This document shows positions 1 through 64,000 of a DNA stretch of 64,000 bases, piece by piece. A program made the position numbers and the translations under genes. Numbering within the stretch: the first letter of the stretch is position 1; each line of letters begins with the position of its first letter. The DNA is taken from positions 249,363,803-249,427,802 of the forward strand of contig OV884059.1 of NCBI GenBank assembly GCA_930367215.1, read 5' to 3'. Source of the stretch: Pollenia angustigena (lineage: Eukaryota; Arthropoda; Insecta; Diptera; Polleniidae). The notes beneath the pieces were generated by a model that was not told the DNA's origin, did not search any database, and was given only the letters and a program-made list of their open reading frames with translations.

Positions 1-240
1 AAACAATTAAATATTCAGTTATTTTATATAATTTAACTACCACAAATTAATTTTTACTTATATTGTTTTGTGTAAGTAGTTCCCATTTTCTATTTTTTAA
101 TATAATTTAGTTAAATACATCAAATTTTAAAAGTAAAATAATTGCGAAACCATATCGGTCATGCTGCTGTAAACAACGTGGTCAGTACAACAAAAGTAAA
201 ACAAACGTGTGTAACAGGTTAAGTAAATAATAATATTCTC

Positions 241-325
241 CCTCTATCGCTTATAAGAAAAACAAGCGGACAGGTGTCTATCTGGTATATTTTGAAATTC
301 GGCTCTTTTGTGGAGTAAACGAAAA
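241..325. repeat. Dispersed repeat fragment (copy 1)
   Basis: This stretch (AAGCGGACAGGTGTCT and the following TTTGAAATTCGGC, then GGAGTAAACG) recurs in diverged form at about 41577-41655 in the same orientation. It looks like a short piece of a dispersed repeat. No ends or coding capacity were identified. Confidence 0.45.
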
Positions 326-340
326 TTACTGAATATTAAT

Positions 341-537
341 CAAATAACTGAATATTTAATTGTTTTTACTGAATATGGGGTCAATTTTTTGACAGTAAAA
401 TTTTAAATAATAAGTGAATATATAATTGTTTTTACTGAATGTGGTGTGGAATTTTTGACAGTAAAATTTTACAAAATAACTGAATATTTATTTGATATTT
501 CGGAATATGGTGTTGAATTTTTGACAGTAAAAATTAA
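341..537. repeat. Three tandem units of about 66 bp
   Basis: Three imperfect copies each contain ACTGAATATTT, then TTTTTACTGAATATGG, then TTTTTGACAGTAAAA. The GACAG motif recurs at about 391, 457 and 523, giving a 66-bp period. The third copy is the most diverged. No coding potential is visible. Confidence 0.7.
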
Positions 538-1259
538 ATGAACTTTTTGTAAAAAATAAATGAAAAATAAGTAGACCGGTTTTTAATTGAATTTTCATTT
601 ATTTTATATTACAATTTCAATTAATTTTACGTACAGAATATTGTGAGTGTATGTATGTAGACTTTTTTCCTGGCGATTTTTTATGTTTTTGTTACTATTG
701 TTTATATAATAGCATATTGTTATTTACATATTTCTTTTATTAATAAAATTATTTAATAGTGGCTTGAATTTTAGCGTACCAATTTTTCTCATTATCTTTA
801 CAACTATTTAGACTTTTTTCTTAAACTGTAAATATATCTATTTTGGGTCACTTCTACTTCCCTACGCCGCCCACATTTTGTCGGGTGTTGTGTATTAATA
901 ACCTAGATGCTTGACCTAAATTTGGAAACTTTTGCTCTTGCCGTTCTCTAGATATTCATACATAAAAACAAATTAAAAAAATAACTACAGGATTTATGAG
1001 TAAAATTAGAGGCAATCGTGGATTTTTCTCATATCCCCGCCGTTTGTGGACCGATTATGCTGAACTTCAATAGCATTATTTTCTTTTAATTTAGGATTAT
1101 TATTTTTTTTTTATGCTGCACAAGCTTGGGAGTTTATACAGTAATGATCGCGGGTTGGTCTGCTAAAACTCCAGACTATATGTATATATTTACCTAGTCA
1201 CTATCATATCTGGGTTCTTCAGAAAACTCAATTCAACGGACAATTCAACTTAGTATATA
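538..1259. other. AT-rich non-coding stretch
   Basis: No convincing ORF, RNA gene or transposon end was recognised here. It has homopolymer runs and lies upstream of the candidate first exon. Confidence 0.5.
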
Positions 1260-1820
1260 TGGGCAGTTCCAGCGAAAAGTCTACCTTTTGTAACGTAACG
1301 CCAGAAGTAATTTAAATTGTTTCTCAAAAAATATTATATGTATAGTTTACTTTTTTATATTTTGGTGTAAAAGTAATAAAATGGATAACGGTTGAACAAC
1401 ATGGTCCTAAAATACAACCTCATTTGCATTCTGGCGTTATTGAAAAAGTAGACTTTTCGCTGAAAATATATGTATGATATGTACCTTTAAACGAGCAAAG
1501 ATTTTTAAATTTGATAGCTCAAAAAATAAATCTATATAAGTCCAAAGCTTACTAAAAAAGATTTTGTTCAAAACGTCTCGCTCAATTCGCCGTCTTATTC
1601 AGTTTTGTAATGCAAGTCAAAATCCACATCTGTTTTTTTTTAACGTCACGCCAGCGCATATTTTTGCTTATAGCTGCAAATCCTTAGCGTCGATTGCAGT
1701 ATTTTTTTTTTCTTCATTAATTTGCATATATAAAAACCCTTTTTACAAATTTGACATCTTCATTTAATTTTATGTAATTTGTCGTACAAATTTCACGTCA
1801 CGTTAAAATGGAAATGCCCA
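1260..1820. mobile_element. Non-autonomous DNA transposon with TGGGCA ends
   Basis: The left end reads TGGGCAGTTCC and the right end GGAAATGCCCA. They form short terminal inverted repeats flanked on both sides by TA within TATAT. Inside, AGCGAAAAGTCTAC at about 1271 recurs inverted at about 1450-1463, next to CGCCAG-containing motifs. The ends resemble those of the element at 8264-10020. The small ORF inside (1564-1767) has no protein-like features. The TA duplication suggests a Tc1/mariner-type element, but the flanking TATA makes the exact TSD uncertain. Confidence 0.5.
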
Positions 1821-1830
1821 TATATAACAT

Positions 1831-1917
1831 ATCGCACTTGATCATAAAGAGGGTACCAACTCAAAATATATGACATCGCACTTGATCATAAAGAGGGTAT
1901 TAACTCAAAATAAAACA
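1831..1917. repeat. 44-bp tandem duplication
   Basis: Two near-identical copies begin ATCGCACTTGATCATAAAG, at 1831 and 1875, and run into CAACTCAAAAT / TAACTCAAAAT. Confidence 0.8.
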
Positions 1918-3067
1918 TCATGCTATTTTGTATTCTTTTTTGCAACGAAACGGTTGGTTTAAAAATTCATGTTCATATGCCTTTAAATGTTAAATTAAAA
2001 ATGGTTTTGCTTCTAGTGAAAATTTTTAAATTTTGATAAAATTAACGTCAAAGACAATAAAGTATATTTTTTATTATAAACTGCTTACACATGAAAATAA
2101 CTGCCAACCAAATATACGAAAGTATAAAAAAAGTTATTCAAAATTATAAAATAATAATACTTAAAACTTTTGTTAGTTAATAGGTATACAAGTTGTCATA
2201 TAAAAACTCGTAAAATATATGGCATAAATCGTCAAATTCTCAATAGAAACGATAAATTGTCAAACCTGGCAACCGTGCTCGCAAGAGTATAAAGCAAAAT
2301 CAAGCATTGAGGGAGATATATTTATAAAAGTTTCTTAAATTAAAAATTAGTATGATTTTAAACGTTTCACGCGAAAGAGCGAACAATCTTTGCGGTAGTA
2401 AAAAAAAACGCTGATAAAATTAATTATATCAAAAAAAAGTGTAAAATTTTATTATTAAATACAATCAATTATACATATTAATTAAAGAGTTAAGCAACAT
2501 TAATGCAAAAGTGAAATTATTTAAAGAAAATTATATCCAAATACAAATCAAAAAGTTTTCATTAAAAAAGTATGAAAACGTTAAAGGGTATACTTTAAAG
2601 AATTGTGCCAGCCAGTACGCATTAGTGACAATTTGTGAATATTTAATTTTTTTTTTTTGTTATTAAAAATAAATATATTATTAATACATTAGCACATATA
2701 AAATAAACCATTCTCTACACGAAATTATAAAATAGAAAATAGATTAAGAAATGTTAATTACTGTGTTTTATTTTTTATTACAAAGAATATGGCATTATCG
2801 TCATACAGCAAAGCCGATAACTTCGAAATAGTGTTAAATTCGCCTTTTATTGCTAAACTATATACCTGCAGCAAAACGCTACTCGGCTAAAACTATTTGG
2901 TAAAATTCGAAGCAAATTAAGAGTTAAATATAAACATTTCAAAACTGTCAAGCAAGTAATTTTCGTGCCATCAAAAACGATACATTTACAATACAAGAAT
3001 TAATTATAATCTGTATTTAAAATTTATTTCAAACACTTATTAAAGATCGTTTTAAATCATTTGCAAT
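1918..3067 (+). other. Upstream/5' leader region of the candidate host gene
   Basis: This is an AT-rich stretch with no ORF before the candidate start at 3068. The codon TAA at 3053-3055 is in frame with that start and closes the frame upstream. A TATA-like TTTATAAAAG occurs near 2321-2330, but without an initiator at a convincing distance I do not call a promoter. Transcription should start somewhere in or upstream of this stretch. Confidence 0.4.
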
Positions 3068-3182
3068 ATGAGTACATTCATGGATTCCATGCGAGATATG
3101 GATTGCATAGCCCTAATGCTATTCTGTGGACCTATTGCTGCTGTACTTATTTATGGAACACTAATTATAACTAAATTAAAAT
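3068..3182 (+). CDS. Candidate first coding exon: signal-anchor membrane protein, unrecognised
   Basis: ATG at 3068 follows an in-frame TAA (3053-3055). The exon encodes 38 complete codons plus one base. After a short acidic/polar N-terminus (residues 1-12), residues 13-34 are strongly hydrophobic, with a Gly-Pro in the middle, and are followed by Thr-Lys-Leu-Lys. This fits a single signal-anchor transmembrane helix. The exon ends at AAAT|GTAAGTAT, a near-consensus donor, in phase 1. The exon at 53759-54067 starts in the complementary phase, so codon 39 (Cys) would be split between them. I do not recognise the protein family. The gene model rests on open frame, phase match and splice consensus. 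The short size leaves room for chance, and alternative exons inside the large intron cannot be excluded. Confidence 0.5.
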
Positions 3183-3473
3183 GTAAGTATTTAACATTTC
3201 AAGATTATTAACTTATTAGTTATTTATTTATTTGAATAAATAAAACTTTCGTGATCTTGTTAAAAAAAACAAATATAAGGTAAAGCGCAGCATAGGTGAT
3301 TAATTTTGGTACGTACTTACATATGCTTTAATCTAAAGTAAATGCCGAGAATCATTCCATAATTTTACGTAGTCCCCATACAAAAATTTTTTGGAATAGA
3401 TCTAGGTAATACTCGGCACAGAGAACCTTAATATGAATCTTAACATTATAAAATTCGGTTCCAAATAGAATAC

Positions 3474-3566
3474 ACACTTGAGATATGAATAAGAGTTATG
3501 AGTCCAAATGTGGAACACCAACACTTGAGATATGAATAAGAGTTTTGAGTCCAAATGTGGAACACT
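3474..3566. repeat. 47-bp tandem duplication near the intron start
   Basis: Two copies begin ACACTTGAGATATGAATAAG, at 3474 and 3521, each followed by GAGTCCAAATGTGGAACAC. They differ by only one or two bases, suggesting a recent duplication. Confidence 0.85.
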
Positions 3567-4759
3567 TAAAAAATTATAATTTTGTTACAAAAACTAACAT
3601 AAATAATGCTCGATTTTGTACAAATCTGTTGTAATTTGAACAATCAGTCAGTCAAAAACAAACTAAAAAACGAAACTTAAGAAAAATTTTAAATCAAAGT
3701 TATTTTCGGGAATAAATAATTCTTAATTAACAACATTTTATTTGTTGCGCTAAATGTATTGTTTGTAAAAAAATCAAAAAAAAAAAAAAAAAATTATGAA
3801 TCGACGAGTTCGAGGAGGGTTAATATTTGCATAAAAAAATTAGGAAAATTTGAAAGAAGTTAAAAAAATTTAAAATATGGTATTGATAACACTGTGCTCC
3901 AAGGCGAATTGACTAGATGGTGGGGGGGGGGGGGGGGGGTCAAGTCAACATATGGTGCTTTTTTCGGTGGTCGACTTGTCAAAGTTTGTATACAAAATAG
4001 TTTTTTATGTTAAACAAACCAATTTTTTTCGAGATATACCGTTATTTCGAAAAAGGAGGAGATTCCAAAACATATATTCACAGACCTCTAAAAAAATTTA
4101 AAAAAAAAACGATACTGTGCAATTGAATAACTTTTAAGTATTGCTGAAACTTTTTTCTAATCTGTACAGTCGTTTTAGAAATATAATTTTTTTTTTGCAA
4201 AATTTCGAATTTTTTTTTAGAAAACAAAGTTCCAAATTAAACAAGCTCTAATCTGTCCACAACTTTTGATTTTATCCAAAAAAGATGAAAAAGTTTTTAT
4301 AAAAAATAAACGAAATTTTAAAAATTTAAAACATCTATTTTTGTTGTTAGTCAAAGTTTAAGTTTTTATTTAAAAATTTATTATCCATCCTCCTACAGAT
4401 TCTAACAAATATCTCCTAAAATCGAATCAAGATTTTTGAACTATACCAGTGTTCAAGTCTGACCGATACTTTGTAAAATCTTTTGCCGTGTTCATCAGAC
4501 TCGGCTAGTGGTTGTTTATTAAATTTTTCTGCAGTGTCATGCGCAAAATAACAATATTTTTTAAATTAAAAGTTATAATTCTAGACCAAGTTTATGTCAA
4601 AACGCAACATTTCTATTGGGTTAACTATGAATCGGGGCAAAACGAAACAATTCCAAATTCGTTTTTTAAATACATAACTTAAAAACTATCTGTCACAAAA
4701 ATTAATTTATTTATTTATGAATTGCTAAAGAGTTAGTAAAAATATTTTACCACAACAAG
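3567..4759. other. AT-rich intronic stretch with homopolymers
   Basis: It contains an A run near 3777-3791 and an unusual G run of about 18 near 3921-3938 (slippage-prone and likely to assemble poorly). Text around 4240-4330 resembles 56500-56600 (AACTTTTGATTTTATCC and its reverse complement), suggesting an old dispersed repeat. No gene was found. Confidence 0.4.
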
Positions 4760-4908
4760 CAGGGCTGTGGAGTCGGAGTTGAGGTTTTCTAATATTTTCC
4801 AAAATTAAATTCTTCGAAATTAGCGAATATTTAATATATATATAATATATATATATATATTTAAAATATCGAGTAGGAGTTAGAACTTTTTTTGTCTCCA
4901 CAGCCCGG
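4760..4908. mobile_element. hAT-like MITE with GGGCTGTGGAG ends
   Basis: CAGGGCTGTGGAGTC on the left matches the reverse complement of GTCTCCACAGCCCGG on the right (13 of 15 bases). The interior is an AT-rich (TA)n core at about 4832-4862. The ends have the hAT style, but no 8-bp target duplication is visible, so the class is tentative. Confidence 0.5.
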
Positions 4909-6088
4909 CTTTAATTATTTTTTTTTTTATTTATCCCAGAAAATTGTTATTGTGGAATTGTTGCGTTTTGTTATGGACCTCCTCATTTGAAATTTTGTGT
5001 GATATCATTTGCATACAAAACCCGTCAATTACTTAAGGATACTTTGCACTATCACACAAGTCTTACGTATTCCATAATATGTACTTTGTAAGATAGATAT
5101 TTAATAAGGTTTGTTGCGACTGCTTGAAAATCTAGTTTAACACTACTTAGCATTTACACGTGCCACTGCCAGTTCGAAAAACTCAATTCACATACGATTT
5201 TTTACGAATACATTGATATTTTTCGCAAAAGCAGCTCCAGTGGCAGCAAAATATGCATGCGAGTGGAAAATTGGCACTTGCATGCCATTAAATGACAAAA
5301 TTATAAACAATGTTAACCTGTCAAAAATTTAATGCAAATTTACTGGACTATTGTCATATTACAAAATAGTTTTAACTTGATAAATGTATTATTATTTTTG
5401 AAACGCGCATAAATATAAGCAAATGTGTTAATGATGCAGCATTAATATTGTTAAAAAAATGCTAATATAAATTAATGTAAGCCATTTCCCCAAAAATGTT
5501 CCTATATGATGAACTTTTAGTTTTTCTATAAATTATGTCGGCTAAATAATTCAGCTAAAATAGCGTTTAAATTAGTCTTTACTACCGTTTAACTTGACAC
5601 AAGGCTGGCAAAGAATGCTCCAATATAATTTTTATAAAGATAACTTTAAATTAGGTACATTAACTTTTATTAGCCCAAGTGTTGTATCAAAAGTAGCAAA
5701 AAAACAAATATTTGGGCAAATGTTTTAATAATTAAACTATTCAAATCTCTTATATACTCAATTCAATTACTCATTTTGTCAACAATTTCTAACAAAGCGG
5801 TCTGTTTCCAAACGAACTTAACATTTATTTACTAAGTATCTTATCAGATTCGTGTTTCTTTATAAGGGCATGAAAAATGTGGTATGTCTGGGACCTCACA
5901 TCATTATTATTTTCCAAACTTATCCTTAAAAAATCATAGTGAAAGATAAAAGTCAAAAAATAACTTTGATTTTCCAAATAAAACATACATACTTGCACAC
6001 ATACTTATGTATGAATGTATATTCCTATACTTATTAATATGTAGGTTATAAGTTAGTTTATGATCAGTAGAAAATAAAAATATGTATA
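4909..6088. other. AT-rich intronic stretch, nothing recognised
   Basis: No ORF, RNA gene or clear transposon termini were found. A few short complementary words exist but are too short to call. Confidence 0.4.
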
Positions 6089-6622
6089 CAGTACTTTTCG
6101 CTTATAGTCACATCCTTTAGTTGCAGACAAAACGTGGGCTATATCGCTAATGCGACTATAAGGCTAATTCACACATATGCCACTTTGAGGCATATAACCG
6201 AATTCGAATATAATCAAGTTATGTGAACATAGAAAATAAAAAATTTATATAAATTACACCGATATCAGGCTTATAGTTTTGCAACAGAGTTGTTAAAATA
6301 ATTTAAATTTATCAGGATATATCATAACTGATACCAAAGGCAAAAAATAATTTTTTACGAGAAGAGAGTTGATGGATTGTGATTTCGAAAACTAAAAAAA
6401 AATTAGTAAATATCGCTAATGTGACTATAACGCCATTAATTTGCTTTACTTTTCCCTTTGATGACTGTTGACAAATGGCATATATGGCAAATGTACTTAT
6501 ATCGCTAACTGAACTATAACGTTAATACTTTATATTAAATTAACTTACAGCGGCAAAATAAACAGATAAAATGGACTATATCGCTAATGTGACTATAAGC
6601 GGTGGTGCAACGAAAAGAACTG
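6089..6622. mobile_element. Tc1/mariner-like non-autonomous element
   Basis: The left end CAGTACTTTTCGCTTATAG and the right end (reverse complement CAGTTCTTTTCG, then CGCTTATAGTCACAT) form inverted repeats, each bounded by TA. This is the classic Tc1/mariner arrangement. The interior has no transposase. It carries four scattered copies of a motif near TATCGCTAATGTGACTATAA (about 6141, 6411, 6500 and 6579). Confidence 0.65.
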
Positions 6623-8263
6623 TACCTACCCAACAGGTGAAAATATAAGCTTGTCGTAAGATATTTTCTTTAATTTTTTTATTTGAGAGGGCTTTATGGT
6701 TTTTTTTATAAGAACAGAAAGTTAAACTCTTTCGAGGTTTGTGTTAATAAGGTCATTAAAAAATAGATGCATTCAGTATTTCAAAAAACAACAGATGCAA
6801 AAGACTAATAGCAGGATTAATTTTTACAACTTCCTTATTCATGATCAATAGAAAAAATATTCTCGTCTATTCTACAACTTTGCATAAGCATTCTTTATAA
6901 ACTACTTAAGTTAAAAAAAATTAATCATTAAAAAATTTTCATACAAATTTTTAAAAATTCAAAAATATTTTTTATGAAAAATTTCTCAGCGCAAGGTGAA
7001 GTGGTTTACAAAGTAACCCCCAAAAGTATTTAAATTCAGTTTTGATAGCCTTTTAATGACAAAAGTAATTACAATAATACTTGCTATACACAGGAGGTTT
7101 GTTTCGGAAGAAATTTTTGTCCGGACAAACAATTATTTCAATAAGGGTTATCTGCAGTACGATTTAATAATTTCCAAAAACTTGTCCGGAAAATCAAAGC
7201 TGCCATATGTAAACGAAATCTACTAGTTTCAAAAGGTTGTAGTACTGCAGGGACTGATTATATTTTGATTTGTTCTCTTGGTTTCAAAGATTGTGTGTTA
7301 ATAAAAGGTGAAATATTTTACAAACACAAAATGACTTTGCAAATTATATATGATGAGGCAACTCCATTCGACTTTGCCTAAAAAATGGAAATTACCCGCT
7401 TACTGTTTACAACTCAACTTAAGTTCAGTTGAAATTAAACCACAAGAACAATCTTTTATACTCTGCATTTTGATTTCGTTTCCGCTTCAGTTACGCATAA
7501 ATCAAAAACATAATCGAAAAAAAGAGATGAAGATATGTGATATAAATATATACCAAACCAGTCCACATCATATCTGGGGTCTTTGAGAAACCTAATTCAA
7601 CTAACACATGAACAGACGGATGTCGTTAAATCCACTTCGCTATTCATAAGAACTTCATAAGGTTTAAGATCAATATTAAAGAAAATTCCAATGGAATAAC
7701 AAACTAATATGTACATATATACCGCTTCTAGCTGTGATGAAGGATATGTTAAAAAAACTTCGAAAACAATCTTGCTGAAATTGGAAAAATCGCAATTAAT
7801 AAAAAAAATCTTTTGAGACTACAAACGAATATCAGTTTACTGAATCTGAAAATAACGAACTGAGAAAAAGGTAGCAACGCCGAGTAAAAATTTAATTTAA
7901 TATGTTACTCAATAAATAATGTTGTATTACATAAAATTTAAATAACCTTAAAAGTGGAAACAAATAGCTTAAATACATACATCTATTGTCAATACTAAAT
8001 CATTATCATGTGTGATTGAGACTTGATAAGACAGTACGTAATTCATTTCTTGTTTGTTTAAAATGAACTATCGAGATAAGACTTTTCTGCAGGGATGATA
8101 AATGAGAATATCGTACCAACGAACTTGTAAAATGTACTTTTTCGGCCCTAATAGTACTAAATCATTTTTTTAATAAAAATTTAATATTTTATTATTTATT
8201 TTATTTTTAAAAACAAACATTTAACATAACAAAAACAAAAGGTACTTAAAATTAATTTGTATA
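6623..8263. other. AT-rich intronic stretch, nothing recognised
   Basis: There are no convincing genes. An ORF at 7350-7586 has low-complexity composition and no family features. Its tail (around 7540-7640, with ATATCTGGGGTCTTTGAG and AACAGACGGATGTCGTTAAAT) resembles worn copies of the dipteran repeat annotated at 38125 and 43393. Confidence 0.4.
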
Positions 8264-8650
8264 TGGGCAAATCCTGCGTGACGAACGCTACATTCGCACG
8301 CGTTTTCTGATTGAAATATAAAAATTTTTTGGTCTTTCAAAAAATGTTGTGATTTTTTGACAAAAGTCGTGAACCCTTTGTGACGCACGCTACGTAACAC
8401 ATGCTTCAGTTTTTCCAGTAGTATTTTATTATTATATTTTATTTATTTTAACAAAACAAATTATATTTTTATGAATTGCATTTCTCAACTTTTTTTTAAC
8501 GAAATTTATATTTTGATAAGTCTGCTGTAAGTGCTATTTTAAGCACAAAAATCACCTAAAATAATGCTAAATTCACGTATTACATTAAGAAATCAGCAGT
8601 GGGGTAGGATTTGGTAAAAATTATTGCATTAATGATCATTGAAATACATA

Positions 8651-9911
8651 CACGCAGAGAAAAAATATGGTTGGACATGATTACGGCAACAACACTATGT
8701 TTAATGTAACAATATATTGTTGTCGTAACCAAATAATTGTTAATTTTATAAAGAATCAGCAATATTATAGTTACTGTAAACATATCAATGTTTATCACAA
8801 TTATAAATTGGAGTATTGTTGACCGAAAAATAATAATTTTTCTTACAACTTAATTATGAAAACTTTATAAACATATTTTATTACTCACAACCATATCATG
8901 ATATTTAATAGCCATAACATGATAACTTTCTATGCATTTATCATATTATGTTAAAGATGCAATCAAACTATTTTTACTCTAGTAATATTATGTTAGCGCC
9001 ATTTTAAAATAATTTTGAATCAGTTGTGTCGTTTATTTTATATGTGAGCGGTTAAACAATTTAAAGATAAATTCCTATAAAAAAATAAGTTTAAAGAAAT
9101 AAAAAAAATTAAAATATTAGCGGAGTTCATTCAGTATTAGTGCAAATGCAAAATATCGTAGTTTTTTTGTAAAATCCAACAACAAAACACACAGAGATTT
9201 CGTTATACTTTATAAAAGTGCTACGATATTTCTGTGGTTTTCATGGGCAACAGCGTATGTCTTAAAACAAATTTTTCAGGAAAGCTGAAAACCCATTCTA
9301 GATCAAACCATGGGCTAGGTATTGCACTTTTAAAACTTCGTCATTACGTTAAAAAATCGGAATTGATCCATCTTTTTTCAAAAAAATGTAAAGAGAATTT
9401 AAAATTAGGCAATATGGCATCAACATCTCAAAATCGGAAAAATGGACATACGCGGTTGCCCATGAAAACCACAGATTTTGCATTTGCTCTTTTGCAAGCA
9501 TTATATTGAACTCCGCTATTTGATTAACATTAAGAAAAATTGTAAAAAGCCACAAAATAAAAAATCGATGCAAAAAAATTTTAATTTATTTTGTAATTTT
9601 ATGACAGCTATGAAAGGTGCTGTATCATAATATGATTGCTTCTAAATTTATTATGATTAATATGATGGTAATATGATTATCTTCTTAGCTTATTATGATT
9701 AACATGACAAAAATTTGATTACTTCCTTACTTAGTATGATTAACAGAATATTAATATGATTAAGGGAAAAATATTATGATGTAATAGTACGAGTATATTT
9801 AGACATAATATGATTCAATAATAATCGTAATATGGTGACTACAATCATGAATCTATCATAATATGTTGCTCTTAGAATATGTTTACCCCAACCATGTTTT
9901 TTCTTTGCGTG
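8651..9911. mobile_element. MITE, CACGCAGAGAAAAAATATGG family, copy 1
   Basis: The left terminus CACGCAGAGAAAAAATATGG pairs with the reverse complement of the right terminus (CACGCAAAGAAAAAACATGG). TACATA occurs directly outside both ends and may be a 6-bp TSD. A second copy of the same structure is at 29522-30616, and a short relative at 22014-22171. The interior is rich in ATAATATGATTA-like words. It carries a nested MITE at 9119-9517. Small ORFs inside are shadows of the palindromic sequence. Confidence 0.7.
9119..9517. mobile_element. Nested MITE, AGCGGAGTTCA family
   Basis: AGCGGAGTTCA at 9119 is the exact reverse complement of TGAACTCCGCT ending at 9517. Subterminal sequence is also inverted: TTTCTGTGGTTTTCATGGGC near 9228 against GCCCATGAAAACCACAGA near 9459, so the element can fold into a long hairpin. 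Relatives occur at 10877-11033, 20851-20990 and inside 29522-30616, where the right end is missing. Confidence 0.65.
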
Positions 9912-10328
9912 TACATATTTTTTAATATAAAAATTAAATTAAACATCTAGTCTTATATTCCATTAAAAAAAATTCATTTGAAAAATTTTTGGTTGGTGGA
10001 CTGTTTCTGGGATTTGCCCATATGTAAAGTAAAGAAAGCAAAAAATACATGATCATTAATTATACATAAAATAGGGTGAATAAAATTTTTTCGCGTCAAA
10101 AGCACATCGCGATTCTTGTTCTATAAGTCATTCCAAGAGACTTTGCCAAAGAAACCATAGGTCAAAAATGAATTTCGGGCTCCAGATTTTTCAAAATAGT
10201 TAGTTTTCCAAAATATTCAAGAATAGAGGCAAACAAATTGTATTTGGTCTAGCCAGATCTGTATCATGCGGTTTTTAGAGTCAAGAAATCCATTTATTTT
10301 TATTTTTGATTGCCGCCAGAGAGTGTTT

Positions 10329-10667
10329 TCATTCACTTTTTAATATGTATCGTCTTTTTGTGGAAAATTTAAGAATATTTCTCAAAATGCAATCTCGAAT
10401 TTTAAACGAAAATAAAATGTTTAAGCGTTCTAACAATATGTGCATACGAGCATCTTCGGATTGCATTTCCAAATTTATTGTGTTTACAATTTTCAATATG
10501 TACTGCAGAAACAGAAAAGGAGTAGAAAGTCCGAATATAATAAAATGTAATTGAGCGTTAAAAAAAGCACTAAAATCTCCTTCAAAATAATTCGGAAAAA
10601 ATAATAATGGAGTGGGTTCCCACTGTTCCAAAATTCTGTAGATTACTTTTTGACGTGACAACCATGA
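10329..10667 (-). pseudogene. hAT-type transposase fragment
   Basis: The minus-strand frame encodes about 112 residues beginning W-L-S-R-Q-K-V-I and continuing R-I-L-E-Q-W. It then has a hydrophobic stretch and F-L-Q-Y-I-L...E-M-Q-S-E-D-A-R. From family knowledge, this order (RWLSR, RILEQW, then a leucine-rich LPxxxxFN and FQSE segment) is typical of the middle of hAT transposases of the SCAN/ZMYM-like type in animals. There is no start codon, no N-terminal zinc finger and no hATC dimerisation domain in the neighbouring sequence, and the frame ends abruptly. It is therefore an orphan fragment. The assignment is from motif recognition only. Confidence 0.55.
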
Positions 10668-10876
10668 AAATATTATGAATTCGTTCCAAAATAATCTTGA
10701 ATTTAGAGGAAGTCGTCTTTTCTACTATGTAGAACGTTTGCAGAAGTGGTTTCCTATGTTTTAAAAACTTGTCAATAGCATTAGAAAATGCATGCTTTTA
10801 TGCTGCCGCTGATACTAAATTTAGAATGTGGCATAAGCAATCGTTCAATGAACAAGTGCAAAAATCTATTCACAAT

Positions 10877-11033
10877 AGCGGAGTTCAGTGTTTGGTGCAA
10901 ATGGTCTTGCAAAATATCATAGCTGTTTTATTAAATCCAAAAACAAAAAATAGAGTTTCCCTTACATTTCATAAAAAAGCTACGACATTTTGCATTTTCG
11001 CAAGACTATTTGCACCAAACACTAAACTCCGTT
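10877..11033. mobile_element. MITE, AGCGGAGTTCA family (157 bp)
   Basis: Long terminal inverted repeats: AGCGGAGTTCAGTGTTTGG and GCAAATGGTCTTGC on the left match the reverse complement of the right end (AACGGAGTTTAGTGTTTGG and GCAAATAGTCTTGC). The inverted repeats cover most of the element. It is related to 9119-9517. Confidence 0.75.
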
Positions 11034-12195
11034 TATATTTTTTGGACAGTAAATACGAGTTGCCATTTTTATCAATTATAAATATGTAGGTTTGAAAAAT
11101 TTGGAAATAGTACCAAATGAGTCACGGGAGTACCAGCGCACTTTTTAGTTTTGAATTGTACCTAAAAAAGTACAATTGTACCAACTTTATCAACCCTGCT
11201 TCTCTGGTTTTTAAATATACAGAAGCGTGTTACTAAAACATGTGCTATTGTTAAAAAACTCCAGCTTAACCATTCGTTTATGGTAAGTAAATTTTGTTTA
11301 ATATTCATACATACAGGGCTGGGATGTAGTTGAAATACAAAATTAGTTCATGTCGTGTATTTAAAATATAAAATATATTAATTATACGACTTAATTGTAT
11401 TAAAAATAAAATATATGTACATTTAAAAAGTGTACATATTTAAAATACAAAATTCTTAATACAAAATCCTTTTTTACAAAAAAAAAAAAAAATATGTACA
11501 AAAAATATATGCGTAATCTGTTAAAAACAACCCCGGCGCAAAACAATATTTCCTTTCATGAGCACTAGATTTTTAAATGCATAAGGATTTTTTAAGCTTG
11601 ATAGACTTTACAAAGTAGTTAGCTGTCAAACGAACTATCATACTGCGCCTACTTTTAGACATTTATGATTAGTGTACTCTGGTGAAACATCATGAATAGT
11701 TTCAAGTTTAGTTTGTTATAACACAAACAACAGAACAACAGGTTCTTTTGTGGACACCGTAGCCCCAAATCTTTGGGGGATCCCATAAAAAAAACTGCAC
11801 GACTTTGGGCAAAACTGGGAGACACGGGTTTTTTTTTTTTGTCTTTTATCACGTAGTGGTGTTTGTATATGGTTATTTTGCCATGACTTAAAAAATTACA
11901 CACAGTGTAATGGTAAACTCTTTTATATTATCATTTAAGAAGCTGACAAACTCTCACTTTAAATCTTAAATGCTATTTTAAAGATTTTAAAATCTTTGCC
12001 TCTTGCCGGTTGTGACGGCGAAATAGCGATATTTATTTTAGGTGAGAGCTTAGAAAATCTGTCGACTATTTTTTCAAAGCTCTTTTATAATTTTTTTATA
12101 GCCCCTCTTATCAAAAGTAAACTTATGTTGTGGGACATTGAAAAAATAACTTGTGTCCAAGACCTTCTGAAAATATTCCATGAAAAGTACACTAA

Positions 12196-12324
12196 GGCCC
12201 CTGTCACACTCGGAAAGTTTGTAGATGTCAGCTGTAAAGTCGGGGTAAGGAAAACAATTTGCACAGACTTTGTTCTACCCGGCAAGTAACTTGCGCAACT
12301 ACCTTGCCGAGTCTGAAAGGGCTC
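12196..12324. mobile_element. PIF/Harbinger-like MITE with TSD TAA
   Basis: GGCCCCTGTCACACTCGG on the left matches the reverse complement of the right end (GAGCCCTTTCAGACTCGG) at 13 of 18 positions. TAA flanks both sides (12193-12195, 12325-12327). A three-base TWA duplication and GGSCCYT-type ends fit PIF/Harbinger. At 129 bp it is purely non-coding. Confidence 0.6.
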
Positions 12325-12348
12325 TAAGCAAATGCTAAATAAAGAATC

Positions 12349-12516
12349 TTTCTTACAAATAGAAACTGGGAATTATTTCCTTCCGAAGGTAACTTTATAT
12401 TATATTCAACATTTTTCATTTTTCGAATTTATTCTATGAGCTAAATTTCAGTTATGTATTTTATAAAGCTTTTTTTTTTTTTTTTTTTTTTTTGTAATAG
12501 TTCTATTCCTACAATT
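12349..12516 (+). repeat. Dispersed repeat also inserted in the LINE at 47 kb
   Basis: The sequence from AATAGAAACTGGGAATTATT through TTCTATGAGCTAAATTTCAG to AATAGTTCTATTCCTACAAT recurs in the opposite orientation at about 47040-47185, where it is part of an inverted duplication. A T run (about 12470-12493) interrupts this copy. The starting words AAATAGAAACTGGGAATTAT recur at 12757-12780. The class is not identified. Confidence 0.6.
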
Positions 12517-12997
12517 TTTCAGAAATGACTTTATACACTACCAGACTATTATATTGTATTTTCTATTTACATTTTACCTTAGCCTTCCGTTGGAAAGCAA
12601 TGAGGTATATTGAATGTACAGAAAAATTTACAATTATTAGACACCAGCAGAATGTAATGCATTTTCTGGCCCGCTACGGCCGTCGTCAGCATTCTTTGTG
12701 TCTCACTGGATAGTGTTACTTTATAAATTGAATGTATTTAACTCAACTATTTTAACAAATAGAAACTGGGAATTATTTCCCGTAGTGGCCAAAGAACTTA
12801 ATGCAAGAGACAACTTATTTTTATATTTATAAATAGTAAATGTATTTTGTGCAAATGAATCTTGAGACCGAAAGTATTTTAAATTCAAAATACTTGAGCG
12901 ACAGTTGTTCAAAATACAAAATAAGAAAAAAAAAATTTGGAACGTATTTAAAATACAATTACAACTATTTAAAATACTGTCCAACCCTGCATACATA

Positions 12998-14280
12998 TGT
13001 ACATACATGTATCACATTAGTGAAACATAAAACAAACATCAGACTTTTTGCCACCTAAGAGTAATAAAATATTTAATTTTTTACCTGAAAAATGCTTACT
13101 CAAGTAACTAAAATTAAAAAAGAATTAATCTACACAATACATGTTTTTAGAATTTTAAATTTTTTTTTATTTTTGGGATTTCCATTTATTACCCTGTAGG
13201 AAGTCAAACACATTTTTAAGTAACTTCAAACTGGGTTTTTTATTAAGTGACTTTTTTCCTTGTCTACGACTCATTATTTTAACACAGGCATGTCATAGGC
13301 TGTAGTCAATTGGCCATCTTTGCATGACTTTTTAACTGACTGCAAACTACTTATTTTTCAACCTTATTGTAGTTAATTAATAATATAGTTAGTTTATAAT
13401 AAATTATTTAAATTTTAAAGATTTTTTGTCAAAAAAATATCTATACATACAAACATACACACATATATATATAAATAATTATTTAAGAAGATTTTGCATC
13501 AAATTGCTTTAAATGATGATGTATAATAGTGCTGAAATAAATACGCTACATAATTTATTGTACATAAACCGATTTGTATTGCTTTCATTTTTTATTATTT
13601 TCAATTATTCACCCCTATCGCGAATGTTATTTGAATATGATATATGGGAGCAAACCTAAATTCCCATCCCCAACAAATCGGTATCGCATATATTTTGGGA
13701 GTAAAAATTTATATTGTGAATTATTTGCCAGTGCTTTGTAAACAAAAGACTCTATTGTGAATAGCTTGCCAGTGATTGTACTGTGAAAGAAAAATATACA
13801 ATATAAAATACTAATAAAAATATAATAAAATTAATAATGAATACTGTTTATCTTCAAGTCCTACTTTAGAATACAAATTAAAATTTACATGTTCCCTTCT
13901 CGTTCACATTAACACTTAGCGATGCCAAATTTTTTAAGTTTGGGAATTCATTCCCAAAAAATTTGTTATGGGAATCATTCACAATACAAAATAAAAAAAT
14001 ATGGGAATATTTTCATGGGAGTAGTTGCTTGCAATTGCGGTGATTATTTTTATTTTAATATGTTTGACTTCATGACATGCTTGTTTTACTTAATTTGCTT
14101 TTATTTGTGTTTTACGTGTGCCTCTATGCAATATGTTTGGTTGATATCTGCATGAGGTTTAAACCTATTTGTAGTCATTTGAAAACTAGTTAATTTATAG
14201 TTAGTGTTTTTTGCAACTGACTATTTTATTTACTACAGGGTAGATTCAAGTTTTCAAATGTATGTATTAGGAAATAAACT
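12998..14280. other. Intronic stretch, no gene; possible old repeats
   Basis: TACCCTGTAGG near 13191 and CTACAGGGTA near 14236-14245 are inverted and could be the ends of a degraded element, but no target duplication supports this. The ORF at 13922-14155 is rich in short GGGAAT-type words and has no family features. Confidence 0.35.
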
Positions 14281-14450
14281 TATAAAATCAGGCGCGGATC
14301 CAGCTTGAGCCTTAGGGGGGGAATTTTGTATGATACAAAAAGTTAAAAAAATAGTTTTTAAAAGTTTATTAAAAAGAATATACGCATATTTATTATATAT
14401 TATAAAAAAAAACTACAATAACGTTAAATATAAGATCAGTTCAATATAAA

Positions 14451-14858
14451 TTAAAATAAACTAATATTTTTAAATAAGCAATTTATGATTTCCTTGTAAG
14501 GCAAATTTAGATAGTACAGTCTATCTTCTGTCATTGTTAATCTGAGCCGTATTTTTATTCGACGAAGGGTAGGAAATGACCTCCCGCTCGTGGCATTACT
14601 AACGAGCATTAAAACAAAAATTTGAAATATTTTTCTTAGATTTGGGTAGATATCTTCATCACAGTTTCTTAAAGCATCTACAACGTTATCTGATAGATTT
14701 TCAGATATTTTCCATGTTTGTTGCCAATGCAACAGTTCAGGCTCAAGTTTAGATGTTAGTAGGTGTTTATCTCTTTTATCAAATACTAGCTTAACCCGGG
14801 GCACTTCGCTACACTGCTTTAACCACTTCTTCAGTTGAGAAATATTTAATATATGCAT
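14451..14858 (-). pseudogene. hAT transposase C-terminal dimerisation domain (hATC) remnant
   Basis: About 135 residues on the minus strand contain the hATC signature: Y-P-N-L-R-K-I-F, then V-S-N-A-T-S-G-R-S-F, then L-R-R-I-K-I-R-L-R followed by M-T-E-D-R-L. In active hAT transposases this region mediates dimerisation, and the Ser-Phe plus arginine-rich stretch is its most conserved part. Here the catalytic domain upstream is separated by a repeat insertion (14851-16080), so this piece cannot be read through from the rest of the transposase. The Met of the frame lies in or next to the inserted repeat and is not a native start. Confidence 0.8.
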
Positions 14859-16080
14859 CCTATGAAAGGTTTTTCACCCCTTCCGTCCCGCTTTATTTTT
14901 ATTTTCAAAAGTGTAGTATACCATAGGAGTGACTTCTACTAACATTCTTACTATAACAGTTCTGAAGATATGCGATATTAAACATTGGCGTCCTATGGGG
15001 GGTAACATTTCTCCGCTGGCATTTTTTTGAATTTTTGGGCTCAGAATATCCTACTACCAAAAGTTCAACAAAATGCGTGCAGCGGCTCTTAATTATATTT
15101 CTATCTATGAGGGGTACTGCTCCTCCTCTGTCAACCCCGCCCATTTTTATATTGATATTTATAGATTACCATAATAGAAGCTTTAACCACGTTTGAAGAC
15201 TCTCAATTTAATAGTTCTTAAGTTGAGCGATATTTTATATATGCATCCTATGGGAGGTATTTCCACTCTTGAGCCTACCAGCTTTATTTCTATTTTCAAA
15301 AGTGTAGTATACCATTAGAGTGACTTCTGCAAATTTGGAACATTCTCACTATAACAGTTCTTAAGATATGCGATATTTAACATTGGCGTCCTATGGTGGG
15401 TAACACTTCCCCCGCTGCTATTTTATTTAAATTTTGGGGCTCAGAAGATCCTACTACCAAAAGTTCAACAAAATGCGTGCAGCGGCTTTATTAATATTTC
15501 TTTCTATGAGGGGAACTGCTCCTCCTCTGTCCACCCCGCCCATTACTACATTAAAATTTAAAGTTTGCTATAATAGTAGCTCTAACTACGTTTGAAGACT
15601 CTCCCTTTAATAGTTCTTCAGTTGAGCGATATTTAATATATGCATCCTATGAGAGGTATTCCCCCAACTGCGTCTACCCGCTTTATTATTTGTTTCAATA
15701 GTGTAGTATACCATAAGAGTGACTTCTACAAAGTTTGAACATTCTCACTATAACAGTTCTTAAGATATGCGATATTAAACATTGGCGTCCTATGGGGGAA
15801 ACCACTTCCCCCGCTGCTACTTTATTTCAATTTTGGGGCTCAGAAGATTTTACTACCAAAAGTTCAACAAAATGCGTCAAGCGGCTCTTAAGATATGCGA
15901 TATTTAATATTGGCATCCAATGGGGGTACCAATTCCCCTGCCCCTATCGAAAAAATAAGTAGCCTATTTTATTTTTAGCTCACGTGATGCTACTGAAAAA
16001 ATTTCAGGAAAATCGGTTCAGTAGTTTAGGAGTCAAACAAACAAACAAACAATCAAACAAACAAACATACAAACATTTAC
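14851..16080. repeat. Three ~390-bp tandem repeat units with (CAAA)n tail, inserted in the hAT
   Basis: Each unit starts near ATATGCATCCTATG (14851, 15239, 15638). Each contains AGTGTAGTATACCAT, GATATGCGATATT, CATTGGCGTCCTATGG and AAAAGTTCAACAAAATGCG in the same order. The third unit is followed by GAAAATCGGTTCAGTAGTTT and a tail of CAAA repeats at about 16031-16076. A microsatellite tail suggests a retroposed origin, but no reverse transcriptase is present. Confidence 0.8.
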
Positions 16081-16207
16081 ATTTTTATATGTAAAAAATA
16101 GATAATCAGCTCATCCGCTAGTTTTGGTTTTAAAAGTTTTGTATCTGTATATGACTTGATTACACTTTGAGGTAGAGGCTTAGGTATGTTCAATACATTT
16201 GGGATAT

Positions 16208-16774
16208 CTATTGGGAAAAGTATTTTGAGATGTTCAAAAATAAATTCAATAAGAGGAATATAACTACAACTCGGTAGTAATCTTCAACATTTGGGATGTG
16301 ATTATTTCGTTCAAATCTTGTCTTTTCGATTGGAACCTCGATTTGAACGCAAATAACTTTTACTTTTTCAAAAATCGCTTTAAATTGTTCTGTGGCTTTA
16401 TTTCTTTTCTGTTCAAGGCACATGATTAAAGTTTTGATAAGGCTTAATCCTTTTTGAAGATTTATATCGTGCTTTTGTAAAATGAACGGCTGTGTTACAA
16501 TAAGTATCACACTTAATAAGGAGTTCCTTAATATAAAGGTAGAGATACTACCTTTCCACTTAGATATTTTTTTTTTCAAAGCTTGTACTATATGATGGAC
16601 ACTTGTTGCAAAGTGTAAAATTGAGTCGTGACGGTACACCCATCTTGACTCGCATAATGTAGACAGTTTGGCTTCCAAAAACTTTGCTAAAACTGCGTTT
16701 CGCTTGGGATGATTATTTTTAAAAAATTTTGTCGTTTCTTTAACAAATAATACAACTATTTGTATTAATGGCAC
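16208..16774 (-). pseudogene. hAT transposase catalytic-region remnant
   Basis: This minus-strand frame of about 188 codons includes L-C-E-S-R-W-V-Y-R-H-D, the widely conserved 'TRW' neighbourhood of hAT transposases. A helical segment with repeated Lys/Leu, then E-R-N-N-H-I-P-N-V-E-D-Y-Y, follows. The latter block resembles the KRIPRR..NVEDYYR spacer of ZMYM/THAP-like hAT proteins. It overlaps the preceding remnant (16765-17205) in a different frame, so there is a frameshift near 16770. The frame ends in a stop at about 16208, although similar sequence continues to about 16104. It is inactive. Confidence 0.7.
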
Positions 16775-17205
16775 TTTATTGATTTTAGAAATTGAGTTGT
16801 GTGATTAATGGGAATAGCAAGGCGTTTATTTCTCATTTGTCGCTGTTTCCAAAATTTTTGAACAGCTCCATTTTCTGCTGACATTAGAGGACACCAATCT
16901 GTTCCAACTCCTACACAATTTTTTAGGTCAAGACCAAAATTTGTCAAAGCTTTAATAACTATTGATGATATTGCCTTCGCATTAATTGACACATCAATGT
17001 CTGGATTATCCTTTGAAGCCTCTTCAAATGAGTTTACAACAAGGCCAGTAAATTCTTCCTTAACAAATTTTTGTTGTATGTTGATATTTCTTAAAGATAA
17101 GGAAATCTGGCTTTCCCTACAAATCCATGCTTTCATATAACACATATATACATAAATATTGCATATACTAAGGCTTATTAATAATTCAAAAGCACGCATA
17201 ATCAA
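16765..17205 (-). pseudogene. hAT transposase remnant around the first catalytic Asp region
   Basis: This minus-strand frame carries E-E-F-T-G-L-V-V, then A-L-T-N-F-G-L-D, then V-G-V-G-T-D-W-C-P-L-M-S. The last block resembles the conserved 'G.GTDG...M' segment of hAT transposases that lies near a catalytic aspartate, and it is followed by G-A-V-Q-K-F. The first 30 or so codons look unrelated to a transposase, and no BED/TTF zinc finger is seen before the element end at 17585. It is the upstream part of the gene continued at 16208-16774 after a frameshift. Confidence 0.65.
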
Positions 17206-17593
17206 GTTAAACGTTTAGTTTTTGGCTATAAATGGTACCTGCTGGGATTGAATGTAGAATAATAAGTATTTGAATACGGTAAACTAGATGTTTCATGGGA
17301 AATATATATTAAATAACTATAAGGATTAAGATTTGGACTCTTATTGAAAATTTCGTTAGAGATTCAATAAAAATTAAAAAATTCTTATTGAAAATTTCGT
17401 TAGAGATTCAATAAAAAAACAAGAAAAAAACCTTGCTGGGATTTCCACAAATTTTGTACATTTAAAAAAAATATTAATTTTGGGAATTATTATCAAAATA
17501 AACAAGACATATTTTTATAATTTAGGTAGGGTGGGGGGGGGGGGGGGGGAATTTCCTTATTCTCCCCCCCCTGAATCCGCGCCTGTATAAAAT

Positions 17594-20500
17594 ACATATA
17601 AACATATAAGTGATGTTATGAATATGTATCAATTTTTGATATTCGCAAATATGACTATCTGCTAATGTTGCCAGACGGTCTGGAATGGCCTATTATTTAT
17701 ATTTTTTAATGATTAAATAAATATTTTGTACAGAACAAAATCGTCTTAAAGTCTTAAGAATTTTCTTTTTAATGATACTTTTAAAATATGTTTTGTTTGT
17801 TTTTTTACTTTACTAAAAAAAGAATCTTATTTTGCGTAAAAGACAAATGATAAAAATTATTTAAAAAAAAACTTTTGTATTTTTTGGCACGTATTAGCAA
17901 AATATTTGCTTAAATTTGTCGATACAAATACGAATTTTCGGCGAAACGAATATTTCTTACATCACTGATATGTATATTTAATATTGAAATGTTCGAAGAC
18001 CTAACTTTGACATTTAAATTCGAAATTCTGCGTTTTTGAAGATCATATTCAAGCATTTATTTTTTATTTTAATTTACCAGACCTTGGTCAACACAAAAGA
18101 AAGTGTGATTTCTGTTTTTTTTTTACTCTGGTGTTTGTCAACGTATTTATATTATGTTCATTATGTTGATATTGTGATTTTGGGTTAGTTATGCAATTTT
18201 ATTTATGTATAAGCGATAAGCTTGACAATTTATCAACATTAAAATTATCAAGAAATAGCGCTATTTCGGCTAAGCCGAATCTTATATACCCTTCACCATA
18301 TCATTGAAAAGCCTTTCCCTCTCTAGCTCATGGTATGGTTGCTCAAGTGCCAAAATCGTTAATTTGGGAAAAAATTACAAATAACTTATATTTTTTCACA
18401 AGAAATTTAGGTTTTTAAAGCCAAACTCACTTCTCTTTATATATTATTTTTCTTTAATTATAAAACACATTCAACTTTAAATGTTTATATTAAAAGCTTA
18501 TTTTTGATTTGAGGATAACATTTGAAAACAATTTTATATAAAATTTATAAAACATTGTATGTCAAATGTTTATATGCAAATCATTACCAGTTTGAATTCA
18601 AATGATAAAATTATTAAATATCGAAGGTTTGACCTCGTGTTTGTTGGCTACATACATACATACCCGGTGGCGAACGTCAAATTGATTCACCGTGACAAAC
18701 GCTGACAATGTTTTATCATTGACGAATGCTGATTATTACTTGGCCATATACAATATAAAAATAAATTTTAAAATAAATGTCCAAACTTTCATAGATAACA
18801 GAAGTTGATTTTGTCTTGCAAGCGTCTGCATATTAGTTAGTCCTAACAGACAATAGCATCAAGATTCATCATAATCTCCCGTGAGCTAAGCCACCACTTG
18901 AGATTTAAGACAAAAATTAACATTTAACTGCACTGCCTTACTTTTTATAACATTCACTTAGCAATCACTAAACACCCATTTTATAACCACAAAAAGCATA
19001 TATTTGGCAGGAAGCATGTTTTTAATACTATTAAATTAACCCGTTCATGACCAACATTTTTAAGAGGACTTTAAATAAAAAACATGTACATCAACAACTT
19101 TTTTTTGAGTCGGTCTAATGTTCATATATTGTTCAATTTTTAAATATGTTAAACAGAAGTAAGGAAAAACATGTAAAATAAATAAAAATAGATAATCATT
19201 CAAAGCAAATTTCGATATACCAAAGGTTAAATACAATTTGGTTTAAGGATTGATGTTTGACTATTGACGTCAGCAGTCGTCGATGGCTGTGAGTGTTAAA
19301 CGGCAAACCCCTCTGAAGAGATTGAGTGGTTGCAATCGAAACATGTAAGGGTAACCTGTCCGTAAAAACGCCTGGGTTCGAGCCCAGATTCAGTCAAGAA
19401 TGAAAAATTATCAATAAATTTTAATTAATTTCATGTTGTAAAATTCCTTTCTTAATAAAAATAATTTAATGAAAATTAAATTTTATGAGCTTTAGCTAAT
19501 TAAAATATTAAAAAAATTGGATTAAAAACCATAAATAACCACAATACTAATTATATATGTTAAAAATTGTTAAACTTTTTCAAATAATTAGGAAGGCATA
19601 CAAAGGAGTGCCGAAATATTGGTTAAGAAAATTGTATTATACATAAAATATTTTGGTTTTTACAAGGGCTAAATTTGAAATTTTATCTCGTGGTTGACTC
19701 ATCAAGCCAAAGCTAATATACATACAAGCATACATCAATATGATCTAATTTGTATAACATAAAATGTTTATGTTCTGTATTTTGATTTTAAATATATGAT
19801 CACCGTATATTAGTCCAGTCCTTTTAATGTTAATTTATCTCTATTTTAAAAAGAAAATGCAACCAAAACAAAAACTAAAATCTTAACCATCAAACGACCA
19901 CAAAATTTGATGAAATTCATTGATACCAAACAAAACGAATAAATTGTTAAGATTTGTTGTTGTTGCTGTTGCTTACATAACACAGTAAATCATTTTTCAA
20001 ATTTCTTAACGATTTTAATAAAAATGCTACATAAAATAAATATTCCAACAAACACACGACTGAATTACAAGACAGATACAGACAATTGCGCTCAATTATA
20101 TCGACACATAATTAATAAACATAATAAGAAATGACAACTAGTCGATTAGTATTGTTTAATGTTATAGGTTTGTGGAAAAAGACGCGGTAAAATAGAATAA
20201 CGAATTATGTACGTAGTATTTAAATTATAAGTTTTTTAATGTTGTAATATTAAAGAAAATCACTTGTTGTGTTTTTTAGTTTCCTTGAAAATGGTTGACG
20301 ATGTTAACCGAAATATCGGAGATAATAAATTGTAAAAAAATAAAATAAAAAAGTTGTTTTTATTTTAATTTTATGATCCAAGACCTTTAGCCGAAACAAA
20401 TAAATAATCACACATAACAACACAGGTCAACAAAATAGAAACACCCTACATAAAAAAAAAAACATCAAAAAAGTTGTTAAAGAAAAGAAAAAACAGATTT

Positions 20501-20850
20501 ACATAATTAAAACACAAAAACTAACTATTTTAACTTGAATATTGCACGTTCACACTTATTAAATGTTTTATTAAGGGGCTGTTACTTATGGTGTTTTCTT
20601 TTCTGACAAAAATGTTCCATGTATGCTACCATTCGCGCGGGTTTTTGTTCTATTCTAAAAATATATGCAAAAATGTGAAAAGTTGTCGTTTTCCTTTCTA
20701 AATATGTTGCAACAATAAATGGCAAATGTGTTCCATTTTTTACCCGCAGTTATAACTGAGTGTGAGATAATACCCTTTTTGGATCTGCGTAAAGTACTTT
20801 TTTATGCAAGCATTTTTTTTCTTGTGTTTGCGTACAATTTGCGGTTTATT
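17594..20850. other. AT-rich intronic stretch with one SINE-like and one repeat-end fragment
   Basis: No ORF resembles a known protein. At about 18263-18305 there is a fragment matching the start of the dipteran repeat at 38125 (GCTAAGCCGAATCTTATATACCCTTCACCA, in pieces). A Pol III B-box-like site at 19371-19381 is listed separately. The rest is unassigned. Confidence 0.45.
19262..19400 (+). repeat. Possible tRNA-derived SINE head (B-box GGGTTCGAGCCC)
   Basis: GGGTTCGAGCCC at about 19374-19385 is a self-complementary T-arm-like stem and matches a Pol III B box. It is embedded in the only GC-richer patch of the area. There is no full tRNA cloverleaf and no second copy in the window, so this is a weak call. 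Confidence 0.25.
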
Positions 20851-20990
20851 AGCGGAGTTCTGTGTTTGATGCGAATGGTCTTGCGAAAGTGCAAATGCAA
20901 AATATTGTAGCTTTTGTTTGCAATCCAACAACAAAATATACAGAATTGCAATTGCCACATCATTACTTTTGCGCAACACTTAAACTGTTT
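20851..20990. mobile_element. Degraded MITE, AGCGGAGTTC family
   Basis: The left arm AGCGGAGTTCTGTGTTTGAT, followed by GAATGGTCTTGC, matches the arms of 10877-11033. The right arm is worn (CAACACTTAAACTGTTT). ATTGTAGCTTTTGTTTGCAA and CAACAACAAAAT follow the internal order of 9119-9517. Confidence 0.55.
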
Positions 20991-21833
20991 AGCTTTTTTT
21001 TGCTACATTTATTGCGTTTACATAACTGATACTCGAACCGCTGACATTTGTAAACAATAATTTAGAAAGATTTGGAGCCGACAACTCTAAATAAAAAATT
21101 AAAAAGAGAAAAACCCAACAAAAAGTGGACGGCAGATGAAATAAAAACTGTTTTGGATTGTTTGGAGCAGTCAGAAACCTAGAGGTTAGTATTTAAGAGA
21201 AGTCCGTAATTTTTCAAAAGCAATTTCTTTATTATTATTATTTAGACACCAACAGCTCAAATGTTTTATAAAAAATTAATTGAAAAACTTTTAGTACAAA
21301 CTTTGCATACAATATTTAACACGCTAAATACACATTAGTGTTGAGTGCAAAACGTAGCTATTATTTTGTTCCATTGTAATTTGGAAAAATGTATCACTTT
21401 GTAAGGGTACGTGTAACCTGTTAAATATACACAAATATAATGCATTATTATTTTTTAGAAAAGAAAACGCCATTAGCTTGTCCCATTGTGACCATTGTGA
21501 GTACACGAAAAGAAGTTAACTTTCTAAAGTAATAAATTTCGTTTCTTAAAACAAGAAAATCCAAAAATAATTTTAAGATTTCAACTTATTTTGTTCGTAT
21601 TTAGTAAAATTTTCCTAAACAAAGAAACATTTTCAAATGGTCAAAAAATTGCAACGAGTTTCGGTATCGGTGCTAAGTTTTTTTTTTATTTCGGTATTGG
21701 GATCCGTATCAGTATTAAATTTTTATTGCTATCGGTACACCGGTATAACTTTTTTAAGGTATATATCGGTATTACAATTAAATGTACCAAACCAAAAAAA
21801 AAAATTTTAAAAATATATATATATATTTATATA
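20991..21833. other. AT-rich stretch, nothing firm
   Basis: Repeated CGGTATCGG/CGGTATTGG/CGGTATTAC words at about 21661-21775 resemble subterminal repeats of a worn DNA transposon, but no matching ends were found. There are no genes. Confidence 0.35.
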
Positions 21834-22010
21834 TAGGTGGCATGTCATAACGTCCAGTGTCATAGTGTCCATGGACACTGTGACACTTTTAAAAGTGTCA
21901 TAATGTCCGTGGGCACTGTGACACTTTGGAAATGGTCATTGTGTCACTTTTAAAAGTGACATAAGGTCCATAATTACTTAAGAAGTTATATACAAAAAAA
22001 GATCTACATA
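21834..22010. repeat. GTCATAACGTCCAGTGTCAT repeat end, left partner
   Basis: AGGTGGCATGTCATAACGTC, continuing AGTGTCATAGTGTCC, is matched almost perfectly in inverted orientation at 36560-36594. Internally, GTGTCATARTGTCC and GGACACTATGACAC words are iterated. It may be the left terminus of a 14.8-kb interval or an independent solo end. Confidence 0.6.
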
Positions 22011-22013
22011 CGC

Positions 22014-22171
22014 GCAGAGAAAACCATGTTTTATTATGGTCGCAAACAACAAAACTATTTTTAAAGAAACTAATTTAACCATAATATGGTTGTCGGTGAC
22101 AATGATTTGGTGAAATTAAACATAATATGGATTTTCTTAAAAATGGTTTTGTAGCTTTTTCTCTGGGTGTC
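22014..22171. mobile_element. Short MITE related to the CACGCAGAGAAAA family
   Basis: CGCAGAGAAAACCATGTTTT on the left pairs with GGTTTTGTAGCTTTTTCTCTG on the right. ATAATATGG words inside match the interior of 8651-9911. The flanks TCTACATA and TCTATATT are similar, which could be a decayed 8-bp duplication. Confidence 0.5.
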
Positions 22172-22200
22172 TATATTTAATATACATATATATCGAAAAT

Positions 22201-22446
22201 AAGGATTTTCTCTTCTATGGTATAAAAAATACTGGCTTCAATAACTAAAGCTTCTCTTTATAGCCGGCCTTCGGCCGGGCGCAAGGATTTTCTCCTCTAT
22301 GGTATAACAAACACCGGCTTCGCTAACTAAAGATTTTCTGTATAGCCGGCCTTCGGCCGGGCGCAAGGATTTTCTCCTCTATGGTATAACAAACACCGGC
22401 TTCGCTAACTAAAGCTTCTCTGCGTAGTCGGCCTTGTTCGGAAACA
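22201..22446. repeat. Three 82-bp tandem units with GGCCGGCCTTCGGCCGG hairpin
   Basis: Units start at AAGGATTTTCTC (22201, 22283, 22365). Each has CTCTATGGTATAAC, ACACCGGCTTCGCTAACTAA and the self-complementary GCCGGCCTTCGGCCGG. An inverted piece of the same unit follows (AAGCTTTACTTAGTTAAGCC near 22459), and another inverted piece occurs at 36508-36545. The GC-rich hairpins stand out strongly against the AT-rich background. Confidence 0.8.
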
Positions 22447-22879
22447 AGGCAGTTTTTAGAAGCTTTACTTAGTTAAGCCGGTGTTTATGAAATAACATAT
22501 TTATTATAATTTCAAATTATAATTTGGCATCATTGTTTTTGAAAATAATACGAAATCAATACAACTATGATTATTAGTTCGAAAAAATACAGCGATTACT
22601 TAATAAAATGCTTAAGTGTACAAAAATGGGTTTATATGTGTATTTTTAGAAGTCGGCAAAAAATACAACAAACAAAAAAACGGTTAAATTTTATTTGGCA
22701 AACAAATACTCTCTATTTATCTGCGAATGGTAAGATAATCTATAGTTTTGGGTGAACCACAAACCAAACTTTATAGTATACATTTTTCCAGATAAAAATG
22801 TCATCCAATCCATTTTGGATTGTTTTATGAAAAAAATTGAGCAAGCGCTCAATGCAAATGTTGCGCCAAAAAAATGTCA

Positions 22880-22972
22880 ATTGGGAGTTCATTGACAAGC
22901 AAACAAACTACCGCCAATATTAAACGTCACTTAGAGAAAATACACCCTAACGAATTCAAAAAAAAATTGTAG
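22880..22972 (+). pseudogene. BED-type zinc-finger fragment of a hAT transposase
   Basis: This short frame reads S-S-L-T-S-K-Q-T-T-A-N-I-K-R-H-L-E-K-I-H-P-N and then stops (TAG 22970-22972). The T-A-N-I-K-R-H-x4-H-P pattern matches the second half of the BED zinc finger found at the N-terminus of hAT transposases. The preceding Cys-X2-Cys half is not clean. It is a fragment with no catalytic domain nearby. Confidence 0.5.
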
Positions 22973-22996
22973 AGGTATGAGTACTAATATGTTTAC

Positions 22997-23427
22997 TAGG
23001 GCTATAACCAAATTATTGGCATAGTACGACGGAGTGGCCAAGAATGTTTTAGTAATGAAACATCTGTTTCCCGTCGTTTTGCGAAAAAAACTTCACGCAG
23101 GGAAGCAACTTTCTAAAACCTTCTAAGAAATTTTGAACCGCGATGAATTGTAAACCGTAAGAAAATTTTTAAATCTTAAGCAGTGGATGAATTCCAAAAA
23201 AGCATTTAAGTGATACGTATAGGAATATATACAAATATCAGGTGTATATTTTTAAAATTTCCGTGAGATTAAATGGTTGTTTTTAAACTTCAACCCGATG
23301 CCTGCGTGAACTTTCTTAACAATCCGAAAAAATTATCATATTTTTTATTAATAACTTTTAATGTTCTACACGACTATACTATGCCGTTTTTGATTTTCGC
23401 AAAAAGTGTGAAAAAGTTATAGCCCTA
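22997..23427. mobile_element. Non-autonomous hAT element with near-identical 8-bp flanks
   Basis: TAGGGCTATAAC on the left matches the reverse complement of GTTATAGCCCTA on the right. Further in, GGCATAGTACGACGG on the left is echoed inverted by CGACTATACTATGCCG on the right. The flanks ATGTTTAC (22989-22996) and ATGTATAC (23428-23435) agree at 7 of 8 bases, fitting a slightly mutated hAT duplication. Confidence 0.6.
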
Positions 23428-23639
23428 ATGTATACTGTATTAAACTTGAAATTTATTTTTTATTTTTTGTCTTAAAAAAAAAGCAATTACTGAATTTTTT
23501 AACTATAAAATAGTTTTGACTACTATAAAGTGCAATTTATCTTTTCATGTTGCATCCTTCCAAAAGTGTAAATGTAATAATTTCCCGAAATTTTATTTTG
23601 TTTTAAATAAATACATTAAAAAAAGTACATTTGTTCAGA

Positions 23640-23742
23640 TTTATTAACAAAAAGTTCGTGTTCGGGTTCGGCCAAACTTGTCAAAATTTACCGAAGTTCG
23701 GGTTCGGGTTCGGTCTCAAAAAGTGAGTTCGGTCAGACACTA
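23640..23742. mobile_element. Solo hAT-like end with TTCGGGTTCGG repeats
   Basis: Iterated GTTCGGGTTCGG words lead into GAGTTCGGTCAGACACTA. Its reverse complement TAGTGTCTGACCGAACTC looks like a hAT terminus. No left partner was found. Confidence 0.35.
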
Positions 23743-24204
23743 ACAAAAATCCAAACTTAAATCAATAAAGCACCAAACACTTGTCAAAAGCTTGTCATGG
23801 TGGCAATTTCACTCGTGTACGTGTGTTGGATGTAATATTAACCGTCATATCTAAATTTTTAATTTTCCATCCAGCATCGTCGGTGTCACACATAGAAACA
23901 CATTTTAACTAATAGTATTTTAATGTATGAGCATTTTGATTAGTTTATTTGGCCCTCCAGAAAGCTGACCGAATGTTCTTATACTTGAATTTTTTTATTT
24001 CAAACCAGTGTTCGAAAATAAACAGAAAATTATTATATATTTGCATTTAAGTTAAAAATAATTTTTTAAAACAATTCAAAATAAGAAGTTTGCTTGCTGC
24101 GCTGCCATTATGTATAATTGTTAACACATGTAAACCAAATGGTAACTTTGTTTTTTCCGGACAAATTATCCGATATGAGTGAATTGTTCTTTACAACACT
24201 ATAA

Positions 24205-24849
24205 AGGCCTCGTTACTCTTACGTAAACGTATACGTTGCGGATCAGCTGTCCCGTTTTTCTTACCAAGCTTATGTGTAAATAGGTACTCACACGTAAACG
24301 TAACGTTGGGTTGTGGATGAACCCTATAAAATAAAAATTTCTCTCCGTTTTTAGGTATCAGCTGTTAAGATTTTTTTTTTTTTTTTTTTGTTTTCAAGCA
24401 AACAAAACTTATAAACAAGCGGTTTACTTTAAAATTTTATTAATAAGATTCTCATCAAAATATTAATTAAAATTAAATTAAAATTTTTTTTTATTATTAT
24501 TATTGTTGTTAAAATCTTAGCTTTTTTTTTATTTTATTCAACAGTTAGATTATTTCATTAGATGGAAGTAAATTAAATTGATAAATAGTAAAAATAGTAT
24601 TTTTTGCACAAAAAGCCCCGATATCGTTATATATTGGCGTTTTAAAACAAGAATGTTAGCAACATGTTTTGGACCAAGACTGTGAGCAAAATCAAAACAA
24701 TTAATAATTTACATACATACATATGTGCGAGTACACACATGCACTTCAACACCATATGACACGTTTACGTATTTCTGGTAACTACCAACATTTCAAGTCG
24801 ACCGCAACGTTTACGTATCCGCAACTTTTACGTAAGAGTAACAAGGCCT
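24205..24849. mobile_element. PIF/Harbinger-like MITE with TSD TAA
   Basis: AGGCCTCGTTACTCTTACGT on the left is matched by the reverse complement of the right end (AGGCCTTGTTACTCTTACGT, one mismatch). TAA lies outside both ends (24202-24204, 24850-24852). Motifs such as CGTAAACGT and GTTGCGGAT are shared by both subterminal regions. The 645-bp element is non-coding. T-rich runs sit near 24370-24390. Confidence 0.75.
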
Positions 24850-25590
24850 TAAGTAAAAAAATTATTCTTGGGACAAATATATTGTTCGAAACCCATGGTT
24901 GAATCCAGCTTAAAAAATTATTATAGGTTAACGTCTTTAACGATCTTATTCTAATTCTTGTGCAGAAATAAAAGTGAATGTTTTCTTTAAATAACACTAT
25001 GTGACAGTTTTTTGACCAAACGTATTTAACACCTAATCTTTATGTAAAATTGCCCTCTGAATCCGAATATTTCAAGTAACCTTAATCTTAAAAAATATTG
25101 GATGGATTATGTATTTCTTTTTTGTAATGAAAGATAATACAAATACTAAAATAACAATGGATTGCTAGTAGTGCTGGGAAACTATCGATAGACTATCGAT
25201 ATTATCGATAGTCTGATAATATCGATAGGAAAAATATAAATATCGATATTTTTAGTATTTAAAATACAGATATGAAGACATCTAACGGCAGTTATACACA
25301 CACAGTTTTTTGTCGCAAATTTTTACTTGCTATTATTAATTCTCGCTGAATTACACTCAGGTCTCGCCTTATGCGGATTTTTTATATGCGGATTCAAATT
25401 TATGCGGTTTTTAAAGTTTTAGATGTCTTTTAAGCTTTTTTGACGTTTTTAAATTACCCCAAGTTTGCATCACGACATACTCGTTATAGTTTATTTTATT
25501 TTGTGTTTTTTATATGCATAGCCGATACGTTTGTAATTATGAGTGCTTTAAAACTAATGAAAAATACATAGTATTAGTTTTGCAACGACG

Positions 25591-25629
25591 CACAGTAGCG
25601 CCCGTAGAGCAAACGAGGTTGCAAAAATC
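25591..25629 (+). promoter_or_regulatory. Left Transib terminal repeat, RSS-like (heptamer-23-nonamer)
   Basis: Heptamer CACAGTA (25591-25597), 23-bp spacer (25598-25620), nonamer-like GCAAAAATC (25621-25629). The nonamer matches 7 of 9 positions of the V(D)J consensus ACAAAAACC, and the heptamer 6 of 7 of CACAGTG. It is the presumed transposase binding and cleavage site. Confidence 0.85.
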
Positions 25630-26230
25630 AAAATTTTCATGAGCACCGACGAAGTTTTGAATAAACTCATGTTATAGGAAACTTTTCAACGATTTCAAAT
25701 CTGCCACTCTTAATAATATCACATTTTTAGTTTAGAAGATATAACCGTTCAAAGTTGACCGACTTTCGGTTTTCAAAAAAACACACAATTTTTAGTAAAT
25801 TTGTTGCGATTTCAGGTGTAATATCACGAAAAATAGGTAACGAATCGCCTTATTTTTTGTTTGTATTGATTGATGCATTTATTAAATGTGTAATGATAAA
25901 AAAAAAATGAACTGTTTGCTTTGTGTTTCTCCTGGTAAATCACTATTTAAAAACTATCCGTTTTTTCACTATTTTTCAACTTTGACGGAAAATAACAAAA
26001 ATCTATATTTTTCTATATTTGCCATATTTGCAAAATCTGTTCTTTGATTATTTCTTTACATAATTCAAAAATTTTATCTGCCCGTACGTGCCCGTTTGGC
26101 TTCTAGAGGTAAAAAAGGTTAAAAAGACATGGTTGCAGAAATTGTATGACAGTAGTTTGATCTAAAATCTAAAAAAACTACTCATTGAAATTAGCAGGTA
26201 CGTACCTCACTTAAACAATACTTTGGCGTA

Positions 26231-26528
26231 CAAATGGTCAAGAACAATATTGACTACAGGTAGGCACAAATCTTATTTGGACACGTGCATAATATCAAAA
26301 TTGCATTATTCAGCCTAATTCCATTTGTATGCAGGGAACAGGTAAATTTTTCGGCATGGTAGCATAAGCCTATATATTGCAAATGGTCAAGAACAATATT
26401 GACTACAGGTAGGCACAAATCTTATTTGGACACGTGCATAATATAAAAATGCATTATTCAGCCTAAATCCATATGTATGTAGGGAACAGGTACATTTTTC
26501 GGCATGGTAGCATAAGCCTATATATTGC
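26231..26528 (+). repeat. 149-bp tandem duplication upstream of the Transib gene
   Basis: Two copies begin CAAATGGTCAAGAACAATAT, at 26231 and 26380, and end CATAAGCCTATATATTGC. They differ at a handful of positions. They lie within the Transib, about 90 bp before its start codon, and probably belong to the promoter or 5' leader. Confidence 0.9.
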
Positions 26529-26615
26529 AAAATAAGCATAATGCCTGGATTAGTCTACGACTGAAAGTTGGCGCAACAATTACTGAAACCATTAAACAAT
26601 TTAAGTACTGAAAAC

Positions 26616-28619
26616 ATGGCGTTGAACAATTTTAAATTATTTGAACTGTTTAGAAAGTCAACCACACCAAATTTTTTCACGGAAGCTGCTTTAGAAGAAC
26701 TTGATAGCTTATACGGAAATATTGAGAGAAGCGAAATTATAAAAAATAATTTTTATCTGATATATGCAAATATTAAGGCAAAATGGGTGAAATCTAATCG
26801 AACCATTCAGAACTTCAACTCCAAATACGAGGACTGGCTTAATGAAGATACCATCCTGGATATATTGGCAGTAGATAAACCCACCACATCAACCAGAGGA
26901 GCAAAAGGAAGGCCAAAAAAAAGTATTGAGGAGTGTTCAATTTTCACAAGAAAGAGGAAACTTGCCGATGCCACCAATGACTTGACCACGAAGCAATTAT
27001 CGGAAGCGCTGTCTATTAAATTTACAAAGGATAGTGAAAGAGTTAGGTCGCACATAACCAAATCTGTTGCTGATGCAAGCCCACTGCGACTAAAAAGGAT
27101 TAAGGAAAGCATTCCCACGCCCACAAACGCACACATTAAAAAGTATGGTTCCGAAGAAGCCTTGGCCTTGTTTATGGACTTAGAACTTTCCAAAGAGAAA
27201 TATGAGAAACTACGGGCATCTTTAACGCGACACGGCGCTGACGTTTTACCCGGATACAAGCATATTACGCAAGCCAAAATAAATTCACGACCACTGCATA
27301 CGGAATTTACGGAAGTCTCTGCGAAAGCCAATCTGCAGGATCTCATGGGCCATACAGCAAAACGGTTGTTGGAGAGTCTTCCTGAAAATGAGGTGAAAAT
27401 TCTTCCTGAGAAGTTGACATTGATCAGCAAATGGGGCTGCGATGGATCATCCGGACAAAGCGTTTATAAGCAAAGGATATCTTCCGATGACGCTACAATA
27501 TCGGACGGAAATATGTTTATGGCATCTGTTGTTCCTTTGCGGCTTAAATCGGATGTTTCCCTTCACTGGAAAAATCCACGTCCGTCATCAGTGCATTATT
27601 GCCGACCAATAATGTTTCAGTTTGCAAGGGAATCGGCAGAACTCATAAGGACCACGGTGAAGGACATTGAAGAACAAATAAGCAAGATTAAGCCTACAAA
27701 GCTGCAAATTGGAGAAGGAAAATATATTGAATGCAATTACGAGTTCCATCTGACCATGGTTGACGGAAAAGTCGTAAACGAACTGACAGGAACAACCTCA
27801 ACAATGTCATGCCCGATTTGCAAAAAGAGTCAGAAGAACTTTGGTAATTTAAACGATTCTACAAATGAGGAGAATTACGAATATGGAATGTCACCATTGC
27901 ACGCAAGGATAAGGTGTATGGAATTCTTGCTAAAACTGGCGTATACCCTACCACAAGAGGAGGAAAACTTCGATGAAAATACATCAATAAAGGATAAGGA
28001 AAAGATCAGAAAGAAGCAAATACAGGATGCTTTTTTTAAACAAGTTGGACTAAAAGTAGACTGTCCCAAGCACGGATACGGTAACTCAAACGATGGAAAC
28101 ACTTCTAGGAGATTTTTTGAAAATGATGAGGCAGTAACTAGAATCACTGGAATTGACAATCAAATCGTGAAAAGATTGGGAACGATCTTGGATGTTTTAA
28201 ACTGCAAAGAAAATGTCAATTCTACAAAATATGGAGAATATGCGTCGAAAACTGCATCTCTTTTAGCAGAAATGTATCCACAGAAGAAGTTGACCCCGAC
28301 CGTCCATAAAATATTGGCGCATGGCAAAGATATAATTGAGTACCAGTCTTTGCCAATTGGAGAGCTTTCTGAAGAAGCACAGGAGTCTCTTAACAAATTT
28401 TATAAAAAATATAGATTGCAGAACACATTCAAAGCATCAAGGGTAAGGCAAAATGAGGACCTCTTCAACATGTTGGCAGCATCTTCCGATCCACTTATAT
28501 CTTCCCTGCGGCATGTGAAGTCACGAATAGAGTTAGAAAATAATTATAGTTTAGAAATGGTTAGTCTTTTAGATATACCTTCTCTTACGAACTGTGATGA
28601 ATATTTTACAGAAAATTGA
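26616..28619 (+). CDS. Transib transposase (RAG1-like DDE recombinase)
   Basis: The 667-residue protein would excise and reinsert the element in the nucleus by cutting at the CACAGTG ends. ATG 26616 has a good context (AAAC ATG G). The frame stays open 16 codons further upstream to 26568, but without an ATG. Residues 98-102 (G-R-P-K-K) resemble the GGRPR motif of the RAG1 nonamer-binding domain. By alignment of motif order with RAG1, the catalytic triad is D276 (W-G-C-D-G-S-S-G), D383 (M-V-D-G-K-V) and E590 (E-E-A-Q-E-S-L-N-K). The structural zinc site is C399 and C402 (C-P-I-C) with H564 and H569 (H-K-I-L-A-H). All seven residues are present and no stop or frameshift interrupts the frame, so it may be functional. 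There is no RAG2-like gene, as expected for Transib. The residue matching is from memory of RAG1, not a computed alignment. Confidence 0.93.
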   Translation: MALNNFKLFELFRKSTTPNFFTEAALEELDSLYGNIERSEIIKNNFYLIYANIKAKWVKSNRTIQNFNSKYEDWLNEDTILDILAVDKPTTSTRGAKGRPKKSIEECSIFTRKRKLADATNDLTTKQLSEALSIKFTKDSERVRSHITKSVADASPLRLKRIKESIPTPTNAHIKKYGSEEALALFMDLELSKEKYEKLRASLTRHGADVLPGYKHITQAKINSRPLHTEFTEVSAKANLQDLMGHTAKRLLESLPENEVKILPEKLTLISKWGCDGSSGQSVYKQRISSDDATISDGNMFMASVVPLRLKSDVSLHWKNPRPSSVHYCRPIMFQFARESAELIRTTVKDIEEQISKIKPTKLQIGEGKYIECNYEFHLTMVDGKVVNELTGTTSTMSCPICKKSQKNFGNLNDSTNEENYEYGMSPLHARIRCMEFLLKLAYTLPQEEENFDENTSIKDKEKIRKKQIQDAFFKQVGLKVDCPKHGYGNSNDGNTSRRFFENDEAVTRITGIDNQIVKRLGTILDVLNCKENVNSTKYGEYASKTASLLAEMYPQKKLTPTVHKILAHGKDIIEYQSLPIGELSEEAQESLNKFYKKYRLQNTFKASRVRQNEDLFNMLAASSDPLISSLRHVKSRIELENNYSLEMVSLLDIPSLTNCDEYFTEN

Positions 28620-28900
28620 AAAAATAAATTTAAAAAAAAATAATTTTTTTTTTAATTTGTTGGGTAATAATTTAAAACATAAAAACCTAAAGAAAAAAAA
28701 TAAAAACAATCTAAAAATGTAAAAATAATTTTTTTTAGTTACCATAAAATTGATTTTTCTACTAATTTTAACTTTGATAACCCATAATTAGGCCCCTACA
28801 GAGCGTAGCACCCTTTCCAAACGCTCATTTCATAGGCTGAACAGTTATCTATCATATGCTGTTTAAACTGTTCAATTATCTTATTCGGTTCAAAAGATAT
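28620..28900 (+). other. Transib 3' untranslated/subterminal region
   Basis: A-rich sequence with two AATAAA-like signals (AAAAATAAATT at about 28619-28629, AAAAAATAAAAAC near 28696-28708) follows the stop. This is consistent with transcript 3'-end formation inside the element. Confidence 0.45.
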
Positions 28901-28938
28901 GATTTTTGCAACGAAAAAACTCAAATGGCGCCACTGTG
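28901..28938 (-). promoter_or_regulatory. Right Transib terminal repeat, RSS-like (heptamer-22-nonamer)
   Basis: On the minus strand: CACAGTG (28938-28932, identical to the V(D)J heptamer consensus), a 22-bp spacer, then GCAAAAATC (28909-28901). The spacer starts GCGCC, as on the left side. Confidence 0.85.
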
Positions 28939-29521
28939 CGACGGCTAATTTCGGCAAAAATATAATGAAAAATGAGGTGGAAGTTAGAAAAATTTCAATT
29001 TTAAACTCGTTCTTTCCTGTCGTTTTCGGTACAACATTGTTATAACCACATGTACGAGTGTAAAGAAGTTTGCATAACTTTTAAACTACAAGGCCCCATA
29101 ATAAAACTTTTACAATATGATAAGGACACTAAAGGCCAATTTAGATTAAAAATTAAAAAAAAAAAATTAGAACTTAGTTAGAAAAATTTTGATTTAAATT
29201 GGTTATTTCTGGCTTTGCAGATGAACAAATGTTTTCTTTATTTAAAGATCACCAAAATTTTTTTTGTTTGATTAGTTTTTATATTTGTTGATTTTTTTAT
29301 GCGATTTTGCTTTGATTTTTTAATTAAAATTTGAATTTATGCGGTTTCTCAGAACTTTGGAACGAATCATTAGTTTTTATATGAAGCAGAGTATCGTTTT
29401 ACGCGAATTCAATTTATGAGATTTTTTTTGGAACGCATCTATCGCATAAAACGAGACCTAAGTATACAGCAATGAATACAAACAACAAGAATGACAAGTG
29501 GTATGGATTGCTTAGCAGTGA

Positions 29522-30616
29522 ACGCAGAGAAAAAATATGGTTGGGCATGGTTACGGCAACAACACTATGTTTAATGTAACAATATATTGTTGTCGTACAC
29601 AAATAATTGTTATTTTTATTTAATATCAACAATATTATAGTTACTGTAAACATATCAATGTTTATCGCAATTATGAATTTGAGTATTGTTGACCGAAAAA
29701 TAATTATTTTTTTAACAACTAAATTATGATAAATTTCTAAACATATTATATTTCTCACAACCATATCATGATATTTAATAGCCATAACATGATAACTTTC
29801 TATATATTTATCATATTATGTTAAATATGCAATCAAACTATTATGTTAGCGCCATTTGTAAAATAATTTTGAAGCAGTTGTGTCGTTTTTTTTTTATTTG
29901 TGAGCGTTTAAACAATTAAAAGAAAAAATTCCATAAAAAAATAAGTTTAAAGAATTAAAATATTAGCGGAGTTCATTCAAGTATTGGTGATGTAATAGTG
30001 CAAATGCAAAATATCATAGTTTTTTTGTAAAATCCAACAACAAAACACACAGAGATTTCGTTATATTTTATAAAAGTGCTACGATATTTCTGTGGGTTTC
30101 ATGGGCAACCGTGTATGTCTTATAACAAATTTTTCAGGAAAGCCGAAAAACCATTCTAGATCAAACTATGGGCTAGGTATTGCACTTTTAAAACTTTGTC
30201 ATTACGTTAAAAAATCGGAATTGATCCATCTTTTTTCAAAAAAATTTAAAGATCGTTCAAAATTAGGCAATATGGCATCAACATCTTAAAATCGAAAAAA
30301 TGGCCACAAAATCGATGCAAAAATATTTTAATTTATTTTGTGTTTTTATGACAGCTATGAAAGGTGCTGTATCATAATATGATTGCTTCTAAATTTATTA
30401 TGATTAACATGATGATAATTTGATTACTTCTTAACTTAGTATGATTAACAGATTAATAATATGATTAAGGGAAAAATATTATGATGTAATATTACGAATA
30501 TATTTAGCCATAATATGATGCAATAATAATCTTAATATGGTGACTACAATCATAATTCTTATGATAATATGTTGCTCTTAGAATATGTTTACCACAACCA
30601 TGTTTTTTCTTTGCGT
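29522..30616. mobile_element. MITE, CACGCAGAGAAAAAATATGG family, copy 2
   Basis: It is nearly collinear with 8651-9911, with the same ends (ACGCAGAGAAAAAATATGG / CCATGTTTTTTCTTTGCGT). It includes the nested AGCGGAGTTCA element at 29966, but the right part of that nested MITE is deleted here. The shared nested insertion shows both copies descend from a copy that already held it. The ORFs at 29414-29785 and 30092-30289 are palindrome shadows. Confidence 0.75.
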
Positions 30617-30985
30617 GTGCTTTTTACTGCTAATTAAACGCCTTTAAGTCGAAATTTGTACATGTTTATATCGGGACTAAAATGTCAAATATTTTTGTGA
30701 TGTTGTAAAAAAAACTGCAAATCCAAATGCAATGGCAAGCATAGGACAAAACAATGAACGACCATTAGAGGACAAGTCCGCTAGATTGGTTACCTTTTTG
30801 GGTTAAGAATTAAGAAACATTTTTAAAGTTGCAATGGAATATCTTATAGTCCCTGTTACTTCGGTTCCTTCCGAAATTTTTTTAAAATACTGCCATCTAA
30901 AATAACGTGCGTACATATATACGTCTCTTACATTCAATAAAGTGATGAAAACAACGGGCTGTAGCCTTATAAAAAAATAATTAAT

Positions 30986-32055
30986 GATCTGGCCTAAGCA
31001 ACCAGTGAAATGCATAGGAATAGCTTATCCCATCAACAATAAATTTCAAGTGTTTTTATCAATAATAAAAACTGGGAATTAAGCACGAATAACAAAATCT
31101 TTTGAAATTAAAATTTTGTATTCCCAAAAATTGAAATTACTTTTTGATAATAAACAGGCAAGTGCACGGCCTAAAAAAACACTTAATTGACAACATCTTT
31201 TGTAAGTTGTTGTTTGTTTTTTATTTTGTTTTTCTTAACCTACTTACAACTACAATTAATGTTGAGAGAATTTCAACTAATTGTGGTGGGGAGTGTAAGA
31301 TGAGATAAACCCACTTTTTTATTGTTGATGTATTTTGTTCAAGCTTTGATATTGTTACAAGTAAAACTGTTGCTATAAGTCTTATACGTTTAACAGTTTT
31401 ATTTGGTTTAATATCTTTAGTTTGTCTAAAATCTTTATGGATGAAGTTTCCTGATGATCTGGCCTAAGCAACCAGTGAAATGCATAGGAATAGCTTATCC
31501 CATCAACAATAAATTTCAAGTGTTTTTATCAAGAATAAAAACTGGGAATTAAGCACGAATAACAAAATCTTTTGAAATTAAAATTTTGTATTCCCAAAAA
31601 TTGAAATTACTTTTTGATAATAAACAGGCGGTGCACGGCCTAAAAAACACTTAATTGACAACATCTTTTGTAAGTTGTTGTTTTTTTCATTTTGTTTTTC
31701 TTAACCTACTTACAACTACAATTAATGTTGAGAGAATTTCAACTAATTGTAGTGGGGAAATGTAAGATGAGATGAACCCACTGTTGTTTATTGTTGATGT
31801 GTTTTGTTTAAACTTTGATATTGTTACAAGTAGAACTGTTGCTATAATTCTTATACGTTTAACAGTTTTATTTGGTTTAATATCTTTAGTTTGTCTAAAA
31901 CCTTTATGGATGAAGTTTCCTGATGATCTGGCCTAAGCAACCAGTGAAATGCATAGGAATAGCTTATCCCATCAACAATAAATTTCAAGTGTTTTTATCA
32001 ATAATAAAAACTGGGAATTAAGCACGAATAACAAAATCTTTTGAAATTAAAATAA
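30986..32055. repeat. 470-bp tandem repeat, about 2.3 copies
   Basis: GATCTGGCCTAAGCAACCAG starts units at 30986, 31456 and 31925 (periods 470 and 469). The third unit is cut about 125 bp in, where the hAT subterminal sequence begins. Each unit contains AAAAACTGGGAATTAAGCAC and AGTTTGTCTAAAATC. An inverted partial copy is at about 54703-55108. Confidence 0.85.
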
Positions 32056-32649
32056 TTAAAGTTTTCCTGCACACGTACAAACATTTAGTCGATAGTAATA
32101 TCGATATATCGATAGTGAAATCTGAACTATCGATAAATATCGATAGTATCCCAGCACTAATTGCTAGTGAAGATTGTTCAAGAAATAAGCGAGAAACAGG
32201 GGACAAAAGTTTAAACTTCATTGAAAATTGTATGAGTTTTTGCAATTTTGCTCTTTTCAGGTTATTTTTTTATACCAAACAATTAAAAATTGGGGCATTT
32301 GGTTATTTCAACACGAACATTTGCGCCTAGATTGGTGCAAAAATGATAAAGCTACATAATATTTAGTGAATTAACCCACATAGTAACCTAACCGTCTTAA
32401 GCTTCGTTAACAATCAAAAAAACATTTTCACTTGGTGTTCATAATAGAGCAACAATTTCTTTTGCAACCACACACATTTAGCATTAGGAAACCGTTTGCA
32501 AATTTTAGCCACAATAATATTATGCATTTAATCTTATTTATTACAGCATTATGTTAAAATGTTCATTCAAAACTAAATAAAATTATTTTAAACGTCAGAA
32601 ACAATTTCATACAAATTGTTGCTGAAGTTAAAGTAGATTTAACTTTAGT

Positions 32650-33649
32650 AGAGCGACTCAAGTTGTATGGAAGCAAAATTCGTGCTTGATGTACCCTCCT
32701 AAAAATGAACCTTGGACTTTTTTAAAATGACATTTTGAATATTTCGGCTCCAGCTTTGACCTCTCGTGAGCTGGACCAGTTTGGAAAAGGGTCTATTTTT
32801 ACATGTTTTGTTAATTTAAGAATCTGTTTCCTTACCAACATATACAAATTGGGCATCGTAAGAAAGGTTTTTTTAAGGCGCGTCCAACTGTGTATACAAT
32901 TTGTCCAAGGACGATCATCCATGCCCACGACTTTTTGGCGGCATATTTTTTTCGCAAATTAAAAAAAAATTCTAGTCGTGGATCATTTCTTTTTTTCATT
33001 CTTTAGTCCTATTTTCATCCATACATGATATATAAACTAAATCCGGTATCATGTTAGAGTTACTACAAAATTGCATTTATATATATTCCAGAGCACCGTG
33101 TAAAATGCATCTAATATGCAAAAATCTAAACTATTTACATACAAAGATGATATACTTGCCAAAAGATAATATTTGATACCCATATTGCCCTATTTTAAAC
33201 GAAGGGTTGCCACCCCATTGCATTTTTGTCAAAACGCGAACTAGCACGATTTTCAAAAAAAGCTGAGACACGTATTTAATTAAATCGACTAAAGATTAAA
33301 ATATGTTAATTTGGCACTTTTATTACAAACAACCCCGAACAAAAATTTCAAAACCCGTTTTTTTATAGAAAATCATTAAAAAAAAGTACATGGATGATCG
33401 TCTTTGGACAAACTGTATACACAGTTGGACGCGCCTTAAAAAAACCTTTCTTACGATACCCAATTTGTATATGTTGGTAAGGAAACAGATTCTTAAATTA
33501 AAAAACATGCAAAAATATACCCTTTTTCAAACTGGTCCAGCTCACGAGAGGTCAAAGCTGGAGCCGAAATATTCAAAATGTCATCTTAAAAAAGTCCAAG
33601 GTTCATTTTTAGGAGGGTACATCGGGCACTTTGTTTGGTGAGTCGCTCT
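32650..33649. mobile_element. 1000-bp long-TIR element (MULE/foldback-like), TSD TAACTTTAGT
   Basis: The ends AGAGCGACTCA and TGAGTCGCTCT are exact inverses. After a diverged patch, arms of roughly 235 bp (about 32690-32925 and 33390-33625) are inverted copies, including CCAGCTTTGACCTCTCGTGA on the left against TCACGAGAGGTCAAAGCTGG on the right. The 10-bp duplication TAACTTTAGT flanks the element (32640-32649, 33650-33659). Long TIRs with a 9-11 bp TSD fit Mutator-like or foldback-type elements. The mirrored ORFs in the arms are palindrome shadows, and the 460-bp core encodes nothing recognised. Confidence 0.8.
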
Positions 33650-33659
33650 TAACTTTAGT

Positions 33660-36480
33660 TACATTTTTAAAAAAATTTTAGATAAATTTTTGTTCTAAAA
33701 ACGAAAGGAAAATATATTAAATACTTTGGGAAGAAAAAAGAAGAAAAAACGAAATTTTTGTTAAATTTGTAATTTTTTAACTGATTCGGATCCTATTGGG
33801 CACAAAATTTGTGTTGAAATAAGCTAACGTACGTAACTGATTAAACTTAAAAAATAAGTTAAAAAGAGCAAAATTTAAAAATCATTAAAATTTTTGTTGA
33901 TCCAATGTAATTTAGTCTTTTCTTGACCGATTTTTACGAACGACCTGTGGTTGTTTTAGTAGTTTCATTATCTTAGAATAAAAATAAAGGAATACAAAAT
34001 CCGTCGAACATTTTCGAAGATACGTTTGTTAAAGTGACATCTTCTTTTTAAAAACCGCCAAAAACGGTTATTTTGGAATATTTTGTCACGACTTTGTTGA
34101 AAATTTGGACACAGTGTATTATTTTGCTTATTTTGCTTTTTTTGTTTTATAAAATAATAAACGCATGAAATAAATAATAATAATAATAATAATAATTTTC
34201 TATTATAAACTGAATAACTGCCTTCTTTCAGTATATTAATTTTAATAATAAATATCGATCGAAATTCCTTTACAGCATGCAAATGGTTAAACTGTCTGCA
34301 CATATATTAGGTAATACCATTATAAAATGCGAATTTTTGAAATGTGTGCTTTACGTTTTGAAAACTAATAAAATGTGATACATACTCGACACTTCAACAG
34401 TTTTCTTATAAATCAATAAAAATTATTCAAATTTTACATCGCTACCAGCCACTAAGTTATTACAACTATTTTAGAAAAAACATAAAAAAAACGCGTTTAA
34501 TAATTGGTAAGTTTTTTAACGTACTGTGATATAACTGCTATCAACCACGTACTGCGTATTCATTGTGTTGCTCAATTTACGAATTAAATATCTTTACTAT
34601 AAAATGTTGTTTTTAACTTTCACTTCTTTCTTAACCAGTTTTTGTTTAACGTGGTACGCAAGTGCTTTTTGGCTACATAATCGTAATCAATGGTTATAAA
34701 TTTGTACATACATACATGCTTATATACATACATATATTTCTTTATGTATACATGTCCATATCAGGGATGTAAAATCGAACATTTGAGATAGTACTAAGTC
34801 CCTTCCAAAGAGTACTTTTTTTTGGAAAAAAGGTACAAGATTTCAGAATATAAAAACTGCGAGAAAAAATTTGTTAAGCAATGAAAAATAAATTAAGCCA
34901 TTGTGTCGAAATATTGGTTTAAGCTTTCTGCGCAAAACGAATCGGTGAATATATTATTTCATATTTCTTCTGCTTCGAACATTAGGTCAAGCAAAACCTA
35001 CTCGCTCAAAAATCTATTAAGAGTGATACAAATTTTATTGGTATTTCGACACCTGGTCTAAATGTGTTCCCGTTTAGAGCATATATATTTCTATATATTT
35101 TATAATAAATTTACTTTCATATGAAATGAGTGACATCGCTAAAGCGAAAACTACTTATGGGTCCCTATTTCGGATCTGTGGGTAATTATGGACCTTTTAG
35201 AACAAAAGTTTTTTTATGATATCATAGTTATTTATGCCGAATTTTATATATTTTTATTTAATTTCCGAAAGATGTCATATTGAAGTTATGATAAATTCTG
35301 GATCTACGTTCACACTTTTTTGCAACAACAACAAAATTGTGGCAATTACAAATGTTCTTTTAAGTTAAAATTACATTTGCTTGAAATCAAAATCAATCCA
35401 TCCGTACTCAAGTCAATCCGAAGCGGTATTAGAAGTACGGTTAGTACGGATTTTCTTGAATCAAGTACAGAAAGATTGAATCAAGTACGGATTTTAAATC
35501 GCGAAATGCTTAACTTATTCATATTCTATCCCGAATTCGTACTTAAAATATTCCGAAAGTGAGATTGATTTAAGTAAAACTAAGAGTGAGTCAATCTTAA
35601 AATGCGCTTAATTCAAGTATTAAAAAGTTGATTTTATCCCTAACTAGAAATAAAAAAAATTATTATTATTGATATACTAACTCGTATTACACCTAACAGA
35701 ATGATAAAACACCAACATCATGCCCGATATGGTTAGAAATCTTATGTACATATTTAAACAGAATGAGAAGCAAGAGTTCAAATTTACTTTTTAGCCCTTC
35801 GTGGTACACTTGAGTCTAGCCAAACCTTTTTCAATGTGTATAGAAAATCAAAACATGCGTAAGCCGGAGGGTTAAACACAACGAAAAATGTAATCTTTTT
35901 TTATTTGATTTAAGAATTTTATAGTTATTTCAAGAAATTCCGGGATTGATTTTTGAAAGTAATCCCATTTAGGATTGTTTTGAGTACGTTTTAGTGTTAT
36001 TCGTACTTGAATTTTTGAGTACGACTCGTTAAATTTGTTGGATGTGACTTTAAAAACTTAATGTACATATATAACTGAACATATAAACTAAATCAGAAGC
36101 AAGAGTTCTCAATTTAAATTTTTAAATATGAAAATAATGTTATTTTGTCTTGTTCTGTTGTTTTTGTTGTTTCTACAGCGTTGCCGTTTTGGTTAGTTTA
36201 AACCAAAATTGGTTACTTTTTTCCAATGTGTTCTTGTGTACTTTTTTCCATTTTGGTTGTTTTTTTTTCAAATCAAAAATAACCAATTTTTGGATTTGGA
36301 ACGAGAACTACCCGCTCCGCTTTTTCAACCTTTAAAAATTGTGTGTGGTATTTGTGCATCTAAAACGAATACTTTTTTCATCTACTTAAAAATTATTTTT
36401 AGAAGCTTAAAAATAAACAGCCTCTCAACTTAACCATATACTCTAAAGAGTAAATGGCAATTTTCTGCTACTCTTACGCC
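33660..36480. other. AT-rich intronic stretch, no gene
   Basis: It contains an (AAT)n microsatellite at about 34178-34196 and clustered GTACGGATT/TCAAGTACGG words at 35400-35560 and 35990-36020, likely remnants of a DNA element. Frames here (33968-34303, 35320-35562, 36150-36433) are low complexity without family signatures. Confidence 0.45.
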
Positions 36481-36507
36481 CGTAAGATACGTGTTGTATC
36501 AAAGAGG

Positions 36508-36594
36508 AGAAAATCCTTGCGCCCGGCCAAAGGCCGGCTATGCTTTCGAGTTTGTCCGCGGACACTATGACACTCGACGTTATGACATGCCACC
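36508..36594. repeat. GTCATAACGTC repeat end, right/inverted partner
   Basis: GGACACTATGACACTCGACG followed by TTATGACATGCCACCT is the inverse of the segment at 21834. It is preceded by an inverted piece of the 82-bp unit of 22201-22446 (GAGGAGAAAATCCTTGCGCC and GGCCGGCTAT). Confidence 0.6.
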
Positions 36595-36715
36595 TTTTTG
36601 CAATATGTTCCGGTTTTTTTATAAATAACATTTAGGAATTCGACGTATAGTAATAATAATTGATTTAGACAAATAGTATGTAAGATTTTGACGAAATTTT
36701 AAAAATTAAAAATGG

Positions 36716-36845
36716 CCTGGAAAAATGGGCTATTTTTCATATAATATTTTTGGGTGATTTTTCATTATGAAAAATCACCAAATTTAAAAAACGAAAAATC
36801 ACCCAATAATAACGAAAAATAGCCCAAAAATTTTGGGCCACTTTT
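36716..36845. repeat. AT-rich inverted repeat (GAAAAATAGCCCA / TGGGCTATTTTTC)
   Basis: TGGGCTATTTTTCATATA and GGGTGATTTTTCATTATG on the left are mirrored by CGAAAAATCACCC and CGAAAAATAGCCCA on the right. It is probably the core of a worn palindromic MITE. No clear ends or TSD. Confidence 0.5.
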
Positions 36846-37555
36846 CATATGAATTCAGGCCCAATTTTACATGGAATTTTTTTTGGAGATTTTTCATTTA
36901 TTTTTTTGGGCGATATTTCCTACAGCCGCCCCTTCGACAAAAAATTTCGAAATTGAAATCAATTTGTTACAAAGGAATAAACATTAATTAAATATTTTAG
37001 CATTTAAAAAAATAATTCATCGAAAAATTCGATGTCGTTATTGTTCATCTCACAAAAATCACTTGTGCCCATTAGTTTAAAATATTTTGAAGGTAAATCA
37101 AAATCTTGACAACATTAGCCAACCTTTTGAGTCCAAATCTACAATAAAATATAAAAAATATTTTGTTGTTATTGTAAAAATATAAACCTAACTGATAAAA
37201 TCGAACTTACAGTTGCTAAATGTAACCAATTTCTTAAATAACTTTGAACGATGTTTACTTGGCTAAATAACCTCTCTACTTCAGCATTAGACCACGAAAG
37301 TAAGATCCACTTTATAGTAATTTCTGAAATTTCTAAAAGTTTTTTGTTGCCCGACCAGGAAGAAAAAGTATTGTTAATTTATTTTGAAAGATGTTTCATC
37401 ATCATAGTTTATAACGATTTTAAACATTTGTAAAAGTTGTGATTTAAATTAAATGCGTTTTAATTGTTAAAAATTAAAATAATAAAAAGTAAAAAATTTG
37501 TTCGAGCTCGAGGCCAATTATGTATTTGTAAAAAATATATATATTATTTATATAT

Positions 37556-39412
37556 ATGGGGGATTTCATGTCAAGTGACCCTATTTTGAAATCGATGTCT
37601 TCCGATTTGGATGAAATTTGCACCAAGGTTTCTCCTATTGGACAGTAGCTTAGACACAAATTTTCAACAAGATCGGTCAAAAAGTTTTTGAGTGAGAGGG
37701 GTCAAAGTTTGACTATTCAGGTGTTCTTTCTCATCCATGTAACTTATTACCTATTGGTGTAAGCAAAATTTGTACCAAGTAGCTTAGATAGATATTTGAT
37801 CAATCTCTTGGAAAATTTTATTTTTTTTTTTAAACAAATTTTTACATTTTTTTTTTATTTATTTTATCCGGCATGTTTTTTTTTTTTTTTTTGTTCAAAA
37901 GAAAGTTTAGGTCTTTGTCTTAAAGGAAGTTTTAATCGTTTTTGGGGATGCGAGTGGCTTATGTATAAGAAAAATAATTTCTTACTTTAGACGAGGGTTT
38001 CTCAATTTTTAATTTCGAAAGAATTAGGATATAAAAGGATCTAATGATTAAATTTTAATAAACTATTTATCTTTTAGTTATTATTATTATATATTAATTT
38101 AATAATTATTACAAATAAATAAAAAACAAGTAAGAGTGCTATATTCCGCTGTGCCGAATCTTATATACCCTTCACCATTGTGCGAGTAGAATAGAGAGCA
38201 ACTAAATAATTTTTACATATACATACATATTTACAATACTTACAACTTCATTATAAATGAAATTTAAAAAGCGATAACTGGAAAATATTTTTTATTATGA
38301 AATAATAAATAAATCATATTGGGCATTATGCTAGTATATGAAAACAAATACGAAGAGGGGGTGAGGGGATAGGAAGAAGAGACGACAACCGGATTTGAAC
38401 TTCGCTTTGCATAGGGACCCAGAATATATATACTTTATAGGGTGTAGGACCTTCGGTGAACGGTATAAAAAACAATCTTAATTATAAAAAAGAGTAATTT
38501 TTGGGATTTCAGTATTTTGGTCATAACTCTGCTATTTCCTAACCGATTTGACAGATTTATATACCGACGTGTTAAAGAAGAAATTTGCCAGTTATTTTGG
38601 CTGTAAAACGTGGACTCGGGAAGATCTATGGTTTCTGAAAATGGGTATTTTTCAAAAAAAAATTAATATTTTGGTCATAACTTTTTCGTATCTGAACCGG
38701 ACGGACGGATAGACGGACGGACGGAAGGACGGATATCGTTAAATCAACTTCTCTCCTCATAAGGACCCAGAATATATATACTTTATAGGGTCTAAGATGA
38801 ATATTGTAGAAATTACAAAGGGAATGACAAACTTATATATACCCTTTTCCACCTGTGGTGAAGGGTATAAAAAGAATTATTTGCCAACATTTCTACAGAA
38901 AAAAGTGATTTTATTCCTGGGATTAACATATTGTGGGCATTACAGTATCGAAGGTATAAAATGATAGTTGTGTATGTTACATTCCGTCGGAAAGGTTAAT
39001 TTGTCTAGTATCTCTGCATAAATTTTATTTTAATTGGTTTAGAAATACTTAAACACAAATAGGAACAAATTTAAAATAGTGCATATGCTAAAAATTGAAA
39101 AACCCTCGTCTAGATTTAGAAATTATTTTTTTTTATACATAAGCCACTCGTATCCCAAAAAGCGACCAAAACTATCTTAAAGGAAAAGACATAATCTTAC
39201 TTTTGAGAAAAAAAAGTTTTAAATTAAAAAAAAAAATAAGTTACATGGATGAGAAGGCACACCTGTATGGCCAAAATGTCAAACTTTTACCCCCTCTAAC
39301 TTAGAAACTTTTTGACCGATCTTGTTGAAAATTTGTGTTTAAGCTACTATCCAATAGGAGTAACCTTGGTTAGACATAGATTTCAAAATAGGGTCTCTTG
39401 ACATGAAATCAC

Positions 39413-39416
<4 letters not shown>
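37556..39416. mobile_element. Long-TIR element with GGGKGATTTCATGTCAAG ends
   Basis: ATGGGGGATTTCATGTCAAG on the left and the reverse complement of the right end (ATGGGTGATTTCATGTCAAG) begin arms of about 300-450 bp that stay inverted. The arms extend to AGACGAGGGTTTCTCAATTT near 37990 and AAATTGAAAAACCCTCGTCT near 39092. Both ends sit in TA-rich sequence, with an (AT)n run at 39415-39448, so the TSD cannot be read. A dipteran repeat (38125-38870) is nested in the core. Confidence 0.7.
38125..38870 (+). repeat. Dipteran dispersed repeat with TATACCCTTCACC ends, copy A
   Basis: It starts AACAAGTAAGAGTGCTATAT, then GCCGAATCTTATATACCC, and ends CACCTGTGGTGAAGGGTATA. The same sequence occurs inverted at 43393-49346, and its first bases near 18275. 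Copy A has a deletion in a (GGAC)n stretch near 38700-38735. The ends contain short hairpins around CACCTGTGGTG. I recall very similar repeats throughout fly genomes, but the transposon class is not settled from this sequence. Confidence 0.65.
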
Positions 39417-39452
<36 letters not shown>

Positions 39453-39472
39453 TATTAATATACATATGTATA

Positions 39473-40054
39473 CAGGGCTGTCAGACTTGGGGATTTATCC
39501 CCAAAGTTGGGGATTTTATGCGAACAAAAAGGACAAAGAAAGTCATTTGGGGATTGGGGATTTTTTTGGGGATTTAAGAAAAAAATTCGGGGATTTTTTG
39601 GGGATTTTACGCCCTTTAAATATATTTTCCCTTTTATTATTTATGCTTATTTTTCTTTGTCTCGTATTAAAAATATAAAAAAAAAGTAGCAAAACTTTTA
39701 TCTTACTCTTATCAACAACTTATACGGTGTAAAAGGTCCTTATTAAGATAACCATTTTAGTTAAAAGGTAGTGTTAAAGGTACTTTATAAATTAATGTTA
39801 TTTTTCCTTCAGGGTGCAAACAAAATAAAATAATTTTTTTTACAAAAAATTTTTAATTGGGGATTTTTGGGGACTTCTAATTAAATTTTTTCTTGCTATT
39901 TTTACTTTTTAAAAAAAAAAATTTTAAATTTGGTCAGAAAAAAAACAAACAGAAAAATATTTACTTATTAAGGTTTTTTTTCTTAATTTGGGGATTTTTG
40001 GGGATATTTTTTTAATTTTTTGGGGACAAGGAAAAAAAGTACCTGGCAGCCCTG
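39473..40054. mobile_element. Non-autonomous hAT element with TSD TATGTATA
   Basis: CAGGGCTGTCAG and the reverse complement of the right end (CAGGGCTGCCAG) are the termini. TATGTATA is duplicated (39465-39472, 40055-40062). The interior is built of TTGGGGATTTTTGGGGAT-type words at both ends, a strong subterminal repeat. The ORF across 39403-39689 is just this repeat translated. Confidence 0.8.
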
Positions 40055-40664
40055 TATGTATATATTAGAGGTCTGCAACGAGTAACTTTTTTCTTCACAT
40101 GTGAAACTCGCTGTCGAATATAGTATTTATTTGTTCTCTTGCTTAACGCGCAAAAAGTGAAGAGAAGTGATTGTTGTTTTTATAAATACTAGGGTATTCA
40201 TTTAATCGGGCTTTTGCTTTAATCGGTTAATCGCTCGATTAATTAACCGAGGTTTTGGTTTAATCGGTTTATAATCGGTTAATTTTGTAATTGATCGGTT
40301 AAAAAAACAATGACATAACAAAAAAACAATTCTTGAACAAAATTTGTATGTTAAAAGTAGATAACTCCATGCATTTTTTGACAAAACTAGGTAACTCCAT
40401 AGTGTCTTAAAGAAACAGAAGCATTAGAAGTTTAAAAAGACGTTGTTTCGACAGAAAGAGCGAAAAAGAAAAAAATCCGGTCACAAGCTCTTTGGGTCAA
40501 AATGTTAAACCTAAACATTGCAACTCCCGAGAATTCAGAGAATATTATATGCGTTCTTTTCATGAAAATTTGCTCGAATGTTAAGGGGGTAAAAAGGGTA
40601 AAAACGGATAAATTCGGTGATATTATATATCCAGAACTAAAAGAGATACAAAAAATGTAATACC

Positions 40665-41570
40665 TACACTGAAAGAAAAATGCTTCATATATTTAATGAA
40701 TCATTTTCATAAAAAAGTTTTCCTTGGGTAAATGAAAATTTTCATTGTCTAAATGGAATTTCATAGGTTTGATGAAGTATTTTCGTTAAAATCGCTTCAT
40801 TAGATTTCGTAATAACGTTAAAAATTTTCATTGGATATATGAAAACTTAAGTTTGTCCAAGTAAAACAAAAAATTTTAATTGGGAACACAAAAAAACAAT
40901 AAACAAACATAACTATATTCATAACTTAATACAAAATTATAGTTTCATTAAAAAAATGTTTAATTGTTATTTAAAAAATGTAAGATTTAATAATTTCATA
41001 CATCTAATGTTACATGTATGCCATTAAATTTATGAAATCAAAAAGCAACATATTTCAATAATTGCCTTCATAAATTTAAATTTTCATTATGACAATAAAA
41101 ATGTCATTATAGTAATGAAACAAAAACTTTCAATCAACGTTGTTATTGTTATTATGGACAATTTAATCTCATATTTACGCCCTTAATTGAGAAAAAAACA
41201 TAGTTTTTTTATACAAAAACTACACTGCCCCGGTGGACTAGCTGGTAGTGAGCTAGTCTACCAGCACCGAGGTTGCATGTTCGAATCCCGCCAGAGACAG
41301 AAAAAAAAATAAAATAAAGTAAAATAAAATAAGAAAAAAGAAAAAAAAATAATTAAAAAAAATATAAAAAAAAAAAAAAATTTTACTTTATTGAAAGTAT
41401 TCATCCAATGAATAATATTCATGGATCTAATGTAATGTTTCATTAAGTCCTTTAAATGAAACAGGTTTCATTGATCCAACGAAGCGCTGCATAGGTTCCT
41501 TTATAATGCAATTTTTCATGGGATTAATGTCAAAATTCGTTAGTATTGCGAAGAAAATTCTTTCAGTGTA
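40665..41570. mobile_element. MITE with TACACTGAAAG ends, carrying a tRNA-like unit
   Basis: TACACTGAAAGAAAAATGC on the left and CTTTCAGTGTA on the right form short inverted repeats. CATTAKATTT/AATGAAAATTTTCAT words fill the arms. A tRNA-like unit lies at 41226-41300, followed by an A-rich tract. A second copy in inverse orientation occupies 55106-55258 and 57647-58245, split by a hAT insertion. Confidence 0.6.
41226..41300 (+). repeat. tRNA-like SINE head, copy 1
   Basis: CCCCGGTGGACTAGCTGG (A-box-like) is followed 35 bp on by the B-box-like TGTTCGAATCC inside a T-arm-like stem. An A-rich tract follows. The acceptor stem does not close as in a real tRNA gene. Related copies lie at 50116-50190 and, inverted, 55195-55259. 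Confidence 0.55.
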
Positions 41571-43578
41571 TCGTTGCTCTATAGAAAAATAAGCGGACAG
41601 GCGTCTGGTACTTTTTAGAATTTCGGCCTTTTTAGGGAGTAAACGGGTGAAACCTGTAATTTGGGAAATTTTTTGTCACCCCATCTATCTTTTAAACCAA
41701 TAAACATATAAATAAAGTTAATATCACATTCGAAACTAGTCTAAAAAATCCAAATACGAATTCGGTACTTTTTCGAAATTCGAACGTTAATTGTCTGGCT
41801 CCCAATGCAATATTGCAATTTCTAATACTTTAATGGGGAGGAAAAAGAACCAAAAAGAGGGAATACGGGAAACTAAATTCCTTTCCTTAGATTTTTGTTT
41901 TACAATGGTACTTTCTTTAATTAAAGTTGATATTTTACCTATAAACATAAGCGTCCTGAGTGGATAAGAATTTTTTGGTACTATTTTGTTATTTAACTTG
42001 TATTTTTTTTTTTTTAATTTCGGTTAATATTGGACCTAAGGTCCTCAGACAAGCAAGGTCCTCAGTGAATGAGAGTCTGTATGAGGTGTGTTTTTGGTAC
42101 TTTTTGTTCGTTAACTAGTAACTTTTTCAATTTTCATTAATATTGCACCTATAAAAATAATTTAACATGGAATGTCATGAGCGGATGAGAATAACTTTTT
42201 GGTACTTTTTTGTTTTTCAACTGGTTGTTTTTTTTTTATCTAGAAACATAAACTTTGTCATAGAAGTACATATGTTCACGAATGAAAGGGAGATTTTGAA
42301 AGCAATCCTTAATGCAGCTTATCTTATTTCTCAATTCTTTTCCAGTATTTCTCTAAACATTTAAAATCCTCCATTATGACATAATTAGAATTCAGTTTTA
42401 ATTTTAAAAATTTTAAACACTTCTAATTGCTTCGGTTAATTAATTAGCCGAATTCTTTTAAAAGATTGTTTTTGTTACAATCGAGAGTTTATTTTATTGT
42501 CAGTTCATCATCAGACTCATCCTGGCAAAGCTCAGCACCGAACATATTCTTATCTTGTACTGTATTTAAAGAATGTATTGCAAGAAGGAAAAAATATTTT
42601 ACTATACAAATACATTTTTGTAAAACACAAAAATATATGTTAAAATACTACAAAAAAATTTAAAATTTTGTTACTTCGGTTAATCGACTGAAATTAACCG
42701 GTTTAATCGTTAATCGAAAAAAGCCAATTTTAAATTAACCGATCAGTTAATCGGGTAGTAATTAATCGGTTAACCGATGAACGGTTAACCGAATGAATAC
42801 CCTAATAAATACTAACATGCAGCAGCCGAAGATGAAATATGTTCCGAAAAAAAGGAACATATAAAAATGGGTACAACGAAAAAGAAGTACCAATAAAATT
42901 ATGGTCACTTCATGTGGTACTTGTAGTAAAGCTGAAATTTGTGTAATTACCCAATTAGACAAAAATTTATTTCTTAAGACTAGATAATTAGAAATTTTTT
43001 TGTGTAAATTAGCCTAAATATTTTTTCATTTACATATTATTGCAAATAAATTTCACTTTTAAATATTTATAAATAAATAAAAATCTAAATGATCTAAATA
43101 AATAAAGTTATGTAGGTATAAACATACCTCATTTATTTCCATTTTTTTTTTTTTTTTTATTAAACTTAACAGTTAAAAAAGACAATATTTTTTTGTTTTT
43201 AATATTTGCAAAATTTCACGTGGTACTGATGGTACCTAGTGAAGTTTGGCTGTCGCATGATACTCGACCGTTCGTTTTATGAATGGTCAAGTGAGAGAGA
43301 AAAACGAACAAGTGGTTAGCAAGCACAAACAAAGTCGAGTAACAACCAATAGTTACTCGCTAATTTTGTTGTTCTCAAAAACATGTACCATGTTTTTATA
43401 CCCTTCACCACAGGTGGAAAAGGGTATATATAAGTTTGTCATTCCGTTTGTAATTTCTACAATATTGATCTTAGACCCTATAAAGTATATATATTCTGGG
43501 TCCTTATGAGGAGAGAAGTTGATTTAACGATATCCGTCCGTCCGTCTGTCCGTCTTACGTTTGATATGTGTTTTCCGG

Positions 43579-43593
43579 AGACTCCAGACATGA
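43579..43593. other. 15-bp LINE target-site duplication, left copy
   Basis: AGACTCCAGACATGA here is identical to 48437-48451 on the other side of the LINE. Confidence 0.85.
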
Positions 43594-43793
43594 ATGAATG
43601 AATGAATATGATTTATTGAAAGAAATAAAAATAACAATATCAGATTATAAATATAATGTTAAATGATTTTTCTTAAAAAAATAAATCATAATAAGACATA
43701 ACATGAAATGTTTTGTGTCTAATTGGCAAAATATAAAAAATAAAATAAAAAAAATAAAAACTACTTATTTATAGTATAACAATTAAATAACAT

Positions 43794-46700
43794 TTAATTA
43801 AATTCAGATATAATTAGATCCCTGTATTTTAAACAATTTCGTAAATATTTGTAAAGACGCATGTAATCCTTGCCGTTTAATAATTCATATACTTCTTCAG
43901 AACATAGAAATCTTTTACCAAAAAAGTTCAAACGGTAACTAACAAAAATAGGACATCTGCCTATCAAATGATGTGTGTTTTCCTGTTCATTACAGTTACA
44001 GAGTGTACACATATTATCATTGTTTCCACTGAATGCACGAGCGTTTAAGTTAAGAAGGCCACCTCTAGCTTTAAGTATCAAGCTAACGGCATGTGCTGAA
44101 TTACTATCACAAAAGTAAGGCTGAATATCATACTGTAATGTAGGGTACATATCATGAAATCTAGAGTCTCTGGCCCTTACAACGAATTTCTCATATTCAG
44201 TGATTCTTAAAGATTCAAGAATACGCTTGTGAAAGAATTGAATATTTGTTCTCCAAACTTCAATGTCATGATTTATACCGATTTCACTGCATAATGAATT
44301 CCAATGAGGAAGCCAAAAAGTGTTTTGTCGTAAGGTCTCATCAGCAAGCAGTCGAGGTAGTCTATTGACTGGCAGGTTTAAAACCTTTCTGACGTAACTG
44401 AAATGTAAATTTAGTGTCTCTAAAAAAAGCGAGTTAAGGCCAGTTTCAATATATAACATATAATTAGGTGTATTTTCGGGGAGGTATAAAATTTTTTTCA
44501 AAAAATAGCGCAATAATTTTTAAACTTCATCGAAGCTAAGATATCCCCAAACCTGTGCACCATAAAACATAATCGATTTGGCTGCAGAATGGAAAATTTT
44601 AAGCTTGTTAGAAAAATTTATCTTGGGGTGATGAATATAGCTTAACCAAGTGGAATTTATCGCTGTTTTAGATAAAGCAAGTTTAGATTCGAGGTGTTTT
44701 CTAAAAGATAAATTGTAAGTCAAATTGATACCAAGGTACTTGTATTCGTTTACTACATCAATAATATTGTCACCGAATTTCCAATACAGACCCTGGCTGA
44801 CCCTTGTACCACTTCTGAATACCATTATCTTTGATTTATCGAGATTAATTCTTAAACACCACTGAGTACAATAAACATACAATGAATCAATCATATTTTG
44901 CAGTACCTTTGGAGAGTCTGAAAGGAGAACAATGTCATCGGCGTATAGTAAAACTTTCACAACAATTCCAGCAACATCAATACCACCCGGAAGGTGGTCA
45001 TGAAGGTCGTTTAGGTAGAGGGAGAACAAAACTGGGCTTAGTAAGCACCCCTGTTTTACACCTTGGGTGACAGTGAAGGGGTCAGAAAGGGTGTTACCAT
45101 CCCAAACCTGGCTAGTGGTATTGTTGTACAGTTTCCGTAAAATACGTACTATTTTACTAGACAAACCCGTACTACATAACTTATAAAACGAAGCGTTTCT
45201 TGGAATTAAATCAAAGGCTGCGGAAAAATCAATAAAAAATGCGTATGTGTTCTTTTTTTGACTTAAGTTTAAATTTACAATACGGATTAAATTAAACAAA
45301 TTGTCTACAGTAGAATAATTCTTGCGAAATCCCGCTTGATACTAGTTGATGATATTATGACAGTCAATCCAGCTGTTAATACGATTAAGTAGTATGCCTG
45401 TAAAAAGTTTGTAAATAGTATCTAGAAGAGACAGTGCTCTATAGTTTGAAACAACATTAATATCTCCTTTTTTAAATAATGGGATAATAACCGAATTACG
45501 AAAAGAGTCTGGGATATCTTCCCTTAGGAAAATAACGTTAAAAAGCGATAATACTTCATTTAAAAAACATAAAGGGGAATTTTTATAGAATTCATAACTA
45601 ATTCTGTCTTGACCAGGGGCCCTATTTAATTTGGCTGCTTTAATGACTAAATCAAGTTCTCTCATCTCCAATGGGGAATCAAGAAAAGGGTCTATAATAT
45701 TGACCGAGGATAATAAAATATCACAATCAAAATCCTCTTGAGATAAAAGTGAGTTGAAATATTCACAAAAATGAGATATGCTCAAATTGTTTCCTACCTT
45801 TGGTTTACAATTTCGTAACGAATTAGCAAGCTTCCACCATTCACTACTGTTCCTAACCCCATTCAGCTTTAATATGTTATTCATTCTAAACCCTAACTTT
45901 TTCTCGTCACATAACCGTGCATATCTGGATCTACTGTCTATATAGCATCTTCGTCTGATTTCCGTATTTGCTTTACGATATTGATCAAGTTTATCCAGCA
46001 TACTCCTACGAGCATTTTCACACTGAGAATCAAACCATTTGTTCCTGGGGTCAAAGCGTGTCTTAAAACAATTGTTACCATTAGCTGTATGAATTTTGTT
46101 AGTGCATATAAAAACTTTTTCCTGCATACTCAGCGAAGAATGCAAATATTCAGAGTTAGCAAGTCCGGTCAGGGAGTCAGTATACCTCACCAGATTTCTG
46201 GGTAACCATGTAAGCTTTCGGGGAAGTGACAGTTCTTTCGTAAGGGGATTCTTAGAACACAGTGAAACTGTACATGGCATGTGGTCAGAAAAAGGTTTAC
46301 TAGGGATATGGAAGTCAAATAGCAATTTCAAAACATCCAGTGAACAAATACAATAATCAATTATTGAACTTCCCATAACCCCACAAAAAGTATATTCTCC
46401 TTTAACATCACCTGCCATCCGGCCATTAACAATAATACCACCCACATTCTACACAAGCGCCAACAATTTCTTCCCTTTACTATCTAAAATTGTATCCTTG
46501 GATATACGACACTGGGAGATCAAAGGCGTATCAATCAACATGGTCCCATCAAGAATTTGAGCATCAGACACCCTAGCGTTCAGATCGCCAACAATACAGA
46601 ATGATGAGCCATTAAAACTGTATATAAAATCTTCAAATTTATCAAAGTCTCTAGACCAGCTAGTGCAATTAATATATCTTGGGATGAAGTGGAAACAAAC

Positions 46701-46967
46701 ATCATCAAATTTAGCAGATAGAGTAACACCATTGGGAAACTCACAAAATTTTAAAAAGTATTTCTTTTGTATGGTTTTTTTTAAAACCATACAGACCACC
46801 GCCAATGGCGCGACCCGATGAGTGGTTTTTAGTGGCGTCCACCCAGTAAAGAACATAATTTTTGAAAAAACTTGAAAAATGTATTCTGTTATCAGCAAGA
46901 ACATGCGTCTCGAAAAGAAAAAAAATATCAAATTTGTTAATATATGTAAAGAAATTTCATTCAACAT
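43794..46967 (-). pseudogene. LINE endonuclease-reverse transcriptase (ORF2 region), broken
   Basis: Minus strand. The endonuclease has G-D-L-N-A-R at about 46572-46589 and later S-D-H-M, motifs of APE endonucleases. The RT follows with Q-A-G-F-R-K-N-Y-S-T, F-I-D-F-S-A-A-F-D, G-V-K-Q-G-C-L-L-S-P and Y-A-D-D (about 44934-44945). The C-terminus has C-T-L-C...H-H...C, a zinc-binding motif shared by several LINE clades. One reading frame runs from about 46770 to 43794 but is cut by TAG at 46449-46451, TAG at 45342-45344 and TAA at 44520-44522. Upstream of about 46770 the N-terminal endonuclease (F-D-I-F-F-L-F-E-T-H) lies in another frame, so a frameshift occurred near an A/T run at 46770-46790. 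Confidence 0.85.
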
Positions 46968-47183
46968 TTTTCATTTTTTCGAATTTATTCTATGAGCTAA
47001 ATTTCAGTTATGTATTTTATAAAGCTTTTTTGTAATAGTTCTATTCCTACAATTTTTTATTTATTGTTTTTATAAAATACATAACTGAAATTTAGCTCAT
47101 AGAATAAATTCGAAAAAATGAAAAATGTTGAATATAATATAAAGTTACCTTCGGAAGGAAATAATTCCCAGTTTCTATTTGTA
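46958..47183. mobile_element. Palindromic insertion inside the LINE, 14-bp TSD
   Basis: Arms of about 61 bp (46961-47023 and 47072-47132), including TTCTATGAGCTAAATTTCAG and its inverse, face each other around a ~45-bp core. A one-sided tail matches 12349-12516. TGTAAAGAAATTTC occurs on both sides (46944-46957, 47184-47197), consistent with a 14-bp TSD in the endonuclease coding sequence. Confidence 0.6.
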
Positions 47184-47195
47184 AAGAAATTTCCA

Positions 47196-48217
47196 AATTT
47201 AAGTTTACTATTTAGGTTTGCAACATTATACGATACCAATCGACACACTTCTGATTGCTTGTTGATGGTTGTTGAACTTGTAGCAGCAGCGATAGGGACA
47301 GCGGCAGCAGTTGCAGGCACAACATTTGAAGTAGCAGCGGTTGGCACAGAGTTGATATTTTGCGGTTTTTTTGCATCAATGTTGCATACGAAATTAGCTT
47401 TAGACATCAAATCGCGTAAAAAGTCAGCATCTGCGTTATTATTTGCAATGATCTTTTCATCTGCATAATAAAAAGGTTTGTCATCTATAAAGATGCGTAG
47501 GTCACCATATCGGACTTTCAAATGTTTGTTTATATTTTTTGCGTTATTACCAATCTGTCTTAAGTAATATCTTTTGTTGCGTACATCAGCTGTGTAATCT
47601 TTGTCAATGAAGATATGTGTACCAGCAAGAAAACGTCTACCAGCAATAATTGCATTTACTTCCATGGCAGAATTGAGCGTTAGCAAAAAAGATTTGCCCC
47701 CAGCAATTTTGTGGGCCTCAGTGACATTCACGTTAGCTTTAAGTGTGGTCTTGCACAATTTGTTGAATTCATCAAGAGCCTTAGGCACAGTTTCGCTTAC
47801 GAGGCCATTTACAACAATATTGTTTCGCCTGCTTGCCTTATCCACTTGTTCCAGTCTGTTTTTCATTATTTGCAGTTCATTCTGTAAGCGGGTGTTATCA
47901 CTACGTAGTTGCTGTATCTCTGTAGAAATGTAAGCTAAATCATCCTTCTTTACTACACTTTCCAGCTTTGCGTCCAGCGCATTGTTAAGTTTTTGGTCAA
48001 AAACAGACCAAGAAAAACAATCAGCAGCAGAAGGCGGCACTACGGATGGAATAGCAATGTCACTTCGGCCAGCCACAGAGACATTACTACTGGCGGCAGG
48101 ATTAGCTGGATCCACGGAAGTTGTCACCATCATGTTGATTGCAGTATGTTTCTTTGATATATTGTCCGAAGAAATATCAGGCGACGTCTGCTGCAAATTT
48201 CTTTTTTGTGCATTCAT
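47196..48217 (-). pseudogene. LINE ORF1 protein joined in frame to the endonuclease start
   Basis: ATG at 48217 (minus) opens about 340 codons. A Ser/Pro/Ala-rich N-terminus is followed by a coiled coil (about residues 80-130, heptad-like Leu/Ile with Q-Q-L-R-S-D-N-T-R-L-Q). An RRM-like domain then begins N-N-I-V-V-N-G-L and contains E-A-H-K-I-A-G-G-K and R-R-F-L-A-G-T-H-I-F-I, the organisation of RNA-binding ORF1 proteins. An Ala/Thr-rich linker leads, with no stop, into R-L-V-S-Y-N-V-A-N-L-N, the first motif of the APE endonuclease. The palindromic insertion then ends the frame. Either this LINE has one fused polyprotein, or an ancestral boundary was lost. Confidence 0.75.
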
Positions 48218-48436
48218 AAAATGTTAGGTTAGAAAGCACTGTAGTTGTTGTGAAAATATTGTATCTTTTGTGATGTTTATTATTATTAGTTATTTATTAA
48301 TAATCACTATTATAGCACAATTTAAAATTATTTTGAATATTAGGCACTTTGTTATTGTTTAAATAAAAAATAAAATGAAAATATAAATAAATTTACAGAG
48401 CGCAAAAAAATAGTTTGTTGTTTGACGTTTCAGTGC

Positions 48437-48451
48437 AGACTCCAGACATGA
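48437..48451. other. 15-bp LINE target-site duplication, right copy
   Basis: AGACTCCAGACATGA, identical to 43579-43593, marks the 5' end of the LINE, showing it is not 5'-truncated relative to its insertion. Confidence 0.85.
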
Positions 48452-49346
48452 TAGCGGCTACGTTGTTTTACATTTATGTCACATATAGTCCACCATTTCT
48501 TGGTATTGAAATTCAGCCAGATCGGTCCAACAATGGCTGCGATGGGCGGGATTGGAGAAGTAGGCGTGGTACTTCTCATACAAAAAGTATTAAAAATTTT
48601 ATAAAAACCTGAATTTTTTGACTGTAATATGACCTATGGTTACGCCTTATATATCAGAAGATCGGAAATTTTTAATAGAAAATATTTTCTGAAAAACTCG
48701 GGAAAATCGGTTCAGATACGAAAAAGTTATGACCAAAATATTAATTTTTTTTTGAAAAATACCCATTTTCAGGAACCATAGATCTTTCCGAGTCCACGTT
48801 TTATAGCCAAAATAACTGAAATTTCTTCTTTAACACGTCGGTATATAAATCTGTCAAATCGGTTAAGAAATAGCAGAGTTATGACCAAAATACTGAAATC
48901 CCAAAAATTACACTTTTTTTTTATAATTAAGATTGTTTTTTATACCCTTCACCGAAGGTCCTACACCCTATTAAGTATATATATTCTGGGTCCTTATGCA
49001 AAGCGAAGTTCAAATCCGGTTGTCGTCTCTTCTTCCTATCCCCTCACCCCCCTTCGTATTTGTTTACATATACTAGCATAATGCCCAATATGATTTTCGT
49101 TATCACCCTTCTTTATTATTTCATATAGTTAACGAAATAATTTTAACAAATAGAAACTAAAGACGATTTAAAAAAAATATTTACCAGTTATCGCTTTTTA
49201 AATTTCATTTATAATGAAGTTGTAAGTATTGTAAATATGTATGTATATGTATATGTAAAAATTATTTAGTTGCTCTCTATTCTACTCGCACAATGGTGAA
49301 GGGTATATACGATTCGGCACAGCGGAATATAGCACTCTTACTTGTT

Positions 49347-50101
49347 TATTATACATTCGAGTAAGTGTTCATGATTTGCTAGATCATATGTACTTTTTAA
49401 GAACAAATCCATTTGTGCAGGCGTCTAGTGTTCGCCTTATGGTCAAAATTCGACCAAAAATTTTCATGTTCATATAAAGAAAATATAGGATATCTAAGTA
49501 TATATGAATTTACATGTATCGAGCACTTTTTCCGTCTTAGTGGATCGATTTAAAGAATAACCAAAGACAAAAAAAAACTCATTTAATTCAGTCAACTCAA
49601 GTCAAATGAGTTAAGTATTCAAATTAAATTTGAATATAAAATATCTGTACCCTGCAAATAATAGGACCAATTCAAACACGCGTGTAAAGATAAGCCTACA
49701 AGGGACCAGGACTAGTCCAAAAGTAACCCAAACGTATGGAAAAAACATGGACTACTTAATATTACGATGTCCCAGGGGAGGACCATGTAACCAACCTTTG
49801 GACTACTAAGGAGTAGTTTTAAAACTACTCCATGGTATACACAAGAGGATTAGTTTTGAAGTCGTTTAAAAATGAAAGCACGTCGTTAAAAAACGAAGAC
49901 ATATCGTTTCACAAGAAACACTTTTTAACAATGACATGGTCCATGCTTGCATTACATCGGACCAGTCCTTGGAGTAGTCCATTTTATCAAAATGGATCAT
50001 AAGAAAAATGGAAAAAGGGAAAAACTCCCAAGGAATTTTTATTCACGATAGGGGTGAATATTAATTTCCTAAATATGTTACACCTTCGAAAAATGTTCTG
50101 T
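49347..50101. other. AT-rich intronic stretch, nothing firm
   Basis: GGACTA/TAGTCC words cluster at 49700-50000 (for example GGACTAGTCC and GGAGTAGTCC), suggesting a worn palindromic element. No ends or genes were identified. Confidence 0.35.
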
Positions 50102-50109
50102 ATATACAG

Positions 50110-50540
50110 TAGGGTATACCCCGGTAGGCTAGCTGGTAGCCAGCTAGTCTATCAGCGTCGGGGTTGCGGGTTCGATTCCCGCCAGAGACTCTGGTTTCTT
50201 TCCTGCAGACAAGCATAGAGCTTCGCGGGATTAGCTTAGGAAATTAAAAAAAAAAATGTAAATATAAAAAATTTATCGATTTGTATAAATCGATTAATCG
50301 CACGAATAATTATTCAAGGGAAAAATGTAATCGAATAAAAATCGAACAATTTAATATTATTCGCTTAATCGAATAATTTTAATTTTGTCTCGTTTAGATT
50401 TAGAAATAGGACCAAAAACTATATTTTTTAACATAAAAATTTTAATAAAAAAGAAAATAAGCAATTTTAAATTATTCGAACAGTTAATCGCCCAAAATTA
50501 ATCGATTAATCGAACAACGGTTAATCATTTGAATACCCTA
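50110..50540. mobile_element. Small hAT element with TSD ATATACAG and tRNA-like insert
   Basis: TAGGGTAT on the left and ATACCCTA on the right are its ends. ATATACAG is duplicated outside (50102-50109, 50541-50548). ATCGATTAATCG and CGGTTAATC words match the family of 40190-42804. A tRNA-like unit begins only about 7 bp inside the left end (50116), replacing the expected subterminal sequence. Confidence 0.8.
50116..50190 (+). repeat. tRNA-like SINE head, copy 2
   Basis: The A-box-like TAGGCTAGCTGG and an exact B box GGTTCGATTCC lie about 35 bp apart. GCGGGTTCGATTCCCGC forms a perfect T-arm stem. It is the best preserved of three copies. The 3' side continues into CTCTGGTTTCTTTCCTGCAG and an A run at about 50247. 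Confidence 0.6.
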
Positions 50541-51190
50541 ATATACAGCGATGTAGGGTATCAAATAGTCGCGCTTGACCGAGTTTACTTACTTATTTTT
50601 AAATGCATTATCCAATCACGTTTTAGTTAAATACGTAAATCTTTGAACTATTTTTATGCGTAAAATGTTAAACAGAAAACGTGATTAAAATAGCGCTGTA
50701 TGCAATTTTGTATCAAGTTTATACTTGAAAATATATTTTGATAACTTTTGGACAAATTTCCAAGTTAAAAGTTATTTTTGTTTTTATTTTAAAAATTACT
50801 ATTAATAAAAACAATCAAATAAATAGCGAGTAAAAGGTCTTAAAAAAAATCAGGCCTATAAGAAATATGGCGTCAACTTATCATGTTATATCTGCTGCTA
50901 ATAAAATAGTTATGTAGGTATCTATGTACCTACTTTACACTATAAATCTACATTTTGTATTAAAAATTATTTTTCAATTCAAACTTAATCTAGGAAAAAA
51001 TATTTTTAGTTGTATACACAAGGAAATAAAAGGCATTAAATACTTTCTGCATAAACACCCAACAAACACGAAAGTTTGATTTCAAATTGAAAATGATTTG
51101 AAAATCATAGCTTTATCAACAAAAAGGGGAAATTATTTTCAAATTGAAAAATGCCATTAAAAGTTCAGGGCTTAGATTAGGATTTTCATT

Positions 51191-51302
51191 GATGTCACAC
51201 GTTAACGTTCGCATAGAAAATTACATTTAAAACAAAAACAAATTTTAGAAATTGTTTTTGTTTTAAATGTTATTTTCTATGCGAACGTTAACGTGTGACA
51301 TC
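51191..51302. repeat. Near-perfect 112-bp hairpin
   Basis: GATGTCACACGTTAACGTTC and the following ~30 bases are mirrored by the right arm ending GAACGTTAACGTGTGACATC. There are only 1-2 mismatches and the loop is about 12 nt. It may be a tiny MITE or a hairpin RNA source. Confidence 0.8.
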
Positions 51303-51391
51303 GTGGGCCTGGCTATAAATAGGTTTAAATTGTGTTTTCAGTAATATTTTCCGTACAAATTTATCTAAAAATACATTATAAATCCATTTAA

Positions 51392-51837
51392 TCTATGTAT
51401 ATATATAAAACAAGATGTGAAATTTTCAGGGAATCTTCAGAATATTCAGCTGGGTGACACTGTAAAGGCTGATTTTTGATTTTCGGTCTGCGGGCGGCGG
51501 GGCGTGGCAAAATTCCAATTTTTATATTGTACCACCAACCACGCCTATTTTTACGCCCACTTTTCTTATTAAGCGCTTAACTTGAGAACGGCTTGACCGA
51601 TTTGGACGATTTTTTCTTTAAAATCATCGCCATGGTCCAACTTACGTTCTTACGGAAAGAAACTGTTGCCCCGCCCACTTTAACGCCTACATTTTTCGAT
51701 TTAGCTAAAATCAGAAAATGGCTCCATCGATTTGACTAATTTTTCTTTCAAATATTCGTATTTTTTTAACGATTTTAAAAATCGAACGCAAACATTTTTC
51801 CTAATTTGGACAGGACAATGTCTGTCGCGTCAGCTAG
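51392..51837 (+). mobile_element. Short Helitron-like element
   Basis: It begins TC directly after an A (51391) and ends CTAG directly before a T (51838), matching the Helitron rules (5' TC, 3' CTRR, insertion between A and T, no TSD). GACAG/CTGTC just before the end can form the expected small hairpin. The end ATGTCTGTCGCGTCAGCTAG is similar to ends I recall in insect Helitrons. It is 446 bp and non-coding. Confidence 0.55.
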
Positions 51838-51838
51838 T

Positions 51839-52789
51839 TTCTAATAAATAAGAACGTAAAAAAGTACATCTAAATAAAGAAGTTTCATTGAAAGTAATTA
51901 AATTCTTAAATTAGTGATTAATAAATTTTGGGCAAGAAGATTTTAGTTTGGGAGCGATGCAGCTCCTTCATCATATGGAATCTTAAGGGTTCTTAATTTA
52001 ATATTATATTTTTTGATATTGAAATAATATAGAAAATATTTTGAGAAAATTCTATTTAAAAAATCTCATTAAAAATATGTGGATTTTTCTAAATTAATTC
52101 TTAATAGGTTAGTTATTAAAAGATATTCTTAAGCAAATTATATATACACCTTCTGGCATTAAGTACTTGATTTTTTTGTTCTTTAAATATGAAACTTTAT
52201 AATAATACGGCTTTTTTTTCAAAAATAATTTTTTTCATCAATATTCTAAGATGTTTTTTTTAAAGATTTTGTATTACCAGAAATAATAAACAACAAGCTG
52301 ATACAAAACTTCATTGTTTTACAAATTTTATCATAATATGAGAAAAAAAATCTTTAAACCATATTTTTGTCAAAAAATAATCATAATTATGATAAAATCA
52401 TCATTCTGGCAACGCTTTTTATATATTATATTTAAACACAACTTTGTCTGTCTAAACACGAAACAAAGTATAAAAGAGAATTCTACAAACTTTGTCAAAG
52501 TAAGCTTTGCCTGTCTTAAAGAGGACAAAGGAATTTTTCGCACAAAAAGTTTAAAATCGCACTCAAAATGGGCTGTGTGATAAGAAGTAAAAACGGAGGT
52601 AAAGCCGCTAAATTGACAAACTGCTATTATTTATTAAAGATAGCGGCCAACTTCACTATTAAACGCGCTGTCAAAATCGGATTTTGCAATTGCAAAGCCT
52701 TGACGCCGCGCTATTTAGGGATGCTTCATAAAAACTGTACGCGCTTGACAATTTTTAAAAACTAGAAAACGCGTGCGGTTTTTGTTTAG
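51839..52789. other. AT-rich intronic stretch, no gene
   Basis: Frames at 52314-52580 and 52568-52765 are rich in Lys/Phe/Ile with no family features. TTTAAAATCGC and GCTAAATTGACAAAC words do not form recognisable ends. Confidence 0.4.
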
Positions 52790-52876
52790 GTCATACCAAA
52801 CGTCAAAGTCCATATAAAAAAAAACTTTAAAATTTTTGTCAGCTTTTTTTATATGAAGTTTGACGTTTGGTATGAC
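52790..52876. repeat. 87-bp hairpin (GTCATACCAAACGTCAAA arms)
   Basis: GTCATACCAAACGTCAAAGT on the left and the reverse complement of the right arm (GTCATACCAAACGTCAAACT) enclose an A/T-rich core. TATAAAAAAA / TTTTTTTATA continue the pairing. It is similar in size and style to 51191-51302 but with different sequence. Confidence 0.7.
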
Positions 52877-53758
52877 AACAAATTGTCAGGTGTAGACCCT
52901 ATGTAAGGGTAAGAACATAAGATGTTTTTGAAAGAAAGGTAGGCGAATACCCTTTGGTATCCATACGAAGAAATGCATATGACCTTAAAGAATAATGCTG
53001 CTTGACAGTATTTTACGAAACGGCAGGGAACGTTTTAAACAAGAACGACTGTTCATTTAGAACTGACTAAAAAAAAGACGATTGTCTTTTTCTGTAACGC
53101 ATATTTTTTAAACCTGATGACTAATAAGATGACGTTTTGTTTTGCGACATAGCCAATATGATGCGTTTCTTTAAAGATGGCTAAAAAGAGTAAAGAGAAA
53201 ACCTTTAAATGAATTTGAAAGACGAAATATAATTTGAACTATAGAATTTGTAAAACTTTAGGTAGTGCATTTCCATTAAAAGATTTGCAGAAATTGTGTT
53301 TTATTAACATCACCATGGATGCGAATCAATAATTAGATATTTTAAAGCGTCGTTTAAAATAGAAAGCCGAATAAAAAGTTTTATGAGGAAAATTACCATT
53401 AACAAAGGCGCTTTTGGCAAGATAGTGGCTTTTCTACAACTGTGGTAAAGTACAGTCCCCCCCGCCCTGCTTACAGTTAAGATTATAATCCAATTTATAA
53501 TTTTTGGACTTATCTGAAAAAAGGATTGCCAAAAGACGTCCAAAAAAATCAAGAGGAGTAAAAACTGTAATTTAGTAGGAATGGCGTAACAAACCAACAG
53601 AATGTGATCATAAATTAAATAATTCTATAAAATGGCGTCTGCAAGTCGTGATTGATGACAATGGTGGTGAATGCTTCATTTGCCTCCATTATTATTAAAT
53701 AACACACTTATTCAATATTAATAACAATGTTTAACATTTACTTTTTTATAACTTTCAG

Positions 53759-54067
53759 GTGACACTATGCAACATAATAATAGCAAGACTAGTTCATATT
53801 CATTGCTTAATGCTCAGACGTATAAAAGTAATACTTCCGATTCAGGTTTATCCAGAAATAATAACCATGAAAATGCAAACATCTCAAGCGCAAAGAAACG
53901 CAAATCACGGAGTACCATAAAACGACTAGATTCGACAAATAATAAAACAATCCTTCATTCCAAAAACAATCACGAACGTTTGTTGTCATCTGGTTCCGCA
54001 ATTAAGAATTGGTTAGAAAATTCTGTGTATACTTATGAGGAAAATTGCATATCTTCTTGTTTCAAAG
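53759..54067 (+). CDS. Candidate second coding exon of the unrecognised host gene
   Basis: The acceptor TTTTTTATAACTTTCAG precedes 53759. The exon holds 2 + 306 + 1 bases with no stop and ends AAAG|GTGAGC, a good donor, again in phase 1. The encoded 103 residues are Ser/Asn/Thr-rich. They contain a strongly basic patch (A-K-K-R-K-S-R-S-T-I-K-R) and end N-W-L-E-N-S-V-Y-T-Y followed by a Cys-containing stretch. With exon 1 this would be a membrane-anchored protein with a disordered, basic juxtamembrane region. The symmetric phases (1-1) would also fit a cassette exon. The family is not recognised. The next exon is not visible and probably lies past the window. The open frame running a few codons beyond the donor to 54084 is intronic. 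Confidence 0.55.
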
Positions 54068-54590
54068 GTGAGCCGATTTATTAAAATTTTAAAACAAAAT
54101 ATTTCTTTAAGTTATTAAAGTATTTCTCTTAATGTAAAAAATATAACGCTCGGGTAATGCTGGGAGTCGATTCTGGTTCTGTGAAATGAAAACTTTTTTC
54201 ACATTTTCATAGAGTTTCTGAATCTCGTTTAGTGAAAAAATTATAAATAAAATAAAATGTTTCCATATGAAAAGAACAAGTGGAATGAAACAAATTGTTT
54301 TCACAACTTCACAGTAATACGGATCTTGTTGTGTTTAATAGTGCAAAGAAGTGTCAAAAACTTTGACATATTTTTACTCATTCATTTTAACGGTGAAAAC
54401 TGTCAATTTATTCCCAGCAAAAACTTACATTGCAAAGTAATGAGTTAAAAAGCTAATATAACGACTCTTCACTACTTATACATTGGCATTTTAACTCATT
54501 ATTTTAACACGGTGATGTCATTGGAGGCAAGTACTTACCACCCTCGCTTACAAATAGGGAGTTAAATAACTTATTACTCCGATGTTACCA
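54068..54590 (+). other. Start of the following intron, no gene
   Basis: AT-rich sequence after the GTGAGC donor. It has small frames but nothing protein-like. Repeats resume near 54590. Confidence 0.45.
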
Positions 54591-54702
54591 AAATTACAAT
54601 TACATAACATGTAATAACTTTAAAAAAAATTTTTTTTTTATTATTTTTTTTCTATTTTTTTCTTATTTTATTTTACTTTTTTTTTATCAAAAAGTAATTT
54701 CA

Positions 54703-55108
54703 ATTTTTGGGAATACAAAATTTTAATTTCAAAAGATTTTGTTATTCGTGCTTAATTCCCAGTTTTTATTCTTGATAAAAACACTTGAAATTTATTGTTG
54801 ATGGGATAAGCTATTCCTATGCATTTCACTGGTTGCTTAGGCCAGATCATCAGGAAACTTCATCCATAAAGATTTTAGACAAACTAAAGATATTAAACCA
54901 AATGAAACTGTTAAACGTATAAGACTTATAGCAACAGTTTTACTTGTAACAATATCAAAGCTGGAACAAAATACATCAACAATAAAAAAGAAGAAAAAAA
55001 AAAAAAAAAAGTGGGTTTATCTCATCTTACACTCCCCACTACAATTAGTGTTTTTATCAAGAATAAAAACTGGGAATTAAGCACGAATAACAAAATCTTT
55101 TGAAATTA
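54703..55108 (-). repeat. Inverted partial copy of the 470-bp repeat of 30986-32055
   Basis: TTGGGAATACAAAATTTTAA through CTTAATTCCCAGTTTTTATT to TAGGCCAGATCATCAGGAAA is the inverse of the 30986 unit. An A run interrupts it near 54987-55010. The final part (55046-55108) is a short direct copy (GAATAAAAACTGGGAATTAA) facing the first, so the block carries its own inverted repeat. Confidence 0.75.
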
Positions 55109-55194
55109 ATATTTTACTTTATTTTACATTTTTTCTGTTTTTTCTTATTTTATTTTACATTGTTTTATTTTTTATTTTTTTTCTGTCTCTGGTG

Positions 55195-55259
55195 GGATTC
55201 GATCGTGCAACCTCGGTGCTGATAGACTAGCTCACTACCAGCTTGTCTACTGGGGCAGC
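55195..55259 (-). repeat. tRNA-like SINE head, copy 3 (minus strand)
   Basis: Read on the minus strand it parallels 41226-41300: CTGCCCCAGTAGACAAGCTGG, then CACCGAGGTTGCACGATCG. The B box is worn. The hAT at 55259 inserted into its first bases (TSD TGGGGCAG). Confidence 0.5.
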
Positions 55260-55458
55260 AGGGATGTCAGATGTGACGATTTTACGTCATTTTGACGATT
55301 TTTTCGCTGAATTTACCAAAATGACGATTGACGATTTTGAATGTAGAGTCACTTAGGTGTTGACGATTTAATCCCGTCAATAAATTTAGTTTAAACTTTA
55401 ATCTTTCATCAAATTTTTAACACTTTAATCTGTCAAGTAAAGTTTTTTTCTTACCGAA

Positions 55459-55620
55459 CGTTTCCACATGCAAGTAATTACTTGCAAGTAGTGTATACGT
55501 ATTATCAACAAAAAATCGAGGAAACAGCCGATTGGCTGAATGAACAAAAATTGTGTGAATGTTAGTGAAAAAGTGTCAGTGTATTGAGTTTTTCGAACTT
55601 GCACTTGCATGTGGAAACGG
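55459..55620. mobile_element. Small MITE with CGTTTCCACATGCAAGT ends
   Basis: CGTTTCCACATGCAAGT at the left is the inverse of ACTTGCATGTGGAAACG at the right. The interior repeats CTTGCAAGTA. It is nested inside the hAT at 55259-57638. No TSD was read. Confidence 0.55.
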
Positions 55621-55668
55621 GGGGTTAGTTAATATATGTATATAGAGGCGAATATATATTTATTTCTA

Positions 55669-55700
55669 CTAGCGGACTCGACGAACTTCGCCTCGTCCCA
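55669..55700 (-). mobile_element. Possible Helitron 3' end (minus strand)
   Basis: CTAGCGGACTCGACGAAC read on the plus strand is the inverse of a Helitron-like terminus ending CTAG, and resembles the end of 51392-51837 (TCTGTCGCGTCAGCTAG). It has the same strand sense as the helicase fragment at 57010-57425, so both may come from one Helitron. Confidence 0.35.
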
Positions 55701-57009
55701 ATTTTAAGCCTTCAGACAAACTTAAGAGTAATAATACAACACAAATATTACAATTTTTAATATGATTTATTTGAATGGAATCAGTAGAGAGCGATTTGAT
55801 GTACAAAAATCTATAAATCACTAAATATATAAACCATCTTTAAACGCATAAAATTCAGCGTTTAAACTACCAACACAGACCATATGAATTTGATAAGATT
55901 TATCGTAGTGCTGTCACATGTTATTTTTTTACCACATATAACACATGGGAGAATGATTTATAGTTGCTGAGTTTAAACTACATATAAATTCAAGTTTAGT
56001 TCAACTAAACCAGCGTTTAAACCATCAGTGGTTTATAAGCCATTATTGTACAAGTTTTTTTTTAGAAAAACTAAAAAACAACTAGTTAATATTAGTCAGG
56101 GCCATTTTTTGATGTTTTTTTTTATATTGGCAGGACGATTTTTCGAAAAAAAAATAATCTGACAGCACTATTTCACTTGTTTGTTTTATTTGAGTACAAT
56201 AACTGCCTGCTTTTAAAACACGAGTGCAAAACTCCTTCAAATTACTGCCTGCTTTTAGATCGCGAGCACAAAAGTGACTCGTTTAACTAATATTTAAAAC
56301 AAAATTTAAAAATGTCCATTCCTTAAGGGGTTCCCATACAAAAAGTTTAATACAGACTAGAAATATATTGAAGAAAACGTACCATAACAGCCAAGGAGTC
56401 TCCTTAACAATTTTTCGAGACATACTTGCCCCTTATCACCACTTCTTAAGGGGGCTCCCATACAAATATTGCGATTTATGAAATTTTTAAATTAATTAAA
56501 ATTTTTTGACTTTTGTGAATAAAATCAAAAGTTGTTAACAGATTTTAATCATTTATAGCTGTAATTTTTAATAGATTTTTAACAAACAAAAATTTCGAAA
56601 TGTTGATTAAAAATTATTTTTGTTGCCAAAAAAAAAAAAACAATATGTTTCTAAAACGACAGCGCATGTTAGAAAAAAATTTAACGTTTAAAGGAAATTT
56701 TATTGCGGATTTTCGTTTTTTTTAGTATGTCATTTCAATAAACTGAACCGTTTTTGAACCGGTATTGGATTCAGCGTACCCGAAAAAGGTTTAAGAGCCA
56801 GTTGCCAAATTCTAGCACAGTGTAATTGTTTGATAAAACTTGCGAAAAGCAATAAAAAACATTTTTAAATATAACAATAAAAAGAAATTAATTGGACTTT
56901 ATATTTATACTGTGTACTTTTTTTCTTAACCTTTAATAATCAATGTACTTTAATTGCAACAAAAAAAGTTGGGAACCCTATATGTAGTTGTCCTGCGATT
57001 TAACTTTGA

Positions 57010-57425
57010 ATAATTAAGTTTAAGTTATCGACGTCCTTATTCTTCGCTGCTATTTTTGCCCGTTCACCAATCCAATCGAGATTTTTGTAGTTTTGTGCAA
57101 TGTCGGGGAACACTTTGCTGATGAGCTCCTCCTTGGACGATGTGAATTCACAAAAATTTTCAGGGAACGATATCAATCATTCGAAACATCAATAGGAATT
57201 TGGCCGTTGCCAAGCTCCAGCAGTTGTCTCGAGAATTCAGCAGCCGATGGGTCGTTCTGCAACACGACTCTAATGTTTGCGGTCAATTGCAACTTCTGGA
57301 CATGCCTCCACAAAGACGACGATTTCAGGCAGGCATTAAGTTCATCTGCAGCAGAAGATTTGGGGATGACGGGAATTGTTTGACGAAAATCTCCGGAGAG
57401 CAATATCAAAGCCGCACCAAATCAT
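57010..57425 (-). pseudogene. Helitron-type PIF1-like helicase fragment
   Basis: On the minus strand about 80 codons start L-I-L-L-S-G-D-F-R-Q-T-I-P-V-I-P and include C-L-K-S-S-S-L-W and the L-T-A-N-I-R-V motif. G-D-F-R-Q is the helicase motif III region of PIF1/Helitron helicases. After a stop at 57173-57175 the similarity continues in the next frame (E-E-L-I-S-K-V-F-P-D-I, then E-R-A-K-I-A-A-K-N), to about 57010, so one base was gained or lost. There is no Walker A motif, no Rep nuclease and no OTU domain nearby. It is a broken piece of a much larger Rep-helicase gene. Confidence 0.75.
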
Positions 57426-57646
57426 CTTAAGTATTAAAAATTCTATATTTTTTGGTTTTGTATGATTTTATACTTAATATTTTTTTATGTTTTAATAGAG
57501 TAATATATCCGTGTTTATAAAAAAACGATTTTTTTATATGACGATTTTTTGACGGTTTTTTTTCAAAACTACTGACGATTTTGACGATTTTTTTTTTAAA
57601 TTTTGACGATATTTCGAAAAAAACAATTAACATCACTGTGGGGCAG

Positions 57647-58245
57647 TGTAGTTTTTGCATAAAAATTATGTTTTTAACTCAATTAAGAGCGTAAATATGA
57701 GATTAAATTTTCCATAATAAGTTATTATTAATAACAATAAAAACGTTGATTGAAAGTGGATTGAGAGTTTTTGTTTCATTACTTTAATGACATTTTTATT
57801 GTCATAATGAAAATTTAAATTTATGAAGGCAATTATTGAAATATGTTGCTTTTATAAAAAAAATTTTTGATTTCATAAAGTTAATGGCATACATGTAACA
57901 TTAGATGTATGAAATTATTAAATCTTACATTTTTAATTAACAATTAAACATTTTTTTTAAGGAAACTATAGTTTTGTATTAATTTATGAATATAGTTATG
58001 TTTGTATATTGTTTTTTTATGTTCCCAATTAAAATTTTTTGTTTAACTTGGACAAACTTAAGTTTTCATATATCCAATGAAAATTTTTAACGTAATTACG
58101 AAATCCAATGAAGCAATTTTAACGAAAATACTTCATTATAACTATGAAATTCCACTTAGACAATGAAAATTTTCATTTACCCAAGGAATATTTTTTTATG
58201 AAAATTATTCATTAAATATATGAAGCGTATATGCATTTTATTATG
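57647..58245 (-). mobile_element. Inverted copy of the TACACTGAAAG MITE (right part)
   Basis: TGTAGTTTTTGCATAAAAAT through TTTGTTTCATTACTTTAATG to ATTCATTAAATATATGAAGC is the inverse of about 40675-41225. With 55106-55258 it forms one element interrupted by the hAT. The terminal TTTCAGTGTA is not seen at this end, so the copy is truncated or diverged at about 58225-58245. Confidence 0.7.
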
Positions 58246-58548
58246 AATGAATTATAAATTTAGTTAATCAACTCATACACAAGTACTTAGGTATCAGATT
58301 ATGTCAGCCATTACTAAACTACTTCTATGTAATGCAGATGGTATGAAGTAGTCATTGAAAAGTAAGTTGTGTAACGTGGAAATATAATACCCCAGTAGTA
58401 TATTTTCACGTTCATATGAATTCAGTAGTATGTTAAGTTTATTTTCATTATAGACCATTTTTTATTTTATCATTTACATATTGTTAGGAAATAACACTGA
58501 ACGGACCTATGGTAACTTTTAAGTATGAGGAACACTGAACGCACCTAT
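58246..58548. other. Flank of the Gypsy element, no gene
   Basis: GAACACTGAACGCACCTATTG at 58530-58550 resembles ACACTGAACGGACCTATGG at 58496-58514, just outside the LTR. No gene was found. Confidence 0.4.
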
Positions 58549-58799
58549 TGTAACGACCACATACACTCATGCCTTTGCGTATACTTGTTTTTCATTTATG
58601 ATTCTCATTTAGTTTATTTCTAAATATGTATGAATGGACAAGGTTTGGTTACAATCGGCGCGATTCACACAAGACAAGAACCTGCCAAACAAGTCTCGGA
58701 AATTATTATAATTGAAGAGCCGACTGATTTCACGAAAGTGAACTCGGTTGAACATTTTTGGACGATACCTAGCCTTCGGGTTAAGTATCGAATAAATTT

Positions 58800-59227
58800 C
58801 ACAGCGGCTTCGGCTGACTGTTCTCACAGCGGCTTCGGCTGACTGTTCTCACAGCGACTCCGGTTGACTGTTCTCACAGCGGCTTCGGCTGACTGTTCTC
58901 ACAGCGACTCCGGTTGACTGTTCTCACAGCGGCTTCGGCTGACTGTTCTCACAGCGGCTTTGGCTGACTGTTCTCACAGCGGCTTCGGCTGACTGTTCTC
59001 ACAGCGGCTTCGGCTGACTGTTCTCACAGCGACTCCGGTTGACTGTTCTCACAGCGGCTTCGGCTGACTGTTCTCACAGCGGCTGCGGCTGACTGTTCTC
59101 ACAGCGGCTCCGGCTGACTGTTCTCACAGCGGCTTCGGCTGACTGTTCTCACAGCGGCTTCGGCTGACTGTTCTCACAGCGACTCCGGTTGACTGTTCTC
59201 ACAGCGGCTTCTGCTGACTGTTCCCAC
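58800..59227 (+). repeat. 25-bp tandem array in U3 of the LTR (~17 copies)
   Basis: The unit is CACAGCGGCTTCGGCTGACT plus GTTCT. Two main variants alternate irregularly: GCGGCTTCGGCTGA and GCGACTCCGGTTGA. It is GC-rich, in strong contrast to its surroundings. Its place just upstream of the TATA box suggests repeated enhancer-like sites. Confidence 0.95.
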
Positions 59228-59272
59228 ATATTGTACTAGCGAAGTAGAAAATAGTTTGTAATATAATTAAGG

Positions 59273-59280
59273 TATAAATA
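59273..59280 (+). promoter_or_regulatory. LTR TATA box
   Basis: TATAAATA follows the U3 array. Transcription would be expected to start near 59300-59310, just before the 26-bp repeats. Confidence 0.6.
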
Positions 59281-59308
59281 ACGCACGGCGCACACGACGA
59301 AAGATTAG

Positions 59309-59488
59309 ATAGCCGAGTTCCCGAACCTGTTTTAAATAGCCGATTAAACGAACCTGATTAAATAGCCGATTAAACGAACCTGATTAAATAGCCGATTAAA
59401 CGAACCTGATGAAATAGCCGATTACCCGAACCTGTTTAAGAGCCGAATACCCGAAGCTGATCAAATAGCCGACTACCCGAACCTCGCA
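59309..59488 (+). repeat. 26-bp tandem array in R/U5 (~7 copies)
   Basis: The unit is TAGCCGATTAAACGAACCTG plus ATTAAA, with variants ATTACCC and AGTTCCC. It lies downstream of the TATA box and so would be in the transcript leader. Confidence 0.9.
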
Positions 59489-59595
59489 GCCCAGCGTGTA
59501 CGACACGATCAACGACGAATCCTTTGAAGCCGATGTAGCGTAGTTATCGTAGTTAATACCTCGTGAAATTATAATTGTTAAACTAAGAAATATTG

Positions 59596-59601
59596 AATAA
59601 A
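59596..59601 (+). terminator. LTR polyadenylation signal
   Basis: AATAAA in GAATAAAGAACAC, about 130 bp before the LTR end, is the candidate signal. In the 5' LTR it would be bypassed. Confidence 0.5.
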
Positions 59602-59728
59602 GAACACATTATTTACAACCCCCAGAAAGGGTAAATTCATTGTCTTATCACTTAAGGTTTGTGGAACCGTAAGTAGACCTTGGACTCGTCTGAGTTACCC
59701 CAGCCGACGATAAAACCACACGTTACAA

Positions 59729-62700
59729 ATGGCGCCCGAGCAGGGACCCGATTCCAAATCGAAATGCGGGAAAAACGAAGCCGCCGCCAACGAGGAGGGA
59801 TCGGTCCAACATCACGAGAGTAACAAACACGGTAACCCATCCACGAGCCAAACCTTACATCAGGATTCGGTTGGTTGGATATACCTACTGCGTAAGGATC
59901 AGTTGATAGAACAATGTCAAAGTGTCGGTATTACCACGACTGGCTGCACGGTCGAACACCTACGAAAACAGTTGTCCGAACACCTTCGTGCAAAACGTCT
60001 TAGATCTTCTAGCGAAAATCTACTTCGCGAGTTAGAAAAGGAAATTCTAACTGCCGAAAAATGCGTCGTTGGCGAATCAAATGTAAGTCTACCAGTGCCA
60101 CATATCCCATCTAGCCACGGTCTTTCGGAAACCGAAATAATGAGCACCATTCAACGATGGAATCTCACCTATTCGGGAGAAACTGATCCAATGGAATTTC
60201 TGGAGCGGTATGAAGAGTTGGCTGAGAGCTACCATATACCGTTTGATCGTTTACTACCGTCTATGCTAGGCGTTCTTAGTGGCAATGCCTTAAAGTGGTA
60301 CAGAGTCAAACGAGGAACCATCGGCACCTGGGACACTTTTAGACAAGAAATCGAGAGATTCTTCCTACCCAACCGGTACCTTTCACATCTCGAGCAGAAC
60401 TTCTACAATCGCCGACAGAATGGTCGGGAACGAGCCAAAGATTATATTCTGACGATGCTTACACTATCCCGACAACATCCACAACTTCGAAAATTGAGCC
60501 ATCTGGATAGAATCTACGATGGCCTTCGAACCGAGTATAGACACTATGTACGCCGTAATGACTTCGCAGACTTAGATGAGTTAATCGCTCTTACTGATGA
60601 ATTTGAGGCTCTGAAGCGTGAAGAGCGACCACAGGCGTCACACATGATGGTAGAAGCATGCTACAATCGTTCAACAAGGTGTTGGCGGTGCAAGGGGATG
60701 GGTCATAAGAGAATGAATTGCTCGCGGCCATACCGATTGTTCTGTTCGCACTGCGGTCAGGACGGGGTCCTTTCGCGACAGTGCCGATGTCGTCATTTTC
60801 TTCCAGCTGCCACCGAGTACACAGTGCCGAGGGGTGATGGCCGCTATTATATATTCGTAGAAATATATGGGCATAGAACTAGGGCTTTAATCGATACAGG
60901 GGCATCACGTACGTACATAGGAGAACAGCTGAAGCAGCATTTACTGGGTATGAAGATCTCACCAATTAGCACACAGGGTATGGTACAAATGGCGGATCAG
61001 TCGTTAGCAACCTACTTAGACGTATTCCCGATTGAGATTATTTACAAACAGAGCCGAGTACAATTACAGACCTCTGTCATATCAAGCCTGGCAGAGCCGA
61101 TGATACTCGGAATTGATTTTCTGAGCGCAGTGAAGATGGAAATCAAGCTCAATGGCGAAGTTCTCACCAGATCGAATTCAGAGGGAGAAGCCGAGTACCT
61201 TCACTCCGTAGTAGATAGGGACTTTTTATCCTCTGGGGAAAATACCAAATTATCTACCATTATAGAGATTCATAAGCAAAGATTTAGTACGATAAGAGGG
61301 TTATGTAGGAGTGCAGAACACGAGATGGCAGTTATTAACGAAGAAGTAGATAAGCTGTTGGCCGATGATCGTATTGAGCCCTCACGAAGTCCCTACAGCT
61401 CTCCAATAGTTCTCGCACGGAAAAAGCAAGGAGGATGGAGGATGTGTATTGACTACCGACTACTTAATGCCGCTACAGAACCCGACGCATACCCTCTGCC
61501 ACAAATCAACGCGATCTTGGACCAACTGCGCGAAGCTCGGTTCATTTCGTCCCTAGACCTTAAGAACGGATACTGGCAAATACCCCTTACAGTGGCCTCT
61601 AGACCTTACACAGCTTTCACCGTCCCGGGGAGAGGGTTATTCCAATGGAAAGTTATGCCATTTGGGTTGCACTCGGCCCCCGCAACATTCCAGCGTGCAT
61701 TAGACTCTATCATCGGATCCGATTTGTATCCCCTGGTTTTCGTCTACCTTGACGACATAATCGTGCTTAGTCGTACGTTTGAGGAACATTTGAACACGCT
61801 AGAGACCGTGTTCACCCGCCTACAGAATGCCCAGATGTCGGTAAATTTCGATAAGTGTGAGTTTGTTCGCCAAAGTTTACGCTATCTCGGACATGTGGTC
61901 ACTTCGGAGGGTATTCGCACCGACCCCGAAAAAGTGAGAGCCATTAATGAGCTCCCAGCACCAACAAATTTAAAGGAGCTACGTAGAGTCCTTGGTGTAG
62001 CTTCGTGGTACCGCCGGTTTGTCCCGAACTTCTCCCAACTAGTTTCCCCGTTAAATCGTTTGTTGAAGAAACAGGTGAAGTGGCAATGGGGAACGGAGCA
62101 GGATGAAGCCTTTCGTAACATAAAACAAATGCTAACGAACGCACCTGTACTAGGCTGCCCGAAATTCGAACACCCGTTCTTCCTGCAAACCGATGCCAGC
62201 GCGGAAGGCCTCGGTGTTGTCCTTTTCCAACGCCCGTCTGGTACAGAGTCCGTTATTGCTTATGCAAGCCGCACTTTGACTGAAATTGAGAGGAAATATT
62301 CCACCACAGAACAAGAATGTCTGGCAATTTTATATGGGATAAGAAAAATGAGGCCCTACCTGGAGGGCTACCATTTTACTGTCATTACGGACCACCACTC
62401 GCTCAAGTGGTTACATTCGTTGCAGAATCCCTCGGGACGATTGGCCCGATGGGCCCTGGAACTCCAACAATATGATTTCGCAATAGAATATAGAAAGGGA
62501 AGCTTAAATGTCGTTGCCGATGCACTATCCCGAGCTCCACTCCCAAAAACCGACACAAATATCGTCATGACAATTTCCGAGGTGGATTGGTACACTCGCA
62601 TAATGGAAGGTGTAGCGAAGAATGCCAAGAGGTACCCGGATTTCCAGGTCATTCAAAACCGGCTCTTTAAACATATACCTCGCAAGTCAGCTTTGGATGT

Positions 62701-63778
62701 CAAACCAGAGTGGAAGCTATGCGTGCCAAACACTGATAGGCCGCGCGTCTTGAGGGAGAACCACGACTCACCAGATGCTGGGCACTTCGGTATATATAAG
62801 ACGGTGAAACGAATTAAGGAAAAATATTACTGGCCAGGGTTATATCGTGATGTCGTAAACTATGTACGATCTTGCGAGCTGTGTGCCCGCTATAAACCCG
62901 AGCAAAGGAAGCCAGCCGGCCTTATGAGTACGATGCAATGTGCCAAGCCATGGGAAATCGTGGCCGCCGATTTCGTTGGCCCCTTACCGCGTTCAACGAA
63001 CGGTTACACCGCCCTCCTCGTGCTCATCGATGTTTTTAGCAAGTGGGTAGAACTTATCCCGACCAGACAGGCGACCGCTAAGGACGTAGTGAAAGCTCTT
63101 CGTGAACGTATTATCTTTCGTTTCGGCTGCCCTAAAATCTTTCTGTCCGACAACGGTGTTCAATTTATGAGTCGGGTCGTCCAGGACCTACTTAGCAAGT
63201 CCGGTATAGAACATCGTACGACAGCTCCATACTCCCCCCACGAGAATCCGACAGAGAGAATGAACCGCACTGTTAAAACGATGATTGCGCAGCAAACGGG
63301 TTCGGACCATCGCCATTGGGACCAACATATACCAGAGATCGCCTTCGCCGTTAACACAGCAACTTGTGAGACCTCCCGTCTAACGCCGGCAGAAATCATA
63401 TACGGGACTAACCCAAAAAGCCCAAACCAACTTAGGGAGCAATATACCTGTCCTTCAGAAACTTCAAGAAAAAGAAATATTCAAGAATGCTGGAGATATA
63501 TCGAAAACCGCCGGAAAGAGAGTTCGGCACAGCAAGCCAAGTATTATAACCTAAGAAGGCGACCATGGAAACCAACGATTGGGGAAAAAGTTTGGAAAAG
63601 AGAACATCACATATCTTCCGCAGCGGACAAATTCACACAAAAATTAGCAGAAAAATTTTGTGGCCCGTTTGAAGTCATCCGCTCGACCGCAACAAATATT
63701 TACGAACTACAGGACGACGCGAATCGCAAAATAAGAGCCAATGTAAAAGATTTAAAGCCCTACGTAGAGAGAGTATAA
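59729..63778 (+). CDS. Ty3/Gypsy Gag-Pol polyprotein, uninterrupted
   Basis: One 1349-codon frame encodes a fused Gag-Pol. A Gag capsid-like region covers about 140-300. A complete CCHC knuckle (C318, C321, H326, C331) is followed by a second in which Val347 replaces the His (C339, C342, C352). The protease has D-T-G-A at 389-392. RT spans about 540-720, with D610 and Y-L-D-D at 673-676. RNase H has D822, E863, D888 and D931. The integrase has H1012, H1019, C1049 and C1052, then D1081, D1141 and E1176. A GPY/F-like motif starts at 1312, and there is no chromodomain. The lack of any stop suggests a recent insertion. The ATG overlaps the primer-binding site and no other Met precedes residue 138. 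Long LTRs and a Lys-type primer site suggest the Osvaldo group, from memory. An env gene, if any, would lie beyond the window. Confidence 0.95.
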   Translation: MAPEQGPDSKSKCGKNEAAANEEGSVQHHESNKHGNPSTSQTLHQDSVGWIYLLRKDQLIEQCQSVGITTTGCTVEHLRKQLSEHLRAKRLRSSSENLLRELEKEILTAEKCVVGESNVSLPVPHIPSSHGLSETEIMSTIQRWNLTYSGETDPMEFLERYEELAESYHIPFDRLLPSMLGVLSGNALKWYRVKRGTIGTWDTFRQEIERFFLPNRYLSHLEQNFYNRRQNGRERAKDYILTMLTLSRQHPQLRKLSHLDRIYDGLRTEYRHYVRRNDFADLDELIALTDEFEALKREERPQASHMMVEACYNRSTRCWRCKGMGHKRMNCSRPYRLFCSHCGQDGVLSRQCRCRHFLPAATEYTVPRGDGRYYIFVEIYGHRTRALIDTGASRTYIGEQLKQHLLGMKISPISTQGMVQMADQSLATYLDVFPIEIIYKQSRVQLQTSVISSLAEPMILGIDFLSAVKMEIKLNGEVLTRSNSEGEAEYLHSVVDRDFLSSGENTKLSTIIEIHKQRFSTIRGLCRSAEHEMAVINEEVDKLLADDRIEPSRSPYSSPIVLARKKQGGWRMCIDYRLLNAATEPDAYPLPQINAILDQLREARFISSLDLKNGYWQIPLTVASRPYTAFTVPGRGLFQWKVMPFGLHSAPATFQRALDSIIGSDLYPLVFVYLDDIIVLSRTFEEHLNTLETVFTRLQNAQMSVNFDKCEFVRQSLRYLGHVVTSEGIRTDPEKVRAINELPAPTNLKELRRVLGVASWYRRFVPNFSQLVSPLNRLLKKQVKWQWGTEQDEAFRNIKQMLTNAPVLGCPKFEHPFFLQTDASAEGLGVVLFQRPSGTESVIAYASRTLTEIERKYSTTEQECLAILYGIRKMRPYLEGYHFTVITDHHSLKWLHSLQNPSGRLARWALELQQYDFAIEYRKGSLNVVADALSRAPLPKTDTNIVMTISEVDWYTRIMEGVAKNAKRYPDFQVIQNRLFKHIPRKSALDVKPEWKLCVPNTDRPRVLRENHDSPDAGHFGIYKTVKRIKEKYYWPGLYRDVVNYVRSCELCARYKPEQRKPAGLMSTMQCAKPWEIVAADFVGPLPRSTNGYTALLVLIDVFSKWVELIPTRQATAKDVVKALRERIIFRFGCPKIFLSDNGVQFMSRVVQDLLSKSGIEHRTTAPYSPHENPTERMNRTVKTMIAQQTGSDHRHWDQHIPEIAFAVNTATCETSRLTPAEIIYGTNPKSPNQLREQYTCPSETSRKRNIQECWRYIENRRKESSAQQAKYYNLRRRPWKPTIGEKVWKREHHISSAADKFTQKLAEKFCGPFEVIRSTATNIYELQDDANRKIRANVKDLKPYVERV
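59730..59747 (+). promoter_or_regulatory. Primer-binding site, tRNA-Lys type
   Basis: TGGCGCCCGAGCAGGGAC starts two bases after the LTR. It differs at one position from the site complementary to the 3' end of tRNA-Lys(UUU). It overlaps codons 1-7 of Gag-Pol. Confidence 0.85.
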
Positions 63779-63789
63779 GCATTTAGAGT

Positions 63790-63819
63790 AAAGAGGAAAA
63801 AAAAAAAAAAAAAAAAAAA
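63790..63819 (+). promoter_or_regulatory. Purine-rich tract after pol
   Basis: AAAGAGG followed by about 23 A residues lies just after the pol stop. It could act as a polypurine tract, but a 3' LTR does not start right after it within the window, so its role is open. Confidence 0.35.
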
Positions 63820-64000
63820 CAAACACACCAAAATGAATAAAAATTCTCATACTGTTCATGACAACAAATTGGTATAAAAGGAGGTGCTGATAAGAATATA
63901 CCAGCAGTCACAAGTTGCCCCTCGCAGTGAAAGGATGCAAAGACAACGTACCAACCCCAGAAAAATCACATCATTGGCCCCAATGGCTGAAAGGCCAGCA
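63820..64000 (+). other. Gypsy internal sequence beyond pol, cut by the window edge
   Basis: There is no TGTAACG LTR start and no complete ORF. The sequence TTGGTATAAAAGGAGGTGC near 63870 is TATA-like. It probably continues as element interior. Confidence 0.4.

Follow-up and report, generated by a model that had tools for sequence, protein, structure and literature searches.

A complete-looking Transib transposon with paired terminal signals, an exact target-site duplication and an uninterrupted transposase gene

The element at positions 25591 to 28938 of the window (the whole 64,000-nt stretch of fly DNA that was analysed) is, with high confidence, an autonomous Transib cut-and-paste transposon that would move by a RAG-type mechanism, a confidence that concerns membership in the group and the type of mechanism rather than present activity. 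The assignment follows from the element's ends, its target-site duplication (TSD), its open reading frame (ORF), a match to the solved HzTransib transposase, seven active-site and zinc-site residues and the conserved columns of the protein. No evidence against Transib membership was found in any of these features. Coordinates below refer to the whole 64,000-nt window.

Element limits and terminal signals

The features of the element and its insertion site are as follows.
25586..25590, no strand: left copy of the TSD, CGACG, read directly from the sequence
25591..28938, + strand: Transib element, 3,348 bp
25591..25629, + strand: left terminal signal, heptamer CACAGTA, 23-bp spacer and nonamer-like GCAAAAATC
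26616..28619, + strand: Transib transposase ORF, 667 aa plus stop, with an ATG start and no internal stop
26907..27092, + strand: proposed nonamer-binding-like region, residues 98-159, with GRPKK and helices
27144..28580, + strand: HzTransib/RAG1 core match, residues 177-655, with D276, D383, E590, C399, C402, H564 and H569
28901..28938, - strand: right terminal signal, read inward, heptamer CACAGTG, 22-bp spacer and GCAAAAATC
28939..28943, no strand: right copy of the TSD, CGACG, read directly from the sequence

The first-pass annotation had described a CACAGTR heptamer followed at 22-23 bp by GCAAAAATC at both ends and a perfect 5-bp TSD, and both descriptions are borne out: the spacers measure 23 bp (left) and 22 bp (right), and CGACG lies on either side of the element, a duplication of the length that characterizes the Transib superfamily. 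Each end thus begins inward with CAC and carries an A-rich nonamer-like block, as Transib ends do, and the two ends further share GCGCC directly after the heptamer and GTT directly before the nonamer-like block. When both strands of the window were searched for CAC[AG][AGT]T[AG] followed after a gap of 20-26 by GCAAAAATC, the two ends were the sole matches; a narrower pattern (CACAGT[AG], the same gap and GCAAAAATC) had no match on either strand of 200 random windows with the same first-order composition as the real one.

These signals had also been called 'V(D)J-like', a term that calls for a qualification on spacing, as both spacers are long and neither end is a 12-bp signal. The ends are near-symmetric (23 bp left, 22 bp right) and lack the 12/23 asymmetry of V(D)J recombination; with the spacer set to 12 bp, they show 6 and 9 mismatches, respectively, among the 9 positions of the nonamer consensus. 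One class of Transib elements is reported to have symmetric spacers of 20-22 bp, and a few cases with 12/23 spacers are described there (PMC8355894); the left spacer of this element exceeds the symmetric range by one base.

Two further repeats were seen at the element. A 148-bp unit is present in two tandem copies with 96% matches at 26231-26531, within the noncoding 5' part and just upstream of the ORF, where it possibly has a regulatory role. Separately, TTTTGCAACGA in the left flank (25572-25588), abutting the insertion, recurs in the inner portion of the right end; an equal or better score was obtained in 44 of 3,767 random stretches, and the likeness is probably due to chance.

The window is AT-rich (26-47% GC in 2-kb steps, with 24 of 32 steps below 32%) and full of repeats. 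A dispersed repeat is present at 8652-9448 and 29522-30306 (88% identical), its second copy beginning ~580 bp to the right of the Transib element. Tandem arrays include a 399-bp repeat at 14827-15891 (2.7 copies, 86% matches) and a 469-bp array at 30984-32053, with related copies ~23 kb away at 54680-55115, mostly in inverse orientation. A probable non-LTR retrotransposon at 43794-48217 consists of five minus-strand ORF pieces, one with a reverse transcriptase domain; another piece is 90% identical to a relative, the best named relative of a piece is in Stomoxys (42% identity), and the region holds a 70-nt inverted repeat (46954-47023 and 47069-47138, 97% complementary). An uninterrupted gypsy-type gag-pol ORF of 1,349 aa (gag, protease, RT, RNase H and integrase) lies at 59729-63778, with a tandem array of 25-bp units (x 17) ahead of it at 58799-59228; the best named relatives of the ORF are in Musca domestica, Musca autumnalis, Eurosta and Rhagoletis. 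Together with the best named relative of the transposase, from Eurosta solidaginis, these matches point to a schizophoran fly as the probable host.

The transposase and its conserved residues

The transposase is encoded by the unbroken 667-codon frame that the first-pass annotation had reported. When 500 random sequences matching the element in length and the window in composition were read in all six frames, stop-free frames reached at most 166 codons. The ATG at 26616 is supported as the start codon by two relatives, P0001 (MALNN..) and P0002 (MSLKN..), whose starts match that of the ORF. The protein matches the Pfam family RAG1 (PF12940) with 36.3 bits against a cut-off of 25, and its residues 177-655 match the solved HzTransib transposase with an E value of 3.2e-90, in agreement with the original Transib identification. 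A profile built from the window protein and 21 relatives recovers HzTransib with an E value of 1.8e-189 and 16 sequences of RAG1L or RAG1 with values from 8.1e-17 to 1.3e-09, placing the protein among transposases related to HzTransib and the RAG1 core.

The seven functional residues lie where they had been proposed, and alignments with HzTransib and RAG1 agree on them. Specifically, a phmmer alignment pairs D276, D383 and E590 with residues 109, 208 and 419 in the PDB sequence of HzTransib. The catalytic residues of HzTransib are given as D126, D225 and E436 in a review (PMC6941560), and because the PDB numbering and that of the review differ by a constant offset of 17, the three residues correspond to the published triad. 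In a profile alignment, C399/C402 and H564/H569 line up with the C-x2-C and H-x4-H of RAG1. The DDE triad and the CCHH zinc ligands of Transib are therefore complete, with seven of seven residues aligned with relatives, HzTransib and RAG1.

Conservation was counted in the best 120 of 516 relatives from a protein search. Within this set, D276 is kept in 120/120 covered relatives and D383 in 119/120, E590 in 114/116, C399 in 119/120, C402 in 120/120, and H564 and H569 each in 115/116; all seven occur together in 113/120 relatives, and of the 107 relatives with a length of 600 aa or more, 105 have the full set. The window protein shows no deviation at the 76 columns that are at least 95% conserved in those 107 sequences. 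Matching ends, an exact TSD and full coding capacity together had been called rare for Transib copies, which the 105 of 107 does not support as to coding capacity; the comparison covers proteins only and the search by design favours near-full-length ones, so that this count reflects intact coding regions in databases rather than the intact share within one genome.

Among the best 120 of 516, the closest relative listed is P0001 (450 aa), which is 95% identical over 66% of the query. Its match is lost from residue 443, and it is changed at H429 and E436, which are invariant and nearly invariant, respectively, in the 22-sequence alignment; the window copy carries neither change. P0001 looks like a decayed member of the family to which the window copy belongs, a reading of a single sequence that could itself hold errors. 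P0002/P0003 and P0013, among the nearest in this set after P0001, are 60-62% identical and represent separate Transib sequences. P0013, from Eurosta solidaginis, is the best named relative in the set; it spans 61% of the query, stops short of H564, H569 and E590, and carries a tyrosine where the window protein has C399.

A GRPKK motif, also noted in the first-pass annotation, is present from residue 98, N-terminal to the HzTransib match. The region matches the RAG1 nonamer-binding domain (NBD), a helical dimerisation domain led by GRP, weakly in structure but in register; a profile alignment of the two gave a non-significant 3.6 bits, and the residue 98-159 piece alone gave no sequence-only match to RAG1. 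The region may recognise the nonamer-like block of the ends. A wider proposal, that in a mobile fly Transib an NBD of RAG1 type reads near-symmetric heptamer-spacer-nonamer ends without RAG2, we regard as tentative and on balance doubtful. Were it true, two-part signal recognition would be older than both RAG2 and the 12/23 rule, and the element would offer a convenient means of testing such recognition.

Mechanism, activity and alternative readings

By analogy with the biochemistry of HzTransib and RAG, the element would move by nick-hairpin chemistry and strand transfer. A transposase dimer would bind both terminal signals at the heptamer and probably also at the A-rich nonamer-like block, nick at the CAC end and then form hairpins on the flanking DNA; the blunt element end would be inserted into a target staggered by 5 bp, yielding CGACG on both sides. 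The 5-bp duplication fits such an insertion, and HzTransib, like RAG, is reported to produce blunt element ends and hairpins on the DNA that flanks them (PMC6941560).

The copy was probably mobile recently, and from its completeness we infer that it could still be active. A compatible reading within the Transib assignment is that this complete-looking copy is already silent, through host silencing or a defect outside the conserved columns. We give this somewhat less than an even chance: its 95% relative P0001 looks decayed and no second Transib copy was found within the 64-kb window, but the ORF has no stop and no deviation at the 76 conserved columns, the TSD is exact and the ends match.

Two other readings would change what the element is. 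A full-length ORF with conserved residues would also be expected of a RAG1/Transib-like gene domesticated by the host and held under selection. Domesticated transposase genes usually lose their ends, however, and here intact terminal signals and an exact TSD still enclose the ORF, in repeat-rich DNA and with a near relative that looks decayed, which makes domestication very improbable. Still less credible is a RAG-like transposon of the ProtoRAG type, in which the transposase would have a RAG2-like partner. The relationship of the transposase core to RAG1 would suit it, but structural alignments give 35-38% identity to HzTransib against 14-19% to RAG1/RAG1L chains, and the convergent RAG1L-RAG2L gene pair of such elements is missing: among unspliced ORFs of at least 80 aa, the transposase is the only one on the + strand, and the two others (94 and 207 aa) are antisense inside it. 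This single-gene content, with no RAG2-like gene among those ORFs, is that of Transib.

Comparison with known systems

The autonomous Transib reading places the element closest to HzTransib of Helicoverpa zea (PDB 6pqn, 6pqr, 6pqu, 6pqx, 6pqy and 6pr5), with which it shares the core fold and catalytic triad, at 37% identity over 464 aligned residues, and a similar size (3,518 bp against 3,348 bp). A full-length Hztransib copy is reported with a 5-bp TSD, GCTCG (PMC1852546), equal in length to that found here. The window protein differs in having about 173-176 extra residues at its N terminus, GRPKK among them, that lie beyond the solved HzTransib chain, and the element could thus serve to test whether nonamer reading predates RAG. 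Transib1 of Drosophila melanogaster and D. simulans (3,030 bp), likened here by description, is a fly Transib of similar length; its invasion of D. melanogaster is dated to 2013-2016 (PMC12230796), and 19 strain-specific transib1 insertions are reported in the Horezu_LaPeri strain (PMC10299278). Transib elements are described as widespread (PMC7204232). Literature searches, which were not directed at the host species, found no published description of this element.

Mobile genes of the Transib group are the presumed ancestors of RAG1, the recombinase of antibody genes. Vertebrate RAG1 and amphioxus RAG1L (ProtoRAG) have the core fold, DDE triad and CCHH zinc ligands in common with the window protein, at 17-19% identity; those systems have a RAG2 partner and 12/23 signals, whereas here no RAG2 partner was found among the unspliced ORFs of at least 80 aa and the spacers are 23/22. 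Given the full-length Hztransib, the Transib1 invasion, the transib1 insertions and the spacer types reported in these sources, the element is a good new example of a well-known kind rather than a new kind and, apart from its N-terminal GRPKK region, confirms existing knowledge of Transib. With both ends, a TSD and an ORF that look intact, it joins HzTransib as a practical choice of candidate where an active transposase is sought.
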